Below, one piece after another: positions 1-42,172 of a DNA stretch of 42,172 bases (positions within the stretch are counted from its first letter, which is position 1; the number at the start of each line of letters is the position of its first letter). The stretch is taken from positions 1-42,172 of the IMG/VR virus record IMGVR_UViG_3300044699_000102; one strand, 5' to 3'. Made by a program: the position numbers and the translations under genes. This stretch comes from a virus. A model generated the notes under the pieces. It saw only the letters and a list, made by a program, of their open reading frames with translations, ran no database searches and had not been told where the DNA came from.

Positions 1-975
1 AGATTTTTTGAAGAGAGGATAGAGAATGAGGGATAGTGATATTTGAGTTACTAAAGGGGAATGATTTTAGGATGGTGGGAGAGAGGGTAGGATGGAATGA
101 GGATGAACGGGTTGAAGTGTTGATTGGAAGGAATAGGAAAGTTACAGGGGAGGGAATTTTGGAGGGGATGTGGGGGGAGATATTTGTATTAGAGTGATAG
201 CAACCGGCATGTCTTGTGGGGACTAGGGTTCATGCAGCCAGCCAAACGTCCCACCATGGTGGCAAGGGACAGCAACGAACCGCACCCGTTGAGGATCAGC
301 CATCGGACCCACTTAACTTCGTCACCAAGCACAGTATCTCGCTACGAGGCTACTAGGACCGAGATGAACCCGCATGACCTGTCAGTCCCTTACCATCCGA
401 TGCCTACTGAGAAATCTGCGCCCAGTCGCAGAGAGGGGAGCTTGCTGAGCCGAAAGCATGGTGCGCCCGTAGTATTATCAACGGCGTACGACCCGCTCTA
501 CCGTGTGTGCTTGCCATCGGCAAGCCGCCCTAATAGCACAAACATCCAAACCACACGATTACTTGGGTCTCTAGCCAAGTAGCTCTGGGCATCCATCCAA
601 TTAGCTGAGCCTAGCGCGCCGTTGACGGGCCGCGCTTTTCTGCACCTAGAACCCCCCATCTAGTTCAAAGAACCCATCAGCCAGTAGCCGAGAGAGTGTG
701 AATATCTAGCGAGGCATAGACGAGCACTCACCTGGTCGTAAAAAAAATGGGCCGACCCAACACTGCGCCTCCACGGCCGCCATGCCTAACGCAACGAAAG
801 GCAATCACCTTCCAGTTCGCCGACGCGCACTCGAAGTGTGTCCAAGTTGATTTAGGATAACCGCCCGTAAGTGTACTGGGCGGCTCGCGGATGGCTCCGC
901 GGCGTGATAAGTACCGGCAAAAGTAACACCGGTAAGAAAGGGTTCGCCTTGGTTTGTGTATCGGCGGTCCGATAG
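1..975. other. Anomalous non-coding left end, likely artefact or chimera
   Basis: Bases 1-200 contain only three C and are purine-rich. About 200-975 has mixed composition near 50% GC, with seven CTAG tetramers within roughly 500 bases, a tetramer that is scarce in the rest of the window. No reading frame here resembles a protein: the longest plus-strand frame (214-582) has no recognisable features and no ribosome-binding site. The first real coding frame opens immediately after a TAG at 973-975, in the middle of a protein. This suggests that phage sequence begins near 976 and that what precedes it is low-quality read sequence or a foreign join. I see no promoter, RNA gene or repeat that I would defend here. 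Confidence 0.6.
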
Positions 976-1491
976 TCCTACGAGAACGACGACATCGTGA
1001 AGCGGTACAACGTCTCCGGCGAGTTCGGCTTCGCCGACTTCGAGATGATGGCCATGCTGTTCGGTGGCTCGACCATCCTCGGCAAGGCCGCTGGCTCCTT
1101 CGCTGGCAAGGTGATCGGTTACTCCGAGCGCCTGTACACCGCCGGTCGGCGCAACGGCGTGTACCTCGAAGTGATCACCACGGCCATCGCCCAGGGTTCC
1201 GGTGACTGCGTCGTCGCAGGCTCCGACCACCCGGCGGCCATCGGCCACATCTTCGGCAAGGTCCGCCTCACGCCTGGTTCGTTGAACTTCGCCGACGACA
1301 TCAAGCGTGTCGCCTTCACCGGCAAGGCGACCAACAACCCGAGCCTGTACGACGGCCCGTGGAACGACTACCCGGGTGCCGGGTATGCGCCGAACAGCCC
1401 GCATTTCGCTGTCGGCTACTCGTCCGACGAGTACGCGGCGATCCTCGCCGACGTCGCCTGCGGCTACCAGGATCTCCCGACCGGCTCGTAA
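976..1491 (+). CDS. Virion structural protein, possibly major tail protein (5' truncated)
   Basis: The frame is open from 976 and reads through a GTG at 997, but the sense before that GTG (SYENDDI) is already protein-like. The true start therefore lies upstream of the junction and the N-terminus is missing. About 171 residues remain, with a hydrophobic, glycine-rich N-terminal part (FGFADFEMMAMLFGG) and a C-terminus rich in Gly, Asn, Tyr and Asp. It sits first in a line of neck and tail genes and upstream of the tail chaperone and tape measure, a position where major tail tube or late head-completion proteins are found. The family is not recognised with certainty. Naming it a tail tube protein is inference from position and from a beta-rich look. 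Confidence 0.5.
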   Translation, partial: SYENDDIVKRYNVSGEFGFADFEMMAMLFGGSTILGKAAGSFAGKVIGYSERLYTAGRRNGVYLEVITTAIAQGSGDCVVAGSDHPAAIGHIFGKVRLTPGSLNFADDIKRVAFTGKATNNPSLYDGPWNDYPGAGYAPNSPHFAVGYSSDEYAAILADVACGYQDLPTGS

Positions 1492-1513
1492 CCGGCTGGG
1501 GTAGGTTCGCCCC

Positions 1514-2047
1514 ATGATCCCGGTCGCACCCTGTGAGATCTCCGATCCGTGCTGCACGGATCTGTACGACATCGCCGCCCATCTGCTGGCGTCGGTGTAC
1601 GACGCGTTGATGGCCTGTCAGCCGGAGTGCTGCGACAACATCGCCGCGTACGTCACGCTCGGCAACGGTGATGACGCCATCGCTGACGCGTTGACGGTGC
1701 AGTTCACGACGGTAAACGCTTCGCCGAACTCGATCGCCGGTTCCTTCTCGCTGTTCCGGGCCCAGTTCACCGTCATCCTCCGCGAGTCGGGCTGGCCGAC
1801 GGCGCGTGTCGACGGCGAAACGATCGTCATGCCGCAACCGTCCGAGCAGGCCAATGCCGCCAAGTACATCTATGCCCGTGGCGAAGCGATGCACCGCCGC
1901 CTGTCCTATCTGCAGTCCTCGAAAGGTCTCGTGCCGCCGGGTACCACCTGCGTCACTGGCACGGTCGGTTCGATGACGCCGCTGAACCCTCTCGGCGGGG
2001 TCGCCGGGTGGATAGTGCCAGTAACCGTCGACTTGCCCTGGAACTGA
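1514..2047 (+). CDS. Neck or tail-completion protein (hypothetical)
   Basis: A 177-residue protein starting at ATG 1514, with a purine-rich GGGGTAGG upstream. The N-terminus is cysteine-rich (several Cys in the first 50 residues, including CCTD and ECCDN). The rest looks like a compact alpha/beta protein with an ARVDGETIVMP segment near the middle. Its size and location between the first structural protein and the gp10-like protein fit a tail terminator or head-tail connector, but no diagnostic motif is visible. It is one base from the following gene, so the two are probably co-translated. Confidence 0.5.
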   Translation: MIPVAPCEISDPCCTDLYDIAAHLLASVYDALMACQPECCDNIAAYVTLGNGDDAIADALTVQFTTVNASPNSIAGSFSLFRAQFTVILRESGWPTARVDGETIVMPQPSEQANAAKYIYARGEAMHRRLSYLQSSKGLVPPGTTCVTGTVGSMTPLNPLGGVAGWIVPVTVDLPWN

Positions 2048-2048
2048 C

Positions 2049-2636
2049 ATGGCCTCGTCGTTGTTCAGCATCGAAACCGAATTGAAGATGCCCCGCAACT
2101 TCCGCAAGGCGCTCCTTGACGCGGCGGCCCCGGTGGTCGAACGCAGGCTGGAGCAGATCGCCAAGGACGCGGTCGATGAAACGGAAACGATCATCCGTAA
2201 GACGTTCGTCAACGACCGTTCCGGCCGTCGTCGCCACAGCCGCACCAAGCATCTCGCCGGGTCGATCCGCGCCGAGGTGGTGGGCGACGAGAACGGTGAC
2301 GGCTTGCCAGGTCTCAAGATCTGGTCGACGGCTCCCGCCGGGAAGGTCGGCGCCTTGGAGTTGGGCATCGACCACGAGTATCGGATTTACCCGAGTGCTG
2401 GCGGCTTCTTGTACTTCCCGAGCAACCTGACGGCCCGCCCGAAGAAGGGCGCTGCGCCAGGGACCGTCTCCGGCCGCCGCCAGGGTGCGTACACCCAGTT
2501 CCGGGCCCGTGGCGTGAAGCAGGGCGGCAAGGGCATCCTGCTGACCAAGACCAACAAGGGCGTCAAGCACCCGCCGTACACCGGCAAGCACTTCATGCAA
2601 CAGGGCTTGCAGAAGGCCATTCGCAAGAACACGTAG
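2049..2636 (+). CDS. HK97 gp10-like head-tail connector / tail completion protein
   Basis: A 195-residue basic protein. An N-terminal helix (PRNFRKALLDAAAPVVERRL) is followed by a segment linking to KHLAGSIRAEVV, then beta-rich sequence with ALELGIDHEYRIYPS, and a C-terminal helix ending FMQQGLQKAIRKNT. The order of a helical N-terminus, an xLxxSIxxxV strand, a central G-x-E/D-H-x-Y patch and a PF-x-P type C-terminus (here YTGKHFMQQGL) is that of HK97 gp10-like proteins, which complete the head-tail junction. It immediately precedes the tail assembly chaperone. The assignment rests on pattern and position and no search was possible. No frame break is seen in this gene. Confidence 0.55.
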   Translation: MASSLFSIETELKMPRNFRKALLDAAAPVVERRLEQIAKDAVDETETIIRKTFVNDRSGRRRHSRTKHLAGSIRAEVVGDENGDGLPGLKIWSTAPAGKVGALELGIDHEYRIYPSAGGFLYFPSNLTARPKKGAAPGTVSGRRQGAYTQFRARGVKQGGKGILLTKTNKGVKHPPYTGKHFMQQGLQKAIRKNT

Positions 2637-2649
2637 CAGATGACCTACT

Positions 2650-3018
2650 ATGTCGGCTGTGCCAACACAGATCACTGACCTTGATTCCGAACTCGGCCTT
2701 GTCGTCAAAGAGGCGATGCCCACCAAGCAGGTGAAGATCCTGGGCCGGAACTGGACGATCATCTGTGATCTGAACTCGTTCGCGATGGCGCAGATCGCAG
2801 GCGGAGAACCGGGCGGGATCAGCAAGTTCCTGATGGGCCTGGTCGTAGAGGGGGAGCGTGATGACTTCTCCGAGGCCCTGAGCAGTGCCAAGGGCCTCGA
2901 TGGTGAGAAGTTGGCATCGCTGATGTCGCGTCTGATCGAGGTCGCCGCGGAACGCCCTACCGTATCGCCCTCGGCCTCGCGGTCTACGGCGAGACGCCAG
3001 ACGTCCGCGCAGAGCTAA
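2650..3018 (+). CDS. Tail assembly chaperone, upstream frame (G-like)
   Basis: A 122-residue frame starting at ATG 2650, directly before the tape measure as expected for a tail assembly chaperone. The protein-like part (about residues 1-103) is acidic, with a VKILGRNWTIICDLNSF segment. After roughly AAERP the sense switches to the frame one base back, while the remaining residues of this frame (SPSASRSTARRQTSAQS) look like out-of-frame sequence. Siphophage chaperones are normally made as G and GT products by programmed frameshifting. This switch is compatible with that, but neighbouring genes carry many apparent indels, so an assembly error is equally possible. Confidence 0.6.
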   Translation: MSAVPTQITDLDSELGLVVKEAMPTKQVKILGRNWTIICDLNSFAMAQIAGGEPGGISKFLMGLVVEGERDDFSEALSSAKGLDGEKLASLMSRLIEVAAERPTVSPSASRSTARRQTSAQS

Positions 3019-3387
3019 GGGGTCGACTACTTCTCGGCGGGCAACGCATCGAGCGCCTGTCGTTCGCCGAATGGCTCGACGTGGTGTGGGCCCATCTGAT
3101 GTCGCAAGCGCCGATCATGGGCAACTCGTACGACTACCGGGAGTACATGGAAATCGGCGTTCGGCTATTCCGACAGATCGTTCGAAGACCTCGAACGAGA
3201 GAAGGCCGAACGGGAACGGGCCGAAGAGGTCCGCACGCAACCGAAGCGACGCGGCGGTCGGCAGTTGCGCAGCATCGAACCGAGGTCGGCGGTTGACGTC
3301 GATCGGGCCGCTCCGCTCACCGAAATCGAGAAGCTGAACGCCATGCTCGCAGCGGGGAAGCGTAGACAAATCACACCCCCGGAGTAG
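2949..3387 (+). CDS. Tail assembly chaperone, downstream frame (T-like extension)
   Basis: From about 2955 the minus-one frame carries good protein sense, from YRIALGLAVYGE through FAEWLDVVWAHLM to DYREYMEIG. A CCT proline codon preceded by C at 2955-2958 would permit a tRNA-Pro slip from CCU to CCC, joining AAERP directly to YRIALG. Near 3150-3160 the sense changes frame again, giving SFEDLEREKAERERAEE and a charged C-terminus ending ITPPE at the TAG of 3385-3387, ten bases before the tape measure start. A programmed event explains at most one of these two switches, so the second is more likely a base-calling indel. The charged helical C-terminus is usual for such extensions. Confidence 0.5.
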
Positions 3388-3396
3388 TATCCCCGC

Positions 3397-6300
3397 GTGG
3401 CAGCAGGCGGGAACCCCGACGCGATCAAGATTGCGATCGAGCCTGAACTGAACGCAGCGGTCACGCGGGCCGTCGAAGAACAGATGAAGCACCTGGGCGG
3501 TGTCCTCATCGCAGGTGTCGAGCAGGGCAACAAGACCCTGGAGAATCAGGCGAAGAGGGCTGCCACCGAGTTCCGCCGGACAGAGAAGGCCGCCGAGAAC
3601 CTCGGCCGGGCAGTTCATGGGATGGACGACGGCATCAACGGGGCGATGGGGGCGATCAACAAGCAGGTCGAGGGCCTGCTGAATCTGTTCGGCAGACTCA
3701 ATCGTGCCGTCGACGAAAACGTTGCCGCCACACGGTCGGCGACCGAAGTGGCTCGTCGTGGTTCGATCGAACGGACCAACGTCGTCAGTGACGCGGCCCG
3801 CAAGGAGATCGAAAACACCCGCAGGGCGTCGTCGGCTTACATCGTCGAGCAGCAGCGGGAAACATCAACCGCCCGTTCTGCCGCCCTGGAGCGCATCCAG
3901 CAGTCGAGGAACGAAGGTCGGTTGTCGGTTGTCGCTGCGCAGGCGGCAGCGAAACGACGCATCCTCATCACCCAGGCGCTGACGCAGACCATCGGTCGAC
4001 TGGAGAAAGGCCTCGGCGCGGCGATCGCGGCGACCGCCCGTACTGCTGTCTCGGCGTTCTCGAAGGCGTTCGATGCGTTGAAGACTCGGGGTGGTGGGTT
4101 CGCTGGCGCGGTCCGGGAACAGAACGCTGATCTGGCCCGGGAGTTGCGGCGCACCAACTCGGTGGTCGAAACGAACACGAAGGAGATCAACAACTCCTTC
4201 GTCGAAGGGACGAGTCGTTCGCTGAACCAGCGCGAAGACATCATCCGTCGTTCGTTCATCGAGCAGGAACAGATCATCCGGCGGTCGACGGTTCGTCCAG
4301 GAGGCGGCGTTCGCCAAGCTGCGCAAGGTGTCCTCAACAGGGGTCGCTGGTGCCGTGACCGGCAGGGGGATCGGTCTCGGCATTGGCGGCTTGGTCGGCG
4401 GCCTTGGGGTTGCCGCCTTGTTGAAGGAAGGCTTCAAGCAGTCGGTCGACCTCAACGAGCAGTTGAACAAGACGAGGGTCGTGTTCGGCCAGTCGGCGCA
4501 GGCGGTCATCGACTTCTCGAACGATGCGGTCAACTCGCTTGGTGCGACCCGAGCCGAAGCCCTCGGTGCGGCGGCGACGTTCGGCAACCTGTTCCGTGCC
4601 ATCGGTATCGCTGAGGCTCCGTCGGCGAAGATGTCGGACACCCTCGTGCAGTTGGCCGCCGACCTGTCGTCGTTCAACAACGTCGACATCGACCAGGCGT
4701 TCGATGCGCTCGGGCCGGTCTGACCGGCGAAACGGAACCGTTGAAGCGATTCGGTGTCAACCTCAACGAACAGACGTTGAAGGCCAAGGCTCTCGAACTG
4801 GGGCTCGGTGACGGCAAGGCGGTGCTGTCGGCCTACGCCAAAGCCCAAGCCGCGTTCGCGCTCATCATGGAGCAGACCACCCTTGCCCAGGGTGACTTCG
4901 CACGTACCGCCGACCAGGGTGCCAACGCCCAACGTCGCGCCCAGAAAGCGATGCTGGAGTTCGCTGCGGCGATCGCCGGGACGCTGCGCCCCGCGCTGAC
5001 GGCGTTCTTCAACATTGCCGTCAAGGGTTTCACAGCGCTGACCAAAGTGATCCTCGGTACCAGCCCGCGTTGAAGCTGTTGAAGGACGCCCTGTTCGGCG
5101 CTGCTGCCGGGTTGGCCGCCATCATTCGCCGCCAAGGGTGCGGTGCAGGTCATCCAACTGCTCGGCCAGGCAGTGAAGTTGTCGCTGACCCCGATGGGTC
5201 TGCTGCTCGTCTCGGCGGCGGTTCTCGGTGCTGGCCTGTCGGTCCTGCTGCGCCGCTCCGCTCCGTTGCGGGCAGCGTTCGAAGCGCTCGGTGATCGACT
5301 CGAAGATCTCGGTGCGCGGCTCGTGTCGATCGTCGTTCCGGCGCTGCGTGCCGTCGGCCGGTTCATCGACAACACCGTCATCCCGGCCGTTCAGAAGCTG
5401 GTCATCTTCCTCGCCGAGCATGTCGTCACAGCATTCGATGCGACGTCGAAGTTCATCGTCAACGTCGCTGTCCCGGCGATCGTCCGGGCCTCCCAGTTCA
5501 TCGGCCAGAAGGCCGGTCCAGGGCTGGAAGATTCTCGTCACGTTCTTCGAGAACCGTGTGCTGCCCGTCTATCGGGCGGTGTTGGAGTTCATCAACGAGA
5601 AGGTGATCCCGCGGCTGAGCGCGCTGGCCAAGGTGATCAAGGATGAAGTCGTCGAGGCGTTCAAGCTGTTGACCAGCACCGTCACTGGAACAGTTATTCC
5701 AGCGATCCTCGGCCTCGGCCTGGCGTTCGGCCCGGTCGGTTTCGCTGTGGCTGCAGGCAACGTCGGCGATCATCTTCTTCTGGGATTCGATCCGACCGAT
5801 CCTGGAGCCAGCAATCGAAGGCTTCGAGACCCTCGGCTAGCGCCCTCGCCAAGGCGTTCACTCTCGGCGACTTCTCCGACATCGGTTCCGGTCTCGCCGC
5901 CGCCGCCACCGGTATCGGCCGGGTTTGCCCGCACGATCGGCGGGCCTCATCGTCGACGTGCTGGCTGCTGCTGGCCGTACTGTCGTCTCCTTCTTGAAGG
6001 ATGTCTTCTCGCTGCCGCACCTTCTCGCCGCCGGGAAGGGCTTCCTCGACTTCGTCGAATTCGTGGGCCGCACCATCGGCAGGATCGTCACCGATCCCCG
6101 GTTCCTCACCGCCGTCGCCGCGCTTGGTGCCGGGCTGGTTGCCTGCCGCCGGGCTGATCGCCTTCCGGTTCTTGAAGGGGTTCGCCGACGCTTTCCTCGA
6201 CAACCTCGGCGCGAACGTCTCACTGATCGGTGGGGCGTTGCTCACCGCCCTCGTCGCCGCGTTCAACTTCGCTTTGCACAACGTCGCGCTGGTGACGACC

Positions 6301-8705
6301 ATCGGGCTGGGCCTGTTCGCCCTGTTCCGGTCGCGCCAGATCTTCCAGGGCTTCCAGAAGGCAGGCGGCGAAGGGGCCAAGGGTTTCGTCAAAGGGTTCG
6401 CGACGTCGCTGCGGTCAGCGGGCACCAACTCCCGTGACTTTGTCGGCGGCCTGTTCGGGAGTCAAGCCCTCCCGACCGCCACGGGTCAGTTCAAGGACCT
6501 GCAACGGGAGATCCTCGGGTACAGACAAAGCTGCGGATTCTCGGCTCGACAACGTGGGTGAACGCCCGAACCTGTCTTCGGCCGCGAGGAACTGGACCTG
6601 TTCGGCCAACGGGTGTCCGACGCCCGGTTGAAAGGCCTCATCCTTCGCGACACGTTCAAGAACGTCGGCAGCGGGATCGCCACGATCTTCCGTGGCCTGG
6701 GCACGTCGGTGAGGTCGGCGCTGGCCGGTGTCAGGCAGGGTGTCGTCGATTCGCTGGCCGCGACCAACGTGTACGCCGGTGGTGGTGGCAAGGCGGGGTC
6801 GGCCTTCGTCGAAGGGTTCCGCTCGAAGTTCAAGGGCGCAGCGGGGTCGCTGAGTACCGGGTTCGCTACCGTTCTCGCCGGGCTGCAACGTGGGTTCGCG
6901 GCGAGCGGCGCGACAATCGGTCAGGTGTTCGGCAAGGCGCTGGCGGGCGGCGCGATCGCTGCCGTTGCGGCGATCGGTGGGTTCACTGCCGGGAAGGCGG
7001 AGGGGAGCGCCGGGGGTTCCGGTCTACTTGCGGCGATCATCGGTGGCGTCGGTGTCGGCGCCGCGATCGGGGGGCCGTTCGGTGCCGCTGTCGGCGCGAT
7101 CACTGGTGGTGCAGCACTGATCGTGCCTCGTTCGGCCGTGCCGAGAAGAAAGGCCAAGGAGTTCCGCGAGGAAGTCGACAAGCTGGCCGGAATTCTCAGC
7201 GACGACCTGGTGGACGGGCTCAAGGACGGCAACCGTTGCGCTCGACGACTTCGGCAACATCAACCTCGACGTGTCGGGGCTGTTGACGCTCGGCGACAAC
7301 TTCCAGCAGACCATCGACCAGTTCGGCAGCAAGCTGTCGTAGGGACGATCGAGAATCTCAACAAGGCGCTGGGCCCAGGGTCGCTGAGTCGGGTGCTGCA
7401 GATCTTCAAGAGCGTCAACGGTGACTTCGACAAGTTCACCGACGTCTTCAACAAGACCCTGATCAAGAACGCCACCAACACCCAGGAGTTTTTGACATTG
7501 TCGGCGGCGACAACGGCCTGGCCGAGAAGGTCCGTGACGCGCTGGCGAAGATCGCCGCCCCTGGTGGCCCGGCGACGGCTGGTGACCTGCAGCGCCCCGA
7601 CATCATCAAGCAACTCGGCCTCGACACCGACGTGTCGGCGCTGATTGTTCGCAACCAGAAGTTCTTCGATTCGATCTTGAAGACCGCCGGTGCTGTCGGC
7701 GGCGAAGCCAAAGCGTTGGCCGAAGCAGCGAAGGAGGCCCTGCTGCTCGCGATGCGACCCGAGACGTCGTCAGTGCCAGTCAATCCTTCGAGCGCAAGGA
7801 CAGCCCGTTCACCAAGATCGAACAGTCCGCCAAGGATGCCAGTCAGGCCACAGCCGACCATGCCCGAGACATCGCTTTGCACATCCTGTCGATCGGCGGA
7901 ACGGCCGATGATGTCAACGAGCGGTTGTCGAAGATCGGGTTGCCGCCACTCGACGACGAACAGATCAAGAACATCACCGACGGGCTTGGTGACACCGCAT
8001 CCGCCGCCGAGGCGATCAACGCCCAACTCGAACTGATGCCCGACAACTTCGCGGCGGCGTTCAACGCGGCGAACGGGATCGTGCCGACCATCGACATTTC
8101 GGCGGCGATCACCCAGACCGATGGTCTTGCTTCGGCGTTGCAGCGGGCGGTCGGCGACAAGAACAACCCGCTGACCCCGGTGATCGGCCAGGCCGAATTC
8201 GTCGAAGCCACCGGCGACATCGGCGAACTGGTCGGCAAGGTGTTGGCGCAGGGCATCCAGAACAAGACGATTGTCGACGAGGCCACGGCGGCGGCGTACG
8301 TCAAGCCGATCCAGGACGCGTTGCTCGAAGCCCTCGGACCACGACCCGATCAGGCGGTCGACCCGACGGCGGCAGCGAACTGGCAGGCGACATCGGACGC
8401 CATCAAGCTGATCTTCATCAACGGCCTGTCGGTATCACCCCGGAGATCGACGCAGCAGCGATGGCCCAGAAGGCGCAGGAAGATCTGGCGAACATGCCGC
8501 CGCTGATCATCAACGGGAAACTGCAGTTCGGTGACCTGACCAATCCGCTGGCCACGATCCGTCCGGGGTTCAACAACCAGCAGGCATCGAGCGCGCCGCT
8601 GATCGGCACGCTGAACATCAACGGGCAACGAACCCGACACAGACAGCGAATCAGGTCGCCAACGCGGTGCGGAGTACAGCGAACGTTTTGAAGGGGGTCA
8701 GCTAA
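3397..8705 (+). CDS. Tape measure protein (reading frame broken many times)
   Basis: About 5.3 kb, equivalent to roughly 1,770 residues, starting at GTG 3397 and ending at TAA 8703-8705. It sets tail length and is the longest gene in the window, directly after the chaperone. Residues 1-300 are a long charged helical region rich in Ala, Arg, Glu and Gln. Hydrophobic glycine/alanine segments follow (for example around 4360-4440, 5150-5250, 6180-6330 and 6940-7130), then a helical C-terminal part ending in VLKGVS. Protein sense moves between the three frames at about 4320, 4725, 5070, 5130, 5515, 5765, 5850, 6145, 6550, 7140, 7235, 7345, 7495, 7760, 8435 and 8630. Its continuity across these points argues for indel errors in one gene rather than many small genes. 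Confidence 0.85.
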
Positions 8706-9219
8706 ATGGCTGGGCTGGTCGGCTACGGATGCACGGGGACGCTGTTACATCGGCGACGGCGACATGATCGAGGTGTCGATGAACACCCCAGCGTGGGACA
8801 TCACCGACCTCACCCCGCTGTGGGCCCAGTTCGACGTGCGCGGTCAGGATCGTCGCCTTCCCGGCACGAACGGTGTGATCCCGTACCGTCGCCGTTTCGA
8901 TGTCACCACCCACGAACTGCCGATCGTGATCATCGGTGGGGCCGACGAGAACGGTGTCGCCAACTCCGATGGTTGGGTTGGGTTGGAAGACAACATCAAC
9001 ACGTTGCGGCAGTACGTCATCGACCCACCGAACCCGCCCGGGTCGACCGGCCAGCACGCCGCCCGGCTGGTCATGCCGTCCGGCCAGGAGCGATTCGCCA
9101 ACATCCATGTGCTTGGTCTGCGGGTCTCCGAAGCCCAAGGCACCGACGACGGGCTGAACGCGTTCATGCTCGGCAGCCTGAACATCAGTATCCCCAGGGG
9201 CGTTTTCGTCCCGGCTTAA
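8706..9219 (+). CDS. Distal-tail-like virion protein (one frame break)
   Basis: Starts at ATG 8706, immediately after the tape measure stop. The first dozen residues (MAGLVGYGCTGTL) are in one frame. The sense then continues with YIGDGDMIEVSMNTPAWDI in another, which one surplus T near 8745 would explain. The combined product is about 171 residues. The core reads like a beta-sandwich baseplate component (FDVTTHELPIVIIGG, LRQYVIDPP). Position immediately downstream of the tape measure is where Dit-like distal tail proteins are encoded. The family assignment is positional. The residues after 8764 are uninterrupted. Confidence 0.5.
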
Positions 9220-9243
9220 ACTCGCTCGACCCAAGGAGGTCAC

Positions 9244-9639
9244 ATGGCGGCTGGTTACGCAACCGGACTTCGCAATTCAATGCTCGACCAGATCACGGCG
9301 AAGGCTGATGCTGGGTCGGGCCCATCGCTGACACGGGTCTATGACGGCTCGCGTCCGGCGACTGGCGCGTCGATCGGTGGTGCCGTGCTGCTGGTCGAGG
9401 TGACCAACGACGACCCGTTCGCTCCGAGCGCGTCTGGTGGTGTGCTGTCGCCGACGTTGACGGGTCCGACGACGGTGATCGCTGACGGCACAGCGACATG
9501 GTTCCGTGTCGTCGATTCGGCAGGCACGTTCGTTCTGGACGGCTCGGTCGGCGTGGAGATGTCGATCAACTTCCCTGACCTGGTGACGAGCCAGCCGTTC
9601 GAAATCGTCACCTGGACGGTCACGGCAGGTAACGCCTGA
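9244..9639 (+). CDS. Virion-associated protein, hypothetical
   Basis: A 131-residue intact protein with a strong ribosome-binding site (AAGGAGG, five bases before ATG 9244). It is rich in Thr, Val, Ser and Gly with alternating hydrophobic residues, suggesting an all-beta fold such as a tail-tip or fibre module. No cysteine or catalytic motif is visible. The stop codon overlaps the start of the next gene by one base (TGATG), suggesting translational coupling within the tail operon. Function unknown. Confidence 0.55.
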   Translation: MAAGYATGLRNSMLDQITAKADAGSGPSLTRVYDGSRPATGASIGGAVLLVEVTNDDPFAPSASGGVLSPTLTGPTTVIADGTATWFRVVDSAGTFVLDGSVGVEMSINFPDLVTSQPFEIVTWTVTAGNA

Positions 9640-10484
9640 TGGCTGCGATCGCCGACCTTTCCGACTATGTCAACCGGGCTACCGGTGGCAACTCCGGTAC
9701 CCCGGAGAACGTGTTCTGGTACAAGCAGCCGTACATCGCCGCGACCATCGACACGTGGGCGGCGGGGCTGATGTATTCGATGTGGAAATACGACGGCTTC
9801 CCCGGCCCGGGCGCGACCCCGACGACGGTTGCTGCTCCGACGTCGTCGACAGCCGGGGCGATGCCGTTCACCGACCCGGGTGGCGGTCGCCAGAAGTGGC
9901 TGATGACGTCGAGCATGATCACCGTCGGCCCGAACGCGGGCGGCGTGTTCCTCTACGACCGGCTGCTGCACATCGGCAGCCTCGACGGCACGGTCACCAC
10001 CGCCCAGACTGTCGGCGGCTCTCTCACTCGCCACACCGGCGGTGCAGGGAATCAGATCTGGATCGAGATCTACACGGCGGTCGGTACAACGAACCGGACG
10101 ATCACCGCGTCGTACACCAACCAGTCGGGCACCAGCGGCCGCACCACCCAGGCGGTGCTGTTCGGTGCGTCGGCGGGCAAACCCCGGCAACGACGCCAAC
10201 CTGATGATCCAACTTCCGCTGCAAGCTGGCGACACCGGCGTGCAAGCTGTGGCCTCGGTGACGATCTCGGCGACGACCGGCACGGCCGGGAACTTCGGGG
10301 TCACTGTGGCGTCGCCGATCGCCTTCATCCCGTTCGACGACAACGGTGGGGCGATGCGCAACTTCGCCACCGGAATGCCCGGTCTCCCGGAGATCGAGTC
10401 GGGGGCGTGCATCGCTTCGGCGTGTACGCGATGACGACGACAGAGGCGGCTGTGTACGGCGCTCTGGGGATGGTGGAGGCCTGA
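9639..10484 (+). CDS. Tail fibre/tip protein, paralogue A (two frame breaks)
   Basis: About 280 residues. The sense leaves the opening frame near 10185 (after LFGASAG, continuing NPGNDANLMIQLPLQAGD) and returns near 10415 (FGVYAMTTTEAAVYG). The sequence is Gly/Thr/Ala-rich with repeated beta-strand-like stretches. It is clearly related to the next gene. Both contain a block of form SYTN-x-(S/A)GTSG and, about 40 residues on, PLQAGD-x-GV(Q/K) followed by VT(I/L)SA-TGT-GN-G(V/I)T. Both open with a segment naming a surface-exposed WxKxD/WNKQGD region, followed by APTSSTAGA. A baseplate, fibre or decoration role is inferred from position downstream of the tail tip. Confidence 0.55.
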   Translation: MAAIADLSDYVNRATGGNSGTPENVFWYKQPYIAATIDTWAAGLMYSMWKYDGFPGPGATPTTVAAPTSSTAGAMPFTDPGGGRQKWLMTSSMITVGPNAGGVFLYDRLLHIGSLDGTVTTAQTVGGSLTRHTGGAGNQIWIEIYTAVGTTNRTITASYTNQSGTSGRTTQAVLFGASAGKPRQRRQPDDPTSAASWRHRRASCGLGDDLGDDRHGRELRGHCGVADRLHPVRRQRWGDAQLRHRNARSPGDRVGGVHRFGVYAMTTTEAAVYGALGMVEA

Positions 10485-11324
10485 GTGGCTCTCGTCTCCG
10501 TTGATGCGTTGAAGGCGATGATCGCCATGCCCCATCAGTTGTCGTATGAGGGCAAGATCCTCACCGCCGGTACCGGCAAGCAGGAGAAGTTCGCCTCGGT
10601 GTGGAACAAGCAGGGCGACCACATCGGCGCCAACCCGTCGACGGCGGTGGCCCCAACGAGTTCGACGGCGGGGGCCTGGACGAAATCCGATGCCGGGTCG
10701 GGCCGTCAAATCATCATCGGCGGGTCGTCGCGCCAGACCAACAACACGCCGGGCAACGCCGGGTTCAACGGTGGCGGCTACAGCCCGCGACCGTTGCTGA
10801 TCATTGACCGCGTGTCGCATCAGGGCGGGCTGGACGGCAACGTCAACACGACCCAGACCACGAACTTCCCGACGGCGGCGTTGACTCGCTACACGTCCGG
10901 TGTCGGTGTGATGGCAGCCATCGAAACCCACGCGGCGATCGGGGCAACGGCGACGAACGTGACGATCTCGTACACCAACACTGCTGGCACCTCCGGACAC
11001 ACAGGGGTGTTGGTCTGCCCGTCGTTGTCGCTCAACTCGATCGGCATCTTCATCCCGATCCCCCTGCAGGCCGGTGATCTCGGCGTCAAGTCAGTCGAGA
11101 ACGTCACCCTGTCGGCGGCGACCGGCACCGTCGGCAACTGGGGCATCACCTTGTTCAAGGTCGTCGGCTTCATCTGGGCTGACGGCGACGGGACGTTCAG
11201 TGTGTTCGAGAACGCATTCTGGAACGAAGAGATCCTCGACTCTGCCTGTTTGCAGATGCTGGAGTGGGGCCTGAACGGTGGTTCGGGCTTCGTGATGCGC
11301 CACCTGACGTTCGCGGAGTGCTGA
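10485..11324 (+). CDS. Tail fibre/tip protein, paralogue B
   Basis: An intact 279-residue protein starting at GTG 10485, directly abutting the stop of the preceding gene. It shares with that gene the APTSSTAGA segment, the SYTN-GTSG block and the PLQAGDLGVKSVENVTLSA block, at matching distances, so the two arose by tandem duplication. It carries a Gly/Asn-rich insertion (about residues 80-100) absent in paralogue A. It ends in FVMRHLTFAEC. The fold appears all-beta. Because this copy has no frame break, it is the better template for modelling the pair. The precise virion role is unknown; fibre or baseplate decoration is likely. Confidence 0.6.
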   Translation: MALVSVDALKAMIAMPHQLSYEGKILTAGTGKQEKFASVWNKQGDHIGANPSTAVAPTSSTAGAWTKSDAGSGRQIIIGGSSRQTNNTPGNAGFNGGGYSPRPLLIIDRVSHQGGLDGNVNTTQTTNFPTAALTRYTSGVGVMAAIETHAAIGATATNVTISYTNTAGTSGHTGVLVCPSLSLNSIGIFIPIPLQAGDLGVKSVENVTLSAATGTVGNWGITLFKVVGFIWADGDGTFSVFENAFWNEEILDSACLQMLEWGLNGGSGFVMRHLTFAEC

Positions 11325-11325
11325 T

Positions 11326-13179
11326 ATGGCTGCCCGCCGCCTGTTCGACGGTGCTGAGTTCGAGGTCGGAGGTCTCGCCCTCGAATCCCCTGCAGCCCTC
11401 ACCTTCAACGAGATCGTCACCGACGGTCGCACCCCGATCCTGTGGTGGAAACTGGATGACGCCAGTGACCCTGCCGACGATGCTGCAGCGGCGGACAACG
11501 ACGGCATCCTGACCGGCACCGGCCTGTTCGGTGCGACCGCGTTCTTCCCGACGCCGAACGGCACCGTCTTCGACACCAACGGCGGCACCGGCTATCTGAC
11601 GTCGGAGGCCGACAGCCCGGTGTCCGGCGAAGACTGGACGATGTTCATCTTCTGGCAGTTGAACGACGCCGGGACGGTGGGCGCGATCTACGACACGTTG
11701 TCAGCCGGGCACGTCGGAAGTGCACCTGTTCTACGACATCGACGGCGAACTGCACTTCAAGGTGACCACCGACGATTCGGTGATCATCGACTTCATCTCG
11801 TCGGACGGTCGGTACACCAACACCGAGCCGCACATGCTCTACTACGCCGACTCGTCGGGCGGCTCCGACCCGGACGCCTCCGGCACGTGGGGCATCGACG
11901 GTGTGTGGGCCGACTTCGGGCCGACCGGGGCGACGCTCGATTTCACTGCCGGTCCGATCATGGTCGGCAACGACGACGGGCTTCTTCGCCGTCGGCCAAC
12001 CCGACGCCCTCGTCGCTCAACTGATCCTGTACGACGACTACGTCGGGCCGGACGTCGCCACCGAGTTGTTCTTGGCGGCCGGGTTCTCGACGAACCCGCT
12101 GGCCAACATGTCGTGGATCAACGACGACGACATCTGGGATGTCGAAGCGAACACGGAAGAGATCTTCGAAGCCAACCCGTCGTCGATCGCTATCGGCGCG
12201 ACGCTTCCCGGCTCCGACGGTCACCGGCAACGGCCGCACGACACCGGCGGCGATCACTCGCAGCGTTGTCGTCCCGGCCCCGACGGTCACCGGTGGTGGG
12301 GCTGACGACTTCCACACCTTGGTGCTGTCGTTCAACCCGGTCCTGTGGTGGCAGTTGGACGACGTCACCGATCCGGCCGACGACTTCGCTGCAGCCGACA
12401 ACGACGGCATCAAGACCGGCACCCTCAGCTTCGGTGCAGGCGAACTTCCTGCCGTCGGTGTCGGGCACCGTTCTCGACACGCTGGGTACGGGCTATCTGA
12501 CAGCAGAATCGCCCGGTCCCGATCGACGGCCTGGCGTTCACCTGTCATCGTCTTCTTCCAGTTGAACGACACGTCGTCGTCGGGCCAACTGTTCTTCCAG
12601 TCGTCCGGCGGTGTCGGGCGCACCGAACTGTCCTACGACGGCACCGATTTCCGGACCCGTGTCGTGCCGACGATCGGCACCGGGTCGACGCTGCTCGACG
12701 AGTTCACGTCCGGTCTCAACGACACCGATCCACACATGTGGTACTTCACTTCGACGAGCCCGAGCATCACGGTCGGCTCCGGGTCGTGGGGTTTCGACGG
12801 CAACTTCACCGATTTCACGACGACCGGCACCGACCTGTCGTTCGACCCGGGGACGTTGACGGTCGGTGGTGCCGATTTCGTCGACATCCTCGTCGCCCAC
12901 GTGCTGGTCTTCGACTATTCGCTGACCCCCGACGAGGCCCGGGACATCTTCGTGGCATCCGGTCTGTCGCCGGAACCCGTCGCCACCTGTCGAATGGACC
13001 GGGGCCGACGACATCATGTCGGTCTCGGCGGTGCACGCCCCCAACGACGCTGCGGCCACCGTCGCCTACACCCAAGCCAACGACGTGTGGCGGGTCATCG
13101 CCACGACACCGAACCCGGACCCGTACATCCCCGGCCTCGACTTTCGCACCGGTGGTGTCGGCGACGCTGTGGACCCGTG
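11326..13179 (+). CDS. Tail adhesin with two tandem LamG-like lectin domains (frame broken)
   Basis: Starts at ATG 11326. Two homologous modules follow each other. The first opens PILWWKLDDASDPADDAAAADNDG (written here as two parts, PILWWKLDD and ASDPADD-AAADNDG). The second, near 12335, has PVLWWQLDD and VTDPADD-AAADNDG. Each continues with a GTGYLT strand, a FxQLND strand, a PHM(L/W)YY/YF strand and a terminal SWGFDG/TWGIDG loop with an ILYD or LVFDY strand. This is the order seen in LamG/concanavalin-A-like domains, which bind sugars. Frame switches occur near 11705, 11980, 12225, 12440, 12525, 12990 and 13145. The protein may run on into the following Gp37-like gene. A role in host-surface glycan recognition is inferred. 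Confidence 0.6.
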
Positions 13180-14946
13180 ACGGCACGTTCCAGATCTCCA
13201 CGCTGGAAGACGCTTTCGACGTCCAGTGGCAAGAGGTCGTCGACGAAACCGGTGTCGGCAAGTTCTCGCTGCCGTTGGGCGACACCGCTGCGGCGCTGAT
13301 CCAGCGCGGCATGTTGGTGAAGTGCAACATCTACAACCTGGAGAACGTGTTCACGTGGCGGATCGAGAACATCGAACGTGTCCGCATCTCTCAGGACGAA
13401 GAGTTCGGCGAGATCGTCAACTGCACCGGCCGTGGTGTCGGGATGCGGTTGGAGGATGCCAAGATCCACCCGTACAAGGGCGTGACCCAGAAGCCGACGC
13501 CTGATTCGCGGTCGTTCTCGTTCGCCTCACCGGAGTTCGACGATTCGTCGTGGACGTTCTGTGAAGTGAAGGCGCTTGCAAGGCGACCTGACCACCGAAT
13601 GGGTCGGCATCGTCGACCGCGAGTTGACGGCGGCACCGTTCGCCTGGCCACAGAACAACACGTGGACACCGGGCTGGATCTGGCATCCCGATTTCGATAC
13701 CGAACCGGGCCTCGGCTACATCCGCAAGACGTTCGAGTTGGACATCGACCGCAAAGTGATCATAGTCGCCACAGGCGACAACTACTGGACTCTGTACCTC
13801 GATGGGGTCGCACTGCTCGGCGACAACTCTTACCCAGAGGCGTGGCAGGAGCACCGGCGCGTGGTGATCGACATGCAGGCGGGCTCGCACACATTCGCTG
13901 CAGTGGTGAACAACATCCGTACTTCACCGGTCGCCTTTCTGCTGTTGGCCTACCAGGATAACGGGTTCACCTGTGTGCCTCAGCCCGACGAGATCGGGCC
14001 CGACGGCGAGACGATCCCGCAGGACGACGAATGCGAACCGAACGAACCGTTGGTCATCTACGTCACCGATGCGTCGTGGAAGATCCTCGCCTACCCGCCG
14101 TCGGAACCGGGGATGACGCCGGGTGGGGTGATGCTGCAATTGTTGGCCGAAGCATGGGCGCGTGGCCAGCTTCTCGACGTGTCCCCTGACTTCGATGCGA
14201 TCTTCGACACCGACGGCGAACCGTGGTTGCAGATGCCCGAGGTCGGGGCGCGCATCGGCGATTCGTATCTCGACATCTTGAAGACGATGACCGACGGCGA
14301 ATGGTGCGACTGGTGGATGCGCCCGGTCGGCGACGACGGCATCTTCCGGTTGTCGATGTACGTCAACGACGGCCGTGGCAACTCGACGGCGGTGCCGTTC
14401 ACCCGCAGCACCGACGCCCATCTCGGCAACATCGCTGACATCACCCATGAGACGCCGGGGAAGATCTTCAACCGGTTGCTCGTCAAGTACGGCGGTGGTC
14501 TGTTCACCTACAACCTGGTGGCGCACCAGTTGGCGATCAGCGAAGTGATCGAAGAGTTCTTCGCCTGCGACACATCCGATCTGCAAGAAGCGACACGTCT
14601 CGCCTTGCGCGAGGTGACGACGTCGACGGCGACGAACCCGGCGATCACGTTGACGTTGGAACCCGACGTGGACCCGTTGCGGTTCGACAAGCCGTACGTC
14701 GATTTCAAGCCGGGCGACATGGTGTACGCCCCCGACGAGGATGGCGACGCCGAGTATTACCGGGTCATCGGGGCGACGATCACCCAGGACGACGAGGGCT
14801 TCCCGGTAGTGTCGCTGGAGTTGAACCGGCGGACGTTCAGTGTGCAGGAGCAGCGCGCCGACCTGTTCCAGACGCTCGGCTCGGGTGTCGTTTCACCGAA
14901 GGCGATCTCGGGTCGCGTCGACGGATTCCAGGGGAGTGGTGACTAA
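13152..14946 (+). CDS. Gp37-like tail/baseplate protein (one frame break)
   Basis: Protein sense starts around GTG 13152 (VVSATLWTRDGTFQI), changes frame at about 13575, then runs uninterrupted to 14946, giving about 598 residues. The first 100 residues (VGKFSLPLGD, LVKCNIYNLE, WRIENIERV) match the style of ReqiPepy6 Gp37-like siphovirus tail proteins, which form the baseplate hub or tail-fibre base. A middle module (TWTPGWIWHPDFDTEPGLG, TLYLDGVALLGD) resembles a galactose-binding-like beta sandwich. The C-terminal half (GKIFNRLLVKYGGG, YYRVIGATITQDDEG, VSLELNRR) is typical of hub domains. No ribosome-binding site precedes 13152, so it may be the C-terminal part of one very long protein beginning at 11326. 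Confidence 0.55.
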
Positions 14947-15476
14947 TGGTTGGTGTGACCCGACAGCCCCGCGACCGGTCCGCGCCGGTCCGTGGTGGCG
15001 ATAAGGCCGGTCTCGTTCATGACGTGACCTGGTCGTGGCCGGGGGAGATGACGCCGAGGATGATCGCTTTCGAGCCGGACCTGGCGACCACCGCCAGGGT
15101 GCCGATGTGGATGCCGTTCCGCACACCGATCACCGTGTTGAAGATCGCCTTCTCCTGCCGGGTCGGGTCGTGGACCAGTTTCGGTACCGGCTACGGGCCG
15201 GAGTTCCGGCTGTACGAACGCGACCGTTACGCCGAACCGGCGGCGTTCCAGAACCAGATCGCTGCGATGAAGGTCCGCGACGATGTCATCCCCGGCTTCG
15301 ACCCGTTCGACATGTACCAAACCCAGTCGGTCGGGGTGACCAGCTACCAGCCGTGTTTCTTCGTGACGTTCTTCATGAACGACGCCTACGCAACCGACCC
15401 GGATTCGTTGATGATCGGATGGGTGTCGTTCACGATGTACTACCGGTTCAGCAATGACTTTGACCTGGGGGCCTAG
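14946..15476 (+). CDS. Virion-associated protein, hypothetical
   Basis: A 176-residue intact frame. Its ATG shares a base with the preceding TAA (14944-14946), pointing to coupled translation. It is rich in aromatic residues (FFVTFFMNDAYAT, SFTMYYRFSND) and looks like a compact beta-rich structural protein. Placement at the end of the tail block and before the lysis genes suggests a minor tail or fibre component. No catalytic motif is seen. Confidence 0.5.
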   Translation: MVGVTRQPRDRSAPVRGGDKAGLVHDVTWSWPGEMTPRMIAFEPDLATTARVPMWMPFRTPITVLKIAFSCRVGSWTSFGTGYGPEFRLYERDRYAEPAAFQNQIAAMKVRDDVIPGFDPFDMYQTQSVGVTSYQPCFFVTFFMNDAYATDPDSLMIGWVSFTMYYRFSNDFDLGA

Positions 15477-15555
15477 CGGCGTCTGGGTCCTCTACGGAGT
15501 GATCGTGCTGGTGATGCTGCTGGTGTTCCTCACGCAACCGCGTAAAGGTCGGTGA
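15454..15555 (+). CDS. Tiny single-pass membrane protein
   Basis: A 33-residue frame at ATG 15454-15456 overlapping the end of the preceding gene by 23 bases. It reads as a short N-terminus (MTLTWGPSG), a 19-residue hydrophobic segment (VLYGVIVLVMLLVFL core) and a basic tail (QPRKGR), which is the plan of a one-helix membrane protein with an N-out/C-in charge bias. Such tiny genes occur beside actinophage lysis modules. Its 3' end overlaps the end of the convergent minus-strand gene by 26 bases. It could be a chance frame, but the transmembrane segment followed by positive charges is unlikely at random. Confidence 0.45.
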   Translation: MTLTWGPSGVWVLYGVIVLVMLLVFLTQPRKGR

Positions 15556-15795
15556 TCGCCTGCCCGCACAGGCCGACGATCGGATGTTCTCGATCGACGC
15601 CTTGTGTTCGATGGTGTAGTCGGTGGCTTCGGCGAGCATGTTGCGCTTGAACAGCTTCTCGTCTGGCGTGTTGCGTCCGACGACGTACACCGATTCGCCT
15701 TCCAGTGGCCCCTTGTACAGGGCGGTGCATCCTTCGTAGGTGCTGAGCAGGTAGCCGCCGTCACGGGTCGGGGTCGACCGGGCGGTACGGATCAT
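15530..15795 (-). CDS. Hypothetical protein in reverse-oriented island (one frame break)
   Basis: Starts at ATG 15795 (MIRTARSTPTRDGGYLLSTYEG). The sense continues to about HKASIE, then moves frame near 15580 (HPIVGLCGQAITDLYAVA) and stops at 15530-15532. The result is about 86 residues of small alpha/beta protein with no known motif (DEKLFKRNMLAEATDY helix). It faces against the late operon and is convergent with the tiny membrane gene. With the next minus gene it forms a two-gene island between tail and lysis genes, as prophage-expressed accessory genes often do. Confidence 0.5.
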
Positions 15796-15883
15796 TTCTC
15801 GTCGTTGCGCGGCAGAACCGCATCCACATGCAATGGCTACTGCCCTACTTCCTGACGTTCGGTCGCTCGATCACGCCGTGAGC

Positions 15884-16057
15884 TTAGGGCTCGACGGTTG
15901 CTGATGTCCTCACTTGGCTGATGGCACCGATCAGGGCGGAGTGCAGCGCGTCTTCGTGGGGGAGGCGATCCGCTGCCATCCGCGCCAGTTCCAACAGGTC
16001 GTCGAGGCCTTGGGCGGAGATCACCACCAGTCGGTCGCTGATCATGCGGTTATCCAC
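15884..16057 (-). CDS. Small hypothetical protein, possibly leaderless
   Basis: A 57-residue frame if begun at GTG 16057, or 53 if begun at ATG 16045 (MISDRLVVISAQGLDDLLEL). It is a helical, leucine-rich protein (LARMAADRLPHEDALHSALIGA) ending VRTSATVEP. No ribosome-binding site precedes either start. However, a promoter-like pair lies upstream on the minus strand, with TACAGT at 16069-16064, so a transcript would begin within a base or two of GTG 16057. Leaderless messages are common in actinobacteria, so 16057 is preferred. Function unknown. Confidence 0.45.
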   Translation of the reverse strand: MDNRMISDRLVVISAQGLDDLLELARMAADRLPHEDALHSALIGAISQVRTSATVEP

Positions 16058-16063
16058 AGGGAC

Positions 16064-16093
16064 ACTGTAAGCACGGTTGTTCGCAACATGCAA
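16064..16093 (-). promoter_or_regulatory. Candidate promoter for the reverse-oriented island
   Basis: Read on the minus strand, TTGCAT and TACAGT are separated by 18 bases. Both are close to the TTGACA/TATAAT consensus. Expected initiation about seven bases after TACAGT falls on GTG 16057. On the opposite strand a perfect DnaA box (TTATCCACA) occupies 16050-16058, overlapping the predicted start site. This is prediction only. Confidence 0.35.
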
Positions 16094-16219
16094 GACACAT
16101 ATCACCCACAGACCTATTCGATATTCATCCCGTAATGTCCGCCGAGTGTGCGGAATTTGACCCGCGGCGGTGATTAATGGGGCGACGGAAAACGATCCGC
16201 ATGGGCGGCGGAGGGAGCT

Positions 16220-16564
16220 ATGGAGAAGGACCGACGGGTTATTGCATACCTTTTTGCGACATTGACAGTGTTCGTTGTCGGTTACTTCGCGGTAGCCCAG
16301 CCGGAACTTCTCGGCACCCAGGTCGTCCTGGCAATAGGCGCTCTGATGACCACGATCTTGGCCTTGCTCGGCGTTCAGCAGCGCAAGACCGAAAAGGAAC
16401 CAGATGAAAAAGTACCTAGAGAGTACGTCCGGCCGTCGCTTGCCACGCTCCCTGAGAGAACTCGCAAGGCTCTTGGACGCAGTGGTGGAGACGAGGGTGA
16501 AGCATCTCCTGACCGTCCTGACCGTTTCATTCGCCGTGTTCGGTCTCATCTTCTACATGGTTGA
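16220..16564 (+). CDS. Two-helix membrane protein, holin-like (3' end uncertain)
   Basis: Starts at ATG 16220 with GGAGG nearby (GGCGGAGGGAGCT). It has two transmembrane segments (about residues 7-26, VIAYLFATLTVFVVGYFAV, and 33-50, LLGTQVVLAIGALMTTILAL), then a highly charged tail (QQRKTEKEPDEK). This topology and size suit a class II holin or holin partner. The frame stays open to 16564, but from about residue 62 it is just the shadow of the next gene, which begins at 16404. A one-base error would end this gene at the ATGA overlapping that start, giving about 62 residues. Co-located with the holin-like gene at 16978 and the endolysin, it is probably part of the lysis cassette. Confidence 0.5.
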   Translation: MEKDRRVIAYLFATLTVFVVGYFAVAQPELLGTQVVLAIGALMTTILALLGVQQRKTEKEPDEKVPREYVRPSLATLPERTRKALGRSGGDEGEASPDRPDRFIRRVRSHLLHG

Positions 16565-16971
16565 AGGCAACGGCAACCGCGACCTGGCCCGGGAACGCCA
16601 CAACAACGAAGTCGTCGCCTACCAGGACGCCCTGCGGCTGTATGACACCCAGTTGTTGCAGGTCGGGCAGTGCAACGCCCGGTACGAAAGCCGCCAGGCG
16701 GCCAGGGAACTGTTCATCTCCCAGAACAACACGGTCCGCCAGATCCTCAACTTCATCTCCGACGCCGACAACGGCAAGGAACGCCGCCCTGTTCCTGGCC
16801 TTGTTCTCCCAGGTCGACCAGCAAGACGGACGGATCATCGCCCAATACCCGGTCGACGAGACCAACACCTGCCCTCCCCTCCCGACAGTGCCGACCCCGC
16901 CGGGTTCGTTGACCGCAGACGACTGCCCGGAAGGCTGCACCCCATCTACCACCACCACCAGCATCCCTTAG
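16404..16971 (+). CDS. Single-pass membrane protein of lysis module (one frame break)
   Basis: Starts ATG 16404. A basic N-terminus (SGRRLPRSLRELARLLD) precedes one transmembrane segment (HLLTVLTVSFAVFGLIFYMV, about residues 34-53). An extracytoplasmic helical region follows (ARERHNNEVVAYQDAL, QAARELFISQNNTVRQIL). Sense changes frame near 16790 and continues ALFLALFSQVDQQDGRII to a Pro/Thr/Cys-rich tail (CPPLPTVPTPPGSL) and stop at 16969-16971, about 188 residues in all. An N-in anchor with coiled ectodomain between two holin-like genes suggests a spanin-like or lysis-regulating role, but it lacks a recognisable family signature. Confidence 0.55.
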
Positions 16972-16977
16972 GAGATC

Positions 16978-17229
16978 ATGAACGCCATCAAGAAAGCCTG
17001 GTTAGAGCACCCGTCGGGCGTCATCGCCTTAGTTCAGACGTTCATCGCCTTGCTGATCGCTTTCGGCTTGGAACTGACCCCGTCGCAGATCGGTGCGATC
17101 ATGGCCATGGTCACCTGCGTCGGTGGGCTCGTCAACCACACCCAGGTGACGTCGACCCGGGCGTTGCAGCAGTACAGCGACGCCGTCGACGCCCAAGCAG
17201 CGGAGGCGTTGCCGCCCGAGATGCCATAA
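16978..17229 (+). CDS. Holin-like membrane protein
   Basis: An 83-residue protein with a good ribosome-binding site (GGAG, five bases before ATG 16978). It has two hydrophobic segments, GVIALVQTFIALLIAFGLEL and IGAIMAMVTCVGGLV, separated by the short turn TPSQ. It ends with an acidic soluble tail. The pattern of a hydrophobic helix, the turn (L)TP-Q-GAI and a second helix ending in LVN-TQVT is the one commonly annotated as holin in actinobacteriophages. It would permeabilise the membrane to release or activate the endolysin encoded 850 bases downstream. No frame problem. Confidence 0.65.
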   Translation: MNAIKKAWLEHPSGVIALVQTFIALLIAFGLELTPSQIGAIMAMVTCVGGLVNHTQVTSTRALQQYSDAVDAQAAEALPPEMP

Positions 17230-17236
17230 TCCTCTG

Positions 17237-18034
17237 ATGGCCGGGTATGTCGGGATTCTCGGTCGTCGCTCCGGCGGCGGTGACGGTTCCCCGTGTCTAC
17301 AAACCTTCGAAGAGGCGGTCGCCGCCCTCAGCCCGGTCGCCTGGTGGCGGCTCAACGAAACCAGCGGCACCACCGCCACCGATTCGTCGGGCAACGGCCA
17401 CCACGGCACCTACCATGCCGACACGAAGCTGGCCAACCATGACGGGGCTTGCAGTGACGGGCCGAAGTTCATCAACCTGCCAGCAGCCGGAAGCCAGGCG
17501 GGGGTCACCGTCCCCGACTTCTCGGCGGTGTCGGCCCCGAACGAATTCACCGTCATGTTCCTCAGCTTGTACCAGAACGCCTTCACCACCGGGGTGACGT
17601 TGGCGACGATGACCCCGGTGTTCAAGCCGAGCGAATGGTTCATCGCCGAACGGCAGGACGCCATCGAAATCGGGGTCGAGAACACCGTCGCCGGGGCCTA
17701 CCGGTCGTATCTGCACAACGGCTCCCCTGTCGGCACCGGCTGGAACCTGACGTTCGTCAAGTTCCCCAGCGCCAGCGACGTCGTCGTCGACTTCGCCAAC
17801 TCGGGCGGCTCCAACATCCCGTTGACCGGCACCACCACCGGCCCGACCGGGACCCGACGCGGCGACCAGGCCACCGATCTGGTGATCGGGCAGACCGGCA
17901 ACACGATGTCCGGCGGCACCGATCCGTTGCACGGCAGGTTCCTCGCCAATGTCGCCGTGTTCTCCGGTTTGCTCGCCGATCTCGACATCGGTGACCTGAT
18001 GTCGGCGGCGGCCAACGACGGCTGGTTCGACTGA
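17237..18034 (+). CDS. LamG-like (concanavalin A-like) lectin-domain protein
   Basis: An intact 265-residue protein. After a short Gly-rich start, one LamG-like domain spans about residues 28-260. It opens LSPVAWWRLNETSGTTATDSSGNGHHG, given here as AWWRLNE and DSSGNGHHG, the classic start of this fold. It continues through FTVMFLSLYQ, SYLHNGSPVGTG, LVIGQTGN and RFLANVAVFSGLL. It is the third LamG-like module in this window and the only one without frame damage. Its place between holin and endolysin genes is unusual for a fibre gene. It may be a tail-fibre tip or secreted glycan-binding protein. Carbohydrate binding is the family expectation; the ligand is unknown. Confidence 0.65.
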   Translation: MAGYVGILGRRSGGGDGSPCLQTFEEAVAALSPVAWWRLNETSGTTATDSSGNGHHGTYHADTKLANHDGACSDGPKFINLPAAGSQAGVTVPDFSAVSAPNEFTVMFLSLYQNAFTTGVTLATMTPVFKPSEWFIAERQDAIEIGVENTVAGAYRSYLHNGSPVGTGWNLTFVKFPSASDVVVDFANSGGSNIPLTGTTTGPTGTRRGDQATDLVIGQTGNTMSGGTDPLHGRFLANVAVFSGLLADLDIGDLMSAAANDGWFD

Positions 18035-18074
18035 CCCCAAGACATTGACGTAGTACGCGTCGTAGGTTCCAGGT

Positions 18075-18947
18075 ATGGCAGAGACGCTGTACCCGAACGG
18101 ATACGCCCCGACGGGTGGGCCCGGTGCACCGCAGACGATGGCGTTCATCGAAGCACGCGCCGACGTCAAAGCGATCGAGCCGGAGATGTGGCGGCGAACC
18201 AAGGCACTGATGGTCTACTCCGGAGGCACCTTGGGGGTCGGGGGAGGGGCACGGTCGGCGGACGCCCAGCGGGCCTTGTTCCTCTCCCGTTACTACATCG
18301 ACGATGTCCACGGCACCGTTCACTACAACGGCCACATGTGGAGCAAGAAGGACGGGGTCGCGTCGGCCGCGCCGCCCGGCCTGTCGTACCACGAAGACGA
18401 CGCCACCGTGAACGGGGCGCTAGCCATCGACTTCGTCGGCGACCTCGACGTGTTGCGGATCAACGGGCCCGACTTCGGACTCACCCAGTTCGCTGCCGTC
18501 AACAACGAACCGTGGCACGGCCAACCGATCGAGATCCCCCATTCACGATCGAAGTTCGTCCCTTCGCTCATGTATCCGCTGACGCCGTGGGTGTTCCCCG
18601 GCACACCAACCCCACTGCCACCGCCAGGAGACACGATGGAACTCGCAGTCATGACTTTCAACAACACGTCGCCGCACACGACGTTCCTCGGCTACTGCAA
18701 CCGCAAACCGCAGCCCGGTGGTGGTGTCGCCAACATGTTCTGGGATGTGCTGTGGATCGACGGTGCCGATCCGGAAGCGATGAAGATGCTCAACGATCAG
18801 ATCACCTTCGGTGGGGCGCAGACGTTCGAGTTCGGCCACCACGTGTCCCGCGGCCTGTGGCTGCTCAACGACAAGCTGCCTACGTCAGCGAAGTCTGATG
18901 GGACGGCGTGGACGAAGGCGGACTGGGGTCGGTTCGGTTCCGGGTAG
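18075..18947 (+). CDS. Endolysin, peptidase M15 (VanY-like) with C-terminal domain
   Basis: A 290-residue intact protein. The catalytic domain covers about residues 35-160 and has the zinc ligands of the M15 D,D/L,D-carboxypeptidase family: S104-x-H106, with A-I-D119 (SYHEDDATVNGALAIDF), and E145-P-W-H148. GARSADAQRALFLSRYY is the usual upstream helix of VanY-type phage lysins. A Pro/Thr linker (about 176-186) leads to a C-terminal domain of about 100 residues (MELAVMTFNN to GRFGSG) that probably binds the cell wall. It cleaves peptide stems of peptidoglycan to release progeny. It lies downstream of the holin-like genes. The 3' end overlaps a minus-strand gene by 68 bases. Confidence 0.75.
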   Translation: MAETLYPNGYAPTGGPGAPQTMAFIEARADVKAIEPEMWRRTKALMVYSGGTLGVGGGARSADAQRALFLSRYYIDDVHGTVHYNGHMWSKKDGVASAAPPGLSYHEDDATVNGALAIDFVGDLDVLRINGPDFGLTQFAAVNNEPWHGQPIEIPHSRSKFVPSLMYPLTPWVFPGTPTPLPPPGDTMELAVMTFNNTSPHTTFLGYCNRKPQPGGGVANMFWDVLWIDGADPEAMKMLNDQITFGGAQTFEFGHHVSRGLWLLNDKLPTSAKSDGTAWTKADWGRFGSG

Positions 18948-19152
18948 TTCGCAGGTGGTTCACGAGAGCGAACCCTTCGAGCGCATCCAGAAGTCGTACC
19001 AGTTGGTTCTCGTCGAGGTCTTTCCATGAGGCAACGTCCCTCCTCAAGAGGATCTCGGCGAGTTCCAACCTGTCGTCACGGGTCAACCCGTACGTCCTGG
19101 CGTAGATCATCGCCTTAGTCAATTTGACCTGTTTGGGGTCAGTATCGCTCAT
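18880..19152 (-). CDS. Small hypothetical protein divergent from whiB
   Basis: Starts at ATG 19152 (MSDTDPKQVKLTKAMIYAR), about 90 residues. A helical acidic/basic protein with TRDDRLELAEILLRR and DLDENQLVRLLDALEGFAL, suggesting a small helical bundle. Its first base lies 14 bases from the start of the whiB-like gene on the other strand, so the two share one tiny promoter region. The last 20 residues (NRTDPSPPSSTPSHQ) lie over the end of the endolysin gene and may be out-of-frame sequence. An alternative start at ATG 19173 would add seven residues. No family is recognised. The paired arrangement suggests a regulator or co-regulated partner. Confidence 0.5.
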   Translation of the reverse strand: MSDTDPKQVKLTKAMIYARTYGLTRDDRLELAEILLRRDVASWKDLDENQLVRLLDALEGFALVNHLRTTRNRTDPSPPSSTPSHQTSLT

Positions 19153-19166
19153 TCGAGCGACTCTAG

Positions 19167-19655
19167 ATGCCATACTCCCAGGCGGGCTCCCGGAAACAGG
19201 CGGGCCCTCCCATTCCCAAACCACGCAACACCGATGGTGCCATCGAAGATCTTGGCATCTTGATCACTGCCGCTTACGGTCTCGACACCAACTGGATGGA
19301 GCAGGGATCATGCTTCAACTGGGGGTCGAATCGACCGGGGCATCCGACGCCATGGCAGGTGGCGCCGGGCAAGAAGTACAACGGGATCTCCGGCAGCGAA
19401 CTGCAGAAGTACGCGCTGATGATCTGCAACTCTTGCGACGCCCAATACGACTGTGCCGACTACGCCGTCGACGCCAAGATGATCGCCGGATCGTGGGCGA
19501 TGCCGATCACCCAGTTGCGGTGGCTGCAAGGCCGCAGCGACGCCCACGACCTGATCGACATGGCCCGTGGCAGCGATGTGCCGGTGCAAGAGGTCGCCGC
19601 GCATAGTATGGACACATGCCAGCAGTCGGACCAGTCCTCTACGATGTCGATGTAG
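19167..19655 (+). CDS. whiB: WhiB-family [4Fe-4S] transcription regulator
   Basis: A 162-residue frame. Cysteines at about residues 49, 87, 90 and 96 (GSCF, then ICNSCDAQYDC) give the C-x37-C-x2-C-x5-C arrangement that binds a [4Fe-4S] cluster in WhiB proteins. IAGSWAMP (about 107-112) matches the G-(V/I/S)-W turn that contacts the RNA polymerase sigma subunit. A basic tail after the turn (TQLRWLQGRSDAHD) can bind DNA. WhiB proteins are actinobacterial, so this supports the host assignment. Several actinophages encode one to reprogramme or block host transcription or superinfection. The last 14 residues overlap the next gene. Confidence 0.8.
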   Translation: MPYSQAGSRKQAGPPIPKPRNTDGAIEDLGILITAAYGLDTNWMEQGSCFNWGSNRPGHPTPWQVAPGKKYNGISGSELQKYALMICNSCDAQYDCADYAVDAKMIAGSWAMPITQLRWLQGRSDAHDLIDMARGSDVPVQEVAAHSMDTCQQSDQSSTMSM

Positions 19656-19921
19656 TCATGTTCGGGGGACTCGATCCCGAAGGTGCCGAATACAAGCGGG
19701 CCCGGATCACCCTCAACGGTGACCCCGGCGACGCCGTGTTGTACATGTTCGAGACCGAGCCGGAACCGAAGTGGAAGCCGGTCGATCGGATCACCGGCAC
19801 CAAGATCACCGAGACCAACAAGGGCATGTCGATCACCGGCACGTCACGAGAGTTGATCGACACTGTCGGCGTCGACCCGGCCGACGCCCAGGTGCGCTGG
19901 GAGATCCAAGCCCACCGATGA
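19616..19921 (+). CDS. Hypothetical protein
   Basis: A 101-residue protein starting at ATG 19616. It contains beta-like stretches (VLYDVDVVMFGGLD, RARITLNGDPGDAVLYMFE) and a Lys/Thr-rich middle (RITGTKITETNKGMSITG). It ends with an ATGA overlap onto the next gene. It sits between the whiB-like and terminase genes. No family recognised; a small beta-sandwich accessory protein is plausible. Confidence 0.5.
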   Translation: MPAVGPVLYDVDVVMFGGLDPEGAEYKRARITLNGDPGDAVLYMFETEPEPKWKPVDRITGTKITETNKGMSITGTSRELIDTVGVDPADAQVRWEIQAHR

Positions 19922-20226
19922 TCGAGATCGTGGTCATCCTCGGCCTCGTCGTCTACCGGGTGACACGGTTCTTCTTGAAAGACTCGATGATCGAAGAACC
20001 GCGCACCTGGTTCTACGGCAAGTTGGTCGGCGATATGGAGAAGCAGTCGTGGTGGCGCGACAAGCTGTACGAACTGCTCGACTGTCCCTACTGCTTCTCG
20101 GTGTGGGTGTCGGCCGGTGGCACGATCGTGATGATGCAGTTCCGCTCGGTGCCGTTGCCGGTGTACGTGTGGCTGTGCGGCTCCAGCGTCGCGTTGGTCA
20201 TATGGCATTTCCTCGAACCCGAGTAA
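19918..20226 (+). CDS. DUF1360-like membrane protein
   Basis: A 102-residue protein whose ATG (19918-19920) overlaps the previous stop as ATGA. It has an N-terminal transmembrane helix (IEIVVILGLVVYRVTRFFL), a central soluble segment with ELLDCPYCFSVWVS (the conserved C-x-x-C-x-S-V-W signature of DUF1360 proteins), and a C-terminal transmembrane helix (VYVWLCGSSVALVIWHFL). DUF1360 proteins occur in spore formers and many phages with unknown function. A membrane role during infection is likely. The identification rests on the L-x-C-x-x-C-x-S-x-W motif with flanking helices. Confidence 0.6.
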   Translation: MIEIVVILGLVVYRVTRFFLKDSMIEEPRTWFYGKLVGDMEKQSWWRDKLYELLDCPYCFSVWVSAGGTIVMMQFRSVPLPVYVWLCGSSVALVIWHFLEPE

Positions 20227-20236
20227 CCTCCGTTCG

Positions 20237-20671
20237 ATGGACGTGTTCGATGAGATGGTCGCCAAGGAACAGTTCATCGAACTGATCGCTGTCGGCAACG
20301 CCCCGATCAACGCCGGGATCATCGTCGGGTGGACCCCGGCGCAGACCCACAAGTTTCTGCGTGACCCCGACTTCGTCGACGTCGTCAACGGGGCCATGGA
20401 ACGGCGCGACGGCAACGTCGAAGAAGCCCTGTACCAACGGGCCCTGGCAGGCAACGTGGCAGCGATGCAGATGTGGCTGTTCAACCGGCGACCCGACGAC
20501 TGGCGTGACGTGAAGCGCATCGAGATCCGTTCCGAGCAGCGCATCGAAGTCGCCGCCGTCGAATCGGTGAAGGCCGGTGTGATTGCTCTGATCCGAGAAC
20601 AAGGTGTCGCCGCAATGCAGGCGCTCGACGCAGGGATCATCGACGCGGAGATCGTCGATGACGACGAGTGA
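20237..20671 (+). CDS. terS: Terminase small subunit-like protein
   Basis: A 144-residue helical protein. Residues about 12-45 (IAVGNAPINAGIIVGWTPAQTHKFLRD-PDF) form a helix-turn-helix of the small-terminase type, with a residual DPDFxxxV motif. An amphipathic helix pair follows (VEEALYQRALAGNVAAMQMWLFNRRPDDW), the standard oligomerisation region of phage TerS (V-x-x-AL-x-x-A-x-G-x-x-A-A-x-x-x-L). It recognises packaging sites and hands DNA to the large subunit, whose gene starts within its last codons (14-base overlap). The family call is firm for the second motif and moderate overall. Confidence 0.7.
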   Translation: MDVFDEMVAKEQFIELIAVGNAPINAGIIVGWTPAQTHKFLRDPDFVDVVNGAMERRDGNVEEALYQRALAGNVAAMQMWLFNRRPDDWRDVKRIEIRSEQRIEVAAVESVKAGVIALIREQGVAAMQALDAGIIDAEIVDDDE

Positions 20672-22268
20672 GGTAACCCTCGCCCAACGCATCGCCTTGC
20701 CGTCGTCGGTCGGGCGGTATCTCGGGGAGAAAATCTGGGGCGAACCGTACGTCATCTTCGACTGGCTGGCCTACGCCGAACGGCGCATCGTCGACGCCAT
20801 CTTGGACACCACCCACGAGCGGTACATCATCGTCAACGCCCCACCGCAGGTCGGCAAGTCGTCCTACGTCGGCATCCTGTTGCCGTTCTGGCTGACCGGC
20901 ATCTTCCCGCAGTGGCAGATCATGTACATCTCGTACTCGGATGACTTCTCGACGTCACGTGGCAAAGACGTCCGGCAGATGCACGAACTGTTCGGCAAAG
21001 AACTGTTCGGCACCTCGATCTCCGGTGACTTCGGTGCCGCCCACGACTGGCGAACCTCAGCCGGGCGCGGCGGGATGCTGTCGGTCGGCGTCGGCGGTCT
21101 GATCACCGGCCGACCCGGTCACGTGATCATCATCGACGACCTCATCAAGAACGCGCAGGAGGCCGCGTCGCAGGCCACGAAGAAGATGCATCTTGCGGAG
21201 TGGGACGGCACCATCAACCGTCGTGTGCAGCCCGGCGGCACCGTGATCATCATCGCCACGCGCTGGGTTGAAGACGACCTGTCGGGTGCTCTCACCGAAC
21301 GGATGAAAGAACCCGGCTACGACGGACCCCAGTGGGAAGTCATCGAGTTCCCGGCCTTCGCCGATCCACCCGATGACATGGAGTTGTCGGAGGATGAAGC
21401 CGAGCAGTGGCGCGACATTCTGGGCCGAAAGCAAGGCGAGGTTCTCGACTGCCGGTTCTCGCGTATCCCTGGGCGCGCCCCAGAAGACTTCTTTCAACGG
21501 GCTCGTGCCGGGATGGACCCATTCGCATTCTCGTGTCTCTACCAGCAGCGTCCGACGGCCCGTGAAGGTGGCATGTTCCCGGCCGTCAACTGGAACTTCT
21601 ACGACCCAGCCGAATCCCCGGTGTTCGATCGAGAAGTGCGCGTCTGGGACCTTGCGGCCACCGAAGGCGGCGGCGACTGGACCTGCGGTACCAAAGTGGG
21701 GCGGGCTGGTTCGAACTTCTACATAACCGACGTCCGGCGGTTTCGAAAGAATGCCGGAGGCGTCCAAGACGAAGTGAAACGGATCGCTGTCCTCGATGGA
21801 TACGGGCCGAAGGTGTTGATCGAGGAAGAGAAAGGCGGTTCCGGCAAGTCGGTTGTCGAGGCCTATCGCCGACTGCTCGTCGGCCACACTGTCGAATCCG
21901 CGAAGGCGGAAGGCGACAAGGAGTCTCGTGCGACCCCGTATTCGGCGGAGCAGAACAAGCGCAATATGTTCCTGCCAATACCGGGAACGGTGGAGTGGGA
22001 CGTCAAGGGGTTCATCGACGAACACAAACGGATGATGGGTGATGGTCGGCGACCGAAAAACGATGACCGCATCGACACCGCCGCCTACGGGATGCTTGAA
22101 CTGCTCGCCCAAGGGCTGGTCGACATCTGGGTGCCGAACGCCGACAACGTCCGGACCATCGGGGTCGCCCAACGTCACCTCATGTTCGAACAAGACTGGT
22201 CACCTCAGGTTGCGACGGCGCAGTCGCGTGTGGAGCGCCTCATCCATCAGTCGCCCCTCGCCGGGTGA
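20658..22268 (+). CDS. terL: Terminase large subunit
   Basis: A 536-residue packaging motor, starting at ATG 20658 inside the small-subunit gene; further upstream the frame merely overlaps terS. The ATPase domain has a Walker A-like APPQVGKSS (residues 61-69), Walker B VIIIDD (156-161) and a coupling ATRW (200-203). The C-terminal RNase H-like nuclease has the first acidic residue in VWDLAAT (D331), acidic LIEEEKGG (389-393) and the last in DDRIDTAAYGM (D470/D473). These define a Terminase_6-type enzyme that cuts concatemers and pumps DNA. The gene is intact, in contrast to much of the late region. It lies at the end of the late operon, an uncommon place; the 3' end is convergent with a minus-strand gene. 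Confidence 0.92.
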   Translation: MTTSEVTLAQRIALPSSVGRYLGEKIWGEPYVIFDWLAYAERRIVDAILDTTHERYIIVNAPPQVGKSSYVGILLPFWLTGIFPQWQIMYISYSDDFSTSRGKDVRQMHELFGKELFGTSISGDFGAAHDWRTSAGRGGMLSVGVGGLITGRPGHVIIIDDLIKNAQEAASQATKKMHLAEWDGTINRRVQPGGTVIIIATRWVEDDLSGALTERMKEPGYDGPQWEVIEFPAFADPPDDMELSEDEAEQWRDILGRKQGEVLDCRFSRIPGRAPEDFFQRARAGMDPFAFSCLYQQRPTAREGGMFPAVNWNFYDPAESPVFDREVRVWDLAATEGGGDWTCGTKVGRAGSNFYITDVRRFRKNAGGVQDEVKRIAVLDGYGPKVLIEEEKGGSGKSVVEAYRRLLVGHTVESAKAEGDKESRATPYSAEQNKRNMFLPIPGTVEWDVKGFIDEHKRMMGDGRRPKNDDRIDTAAYGMLELLAQGLVDIWVPNADNVRTIGVAQRHLMFEQDWSPQVATAQSRVERLIHQSPLAG

Positions 22269-22748
22269 GCGTTCCACCCACCAGGTCAACTCGACTTGGG
22301 TGGTGTTCTTCATCTGGTGCACCGGGGTGAGGATCACGAACTCCCTGCCGGGCTGCGGGTAGCTGGTGTACTGGCTGCGCCGGACCGGTGTCGGCGCCAT
22401 CTTCCACACCGGGAACAGATCCATGTGCATCCCGAACATCGCTTCGCCGTGCAGCGCCGGGTGGGTGTCGACGTACTTCAATTCGAATTCGATGCGACGC
22501 ATCGACGAGAAGTTGCCTTCGGCATGGTGCCGCCGTTTCAGCAGCCCGCCACGCGGTCCGAACGTGATGTCGTACAGCCGGTCACGTAGTTCTTTCCAGG
22601 CGACATACGGGGAGTCGCAGGCGATCCGCCCGCGTTTGCACTTGAGTAGGTCGATGCTGTTGCCGACGATCTCGTCGTAGATCTCCTGGTCGTACGCGGC
22701 GACGTACTCCACGCATCGCCATTGGGGCAACGTGAAATTGACCTGCAT
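22200..22748 (-). CDS. Hypothetical protein
   Basis: A 182-residue protein starting at ATG 22748 (MQVNFTLPQW), whose first codon overlaps the previous stop. Contains CVEYVAAYDQEIYDEIVGN, RRIEFELKYVDTHPALHGEAMFGMHMDLFP and a WWVERSPGEGRLMD tail. It is alpha/beta with conserved-looking aromatic and histidine residues. It is the last gene of the leftward operon and overlaps the end of terL by 69 bases without an intervening terminator. Family not recognised. Confidence 0.55.
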   Translation of the reverse strand: MQVNFTLPQWRCVEYVAAYDQEIYDEIVGNSIDLLKCKRGRIACDSPYVAWKELRDRLYDITFGPRGGLLKRRHHAEGNFSSMRRIEFELKYVDTHPALHGEAMFGMHMDLFPVWKMAPTPVRRSQYTSYPQPGREFVILTPVHQMKNTTQVELTWWVERSPGEGRLMDEALHTRLRRRNLR

Positions 22749-23276
22749 CAGAAACCCGGGTTGCGCACCATCGCAGAAGCCTCTTCGTACAGTTCGTCGA
22801 ACGCCTCCGGCTCGAAGCGGGCCAGGTGACCGATCGACGGCTGGCACAGATGCGTCAGCACGACGCCGCACATTTGCGCCACCGTCGGATCGTTCGCCTT
22901 CCACACCATCAGGTGGCTGATCGCCTCCAGGCGCATCTCTTCGCTGACGTCATCCATCGTGGCGATCCAACAGGCCGGGAACGCCGGGCGATTCGTCGGA
23001 GTCGGTGGCCCGGAAATGTGCATCAGGGTGCGACGGAAGAACGGACTCGATGATGCAGTAGTTGGCTGCGTCGTACAACCATTCGATGTTGCCGGTCTTG
23101 AGATACAAGTCGATCCGTTCCTGGAGGGCCCGCATCGCGTTGCCCGGCGTCGGATATCCACTTTCGATCGAACCGTACTTCTGATCGCTGAAACCCATCC
23201 GGTTGGCCATCCGCTGCACCGCTTCCCAGTACCCCTCGTGTGGGTACACGAACGTGCGGATCGTCGGGGCAGCCAT
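22748..23276 (-). CDS. Hypothetical protein (one frame break)
   Basis: Starts at ATG 23276 (MAAPTIRTFVYPHEGYWEAVQRMANRM, cited as MAAPTIRTFVYPHEG). Sense runs to about TDSDESP, shifts frame near 22985, then continues PACWIATMDDVSEEMRL to ASAMVRNPGF and stop at 22748-22750, about 176 residues. It is mostly helical: ALQERIDLYLKTGNIEWLYDAANY, MRLEAISHLMVWK. A segment with LYDAANYCIIE resembles small nucleotide-pool or MazG-associated helical proteins of phages, but this is not enough to name it. Stop and start codons are shared with both neighbours. Confidence 0.55.
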
Positions 23277-23536
23277 TAGACCGACGTGGTGTCGGCGATC
23301 ATCTTCGCCCCGGTCGGCGTGATACGCAGCCCTCGGGGGATACCGGGGGTGACCTCGATCAGTCCGTGGGCGACCATCAGCTTCAACATCCCGTTCGCAC
23401 CGGACGGTGAAGCCCAGCCGACGGCGGCGGAGATTTCGCGCTGCGTCGGGGGGTAGCCACGGTCACGGATCGACTCTTCGATGGTGGTGAGAACGGTGAG
23501 TTCCTGTTCCTCTTGGGGCCTAGCCGGGTACGGCAT
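23276..23536 (-). CDS. LexA-type winged helix DNA-binding protein, peptidase-less
   Basis: An 86-residue protein with a strong ribosome-binding site (GAAAGGAGG, five bases before ATG 23536). ELTVLTTIEESIRDRGYPPTQREISAAVGWASPSGANGMLKLM, cited in parts as RDRGYPPTQREI, AAVGWASPSG and LIEVTPGIPRGLRIT, follows the LexA N-terminal winged helix: G-Y-P-P-T-x-R-E-I, S-P-S and the R-G-L-R-I wing. The autocleaving serine protease half of LexA is absent. It may compete at host LexA boxes or act as a phage repressor. It leads a small group with the methyltransferase downstream in order of transcription. Confidence 0.65.
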   Translation of the reverse strand: MPYPARPQEEQELTVLTTIEESIRDRGYPPTQREISAAVGWASPSGANGMLKLMVAHGLIEVTPGIPRGLRITPTGAKMIADTTSV

Positions 23537-23547
23537 CGAACCTCCTT

Positions 23548-24198
23548 TCAGTCTGTATGTTCGGTACGTTTGATTGAGCGTACCTTCGGTCGCCGTTCGA
23601 ACACAAGCATCGTCGAATAGTCACGCCGAGCATGTTCCTGGTTCTTGGCGCTCTGCGCCCGGTAGCCACGGACATGCAGCTTGTCGACCAGGCGGAACCC
23701 GTTCGCCTCGGCGACGTCCTTGAACTCGTGGGTCTGCCAGCGGACATCGCCGGAACAGACCTGATCCATGCACTTGACCAGCAGGATGCGCTTGGCCACC
23801 CGGCCACATTCGACGATGCCGCCCTTGCAGATTTCCATGCGGTCCTGCCAGCGGAAGTAGGCCTTGCCGTCGACACCATAGGCGGCATCGAGTGCGGCCG
23901 GGCCGCTCTTGCCGGGCGTGCCGTTCAGCTTGTACGGCGGGTCGAACGCCACGACGTCGAACGCATGACTAGCCCACGGCAAGGCGAGAAAGTTGGCGAC
24001 ACCGACGTCGAGTTTGGCATTCAAGTCGGTGGCGGTAACACCGGCCTTCGGCCGCCACTGGGTCCACCATTTCCCCTTTCCGTAGGTCGGGTCGAGAATC
24101 CGGTCGTCGTCGAGCAGCCAGCCCAACTGGTGGAGGTCTTTGATCAGGGTGGCGTTGCTGCGCCGCAGGCCGATGGCGAACACCTCGGGTGGCGTCAT
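23548..24198 (-). CDS. DNA methyltransferase (DPPY amino-methyltransferase)
   Basis: A 216-residue protein starting at ATG 24198. ILDPTYGKGKWW (about 34-45) is the S-adenosylmethionine-binding region and VVAFDPPYKLNG (82-93) contains the DPPY catalytic motif of N6-adenine/N4-cytosine methyltransferases. The order of a SAM motif before DPPY, together with CKGGIVECGRVAKRILLVKCMDQV (cited as GRVAKRILLVKCMDQ), fits a small phage orphan methylase. The C-terminal part has a basic tail (FERRPKVRSIKRTEHTD). No restriction enzyme neighbours it, so protection against host restriction is the likely role. An earlier in-frame start would overlap the ribbon-helix-helix gene and is disfavoured. Confidence 0.7.
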   Translation of the reverse strand: MTPPEVFAIGLRRSNATLIKDLHQLGWLLDDDRILDPTYGKGKWWTQWRPKAGVTATDLNAKLDVGVANFLALPWASHAFDVVAFDPPYKLNGTPGKSGPAALDAAYGVDGKAYFRWQDRMEICKGGIVECGRVAKRILLVKCMDQVCSGDVRWQTHEFKDVAEANGFRLVDKLHVRGYRAQSAKNQEHARRDYSTMLVFERRPKVRSIKRTEHTD

Positions 24199-24362
24199 GT
24201 CGGATTCTCCGGGTTGGCGTGGCGAGCCATGTACTCCCGAACCGCCTCCCTGACGATGTGGGCTGCCGAGCATTCGTGCGTCAAGGCTTCGATTTGAATG
24301 TCAACGATCATGTCGTTCGACATACGCACCGCCAGCACTCTCATTTCGGGCCGTTTCTTCAT
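24195..24362 (-). CDS. Ribbon-helix-helix (CopG/Arc-like) protein
   Basis: A 55-residue frame with ATGA overlaps at both ends (start 24362 with the resolvase stop, stop 24195 with the methylase start). MRVLAVRMSNDMIVDIQIEAL and SAAHIVREAVREYMARH have the strand (VLAVRMS), first helix (DMIVDIQIEALTH) and second helix (AAHIVREAVREYM) of the ribbon-helix-helix fold. These dimerise and bind operators via the strand. It probably represses part of the early operon or a host promoter. It is short enough to be missed by gene finders, but both couplings and the fold support it. Confidence 0.6.
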   Translation of the reverse strand: MKKRPEMRVLAVRMSNDMIVDIQIEALTHECSAAHIVREAVREYMARHANPENPT

Positions 24363-24739
24363 GCCCCGTCTTCCCAGGTGAGGGTGATCCGCATCTGATG
24401 CGGCGGGATGTCGTCGGTGAACGTCGGCTCGTAGGTCTTCACGTATTCGCTGCTGTCATCGACCCACACCGCAGCATGGGTGAACCCGTCGCAGATCGCC
24501 TTCACCGTCTTCGTGAAGTTGTGCGGGTCGCGTCGCCGCTTCGGGTCTTTGACACCGATTTCGGTCAACACTTCGACCGGGCCGACCGCGCCTCGGGTGC
24601 GCAGCATGTGCTGCTTCGCCCACCAGTAGGCGGCGTCGCGCCACATCTTGTTGCCGGTGCCGTAGTCGTTGCCCCGGTCGTTCATGTTCAACAGCTTCCC
24701 CGGCTTGTCGACGGTGATGGTTCGCAGTTGCTGGGTCAC
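24359..24739 (-). CDS. rusA: RusA-like Holliday junction resolvase
   Basis: A 126-residue protein starting at GTG 24739, which overlaps the previous stop as GTGA. RDPHNFTKTVKAICDGF (residues 70-86) followed by VWVDDSSE (91-98) is the RusA signature: D71 with the N-x-x-K pair, D84, then the D94-D95 active-site aspartates. It cleaves four-way junctions by a paired symmetric cut, resolving recombination or replication intermediates before packaging. A preceding strand (LRTITVDKPGKLLNMNDR) fits the N-terminal sheet of the family, supporting the upstream GTG over ATG of MNDRG. It shares the operon with SSB and a putative annealing protein. Confidence 0.7.
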   Translation of the reverse strand: MTQQLRTITVDKPGKLLNMNDRGNDYGTGNKMWRDAAYWWAKQHMLRTRGAVGPVEVLTEIGVKDPKRRRDPHNFTKTVKAICDGFTHAAVWVDDSSEYVKTYEPTFTDDIPPHQMRITLTWEDGA

Positions 24740-25116
24740 AGGAGAGACTGCCCGTTGCGCTGTTCCAAAGCGACGACGATCGCCATGATCTCGGCCTGGG
24801 TGTCGAGGTCGTGCCATCCCGGGCTGCGCTTCAACATGTCCAGCATCCCTTCCATCGTCTCGCGGGTGCCGACCATCCTGGGGATGTACTCGGTGAGGTC
24901 GCGTCCGAGAACACAGATCCCGTTGGTGTCGACCATCACCTTGCGCAGGTGCGGCTTGTCGGCGTCGGTGATCCAGAACCGGATCTGCGCCGACTCCATC
25001 GTCCACTGCACACTGGCCTCCGAGTGATCCTCGTAGGTGGTGCAGACGAACCACGGCCCGGTCGTCTTGTACTCGTAGCCCGGCGGGCCGACGAGCGGCA
25101 GGTGTGTGGTGTTCAT
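24736..25116 (-). CDS. Hypothetical protein
   Basis: A 126-residue protein beginning at ATG 25116, with GAAAGGA six bases upstream and an ATGA overlap with the HNH gene. Contains strands such as GPWFVCTTYEDHSEASVQWTME (cited GPWFVCTTYEDHSE) and a helical C-terminus with TRETMEGMLDMLKRSPGWHDLD and AEIMAIVVALEQRN. No motif identified. Its location between RusA and HNH genes places it in the DNA metabolism segment. Confidence 0.55.
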   Translation of the reverse strand: MNTTHLPLVGPPGYEYKTTGPWFVCTTYEDHSEASVQWTMESAQIRFWITDADKPHLRKVMVDTNGICVLGRDLTEYIPRMVGTRETMEGMLDMLKRSPGWHDLDTQAEIMAIVVALEQRNGQSLL

Positions 25117-25508
25117 TCGATCCTTTCCATTCGTCGTTCTCGGATGCACTGTCGGCATTTTCTGGCCCCGTTGGTGTTGGTCATGTCGTAGGGGTGACCG
25201 TTGGGGCACGCCGTCTTGCGTGCGTGTACGGCAGCCGGGCTCTCGCCGCGCAGTACGTTCACTCGCCGTGTCACTGGTTCCAGATGGGCCGGGTTGACGC
25301 ACCGCCTGACGCGACACAGGTGATCCAGTTCGAGGCCCGGAGGCACTGGCCCGTTGACGAATTCGTAGGCGAATCGGTGTCCCAGTCGAGCCTCCCCATC
25401 GACCTGGAACCGGGCGTATCCATCCTTGCGGATGCTGGCGATCCACAGCCAACAGCCGGACTCGTCGACCACGAACTTCGAACAGAAGCGATCGGGAAGG
25501 TCCGTCAT
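25113..25508 (-). CDS. HNH endonuclease with C-terminal zinc ribbon
   Basis: A 131-residue intact protein. LELDHLCRVRRCVNPAHLEPVT (residues 59-80; cited LELDHLCRVRRC and VNPAHLEPVT) contains the D62-H63, N72 and H75 residues of the HNH_3 nuclease site with a bracketing cysteine pair. Before it, CWLWIASIRKDGYARFQVDG (about 19-38) is the usual beta N-terminus of this family. A second CPNGHPY...CRQC cluster (C101, C118, C121) resembles a zinc ribbon. Such enzymes are free-standing homing or packaging-assist nucleases. It has ATGA overlaps on both sides, so it is embedded in the operon rather than inserted within a gene. Confidence 0.72.
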   Translation of the reverse strand: MTDLPDRFCSKFVVDESGCWLWIASIRKDGYARFQVDGEARLGHRFAYEFVNGPVPPGLELDHLCRVRRCVNPAHLEPVTRRVNVLRGESPAAVHARKTACPNGHPYDMTNTNGARKCRQCIRERRMERIE

Positions 25509-25987
25509 TCGATCTCGGTTCGTTTCAGTTCCCAGCCGTTGCGTTCCTTCATGGTGACGTCACCCAGCCGCAAGCTGACCTTCTTCAACCCGCCCGTCTT
25601 GGGAAGCGACGCGGGGGCGACATACAGGTCGGCCATCAACGTGACGGCGCGGTCCGCTGCCTCCCTGGGATGGGGCTGTTCGCCGGTTTCGTGGTCGGGT
25701 TCGACGGCGGTGTCGATGACAGCCTGCAAGATCTTGCCCAACCTGGGTCGCAGCACGATCTTCGGTTTCTTCGAGTAGGCCACCGACCCGACCAGGATCG
25801 GTTGTTCGATGCCGCCCAGGACGCGGGTCAACAGCATCGCTTCGGCGGTGCGCAGCGCGCTGTGTGTGTCGCGGATCGCCTCCAACATCTCGACCGCCTG
25901 TTCCGTCGACAGGTCGTCGGAATGTTCGGTGATCCAGTCGAAGACGTCGTTGCACGCCTCCAGGTCGTGGCGGTCGATGTCGGTCAT
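25505..25987 (-). CDS. Hypothetical protein
   Basis: A 160-residue protein from ATG 25987 (MTDIDRHDLEACND), ATGA-coupled on both sides. A helical N-terminal half (DLSTEQAVEMLEAIRDTHSALRTAEAMLLTRVLGG, cited as STEQAVEMLEAIRD and LRTAEAMLLTRVLGG) leads to a beta-rich C-terminal half (AYSKKPKIVLRPRLGKIL, LKKVSLRLGDVTMK). The position among recombination genes and the basic C-terminal strands suggest a nucleic-acid-associated role. The family is not recognised. An alternative start nine bases upstream is less likely because it lies before the preceding stop. Confidence 0.5.
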   Translation of the reverse strand: MTDIDRHDLEACNDVFDWITEHSDDLSTEQAVEMLEAIRDTHSALRTAEAMLLTRVLGGIEQPILVGSVAYSKKPKIVLRPRLGKILQAVIDTAVEPDHETGEQPHPREAADRAVTLMADLYVAPASLPKTGGLKKVSLRLGDVTMKERNGWELKRTEIE

Positions 25988-26241
25988 GCGGTGCATTCCT
26001 CGATGGCGTACCGGCAGAAGGCGATGATGTCGTCGCTGACCGGCGCAGCCGCCGAACGGTGAGCGTCGATCAGGTTGTAGACGGCGACCAGCCGCGCCGC
26101 CGTGGGAGCGTTGGCGCGGCTGGTCACCACGTCGAGGGCGTCATCAAACCCCTTGTGGTATTCGCACAGGCGGCCACGCCATGCAGCGTCACCGCAGCAG
26201 CCCTTGACCTGTTCGACGGTGAGGGGATCGTAGTTAGGCAC
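25984..26241 (-). CDS. Hypothetical protein with Cys/His cluster
   Basis: An 85-residue protein starting at GTG 26241 (VPNYDPLTVEQV). VKGCCGDAAWRGRLCEYHKGFDD contains CC-x8-C-x2-H and is a frequent phage motif of unknown function (C-x-Y-H-x-G-F). The rest is helical (AARLVAVYNLIDAHRS, SDDIIAFCRYAIEE). It overlaps the SSB gene by eight bases. A longer in-frame extension upstream would duplicate SSB sequence in another frame and is rejected. Confidence 0.5.
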   Translation of the reverse strand: MPNYDPLTVEQVKGCCGDAAWRGRLCEYHKGFDDALDVVTSRANAPTAARLVAVYNLIDAHRSAAAPVSDDIIAFCRYAIEECTA

Positions 26242-26608
26242 GGGTCCGCTCGGTTCGTGCCACCTCGCAGGTCGCCCATCGCAGATCGGGCCCGAGGGAA
26301 TCAATCTGCATGGTGATCTTCGACCGCTTCGCCCCCGTCTCCTTGTCTTCCCATTCGTCCATGTCCAACCGGCCGAAGCCGACGACCCGGTTGCCTTTCG
26401 ACAACGACTGGGCGATGTTCTCGGCGAGGGAATCCCACGCCGTGGCTTCGAGCCATGTCGTCTTCTCGATCCACTCGTCGGAGTCACGCGACTTGTACCG
26501 GTGGCCGACGGCGATACGAACCGAGCAGAGGGCTTTGCCCGTCGCCGTGAATTTCAATTCGGGGTCAGCCCCGAGCGTTCCGACGAGTCGGACTTCTCCG
26601 TCGCTCAT
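26234..26608 (-). CDS. ssb: Single-stranded DNA-binding protein
   Basis: A 124-residue OB-fold protein starting at ATG 26608 (MSDGEVRLVGTLGADPELKF). VRLVGTLGADPELK, ALCSVRIAVGHRYK, EKTTWLEATAWDSLAENIAQSLSKGNRVVGFGRL and WEDKETGAKRSKITM (each cited as short blocks) follow bacterial SSB strand by strand: V-G-x-L-x-x-D-P-E-L-x-x-T, T-x-W-x-x-x-x-x-W-x-x-x-A-E, and K-G-x-x-V-x-x-x-G-R-L. It lacks the long acidic C-terminal tip of host SSB. It coats single strands for phage replication and recombination. ATGA overlap with the HIRAN gene. Confidence 0.85.
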   Translation of the reverse strand: MSDGEVRLVGTLGADPELKFTATGKALCSVRIAVGHRYKSRDSDEWIEKTTWLEATAWDSLAENIAQSLSKGNRVVGFGRLDMDEWEDKETGAKRSKITMQIDSLGPDLRWATCEVARTERTRA

Positions 26609-26943
26609 GTGTTGATTGCCTCCAGTGTGATTTCGATACCCGGGCGTTCCGGATGATCGGGATTGATCTTCAAGTACGACACGTGACCATCCCAGACGAC
26701 GCCGTTGTCGATCGTCGGGGCCAGCCGCGCCGCGACAGGTTTGGTGATGTAGCCGATGAATCCTGCCTCGCCGAGGGCGGGGACGTGGACTTGGCAGGCG
26801 TTCGAATCGTAAGGGTTGTTCGGGTCGCGGACGATGATCGCCGCCAGCTTCTCGCCTTTGGCTTCGGCGTCGAACGCCTGCGTCTCCAACTCCCACAGGT
26901 TGTGGGGGTAGTACGGGGTGAACGACACGCCGACGACTGCCAT
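26605..26943 (-). CDS. HIRAN-domain protein
   Basis: A 112-residue protein from ATG 26943 (GGAAGG five bases upstream). VVGVSFTPYYP is the opening strand. LAAIIVRDPNNPYDSNACQVHV (about 33-54) has the R-x-P-x-N-P-x-D-x-N-A hallmark. GEAGFIGYITKPVAARLAP (58-76) has the G-(F/Y)-I-G-Y-I-x-x-x-x-A signature and a final strand is IEITLEA. HIRAN domains bind 3' ends of single-stranded DNA, as in the replication-fork remodeller HLTF, and also occur stand-alone in bacteria and phages. Sitting beside ssb fits a DNA-end recognition role. The identification by motif is fairly strong. Confidence 0.7.
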   Translation of the reverse strand: MAVVGVSFTPYYPHNLWELETQAFDAEAKGEKLAAIIVRDPNNPYDSNACQVHVPALGEAGFIGYITKPVAARLAPTIDNGVVWDGHVSYLKINPDHPERPGIEITLEAINT

Positions 26944-26949
26944 GTCGAA

Positions 26950-27088
26950 CCTTCCGTGGCATCGGGGTGTCCAGCTTCGACCGGGCCTGCTTGTCAAGCT
27001 GCGCCTGTCGTGTCGCTCGGATCTTGTCGCCGTCGTCCTTCTGATCCTTCTTGTGCTTGATCTCGGACCAGGGCTTGTGGCCGCTCAC
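26950..27088 (-). CDS. Small lysine-rich protein (3' end unclear)
   Basis: Begins at GTG 27088, overlapping the previous stop as GTGA. About 46 residues of sense, strongly charged (VSGHKPWSEIKHKKDQKDDGDKI, cited as HKPWSEIKHKKDQKDDGD, then RATRQAQLDKQARSKLD). The same frame continues with no stop into the HIRAN/SSB region, where it is clearly a shadow. A one-base error, or an unusual overlap, is needed to end this gene near 26950. The lysine-rich helical composition suggests a nucleic-acid-binding or disordered protein. Confidence 0.4.
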
Positions 27089-27366
27089 TGTGCCGACCAC
27101 CGTTCCAGGCGAATGCGATCCTGCTCCATGAGCCGTCGAAGGCCCTCGGCGCGCTCGGGGTCCGGCGGCGCATCGAGCCGTTCGACGAGCGAGTCGTAGC
27201 TTTCCTCGGACAAGATCCATATTGGGTGGGGCGGGTTCAGCCACTTGGCGGGCGCTGGCTTGCCCTTCCAGAACGGGCCGCCGTAGGTGCCGAACTGTTC
27301 GGCTTCCAGTTGACCCTGCTCGATGATGTAATTCAGTTCGGCTTCGTCTCCGTAGTCGTCGTTCAT
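27085..27366 (-). CDS. Hypothetical acidic protein
   Basis: A 93-residue protein from ATG 27366, sharing a base with the preceding stop (TGATG). An acidic N-terminus (DDYGDEAELNYIIEQGQLEAEQF) precedes a Pro/Gly/Trp-rich middle (YGGPFWKGKPAPAKWLNPPHP) and a helical tail (ERAEGLRRLMEQDRIRLERW). The middle would suit a small structured patch. No family identified; the surroundings are DNA recombination genes. Confidence 0.5.
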   Translation of the reverse strand: MNDDYGDEAELNYIIEQGQLEAEQFGTYGGPFWKGKPAPAKWLNPPHPIWILSEESYDSLVERLDAPPDPERAEGLRRLMEQDRIRLERWSAQ

Positions 27367-28151
27367 CAGAATGGTTCCTCGTCTCCCAGGGCGGCGATCG
27401 CCTCCTGGCGTCGCTGCTCGTACCGTTCGGTGGTGCCGGGTTCGGCCTTCGCTGCCGGATCGGCCGCTGTGGCGTAGTTGGTGTCGGCGAGGCCTTCGAT
27501 GAAGGCGACGATCGCGTCGACGTGGTCACCGGCTTTCATCACGTTGTTGCATCCGAGTTCGCGGGCGTATTCGACCACGACCCGTTTCTCGCCGCCTTCC
27601 AACATGGCGAACCGGCGGGCCAGTGCCTGTTCCGGTGACGGCTCATCCGATCCGGCGTCGGCATGGTCTTCTTCCATTGTGCTGCCGGGGAAGGCGGCTT
27701 CGAGCGATTCCTGAGGGCCCGGCCGGGAAAGGGTGACCAGCGCCGGGCCCTCAGGAGAACTGTTGTTCGACACGTACCCTACTGTCGCGTTCGGGTACCA
27801 CTGCATGAGCAGCTTCAATTCGCTCAGCCGTTGGGGGATACCGGCGTCACGCAGCGCCCGGCCCAGGGCCTTCGTCTCGTCTTTGGCGAGTTCCTCCGGT
27901 GTCTGTGGTCGCTCCCGGTTGCGGTCCCGCAGGTCGATCTCTTTGTGGGCGACGATGAAGGTGCCGTCGGCGAAGATGATCGTGCAACGCACCGCCTCCG
28001 CCGCCTTGCCTTCGTACTCACGGTGGCCCATCGGGAACGCGTCGGCGATGTCGACGACCTCGTAGCCGATCTGCGCGCCAGGGAAGATGCGGTGGAACAC
28101 TGCCGCCCGCAGGATGGGACTGGCATAGTCTTCGAGTCCGCGTTCGGGCAT
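27366..28151 (-). CDS. Putative ssDNA annealing/recombination protein
   Basis: An intact 261-residue protein. The N-terminal half (RAAVFHRIFPGAQIGYEV, RCTIIFADGTFIVAHKEIDL, KDETKALGRALRDAGI) has the features of phage annealing proteins of the ERF/Rad52-like superfamily: a beta-rich core followed by the A-x-x-x-A-L-x-x-A-L-x-x-A-G-I helix. The C-terminal half is acidic and flexible (TMEEDHADAGSDEPSPEQAL), then helical with VVVEYARELGC, and ends YEQRRQEAIAALGDEEPF. Within 1.5 kb lie SSB and HIRAN genes, and RusA is 3 kb away, which together form a plausible replication-recombination module. The family is uncertain; only the composition and K-A-L-G-R-A-L motif support it. Confidence 0.45.
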   Translation of the reverse strand: MPERGLEDYASPILRAAVFHRIFPGAQIGYEVVDIADAFPMGHREYEGKAAEAVRCTIIFADGTFIVAHKEIDLRDRNRERPQTPEELAKDETKALGRALRDAGIPQRLSELKLLMQWYPNATVGYVSNNSSPEGPALVTLSRPGPQESLEAAFPGSTMEEDHADAGSDEPSPEQALARRFAMLEGGEKRVVVEYARELGCNNVMKAGDHVDAIVAFIEGLADTNYATAADPAAKAEPGTTERYEQRRQEAIAALGDEEPF

Positions 28152-28384
28152 CAGGACACCAGCACTCTCATCTCGACCCTGAGGGCAGTCGGCGGTTCGC
28201 CGGTCTTCTCCCAGCGCCGCATGACCCGAGTGCCGACATAGGTGATCATCTGGTCGCGCAGGTTCTGCATCGCTTCCTCCGAGAATGTTCTGCCGGTTTC
28301 GATCTTCCCGCGGCTGTATTCGAAGTCGAACTCGTCGCCTTCGATCGCCATCATGACTTCGAACAGTGCTTGTCCGTCGCTCAT
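28151..28384 (-). CDS. Hypothetical small acidic protein
   Basis: A 77-residue protein at ATG 28384, TGATG-coupled to its downstream neighbour. MSDGQALFEVMMAIEGDEFDF and FSEEAMQNLRDQMITYVGTRV are the main segments and the tail is TALRVEMRVLVS. Alpha/beta and acidic. No known family. An early operon position upstream of the putative annealing protein suggests a small accessory or host-takeover role. Confidence 0.5.
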   Translation of the reverse strand: MSDGQALFEVMMAIEGDEFDFEYSRGKIETGRTFSEEAMQNLRDQMITYVGTRVMRRWEKTGEPPTALRVEMRVLVS

Positions 28385-28638
28385 GGCATCCCGTTCGTTT
28401 CCATCGAGTTGGCCCGCTCGGTCATCTCGACCTTCATCGTTCGGCAGCGGTCAGCCTGACCTTGGCAGAAGTGGACGACGCTGTCCCTTGCCTGGTCGGC
28501 GACCGCACCGAACGTGGTCTGCCCGATCAATTCGGCGTAGTCGTCGAAGGCCCTCGCCAGCGTTCCTGCTGCCAGGGCTTCACCACGCAGATTCTTGATC
28601 GTGTCGAGATGTCTCTCGTATTCGGTTGTTCGGTCCAT
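28381..28638 (-). CDS. Hypothetical helical protein
   Basis: An 85-residue, almost entirely helical protein starting at ATG 28638, with GGAG six bases upstream. EYERHLDTIKNLRGEALAAG and DQARDSVVHFCQGQADRCRTM are the main helices. A TERANSMETNGMP tail overlaps the next start as ATGA. A two- or three-helix bundle is likely, with two cysteines. Function unknown. Confidence 0.5.
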   Translation of the reverse strand: MDRTTEYERHLDTIKNLRGEALAAGTLARAFDDYAELIGQTTFGAVADQARDSVVHFCQGQADRCRTMKVEMTERANSMETNGMP

Positions 28639-28664
28639 ATGTTCTCCAGTGTATCAGGGGGGTG

Positions 28665-28995
28665 TTACAGCGAACGCCAGAACTCGACCGCGACGTGCAT
28701 CCCGCTGTACGGGTCGAACACGCACTCGATCCTGGACGGTTCGCGGTGAAAGACGAGGTCCGAAGCCTCAGCGCACGACGCCCGGATCGCATCGACCCCG
28801 GCGTTGTGGTAGCGCTGACACCACGGCTTCCACTCGTTGAACTCTTTGATGATCGCCTCTTTCGCCGCCACCTCCGTAGCGAACTGACGTTCGGGCCCGA
28901 GTTCGTTACGGGTGCCGACCCGAATCTTGATCGGCAGGCTTCGGCGGCGTCTTGGCGACCTTCGGTGCCTTCTTCAACCTCATCGACTTGACCAT
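28665..28995 (-). CDS. Hypothetical protein (one frame break)
   Basis: Starts at ATG 28995, sharing a base with the preceding stop (TGATG). The basic N-terminus is MVKSMRLKKAPKVAKTPPK. Sense moves frame near 28940 and continues IKIRVGTRNELGPERQFATEVAAKE, then helical FNEWKPWCQRYHNAGVDAIRA, ending VAVEFWRSL at 28665. About 110 residues. The shorter version starting at 28871 would lose the well-formed beta strand IKIRVGTRNELG and is disfavoured. No family recognised. Confidence 0.5.
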
Positions 28996-29291
28996 CAGTC
29001 GTCGTCACCCAGCAGGTCGCCGATGAAGTGGTAGTGGTCGGTTGCCTCGAACGGCGCCCGGTAGGCGTACGGGTCCGGGCACAGCGGGTCGTCGCAGAGC
29101 CGATACAGCGGCCCAGGGAAGGTCGGTGTCGGCGGCGGCTCCACGATGTAGCGCCAGTCGCCGAACTGGTAGTCGAACTGGACGCCAGCATCGTCTTCGT
29201 ACTGCTCGTCGTATCCGAGCCGTTCGGCCATCACCTGCATGGCGTGATCCTTGTTGTCGGTGTCGACTTCGACCAGGAACAGGTAGCGCAT
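28995..29291 (-). CDS. Hypothetical acidic protein
   Basis: A 98-residue protein from ATG 29291 with a strong ribosome-binding site (GGGAGG, six bases upstream). MRYLFLVEVDTDNKDHAMQVMAERLGYDEQYEDD (cited MRYLFLVEVDTDNKDH) starts with a strand-helix pattern, then a Pro/Tyr-rich middle (VEPPPTPTFPGPLYRL) and a His/Tyr/Asp-rich tail ending HYHFIGDLLGDDD. The first 35 residues resemble a ferredoxin-like half-fold. No function evident. Confidence 0.5.
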   Translation of the reverse strand: MRYLFLVEVDTDNKDHAMQVMAERLGYDEQYEDDAGVQFDYQFGDWRYIVEPPPTPTFPGPLYRLCDDPLCPDPYAYRAPFEATDHYHFIGDLLGDDD

Positions 29292-29293
29292 GG

Positions 29294-29598
29294 CTACCTC
29301 CCGTTGAGGCGGGCCAGGAAGTTGCGCCGCCAATCGGAACGCGACCACTTGTCCTTGTCCCGGTAGTCGGCGGGTAGCTGTACCTGCGGCCGCTCAGCAG
29401 CATCCCGCCGAGATCGACGATCTGGCGGAAGATGGTGCCGCACTTGCTGCACCGCATCGTCAGATACCAGCCGCCACCCTCAGGGTTGCGCTGGGATTCG
29501 TATTCGACCCAGTCGTGGTTGAACGGTGCACGACACGTCGAATGGGCCTTGGGGGCGTCGATCGCTTTCTGGGCGAGTCGTTCTTCGATGGTGCTCAC
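29294..29598 (-). CDS. Hypothetical protein with CxxC pair (one frame break)
   Basis: Starts at GTG 29598 (VSTIEERLAQKAIDAPKAH), GTGA-coupled to the preceding gene. TCRAPFNHDWVEYESQRNPEGGG and YLTMRCSKCGTIFRQI carry a CxxC that, with the upstream Cys and His, could bind zinc. Sense changes frame near 29375 and ends AERPQVQLPADYRDKDKWSRSDWRRNFLARLNGR at TAG 29294-29296. About 101 residues. The composition, with a basic aromatic C-terminus, suggests nucleic acid or protein binding. Confidence 0.5.
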
Positions 29599-30124
29599 TT
29601 GCTCACCGCCCTCAACATCGCCTTCTGCAAGTCGGCCAGTTCGATGATCCGCGCGGCCGGAATGCCGTTGGGGAACAGCACCTCCAACGCCTTGCCGGTG
29701 CGCTCGAATGCCTCGTCGGCATCGAGAGCCAGCCTGCCGTGGGAGCGGGTGACGTGGGCACGCAGCCCCATCTCCGACTTGGCCACGTAGCCGCACTGGT
29801 CGCACATCGGGCGTTCGACGGGCGCTTCCGGCTGGATCAGTGTCGGTCTGATATCTATCGGTCCGATATCTGTCACTGTCATTGCCTTTCCTTTCGCTTG
29901 ATAGGTGCCTGGCCCAACGCGCTCGGCCTCGCCGTTCTTGACGAGATACCCGCAGGCGTTGGAGATGGATTTCAGGTTGCGTTCCACGGTGATGTCGATG
30001 CCGAGGATGTGTCCGATCTCTTTGCAGGTGATCGGATAGGTCTGTGCGCGCCCAACACCCGTCGAACGTCAGCCTGCCTGACGCCGGTGTGCGGGAACTG
30101 GCTGGTTTTCAACATCGGCATCAT
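29595..30124 (-). CDS. Winged-helix plus C2H2 zinc-finger protein (frame break)
   Basis: Starts at ATG 30124 inside the previous stop. A wHTH-like N-terminal region (TSQFPHTGVRQADV; then, after a frame change near 30050, TYPITCKEIGHILGIDITVERNL and YLVKNGEAERVGPGTYQA) is followed by a classical C2H2 finger, MCDQCGYVAKSEMGLRAHVTRSH (C-x2-C-x12-H-x4-H), and a tail LFPNGIPAARIIELADLQKAM. About 176 residues. A second good ribosome-binding site (GAAAGGAAAGG) precedes an internal ATG at 29882, so the finger-plus-tail part (95 residues, 29595-29882) may be a separate ATGA-coupled gene. Related to the next gene at both ends. A DNA-binding regulator is likely; the target is unknown. Confidence 0.6.
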
Positions 30125-30599
30125 CGCTGAACCTGGTCGATCATCGCTTTGGTCGCGTCGACCCACGGGGCGATGAACCGGAGATCTGCTGCACGAAACC
30201 CTTTGGGCAACAGCAGGTCCAGCACCGCCTCAATGGTGTCGTCGATCGACTCGTAGACCACCTGCGTGTCCGGTGCCGGGACTGCGGCCTGCGCAGTCGG
30301 GCGCCGACGGTTTCGCTGCCGGGGTGTCGACACGGCTGACGTCGTGTTGAATCCGGGCGGCGATCGCGTGGCCTTTCTGCGTGGCACGATAGGTGCCGTT
30401 CATTACTCGCTCGGCGAGCCCTTTGCCTTGCAGGTAGACGAAGCGATTGTTGATGTCGGTCAGGTTCTGCGACGTCGGATCGACGCCCGAGTTCTTTGGC
30501 GACAGCCCGGTTGTTCATCGGCCGGTCGTTGGTGACCAACACTTCGAACACCATGTTCGCCTTGATCGTGGACGGCTCCCTCAGGAATGCTTTGGGCAT
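30121..30599 (-). CDS. Winged-helix protein paralogous to its neighbour (two frame breaks)
   Basis: Starts at ATG 30599 after GAAAGGAGG. The N-terminal helices KANMVFEVLVTNDRPMNNRAVAKELG are a winged helix-turn-helix start. After a frame change near 30480 the sense continues SQNLTDINNRFVYLQGKGLAERVMNGTYRATQKGHA, the recognition helix and wing. A further change near 30300 brings QVVYESIDDTIEAVLDLLLPKGFRAADLRFIAPWVDATKAM. The wing ending GTYRA-x-x-KG and the tail (LLLPKGFRAADL...ATKAM) match those of the adjacent gene (GTYQAKGK; LFPNGIPAARIIELADLQKAM), so the two are duplicates. A DNA-binding regulator is inferred. Confidence 0.55.
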
Positions 30600-31085
30600 G
30601 GGTGGTTCCTCCTTTCTTGGCTTGCGCGCCTTGGTCGGCGCTGGTGTCTTCGGCAGCACAGGTTTCGGGCTTGCGACCCGTTCCTCTCGCCGCCGCTTCG
30701 CCGCATCCAGCACCGCTTGGCGCTGGGCACGTTCGGTGAGTTCGGCCATCTGACGCTGTTCCTCAGCGATCTTGGCCTGCTTCTCTCGTTCTTCTGCCTG
30801 CATGACCATGTCCATCCACGCCGTCGCGTCGGGTGGACCGGCCCAGAAGGCTTCCATATCGCCGCCGGTGGTCAACTTGACCACTTCCATGAACACTGTC
30901 GTCGGGTTGGCGTCATGCTGGGAGGCTGCGGCAACCCCGATCTCAACGCCTTTCATGGCTCCGATCGGCGGGCCGATCATCTTCTGCCACTTGCCGTTCT
31001 TGCGACCCGGGACCCAACCCCAGGCCATCATCTGATTGATGAACCGCCGGTTCGACGGATGTGACGGGACTGCGGTGTCGCTCAT
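30600..31085 (-). CDS. Hypothetical protein with long charged helix
   Basis: Starts at ATG 31085 (MSDTAVPSHPSNRRFINQMM), ATGA-coupled to the previous gene. Residues 1-80 look globular (WGWVPGRKNGKWQKMIGPP, TTVFMEVVKLTTGGDMEAFW). Residues 85-125 are a strongly charged helix (REKQAKIAEEQRQMAELTERAQRQ), then a basic Pro/Lys-rich tail. The frame has no stop before the next start at 30599, which has its own ribosome-binding site, so the 3' end given here is approximate. A fusion with that gene cannot be excluded. Family unknown. Confidence 0.5.
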
Positions 31086-31321
31086 ATCGGGTATCCGTCG
31101 AGGCTCAGAACGTCCATGATCGTGCAGTCGTTCTCCTGGGCGATCATGTCGATGTAGAGGGCGTGGGAAGCCAGGCCCTCGCCGCGCATGATGCCCCGCT
31201 TCATGCGGGCCACCCAGTCAACGAACAGCGCCTTCTGTGTCTCCAGCGGCAGCGATTTCAGGAATGTCACCGCTTCCGACTCGGGTGGAAGTACGGATGG
31301 TTGGCTGTCGGATGTGTTCAT
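31082..31321 (-). CDS. Small hypothetical protein
   Basis: A 79-residue protein from ATG 31321 with a good ribosome-binding site (GAAAGGAGG five bases upstream). PPESEAVTFLKSLPLETQKALFVDWVARM is the main helical stretch (cited here as EAVTFLKSLPLETQKALFV). A tail with ALYIDMIAQENDCTIMDVLSLDGYPI follows. It overlaps the next gene as ATGA. No known family; the winged-helix regulator encoded just upstream may be its partner. Confidence 0.5.
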   Translation of the reverse strand: MNTSDSQPSVLPPESEAVTFLKSLPLETQKALFVDWVARMKRGIMRGEGLASHALYIDMIAQENDCTIMDVLSLDGYPI

Positions 31322-31767
31322 ATGCCTCCTTTCAATTGTTCGTATGCGGCTCGGGTGAGCACCCAGACGACGGCCGGGCGGCCCGAGCGGGTCTTGTGCC
31401 GATTGCCGGAGTCCTGCACCCATCCCGCTTGGACAAGCCAGTTGCGGGCCGACGAGATCGTCTGGTGCGGTCTGCCGGTCAGGCTCTCCAACTCGTCGTC
31501 GGTGCGACCCCGGTGTTCCAGGAACCGCACGACTTCGTAGCGAGCCGACTTCTGGACGACCGCTGCGAGCCCTGCTGCGGCCGCTGACGTCTCCGGTGAG
31601 CCGTGGACGTACCGTGCGCCAGCGCCGGTGATTGGTGCGGCCTCGTAGGCGTCCAGCGCCCTCACGGCGTCGTGGACGGCCTGGTGCTTCCAGCCGCCGG
31701 AGAGCATGTCTTCGCGGGCGGCGATGATGACGTTCTCTCGGAGTTCGTCGCGCTTACGGCGGGTCAT
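31318..31767 (-). CDS. Winged helix-turn-helix DNA-binding protein
   Basis: A 149-residue protein starting at ATG 31767. Residues about 75-125 (VVRFLEHRGRTDDELESLTG, TISSARNWLVQAGWVQDS) form a winged helix: EHRGRTDDEL for helix 2, HQTISSARNWLVQAGW for recognition helix 3, then RSGRPAVVWVLT as the wing. The N-terminus (MTRRKRDELRENVIIAARED) is a charged helix that may oligomerise. Similar phage proteins act as repressors or replication initiators. ATGA-coupled on both sides. This is the most clearly DNA-binding of the operon's small proteins. Confidence 0.6.
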   Translation of the reverse strand: MTRRKRDELRENVIIAAREDMLSGGWKHQAVHDAVRALDAYEAAPITGAGARYVHGSPETSAAAAGLAAVVQKSARYEVVRFLEHRGRTDDELESLTGRPHQTISSARNWLVQAGWVQDSGNRHKTRSGRPAVVWVLTRAAYEQLKGGI

Positions 31768-32075
31768 GTGTGGTTCCGTCCCATGGTGAAGGCGAGCATG
31801 ACCTCGTCCAGGTCGTGGACGGCGTTGTCCGTCAGCGGCCGCTGCAGGGCTCGCAGCGGTCGTCCAGAAGTCGGCTCGCTACCTTCGTCGACAATGTCGG
31901 TCGGGCGCGCCTTGAAGTCGGCCCAGATGCCAGCGTCGGCGACGATGTGCATCGTCGTGCCGTCATAGGTAAGTCCGACGATGTGCGACCGGGCGTAGAC
32001 GTACTCATTGCCGCTGTTGTCGTCGTAGAACCGCATGGCATGGTCGTTGAGCGTCGCTCGGGTGATGAGGTTCAT
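31764..32075 (-). CDS. Hypothetical protein, first gene after a palindrome-rich leader
   Basis: A 103-residue protein from ATG 32075 with a textbook ribosome-binding site (GAAAGGAGG, six bases upstream). YVYARSHIVGLTYDGTTMHIV is the core strand pair, followed by an acidic and Pro-rich loop (DIVDEGSEPTSGRPL) and a helical tail (DLDEVMLAFTMGRNHT). No family. It lies directly downstream of a hairpin and a candidate promoter, so it may open a separately regulated sub-operon. Confidence 0.5.
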   Translation of the reverse strand: MNLITRATLNDHAMRFYDDNSGNEYVYARSHIVGLTYDGTTMHIVADAGIWADFKARPTDIVDEGSEPTSGRPLRALQRPLTDNAVHDLDEVMLAFTMGRNHT

Positions 32076-32099
32076 TGAGCCTCCTTTCAGTGAAGTAGG

Positions 32100-32143
32100 T
32101 GGTCCCCGGCAGCGAGGATTGGCCTTGACCGCGCCGGGGACCA
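32100..32143 (-). terminator. Intercistronic hairpin, 11-bp arms
   Basis: Perfect arms at 32100-32110 and 32133-32143 (GGTCCCCGGC and its complement plus one flanking pair) enclose 22 bases. There is no U-run on the minus-strand side, so this is not a standard intrinsic terminator. It could be an attenuator, RNA-processing or stability element between the genes ending at 32169 and starting at 32075. Confidence 0.45.
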
Positions 32144-32145
32144 GA

Positions 32146-32170
32146 TCATACGAAAGCTGTCTGACAGCTT
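32146..32170 (-). promoter_or_regulatory. 8-1-8 palindrome with adjacent -10-like hexamer
   Basis: AAGCTGTC-T-GACAGCTT at 32154-32170 is a perfect 17-bp palindrome with one central base. On the minus strand a TATGAT hexamer (32151-32146) follows immediately. The palindrome would therefore cover the spacer and -35 zone of a leftward promoter, the usual place for a repressor operator. No good -35 hexamer is visible. Confidence 0.4.
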
Positions 32171-32462
32171 AGAGCAGCAGTTCAGGCTTGCGCAACGTTA
32201 GTTCGATACATCCGTCCTGTTCGGGGACGTTGATCCGTGGAGTGAGCCGTTCGCCATCTCCGAAGAGATGGATTTCCAGGTGCAGCACTCCGCGGGTGAA
32301 CGTCGGCAGTATCAGCGCCGTCGTTGCGTCCTGTGGGCAGTCGATCCAAACCCCGACTGCAGGGTCTTGGGTGTCGAGCGGATATTCGACGTGGTGGACC
32401 TGCCTGGTCGGCAGGACACGGTCGTTCAAGAAATCCGCCAGGCTCTCGTTGTGGTCCGTCAT
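32169..32462 (-). CDS. Hypothetical beta-rich protein
   Basis: A 97-residue protein starting at ATG 32462, ATGA-coupled to its upstream neighbour. VGVWIDCPQDATTALILPTF, GVLHLEIHLFGDGE and GCIELTLRKPELLL give strand-rich sense, with an acidic N-terminus (DHNESLADFLNDRV). No motif beyond two cysteines. It ends at a hairpin-bearing gap, so it may close a transcriptional sub-unit. Confidence 0.5.
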   Translation of the reverse strand: MTDHNESLADFLNDRVLPTRQVHHVEYPLDTQDPAVGVWIDCPQDATTALILPTFTRGVLHLEIHLFGDGERLTPRINVPEQDGCIELTLRKPELLL

Positions 32463-32863
32463 GTCACCCCCTCAGGAATCTCAACCCATCCGGGCACCAG
32501 TGACAGGGCCAGGGTGAGCGCGTTCTCCAACACTTCGATGTAGCCCGCCGAGGACGCCAGGTCTCTGGCCTCATCGACCTGTTCGAGGGCGATGCACAAG
32601 GCGTCGAACTCGTCGTCGTCGGGCATCAGCGCCGGGTCGTATTCGGTCGCTGGAGCCTTGCCGCTGTTGCGCACCTCGTAGCGTTTCTGGCTGATCGAAA
32701 CGAAGTCCGGTTTGGGGGCGGCGTCAAAGGTTCGCCAGTTGGAGCGTTGCTTGATGACCACCGAGTTCGGGTCGATGTGCACCCCGAAGATGCTGATCTC
32801 GTAGTCGGTGGACGCGTAGTCGAACGCGATGACCGAGCCGGTGTATCCGTCGGCCATTTTCAT
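32459..32863 (-). CDS. Hypothetical protein
   Basis: A 134-residue protein (ATG 32863). A beta N-terminus (DGYTGSVIAFDYASTDYEISIFGVHID, cited GSVIAFDYASTDYEISIFG) is followed by a positively charged segment (VVIKQRSNWRTFD). The C-terminus is helical and acidic (DDDEFDALCIALEQVDEARD, VLENALTLALSLVPG). It is ATGA-coupled on both sides. No recognised family. Confidence 0.5.
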   Translation of the reverse strand: MKMADGYTGSVIAFDYASTDYEISIFGVHIDPNSVVIKQRSNWRTFDAAPKPDFVSISQKRYEVRNSGKAPATEYDPALMPDDDEFDALCIALEQVDEARDLASSAGYIEVLENALTLALSLVPGWVEIPEGVT

Positions 32864-33162
32864 GCCTCCTTGATGAAGTTGTCGTATGCCTCGATTGCAG
32901 CCTCTACGTCAGCGTCCAGCCTCTCCTGCTCCTGACGCGGCACGAAGCCGCCCGACGTGTCTCTGACGCGACAAAGCACTTTCGCCATTGCGTCGGCGTG
33001 TCGGGTGGTTTCCTGGAGCAGACTGTCAACGGCGGAACTCACCCACTCGTTGCCCTTGATCTGTGCGCGCAGTTGGTCGATCTTGTCCAGAGCCTTCTTC
33101 GCCTCAACACTTCCGCCACGTTCCTGCATGTGGAGGATCGGGAACTCGTCGCGGGCGCTCAT
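32860..33162 (-). CDS. Hypothetical helical protein
   Basis: A 100-residue protein from ATG 33162, overlapping the preceding stop as ATGA. The sequence is almost entirely helical and charged (EAKKALDKIDQLRAQIKGNE, SSAVDSLLQETTRHADAMAK, EQERLDADVEAAIEAYDNF), suggesting a coiled coil. An upstream in-frame start (33198) reads MAHHHHQ, but that region belongs to the end of the neighbour in another frame. Function unknown. Confidence 0.5.
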   Translation of the reverse strand: MSARDEFPILHMQERGGSVEAKKALDKIDQLRAQIKGNEWVSSAVDSLLQETTRHADAMAKVLCRVRDTSGGFVPRQEQERLDADVEAAIEAYDNFIKEA

Positions 33163-33821
33163 CGGTACTGCGTCCCGCTGATGGTGGTGGTGAGCCACTC
33201 GGCGTTGTTGGTGGTGGTGCCGGTGCCGGTGGTGTAGATCGGGACGGGGTAGGCGCGACTGCGGGTTGGGGCACGCCGGGTGGGTACGGGCGTGTTGGCG
33301 ACGATCACCGCATCGAGTATCTCTTTCTCCCCGTCGAAGAACTCCTTGACGAGACCCACCTGCGCCAGGCGTATGACGGCGTTGGCTGCGGCGAAACTGT
33401 TGTACCAGTCGTAGTCGGGGTCTTCGTCGTCGACTTCGCCTGCGTCGATCTCGCTGCGGCGTTCCTCGTCTTCGTGGTCGCGCTGGTAGGTGTCCATGAT
33501 GAACGCCAATACCGGCAGTCGTGACCCCGGCGCAATGAACCGGGCGTATCCGTCGACCGGATCATCAGGGTCGGTCACGGTGGTGCCGGTGTACAGCAGG
33601 TCGAGGTCCCGTTTCAGGATCGCTCTGATGCTGTCGATCAGCGTCTCGTTTTCCGGTTCGTCCCGGTTCCATGCCGCAGGCGGCAGGTCGGGTTCCTTGC
33701 GGAAGTACCAGGGGCCGAGATGGACCCTGAGCGAGCCGTCGTCGAGTGCGTCGAGCCGAAGTTCGGCGTACGCCCTTTCAACTTTGGCCTCGATGTAAAC
33801 CATGTCGTATCTCGGATGCAA
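33159..33821 (-). CDS. Hypothetical protein, TTG or ATG start
   Basis: About 220 residues if begun at TTG 33821, or 214 from ATG 33803 (MVYIEAKVERAYAELRLD). The ribosome-binding site GAAAGGAGG ends ten bases before the TTG, so TTG is slightly favoured. SLRVHLGPWYFRKEPDLPP, DPVDGYARFIAPGSRLPVLA and an acidic stretch (DHEDEERRSEIDAGEVDDEDPDYDW, cited in part) are followed by AVIRLAQVGLVKEFFDGE and a Thr-rich tail. Alpha/beta, acidic, no motif known. The site sits within a GAGGTG-AA-CACCTC palindrome that may control translation. Confidence 0.5.
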   Translation of the reverse strand: MHPRYDMVYIEAKVERAYAELRLDALDDGSLRVHLGPWYFRKEPDLPPAAWNRDEPENETLIDSIRAILKRDLDLLYTGTTVTDPDDPVDGYARFIAPGSRLPVLAFIMDTYQRDHEDEERRSEIDAGEVDDEDPDYDWYNSFAAANAVIRLAQVGLVKEFFDGEKEILDAVIVANTPVPTRRAPTRSRAYPVPIYTTGTGTTTNNAEWLTTTISGTQYR

Positions 33822-33835
33822 GAGGTGTTCACCTC
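33822..33835 (-). promoter_or_regulatory. Palindrome overlapping a ribosome-binding site
   Basis: GAGGTG-TT-CACCTC (14 bases) is self-complementary and includes the GGAGG of the site serving the gene that starts at 33821. If folded in mRNA it would hide that site, offering translational control. It is short and could be chance. Confidence 0.3.
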
Positions 33836-33880
33836 CTTTCTGTCATGCTGTGGTTGGTGGTTCGTAAGCGACCCGCGTAT

Positions 33881-33910
33881 GCGGTCACCCGGTTTCGGCC
33901 AGGTGACCGC
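33881..33910 (-). terminator. Strong 12-bp intercistronic hairpin
   Basis: Read on the minus strand, GCGGTCACCTGG and CCGGGTGACCGC pair over 12 positions with one U-G wobble around a CCGAAA loop. It begins about 20 bases after the stop at 33931 and has no U-run afterwards. U-less hairpins act as terminators in many actinobacteria; otherwise it is a stability or pausing element. Confidence 0.5.
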
Positions 33911-33930
33911 AGTCGTGGCGGGGTTGCCGG

Positions 33931-34269
33931 TCAGGCGGGGACGAAGGTGTACTCGCCGGTCGACGCGCGACCGAGCCAGTAGCCGACGCCCGCGAACCGT
34001 GCGTCGTTGTTGCGACGTGCACGGGACTCGTACTTGTAGCCGTCGACCCGGTTGCCGTTGACGTCGTAGACGACGAAGTCGCGGACGATCTTGAGCGGCG
34101 CAGGGGCGTCGGTGACGTTCCGCCAGCCGTCGACCGTCATGGCGTTCAACACGAACTCACTGCCGCCCTCGACGGGCGTGCAGATGAGGAACGAGTCGGT
34201 CGCCTTGATGACTTCGGCGGTGACGCCGTGGCCGTTGGTGATGGTGTTGCCCTCGGTGATTCCGTTCAT
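33931..34269 (-). CDS. Hypothetical protein
   Basis: A 112-residue protein from ATG 34269, with GAAAGGAG six to seven bases upstream. GITEGNTITNGHGVTAEVIKATDSFLICTPVE (cited GHGVTAEVIKATDSFLIC) is strand-rich. KIVRDFVVYDVNGNRVDGYKYESRARR continues it and the end is VGYWLGRASTGEYTFVPA. A small beta-barrel is plausible. An in-frame continuation upstream runs into the zinc-ribbon gene and is not part of this protein, since this start has its own ribosome-binding site. Confidence 0.5.
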   Translation of the reverse strand: MNGITEGNTITNGHGVTAEVIKATDSFLICTPVEGGSEFVLNAMTVDGWRNVTDAPAPLKIVRDFVVYDVNGNRVDGYKYESRARRNNDARFAGVGYWLGRASTGEYTFVPA

Positions 34270-34345
34270 CGTGGCTCTCCTTTCTCCCCTCTCGGGGTCT
34301 TGTACCTGCCCGCTGTCTGCGGACAGGGAATGTGCTGACTGAACA

Positions 34346-34536
34346 CTAGTTCTTGACATAGTATGCAGTCGAGAAGTTTCGATGGTTCGACGTTGGAACC
34401 CGCAGCGCTCGCAGCGGTCCACGTTGTCGGCCCAGGAATACCAGTCGTGGCCGACCGTCCTGCAGCGCTCGGAGGCGAGCCTTTCGAGATGCCCGCTGTA
34501 GACGATGCGGCGCGACACGGCCTCGGCCCACGTCAT
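34346..34536 (-). CDS. Small zinc-ribbon-like protein (3' end uncertain)
   Basis: Starts at ATG 34536 (MTWAEAVSRRIVYSGHLERL), ATGA-coupled to the amidoligase gene. RCRTVGHDWYSWADNVDRCERCGFQRRT (cited CRTVGHDWYSWADN and DRCERCGFQRR) carries C-x-x-C, with a Cys and a His upstream, as in a zinc ribbon. After that point the frame either runs on toward the next gene or, with a one-base error, ends at TAG 34346. Because the following gene has its own ribosome-binding site, an early end is preferred. Its position directly after the amidoligase suggests co-function with that cassette. Confidence 0.45.
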
Positions 34537-35552
34537 GCGGCCACCTCGACTTCGGCGGCGTAGCGGGCACGCATGTACGCCGCTTGCCGTTCGATCAGCG
34601 GACGCAGATCGGGGTCGGCGTCACAGACAATGTCGATGAACCGTGCCATCGGCACCGTCGGCCGTTTCGTCGGATGCGACGTGGGCAGTTCAGAGAACGC
34701 CGGTCGGGCGATTTCACCCCACGGCGAATCGCAGCCCTCCGGCCAGAACGACCCGCCCTTGACCGTGGTTTCGACCTCGGTGCGCAGTTCGGGTGCAGCC
34801 TCAACAAAGGCGCACGCCAGTCGGCAGGCGAGTTCGATACGCCACGGCGAGTTGGTGGCGTTGAAGCACCTGAACTCCCAGGTGCCGTTGTTGCGCGACC
34901 AGTTCAGATCGACGTGGCGGTCGGTGGCGATCACCTGGAGCAGGATTTCATCGAGTTGACCGCGGCCCATGTCCATCCAGTCGGTGTTCATGCCGCGCCC
35001 ACCCCAGTTGTTCGACACGTACTGGCGGAACGCCTCCATCAGCGTCATGTTCATTTCACGCTTGCGGATCGACGCGCCGGGGGCCACGATTTCGGTGAAG
35101 TACCGTTCGTAGGCCAGGTAGGCGGCGGGGACGATGCGGTGCCGTTGCAGCCGCGACGGGTTGCGGGTGTCGGCGTTGAGGGTGTCGACGTGGACGTGCA
35201 GCCCGCACCGGTTGTTGACCGTGGCGTTGGCGTCACGTGCAGCCTCCGTCAACCCGGTGGCGATCTCGTTGAAATCGTCCCAGTCGGTGATCGGCCGGGT
35301 GATGAATTCGCCGTTGGCTGTCGAATCCCGCTGTGCCCGGAGTGGCATCGGTCGATGCGTGGTGTTGTTCCCGTCCCGGCCGTAGTGGACGAAATCCGTG
35401 AACTGGCAGTATTCGCACCGGCAGTGGTAGTCGTGCAGGTGGTCGCAGCCCAACAGCCCGTTCAGGCTGGGGTCGTACAACCGTCGCACCATGTCTTCTG
35501 CGCCGCTGGCGTATTCGAGTTCGAACCCGAATTTACGCAGGGTTGCTGGCAT
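34533..35552 (-). CDS. Amidoligase-family enzyme 1
   Basis: An intact 339-residue protein. FGFELEY (8-14) is the first strand with the acidic metal ligand of the glutamine-synthetase-like amidoligase fold. DSTANGEFITRPI (76-88), CGLHVHVD (116-123) and TWEFRCFN (224-231) are the further family signatures (D...GEFxxxP, G-x-H-x-H-x-D, and the E-x-R strand). Members form amide bonds between a carboxylate and an amine using ATP. A CHCRCEYC-like cysteine cluster (about 43-49) is an extra element that may bind zinc. The start (GAAAGGAG, six bases before ATG 35552) lies within the end of the amidotransferase gene, so the two are translated together. Confidence 0.75.
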   Translation of the reverse strand: MPATLRKFGFELEYASGAEDMVRRLYDPSLNGLLGCDHLHDYHCRCEYCQFTDFVHYGRDGNNTTHRPMPLRAQRDSTANGEFITRPITDWDDFNEIATGLTEAARDANATVNNRCGLHVHVDTLNADTRNPSRLQRHRIVPAAYLAYERYFTEIVAPGASIRKREMNMTLMEAFRQYVSNNWGGRGMNTDWMDMGRGQLDEILLQVIATDRHVDLNWSRNNGTWEFRCFNATNSPWRIELACRLACAFVEAAPELRTEVETTVKGGSFWPEGCDSPWGEIARPAFSELPTSHPTKRPTVPMARFIDIVCDADPDLRPLIERQAAYMRARYAAEVEVAA

Positions 35553-37128
35553 TCATTGCTCCTTTCTGTGCCTTGATGACGACTTCGTATTCGGCGTGGC
35601 TGTCGATGGTTCCTTGCAGCCACTCGACTTCGAAGCGTTCGGTTTCGACGTGGTACTTGACGATCCGGCCGATGATTCCGCCGAACGTCTGGATGCCGCC
35701 GAGCAGTCGGTTGGGGACGTAGATGACGTCCCCGACGCTGGCGATGCCGTGACGGTTATCGCCGGACAAGGAATCGGCGGAGTCCTCGACGAGACGGTCG
35801 AAGTCGGCCCATTGCGCCGCCGTCTTGCAGTCCGGTGAGTGGAAAGGGAGCACCACCGCCTCGGTGGCCGGTTCCTCCTGTTTCGTCACGATGATCTGGG
35901 CGACACCGTCACCATCGGCCTCGATCGACACTGTCTTGTCGGACCCATCCGTTCCGGTAGTGGAGATCGGGCGGCTGGACACGAGACGTGTTCCGTTGGG
36001 CAGGGTTTCGGTTCGTACCAATTGGCTGCCGACCACTTCGGTCTTGACCAGTGGTGCTTTTGGGCCGTTGGTGTCCACCACCTCTTTCCAACCGGTGACG
36101 TTCGGTGACGCACTGGTGCAGATTTCGACGTGGACGATGCCGTCGCTGTCGAAGAACTTGCGCCGGTCACCGACCTTCGGGCTCTTAGGATCGCCGGAGA
36201 CGGTGACCCTTTCGTACGGCCTTGCGTTGGTCGTGCTTGCGTCTTTTGGGCGTCGTTGCCCCGGGTTCGTCGCGGCCAGGTAGCCGCCGCCCGTTTTGGC
36301 GTAGGGATTGTCGTCGTCGTCCCAGTTGCTGTAGCCGCCCCAGGCATGGCCGTAGCCTTGCGTTTGGGCCATGCTGGCGTGGGTGTAGCGGGTCCGTTTG
36401 GCGACCGAGTTCTTGCCGGAACCGTCGAACGGTTCCATGACAGTCAGCCCGTTGCCGTCGCAGTAGGCCAGGAAGCCTTGCGGCGCGGTGGTGATGTGCT
36501 TGTACTCGACGTCTTTGATCCCGCCCCATGTGGCCGCCTCTTTGACGGCGCTGGCGGTGCTGGCGAAGATGACCGAACCGTTGGTGGTGGTCATGTACTC
36601 CAGTGGGCTGGTTTCACCACGTGCCAGCCACAGACGCTTCGGATCGACAGCAGTGTCGACCCAGGCGATCGCCCAGCCAGCCTCGATGTTCTCCAAGGCT
36701 TCGCGGAGCGGAAGGTGGGCGAGTGCGGCGAAGATCGCCTCCGAATCCACTGCGGCCTTGCGTTCCCACTTGAAGTGGGAGAACAGGTCGTCGTCGTTGT
36801 AGACGATGCCGTTGTGGATGCCGACGATGTTGCTGTACTCGATCGGATGGTTGTTGAGGTTGTTCTCGGGCCGTCCCTGTGTGGCGGCTCTGGTGTGCAA
36901 CAGCAAGGTCTGTGCGGACCTGCCGATGCCTTCCCTGCCTGCCAAGAACACGTTGGCTTGAACAGCCTTCTTGCGTAGCTTGAAGCGACCCTTGCGATCA
37001 ACGGTGAAGATGCCGGTGGCGTCGGAGCCACGCTTCATCATGTCGATGCCGAGGGACCATGTCATGGCCTCGGTGTTGATCAGGCCAAGGTCGCCGTCAG
37101 CGATACGAAAGCCTGCGATTCCGCACAT
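35533..37128 (-). CDS. Class II glutamine amidotransferase with C-terminal extension
   Basis: An intact 531-residue protein. MCGIAGFRIADG supplies the N-terminal nucleophile Cys2 of Ntn-type amidotransferases. RGSDATGI (33-40), HTRAATQG (78-85), NNHP (92-95) and GIHNG (103-107) match the glutaminase domain (residues 2 to about 210). It releases ammonia from glutamine. Residues 240-470 are Gly/Ser/Asp-rich and less conserved in look. About 470-520 (GDVIYVPNRLLGG, GGIIGRIVKYHVETERFEVEWL) resembles an SH3-like barrel. No synthetase domain is fused, so ammonia or glutamine-derived amine is probably used by the flanking amidoligases. Ribosome-binding site GAAAGGAG lies upstream of 37128, preceded by a small GCCTC-GTT-GAGGC hairpin. 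Confidence 0.85.
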   Translation of the reverse strand: MCGIAGFRIADGDLGLINTEAMTWSLGIDMMKRGSDATGIFTVDRKGRFKLRKKAVQANVFLAGREGIGRSAQTLLLHTRAATQGRPENNLNNHPIEYSNIVGIHNGIVYNDDDLFSHFKWERKAAVDSEAIFAALAHLPLREALENIEAGWAIAWVDTAVDPKRLWLARGETSPLEYMTTTNGSVIFASTASAVKEAATWGGIKDVEYKHITTAPQGFLAYCDGNGLTVMEPFDGSGKNSVAKRTRYTHASMAQTQGYGHAWGGYSNWDDDDNPYAKTGGGYLAATNPGQRRPKDASTTNARPYERVTVSGDPKSPKVGDRRKFFDSDGIVHVEICTSASPNVTGWKEVVDTNGPKAPLVKTEVVGSQLVRTETLPNGTRLVSSRPISTTGTDGSDKTVSIEADGDGVAQIIVTKQEEPATEAVVLPFHSPDCKTAAQWADFDRLVEDSADSLSGDNRHGIASVGDVIYVPNRLLGGIQTFGGIIGRIVKYHVETERFEVEWLQGTIDSHAEYEVVIKAQKGAMNASNPA

Positions 37129-37170
37129 AGGCGAAATCTCCTTTCTGCCTCGTTGAGGCGGGTTGATGGG

Positions 37171-38219
37171 TTAGCTGAGGTTGCAGATGAGATCGCGAGC
37201 GATGTCGAACTGCGGGGGCGACGGGATGTAGGCACGGATGCCTCGCACCAGTTCGCCCTTGTTGTCGGTGACCTCCTGGAAGGTCGTGTCGGTGATGGCG
37301 TCGGTGTAGCTGTCGCCGTAGTAGCGACTGGACGTCCGCACGCGGCGCTCCTTGAAGGCGAAGACGGGCATGTTGACGGCGATGTTGAACGCCCACCGGG
37401 TGATGCCGATCGACAATCCGAGATGCGCCCACAGGCGCTCCGGATCGCGTGGCGTGTTCCACAGTCGGTGTTCGAACGTGCCGTTGTAGTGACGTTCCAC
37501 CCAGTTGCCGTAGTCGTGGGTGCCGGGCTTGCGGTTGTAGGCCCGCAGTGCCCCGCAGCCGCCGTCGGCGATGTCGTTCCAGTGGAAGATGGCGTAGATG
37601 GCGTCGATGTGCTGGTGGGCACGGGCGATTCTGGCTGTCGGCGAAAGTGTCTGCCGTAGCGATCACCGGTGCAGGACACGTGGACGTGGTTGCCGTTGGC
37701 GTAGTGGCCGTCGGGCATCCAGTTGCCGTCCTTCTTCCATTGCTGAAAGACGGAAACCCACTTGTCGACGTCGTCCGACCACTGTGTGAAGTCGGCGGTG
37801 TCGAGGATGCGGCTGACGAATTCGACGCCGCACGTGCAGTCTTCCTGCGCCGTCATCAACGGGCCGGAACGGTCGTAGCGGCAATCCGAGCAGTCGCAGT
37901 GGTATGCGTGCTGGTACGTGTCGCCGATCATCCGGGCGTCGTAGGCCCGCTGGATGAGCCGACCGACTTCGTCGCTGACGCCGCGGCGGTCGCCGTTGCA
38001 GAAGTCGCACGTGTAGCTGTCGTGCCACTCATCGTCTTCGTCGTAGTAGCCGTCTTCGCACCTGCAGTCGTCGTCATAGCCACGGTCGTCGTTGCGGAGC
38101 ATTTCGTACTCGAATCCGAACCGTCGAACAGCGTCGAACATGACCGGATCGGGCGGGAGTTGCAGCGCCTCAATCACCTGGGAGGTTGTCACCTCCCCTC
38201 GGGTGTCGATGATGGTCAT
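37171..38219 (-). CDS. Amidoligase-family enzyme 2, cysteine-rich (one frame break)
   Basis: Starts at ATG 38219 (GAAAGGAG upstream). FGFEYE (34-39) and GNHVHVSCTG (176-185) match the family motifs. Sense then shifts frame near 37655 and continues RIARAHQHIDAIYAIFHWND and NGTFEHRLWNTP, the E-x-R strand counterpart of TWEFR in enzyme 1, ending SPPQFDIARDLICNLS. About 348 residues. Between motifs 1 and 2 lies a cysteine-rich insert (CRCED at 52, CDFCNGD at 71, HCDCSDC near 107-113, CTCGVEF near 128-133) that probably binds two zincs. Although paralogous to enzyme 1 at motif level, the two differ in length and inserts. Biological substrate unknown. Confidence 0.65.
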
Positions 38220-38263
38220 GACCTGCGCTTCTCCTTTCTTGTCCCGGTGGCCGGTTGGCTACC

Positions 38264-38301
38264 GAACATCAATGCAGGACACGTGTCCTGCACTCATGTT
38301 C
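38264..38301 (-). other. 38-base imperfect inverted repeat after a stop codon
   Basis: A perfect 20-bp palindrome (38273-38292, TGCAGGACACGTGTCCTGCA) is flanked by GAACAT at 38264-38269 and ATGTTC at 38296-38301 across 3/3 mismatched bases. It starts two bases after the stop of the gene at 38303. As RNA it would form an 8-bp stem with an ACGT loop and a 6-bp lower stem. As DNA it resembles a dimer-binding operator. No U-run follows. Confidence 0.5.
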
Positions 38302-38302
38302 G

Positions 38303-38779
38303 TCAGCCCACTTCTTGCCAGAGGATCGCCGCGTTGTCGTCGTCGAGCATGGCGATCAGGTCCGGTTCGGCGTCGATGTCGTCCGGTACCCAGCCGTACC
38401 AGGCGGCGTGGTTGTCCGGGTCGTTGTACTCCCCGAGCAGTTGGCTGGTGAGCCATTGCACGGCAGTGGTGGCGTCGAGGAAGATGGATTCGGCGAGGAT
38501 CAGGTCGTTGCCGTCAACGATTCGCACCACCTGGTTGCCGACGCCGACTGGCGGCGCGACGTGGGGTGGCCACGGGTCGCAGTTGTTCTCGATCCAGGTG
38601 ATCGTGCTGTTGGTCAGGTCGCCGACGTACCGGTCGTCGCGTGTTCCGGTGGCGGCGATTTCCATCGTCCAGCGCATCACTCCGTTGCTGCTGGGCATAT
38701 ACGGGCCTCGCAGGGTCCAGAGTCGCCCGTTGTTGCGCTGTTGGACTTGCCGTCCGGTTTCGAAGATTACGCCGGGCAT
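38303..38779 (-). CDS. Hypothetical protein upstream of the amidoligase cassette
   Basis: A 158-residue protein from ATG 38779, with an AAAGG site upstream inside the preceding gene. GVIFETGRQVQQRNNGRLW and MRWTMEIAATGTRDDRYVGDL are strand-rich. A Trp/Pro-rich middle (CDPWPPHVAPPVGVGNQVVRIVDGNDLIL, cited CDPWPPHVAPPVGVGNQVV) leads to an acidic helical tail (PDLIAMLDDDNAAILWQEVG). It is the first larger gene of the leftward operon before the cassette. It has no recognised domain and may be functionally linked to it. Confidence 0.5.
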   Translation of the reverse strand: MPGVIFETGRQVQQRNNGRLWTLRGPYMPSSNGVMRWTMEIAATGTRDDRYVGDLTNSTITWIENNCDPWPPHVAPPVGVGNQVVRIVDGNDLILAESIFLDATTAVQWLTSQLLGEYNDPDNHAAWYGWVPDDIDAEPDLIAMLDDDNAAILWQEVG

Positions 38780-38895
38780 CGCTTACCTTTCGGCGGGGCG
38801 AGCCGGTGGTCGGCGTTGAACCGTGCCGCCCACTGTTCGAGAGTCATCGGCACGATCGTGCCGCGCTCGACGCGGGCCAGTTTGGGTTGACGCAT
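38767..38895 (-). CDS. Tiny basic protein
   Basis: A 42-residue frame from ATG 38895 with a GAAAGGAG site seven bases upstream. MRQPKLARVERGTIVPMTLEQWAARFNADHRLAP (cited MRQPKLARVERGTIVPM, EQWAARFNADHRL) is basic with one helix. It ends KGKRCPA at TAA 38767-38769, overlapping the next gene by 13 bases. The strong site and overlap favour a real gene, although no function can be given. Confidence 0.5.
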   Translation of the reverse strand: MRQPKLARVERGTIVPMTLEQWAARFNADHRLAPPKGKRCPA

Positions 38896-38916
38896 AACGC
38901 GCTCCTTTCAGGTGAT

Positions 38917-39012
38917 GGGTTGAGCAGAACGACCCAGGTCAGATCGGGGGCTAGGCACTCGGTGGAGTGCCGACACCCCGGCTCGTTACCCCCGAGCCGC
39001 TCTGCTCAGCCC
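38917..39012 (-). ncRNA. Candidate structured RNA: three-way junction between small genes
   Basis: An outer stem pairs 38917-38928 with 39001-39012 (GGGTTGAGCAGA with TCTGCTCAGCCC, 11 of 12 positions). Inside it are CGGCTCG/CGAGCCG (38979-38985 with 38993-38999) and GGCACTC/GAGTGCC (38954-38960 with 38965-38971, GGTG loop), the latter extended by a G4/C4 helix. Together they would form a branched RNA of about 96 bases. The stop codon of the gene ending at 39006 is inside the outer stem. No known riboswitch was recognised. Confidence 0.45.
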
Positions 39013-39176
39013 ACGTTCTCGTCGCGTTCGAGTCCTGCCAGCGCTCTCAGCAGTGGTGCTGCCGTGTCGCCGGTGCAGTACATGCCGGACGTGTGGACCC
39101 AGTAGGTCAGGTCGCCGCTGTAGCGCCGGATGATCACCGGCGGCTCTGTCGGCGGGGCGAATGGTTCGCCGGGCAT
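39006..39176 (-). CDS. Tiny hypothetical protein
   Basis: A 56-residue frame starting at ATG 39176 with GAAAGGAG six bases upstream. A proline-rich N-terminus (MPGEPFAPPTEPP) precedes strand-like VIIRRYSGDLTYWVH and a helical tail (APLLRALAGLERDENVG) with one Cys. Composition and ribosome-binding site both support translation. Its stop lies within the branched RNA element. Role unknown. Confidence 0.5.
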   Translation of the reverse strand: MPGEPFAPPTEPPVIIRRYSGDLTYWVHTSGMYCTGDTAAPLLRALAGLERDENVG

Positions 39177-39188
39177 GGTCGGCTCCTT

Positions 39189-39378
39189 TCAGTCGACGTG
39201 TCGGGTCGGGTTGAGGAATTGCAAGATGCCCCAGACCTTGTCGCGGGCGTCGGTGATGGCGTTGGCGACGGTCCTGGTCGTCGGTGTTGCTCTGCGCCCG
39301 GTTGAGGGCGTAGAGGGCGGTGCGAAGTTCGTCCTCGCAGTCCTGCGAGTCTTCGCTGGATCGGTTGGCGTCACCCAT
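39189..39378 (-). CDS. Small acidic helical protein (one frame break)
   Basis: Starts at ATG 39378 (GGAG eight bases upstream). MGDANRSSEDSQDCEDELRT and LYALNRAQSNTDD read in one frame. Near 39265 the sense shifts to VANAITDARDKVWGILQFLNPTRHVD, ending at TGA 39189. About 62 residues. An in-frame start at 39444, overlapping the end of the lipoprotein gene, would add MRLTRLGKSTVLQLPRGDRS but lacks a ribosome-binding site. No function evident. Confidence 0.45.
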
Positions 39379-39434
39379 CGCAGAACTCCGATCGCCTCGC
39401 GGAAGCTGTAGGACGGTCGACTTCCCCAGACGCG

Positions 39435-39560
39435 TCAGGCGCATCGGGTTCGGGGGTCGCCGGGGTCGTCGGTGACGGTGTCGATCTTCGCTGCGCAGGC
39501 GCTCAGGGCGAGCATTCCTACGGTGAAGCCGAAGGTGAACTTGCGGAGGATGTACCTCAC
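39435..39560 (-). CDS. Tiny lipoprotein
   Basis: A 41-residue protein from GTG 39560 with GAAAGGAG seven bases upstream and a GTGA overlap with the preceding gene. A basic N-terminus (MRYILRKF), a hydrophobic core (TFGFTVGMLAL) and the lipobox L-S-A-C (cysteine 22) are followed by a short acidic tail (AAKIDTVTDDPGDPRTRCA). This is a signal-peptidase II substrate plan, so the mature product would be a lipid-anchored peptide of about 20 residues at the outer face of the membrane. Early expression suggests superinfection exclusion or envelope modification. Confidence in the lipoprotein call is good; function unproven. Confidence 0.6.
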   Translation of the reverse strand: MRYILRKFTFGFTVGMLALSACAAKIDTVTDDPGDPRTRCA

Positions 39561-39712
39561 GCCTCGCTCCTTTCTGGCTGGTATTCGCCTGCGGCAAGCG
39601 CCAGGCACGCCTTGATGAAGCCTTGCTGTCGGTCCGGCTGGCATCGCAGCTTGTCGCCCTCGACGATGTGGAATTTCTCGTCGAGGTCGCAGAACGGGCA
39701 TTTCATGCCCAT
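39557..39712 (-). CDS. Tiny zinc-knuckle-like protein
   Basis: A 51-residue frame starting at ATG 39712, with GAAAGGAGG six bases upstream. MKCPFCDLDEKFHIVEGDKLRCQPD contains C-x-x-C and one further cysteine with a histidine between, compatible with a small zinc site. It then has QGFIKACLALAAGEYQPERSEA. It overlaps the lipoprotein start (GTGA). Not family-assigned; may be a nucleic acid or protein adaptor. Confidence 0.5.
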   Translation of the reverse strand: MGMKCPFCDLDEKFHIVEGDKLRCQPDRQQGFIKACLALAAGEYQPERSEA

Positions 39713-39735
39713 CGCTGGCCTCCTTTCTGTAGAGG

Positions 39736-39814
39736 GAGGAAGGATCGGACCGTCCGCAACTGTCCACGGTCATTGGCCCGCGAGTTCGACGCTCTGAGCG
39801 CCCGATCCTTCCTC
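39736..39814 (-). ncRNA. Candidate structured RNA with perfect 13-bp closing stem
   Basis: GAGGAAGGATCGG (39736-39748) pairs perfectly with CCGATCCTTCCTC (39802-39814) around 53 bases that contain a further ACCGT/ACGGT stem. It lies between the stop of the gene at 39843 and the start at 39712. As with the element at 38917-39012, a long closing stem surrounds an internally folded loop. Terminator, processing site or small RNA are all possible; no U-run follows. Confidence 0.45.
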
Positions 39815-39842
39815 GCCCCACAGTCGGGTGAGGGTTGCAGCC

Positions 39843-40032
39843 CTACTGCCCGATCTGTTCGGGGGTCGAACGCTGTCCGGTCGTTCCACACGTAGGTGGT
39901 GATCCGGTCCCTGGCTCGGATGCAGGCATTCGCCGCGTCGACCAGGTGGGTCCTGATGACGTTGTCGGTCTCAGTCTTCATCGCCGTTTCGATGGCGGCC
40001 TGCGCTCGGACGAGCGCTTCGTAGGCGGTCAT
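39843..40032 (-). CDS. Small helical protein, first gene of the leftward operon (one frame break)
   Basis: Starts at ATG 40032, with GGAAAGGA eight bases upstream. MTAYEALVRAQAAIETAMKT and THLVDAANACIRARDRITTYVW read as helices. One base near 39883 must be removed to continue TTGQRSTPEQIGQ and stop at TAG 39843-39845, giving about 62 residues. The uncorrected frame would instead run through the 39736-39814 hairpin. It is the promoter-proximal gene of the long minus-strand operon. Function unknown. Confidence 0.5.
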
Positions 40033-40210
40033 GGTTCGATCCTTTCCTGAGGTCGAGGCGCGGTCGTGCCTTCCGGGCTACGGCCGCGGCTCCACGTCAG
40101 GTAGAAGCTGAACGCCACAGTGGAAAAGCCGCCTAGGGGGGAGGGGAGTCCCTAACGAAACGGATTACCTGCACTGCAACTAGACGATCACCAAAGGGGT
40201 CACGCCCGAT

Positions 40211-40226
40211 TGTTTCACGTGAAACA
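40211..40226. promoter_or_regulatory. parS: Perfect chromosomal-type parS site
   Basis: TGTTTCACGTGAAACA is a perfect 16-bp palindrome identical to the consensus parS bound by ParB (Spo0J) across many bacterial phyla including Actinobacteria. It is flanked by inverted GGTCAC (40198-40203) and GTGACC (40241-40246). No parA or parB gene was found here, so host ParB is the expected ligand. A chance perfect 16-mer in 42 kb is very unlikely. Confidence 0.85.
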
Positions 40227-40273
40227 TGGTTGGCAACGCTGTGACCAGGTGGAACGCCACCACCACAGTGTGG

Positions 40274-40311
40274 CACATATAGCCCCGTCGGTGTGGCACG
40301 GAAACTACGCG
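40274..40311 (-). repeat. 38-bp direct repeat, copy 1 (promoter-like)
   Basis: Matches copy 2 at 35 of 38 positions (shared core GGCACGGAAACTACGCG). On the minus strand it contains TTTCCG, 17 bases, TATATG, spaced like a leftward -35/-10 pair. It could be a promoter or a repressor-binding site. Confidence 0.55.
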
Positions 40312-40563
40312 GGCCAGAATTGGCGGTCCTTTAACGGTCCGCTAACTGGTTAGCGCGTCGTTAACTGCACCCTTACGGGTTCGGCTCAACGACCGGTTTG
40401 CAATCGGGGGCAGTCCTCCCTCACGGTTGGGCACGGCTGGGGTTGTGTGGCCCTGCCGGGTCGGGCCCGGGGGGTGGGGGGGTCCCTTTTTCCCCCGGGG
40501 GGGGGAGGGGGAGGGGTCGAACCTCCCTGTCACCCGTCGTGGTGTTCCGCCACTGTCGGTGAC

Positions 40564-40580
40564 GGTCACCTGAGGTGACC
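40564..40580. promoter_or_regulatory. 8-1-8 palindrome GGTCACCT-G-AGGTGACC
   Basis: A perfect 17-bp palindrome with a single central base, the same geometry as the one at 32154-32170 but with different sequence. Its GGTCAC half-site recurs on both sides of parS and in the hairpin at 33881-33910. Probably an operator for a dimeric regulator. Confidence 0.45.
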
Positions 40581-40703
40581 AGCGGCCACGGTACGTGATA
40601 GGTGGCGCAGCACGCCAGACGGCGCACCAGCGGCACGGCGGCACGGCACGGCGCAGCACTGCGCAGGACTGCGCAGCGGCACCAGCACCAGCGGCACCAG
40701 CGG

Positions 40704-40741
40704 CACCTATAGCCCCGTTGGTATGGCACGGAAACTACGCG
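40704..40741 (-). repeat. 38-bp direct repeat, copy 2 (promoter-like)
   Basis: Second copy of the element at 40274-40311, 430 bases away, with three differences. On the minus strand it reads TTTCCG, 17 bases, TATAGG. Conservation of both hexamers and spacing favours paired leftward promoters or operator/promoter units. Confidence 0.55.
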
Positions 40742-40856
40742 TTCCGTCACCAATCGAGCCTATAACCGCAGGTCAGAGCCACATGTACAGATGTTCAGAA
40801 CGGGTGTACTCTGGTGCCTGGCGCAGGTGGATTGGCCACCTGGCCGGGAAGGACGA

Positions 40857-41666
40857 ATGAGAACTAGGGAAGAACACTTGAAAAGCTGGTTTGACCAGCA
40901 ACTACGCACGGCGCGGGTGGCACGTTTGCCAATCTACGCCCGGGGCAAGACTGCGCAGCGCTACGCGTTCGAGCGTGAGATGGCATCGGCGCAGGACTGC
41001 GAGACACCGAGCGATGGGTACAACGTCGCCACGGGCGACTACCGGGCGGCAGACGGCACTACAGCGGCACCAGCGCACCGTGTAGCACCGGATGCCGACC
41101 AGGTCGGGACCATGTTCGGACTGCTCGACACGGTGCAGGTTGGATGGGTAGACATCGGCACGCGGTTGCTGCTGGTCGACGGACGGCGCACCGTGGCCCG
41201 TTGGGACTACCTGAATGTGGCACCGTGGCAGCCTGCACCAGTGCTACCGGCGGTCGTGCCTAGCTACATGGTACGCCGTGCCGTCGAACGACCGTCACGC
41301 GTGGCGCGGGTGATCGACGGCGCAGCCGCAGCGCTTGACCTGCCGACCAGCGCAGCAGTGTGGCAGGCATCAATTGAGCCGCAGCGCGGCCATCGCTGGT
41401 CACTCGCACTGGAAGCGCGGGGACGTACCTACTGCACAACGCGGGGATGTCGGCCGAACGTCCCGATGTCTGGTCCAAACGGCACCGGTCATTTCTGGCC
41501 CGTCCCGACCGGTCAGCGTTCAAGGGTACGGCCCGGTACACCTTGCCGCAGCCTTGCCGCTACGGCGCACAACGCGGACATCTGGCGTGGGTTGCGGCAC
41601 CTTCCCGCACGTGGCAGATCGGCGCACCAGGGACCGCAGAACGTCAAACGGTGCAAGCTGGTTTGA
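40857..41666 (+). CDS. Hypothetical rightward protein; sense continues to ~42095 with frame breaks
   Basis: Starts at ATG 40857 with GGGAAGGA upstream; an earlier in-frame ATG at 40791 has no ribosome-binding site. MRTREEHLKSWFDQQLRTARVARLPIYARGKTAQRYAFERE (cited EEHLKSWFDQQLRTARVAR, IYARGKTAQRYAFERE) is helical and basic. TMFGLLDTVQVGWVDIGTRLLLVDGRRTVARWDYLNVAP (cited in part) is beta-rich. Beyond about 41430 the frame becomes hard to follow, and protein-like stretches occur in other frames (AQRAARAAESAEVRAARLAR near 41760-41820; GVIRTSTDGAVITFTDGTSV near 41930-41990). So one long gene or two may end near 42095, just before the terminator. Arg/Ala-rich with no recognised family. Confidence 0.45.
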   Translation: MRTREEHLKSWFDQQLRTARVARLPIYARGKTAQRYAFEREMASAQDCETPSDGYNVATGDYRAADGTTAAPAHRVAPDADQVGTMFGLLDTVQVGWVDIGTRLLLVDGRRTVARWDYLNVAPWQPAPVLPAVVPSYMVRRAVERPSRVARVIDGAAAALDLPTSAAVWQASIEPQRGHRWSLALEARGRTYCTTRGCRPNVPMSGPNGTGHFWPVPTGQRSRVRPGTPCRSLAATAHNADIWRGLRHLPARGRSAHQGPQNVKRCKLV

Positions 41667-42122
41667 CCATGATGGTGGCCGGTCGGGACACGTGCCGCAG
41701 TGCGGGAAGCATGGCGCGGCCACCAGCGCATAACGCTGGTCATCGGCAAACGTGCACGGGCCGCGCAGCGTGCCGCACGTGCCGCCGAATCGGCCGAAGT
41801 ACGTGCCGCACGTTTGGCCCGTGGCGCAGTCGGGACACGTGGCCCGCCGCGGTCGCCCTGGTCACTGTCGGCCCGCGTCCCTTCCAGCCGCAGCGCAGGC
41901 CGTTGCCGATGCCGCGGCGACGCTTGAAGGCGTGATCCGCACCAGTACCGACGGCGCCGTCATCACGTTCACGGACGGCACCAGCGTTACCGTCATCGGC
42001 TGCAGCGCAGGTGCACGACGCCACCAGGGGCCGCGCCTACCCGGTGCGGGAATGGTCACGCCGCGCAGCGCTGGCACGCCTAGAACTTGCGTAACGCATC
42101 GAGCACATAGCGCCAGGTCAGA

Positions 42123-42160
42123 GGGCCCCGGGTTAGTCAACCCGGGGCCCTTCCGTTTTT
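42123..42160 (+). terminator. Intrinsic (Rho-independent) terminator
   Basis: GGGCCCCGGGTT-AGTC-AACCCGGGGCCC is a perfect 12-bp stem with a four-base loop, followed by TTCCGTTTTT. It would end rightward transcription from the 40857 region. It is the only classical stem-plus-U-run terminator I found in the window. Confidence 0.85.
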
Positions 42161-42172
42161 CCGACTCATCCC

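Follow-up and report, generated by a model that had tools for sequence, protein, structure and literature searches.

Gene content of the cassette

The window analysed here, the whole 42,172-nucleotide stretch at positions 1 to 42,172 of IMG/VR record IMGVR_UViG_3300044699_000102, is a phage contig, as indicated by the presence of a terminase gene. Three co-directional genes lie on its minus strand in the order AmA, GAT and AmB, where a class II glutamine amidotransferase (GAT) stands between an amidoligase-like gene with a broken reading frame (AmA) and an intact amidoligase gene (AmB). The features of this locus are as follows.

38231..38239, minus strand: ribosome-binding site of AmA, AGAAAGGAG (from the sequence)
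37654..38219, minus strand: N-terminal part of AmA, amidoligase-like, with FGFEYE, the Cys-rich insert and GNHVHVS (translation, frame walk, homology to contig L007, profile match to AmB)
37881..37910, minus strand: Cys-rich insert of AmA, HAYHCDCSDC (motif HxYHCxCxxC)
37608..37677, minus strand: frame-break interval of AmA (the genes of contigs L007 and L008 are one ORF, without a break)
37171..37662, minus strand: C-terminal part of AmA with TFEHRLWN, in another frame, ending at the stop TAA 37173-37171 (translation, homology to L007)
37138..37146, minus strand: ribosome-binding site of GAT, AGAAAGGAG (from the sequence)
35533..37128, minus strand: GAT, class II (Ntn) glutamine amidotransferase, 531 aa (Pfam GATase_6, PHROG 14519)
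35559..35567, minus strand: ribosome-binding site of AmB, AGAAAGGAG, within the end of GAT (from the sequence)
34533..35552, minus strand: AmB, intact amidoligase, 339 aa (Pfam Amidoligase_2, AlphaFold2, Foldseek)
35406..35435, minus strand: Cys-rich insert of AmB, HDYHCRCEYC (motif HxYHCxCxxC)
33931..34536, minus strand: 201-aa ORF downstream of AmB, overlapping the AmB stop by 4 bp (ORF list, homology)

The initial annotation described a co-directional set of three genes in a phage, with defined amidoligase and glutaminase motifs and with the third gene overlapping the second. This description holds, as the motifs were located and the start of AmB overlaps the end of GAT by 20 bp. The C-terminal part of the 201-aa ORF is also found in the phage of contig L007, and the ORF is not known to be part of the module.

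GAT and AmB are intact members of known families

The middle protein had been read as a class II glutaminase, which is confirmed by its matches to Pfam GATase_6 (E=6.6e-16) and to PHROG 14519, ‘glutamine amidotransferase’ (E=6.1e-31), as well as by intact MCGIAGF (containing the catalytic Cys2), HTR, NNHP and GIHNG motifs, such that both the class II residue set and the GATase profile are present. The GAT domain covers approximately residues 1-205, beyond which there is a poorly conserved C-terminal extension, and its relatives in the PDB are the glutaminase domains of GlmS and PurF.

AmB contains the motifs FGFELEY, CGLHVHVD and TWEFR and matches Pfam Amidoligase_2 (PF12224) with E=1.7e-8 and 35 bits versus a curated cut-off of 22. 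A sequence search for solved structures of the amidoligases matched none. The AlphaFold2 model of AmB (pLDDT 80.6, pTM 0.85) has YbdK as its best PDB match in Foldseek (E=1.2e-5, prob 1.00), followed by Dop, PafA and glutamine synthetase (GS).

The gene order recurs in other uncultured phages

The initial annotation proposed searching for the same gene order in other phages. Scanning viral contigs for patterns of the single proteins AmB and GAT gave no match, and an AmA/AmB alignment was needed to find relatives there. Profile scans of viral contigs did recover the AmA-GAT-AmB order in three other uncultured phage contigs, L007, L008 and L011, with AmA in L011 being cut by the contig end. Identities to L007 and L008, respectively, are 58% and 39% for the window GAT, 53% and 32% for AmB, and about 38% and 31% for AmA. 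Because the same order and both ligases recur in these three contigs, the cassette is not a chance arrangement.

Among 33 viral loci found through GAT, which include several near-identical contigs, 32 have an amidoligase upstream of GAT, most of them with one ligase. There is one GAT per genome. Neither megablast of 33-42 kb nor tblastn of AmB and both AmA parts gave a cultured-phage match, and no close relative of AmA or AmB was found in cultured phages or plasmids.

AmA is interrupted by a frameshift in the window

The initial annotation had assigned amidoligase motifs to two flanking proteins, of which AmB is intact as described. The upstream protein did not survive in the form proposed, since the 379-aa ORF (37080-38219) is a frameshift chimera with its second half out of frame, and we rejected it as one protein. 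Specifically, approximately 181 N-terminal codons with FGFEYE and GNHVHVS are in the frame of this ORF (phase 2), whereas TFEHR (37479-37465) is in phase 0, outside the 379-aa ORF. A tblastn search with the intact L007 homologue follows frame -3 as far as 37677 and resumes in frame -2 at 37608, with L007 AmA residues 180-301 matching the window C-terminal part in frame -2, and a frame walk places the switch at 37653/37654. The true AmA gene begins at 38219 and ends with the TAA at 37173-37171, and the break lies within it. AmA is a single ORF in both L007 (308 aa) and L008 (311 aa), and the gene is normally, as these homologues show, one intact amidoligase. Programmed frameshifting was rejected on the grounds that neither L007 nor L008 has a split gene and that no classical slippery heptamer was seen on reading through the sequence.

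The L007 phage (genome G001) is colinear with the window, and the terminases are 71-74% identical. Its tape-measure gene is a single 2064-aa ORF that in the window falls into pieces in frames 1, 2, 1, 3 and 1, and one early gene is likewise split in the window relative to the L007 phage. Because the window has several frameshifts, and because AmA is intact in L007 and L008, an assembly (indel) error is the likeliest cause of the AmA frameshift, with general decay of a prophage as a possible alternative cause of the window frameshifts. We also considered that the module itself is decaying in the window phage. In that case AmA would have lost its frame by a genuine mutation, leaving GAT and AmB as the only functional genes, equivalent to the common form with one ligase. 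AmA is indeed the broken gene while GAT and AmB are intact; however, the breaks in the tape-measure and early genes suggest indel errors or general decay instead of a loss of the module, and we regard this explanation as unlikely. If the AmA frameshift were real, the window phage would have one working ligase only.

AmA and AmB are predicted paralogues of the glutamine synthetase-like superfamily

A Pfam search with the read-through AmA protein gave no match, PHROGs did not recognise AmA, and PF12224 found AmB-type genes in genomes G001 and G003 but no AmA among G001-G003. AmA represents a ligase lineage that is missed by both Pfam and PHROGs. Its profile matches that of AmB with 98.9% probability (E=2.8e-17) and those of other phage amidoligases with E=1.6e-6, and the FGxExE, HxH and ExR positions are kept in the AmA proteins of L007 and L008. 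The model of L007 AmA, which has modest confidence (pLDDT 65), matches viral amidoligases with E down to 2.2e-5, and its best 34 PDB matches are all GS, albeit weak (E of at least 5e-3). The conserved positions and the profile comparisons place AmA in the GS-like amidoligase superfamily, and the earlier proposal that both flanking proteins belong to this superfamily is upheld, with AmB passing the Pfam cut-off and AmA being linked through its match to the AmB profile. The two checks suggested with that proposal differ in how fully they came out. For the profile search, AmB exceeds the Pfam cut-off and AmA matches the AmB profile but has no Pfam match of its own. For structure prediction, the AmB model resembles YbdK and GS, while the AmA model resembles GS with the low scores given above (best E=5e-3).

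In a tree with 24 other phage amidoligases, AmA proteins form one clade (100/98) and AmB proteins another (96/96), with AmA and AmB grouping together to the exclusion of the others (99/96). Within both the AmA and the AmB subtree, the window groups with L007, and L008 groups with L011, the support being mixed, and the GATs of the four triple cassettes also group together, with weak support (77/93). The HxYHCxCxxC insert is shared by all seven AmA/AmB proteins that extend over this region, whereas the 24 other phage amidoligases lack it. An alignment of 25 sequences, including AmA of L007 and L008, gives G9, E11, E13, E82, G117, H119, H121, E226 and R228 (AmB numbering) as positions conserved family-wide. 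Both ligases keep the catalytic residues in all four phages, with the L011 copy of AmA being truncated where its contig ends and the window copy broken in frame. To judge by their sequences, AmA and AmB are paralogues that arose by duplication and were retained in four diverged phages.

Proposed function of the cassette

Because of these enzyme family assignments, we propose glutaminase-fed, ATP-dependent amidation. Specifically, GAT, given its family and intact catalytic residues, would hydrolyse glutamine to release ammonia; AmA and AmB, as predicted ATP-dependent carboxylate-amine ligases of the GS/YbdK fold, would activate carboxylates as acyl phosphates; and the activated carboxylates would react with GAT-derived ammonia, or with an amine, to form amides. 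In this reading, the two ligases arose by duplication of the single amidoligase found upstream of GAT in most phages. A split, glutamine-dependent amide-forming system of this kind, which includes the assembly-error reading of AmA, is the best overall explanation of the locus, and we favour it with moderate confidence. Since both paralogues are kept with their catalytic residues in four phages, AmA and AmB probably serve two different substrates or positions, or work together as a heteromer. A stronger version, where an obligate heteromeric or two-site AmA+AmB amidoligase with a metal-binding Cys-rich insert is served by one glutaminase and amidates some component of host or phage twice, giving a product that phages with a single ligase are not known to make, is a speculative and rather doubtful proposal. 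By analogy with related cassettes, the likeliest target would be the stem peptide of the host peptidoglycan, modified at an early stage of infection, although our confidence in this target is tentative and falls short of even. Points that weigh against the overall explanation are that the COOH-NH2 ligase and GGCT typical of the published cassettes were not detected, that AmA escapes both Pfam and PHROGs, and that the AmA model is modest with weak PDB matches.

The initial annotation took the two ligases to suggest a two-step product, but a gene duplication can be read in other ways too. In such a scheme, the ligases would act one after the other to build a small peptide or a modified metabolite, and GAT would provide the ammonia that one of the steps needs. 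The separate retention of two paralogues with intact catalytic residues would fit this scheme, as would the resemblance of AmB to YbdK, which is named a predicted glutathione synthase in PDB entry 1tt4. However, the duplication could just as well reflect two substrates or a heteromer, and among the genes next to the module we recognised none for a peptide precursor, carrier, transporter or tailoring step. We consider a two-step product improbable.

A phage DNA target is less probable still. Phage amide ligases that act on DNA do exist, as in the CmoX/CmoY system where CmoY joins glycine to 5-carboxymethylcytosine, and one such cluster has a glutamine-hydrolysing domain (PMC12783734). These enzymes resemble the window cassette in making amides in phages, some with a glutaminase domain, but CmoY is an asparagine-synthetase homologue of a different, non-GS-like fold, and the system requires a carboxymethyltransferase. 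In addition, no PF00145 (C5 cytosine methyltransferase-like) or PF00303 (thymidylate-synthase-like) gene was found in the window, L007, L008 and L011 genomes, the records of which are possibly incomplete. Equally slight is the chance that a host or phage protein is the target of the ligases, for instance through amidation of side chains or of a tag such as Pup: the Pup ligase PafA and the depupylase Dop come after YbdK in the fold matches of AmB, and other phage ligases have been proposed to modify proteins (PMC4431377), but these fold matches are at superfamily level (E about 2e-3 to 5e-3) and no tag gene is linked to the module.

Comparison with known cassettes

An amidoligase next to a GATase is already known and widespread in phages, and three reports describe larger sets with a second ligase as a putative peptidoglycan-modification cassette (PMC5498523, PMC3890496, PMC11945000). 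For the larger related LUZ24-, RIO-1- and phiEco32-like cassettes, peptidoglycan modification and a block of superinfection have been proposed as a hypothesis (PMC5498523, PMC11945000, PMC10580990). Within the portions of the literature on related cassettes that were available, we found no experimental test of the peptidoglycan role and no tested substrate.

The RIO-1/phiEco32/LUZ24-like podoviruses (RIO-1 genes 8-14; UFV-P2 ORFs 21-29) are similar in that GATase_6/Gn_AT_II lies near Amidoligase_2 and a second GS-like ligase, with co-directional genes outside the structural genes. However, their second ligase is COOH-NH2_lig (PF14395), accompanied by ATP-grasp and GGCT, with UFV-P2 having COOH-NH2_lig, Amidoligase_2, GATase_6, ATP-grasp and GGCT (PMC3890496). 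In the window cassette, by contrast, the two ligases are paralogues of each other and flank GAT, in the order ligase-GAT-ligase. Of the components that define the LUZ24/RIO-1-type cassette, the window has the amidoligase and the GATase. PF14395 gave no match in genomes G000-G003, nor in the control genomes, and our own COOH-NH2_lig profile, which detects L003, L005, L034 and RIO-1, found none in L009-L011. The gamma-glutamyl cyclotransferase GGCT (PF06094) was absent from matches in G000-G003 with positive controls, and no ATP-grasp was matched in L009-L011 by profiles that are narrow and seeded from single sequences.

The predicted AmB fold is shared with the carboxylate-amine ligase YbdK (GCS2 type) and glutamine synthetase; with approximately 10-14% identity and different partners, this is a superfamily relation only. 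Arthrobacter phages Ottawa and Shrooms, mycobacteriophage Marvin (gp105-gp106) and the OM43 phages also have an amidoligase beside a class II GATase, and in all but the OM43 phages it is known to lie directly upstream. Among cultured phages, the GATs most similar to that of the window are those of Ottawa and Shrooms (35-36%). Unlike the window, all of these pairs have one ligase only, and the Ottawa and Shrooms ligases, unlike AmA and AmB, are without the HxYHCxCxxC insert. The reduced set of two paralogous ligases and one glutaminase, in which GGCT and a COOH-NH2 ligase were undetected, should be easier to reconstitute, and a comparison of one-ligase with two-ligase phages would ask what the second ligase adds.

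Initiation of the amidotransferase gene

The class II glutamine amidotransferase (GAT) gene begins with ATT in two of the four phages that carry the triple cassette, L007 (position 4660) and L011 (position 1295), the start being placed at this codon in both because the catalytic Cys2 fixes it. In L011 the ATT is preceded by GAAAGGGG, and two in-frame stops lie closely upstream. The other GAT starts surveyed, which number 34, include that of the window and comprise several near-identical cases, are ATG (33/34) or GTG (1/34). Use of the rare ATT start codon may restrict how much GAT is made.

Other genes of the window and its relatives

Apparent frameshifts are numerous in the window, at 3390-8700 and elsewhere, and the tape-measure gene is fragmented there as compared with a single 2064-aa ORF in the colinear L007 phage. 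Two further genes were located in these phages:

Window, 26234-27529: ORF whose C-terminal part carries an SSB domain (9.5e-23)
L007 phage, L068 10816-11205: release-factor-like gene, the 130-aa product of which has an RF-1 domain (PF00472, 1.8e-14)

A DnaB-like helicase gene directly follows the RF-1 domain gene. Separately, the large viral contigs L033 and L034 (158 and 238 kb) carry two GATases and several ligases that lie in one another's vicinity.

Annotation of the mycobacteriophage Marvin pair

Marvin gp105, JF704100 61626-62987 (L070 31627-32988): the annotation reads 'glutamine amidotransferase domain protein'

Despite this annotation, gp105 is matched by amidoligase profiles (E 5.9e-20), and the GATase of Marvin is instead gp106.
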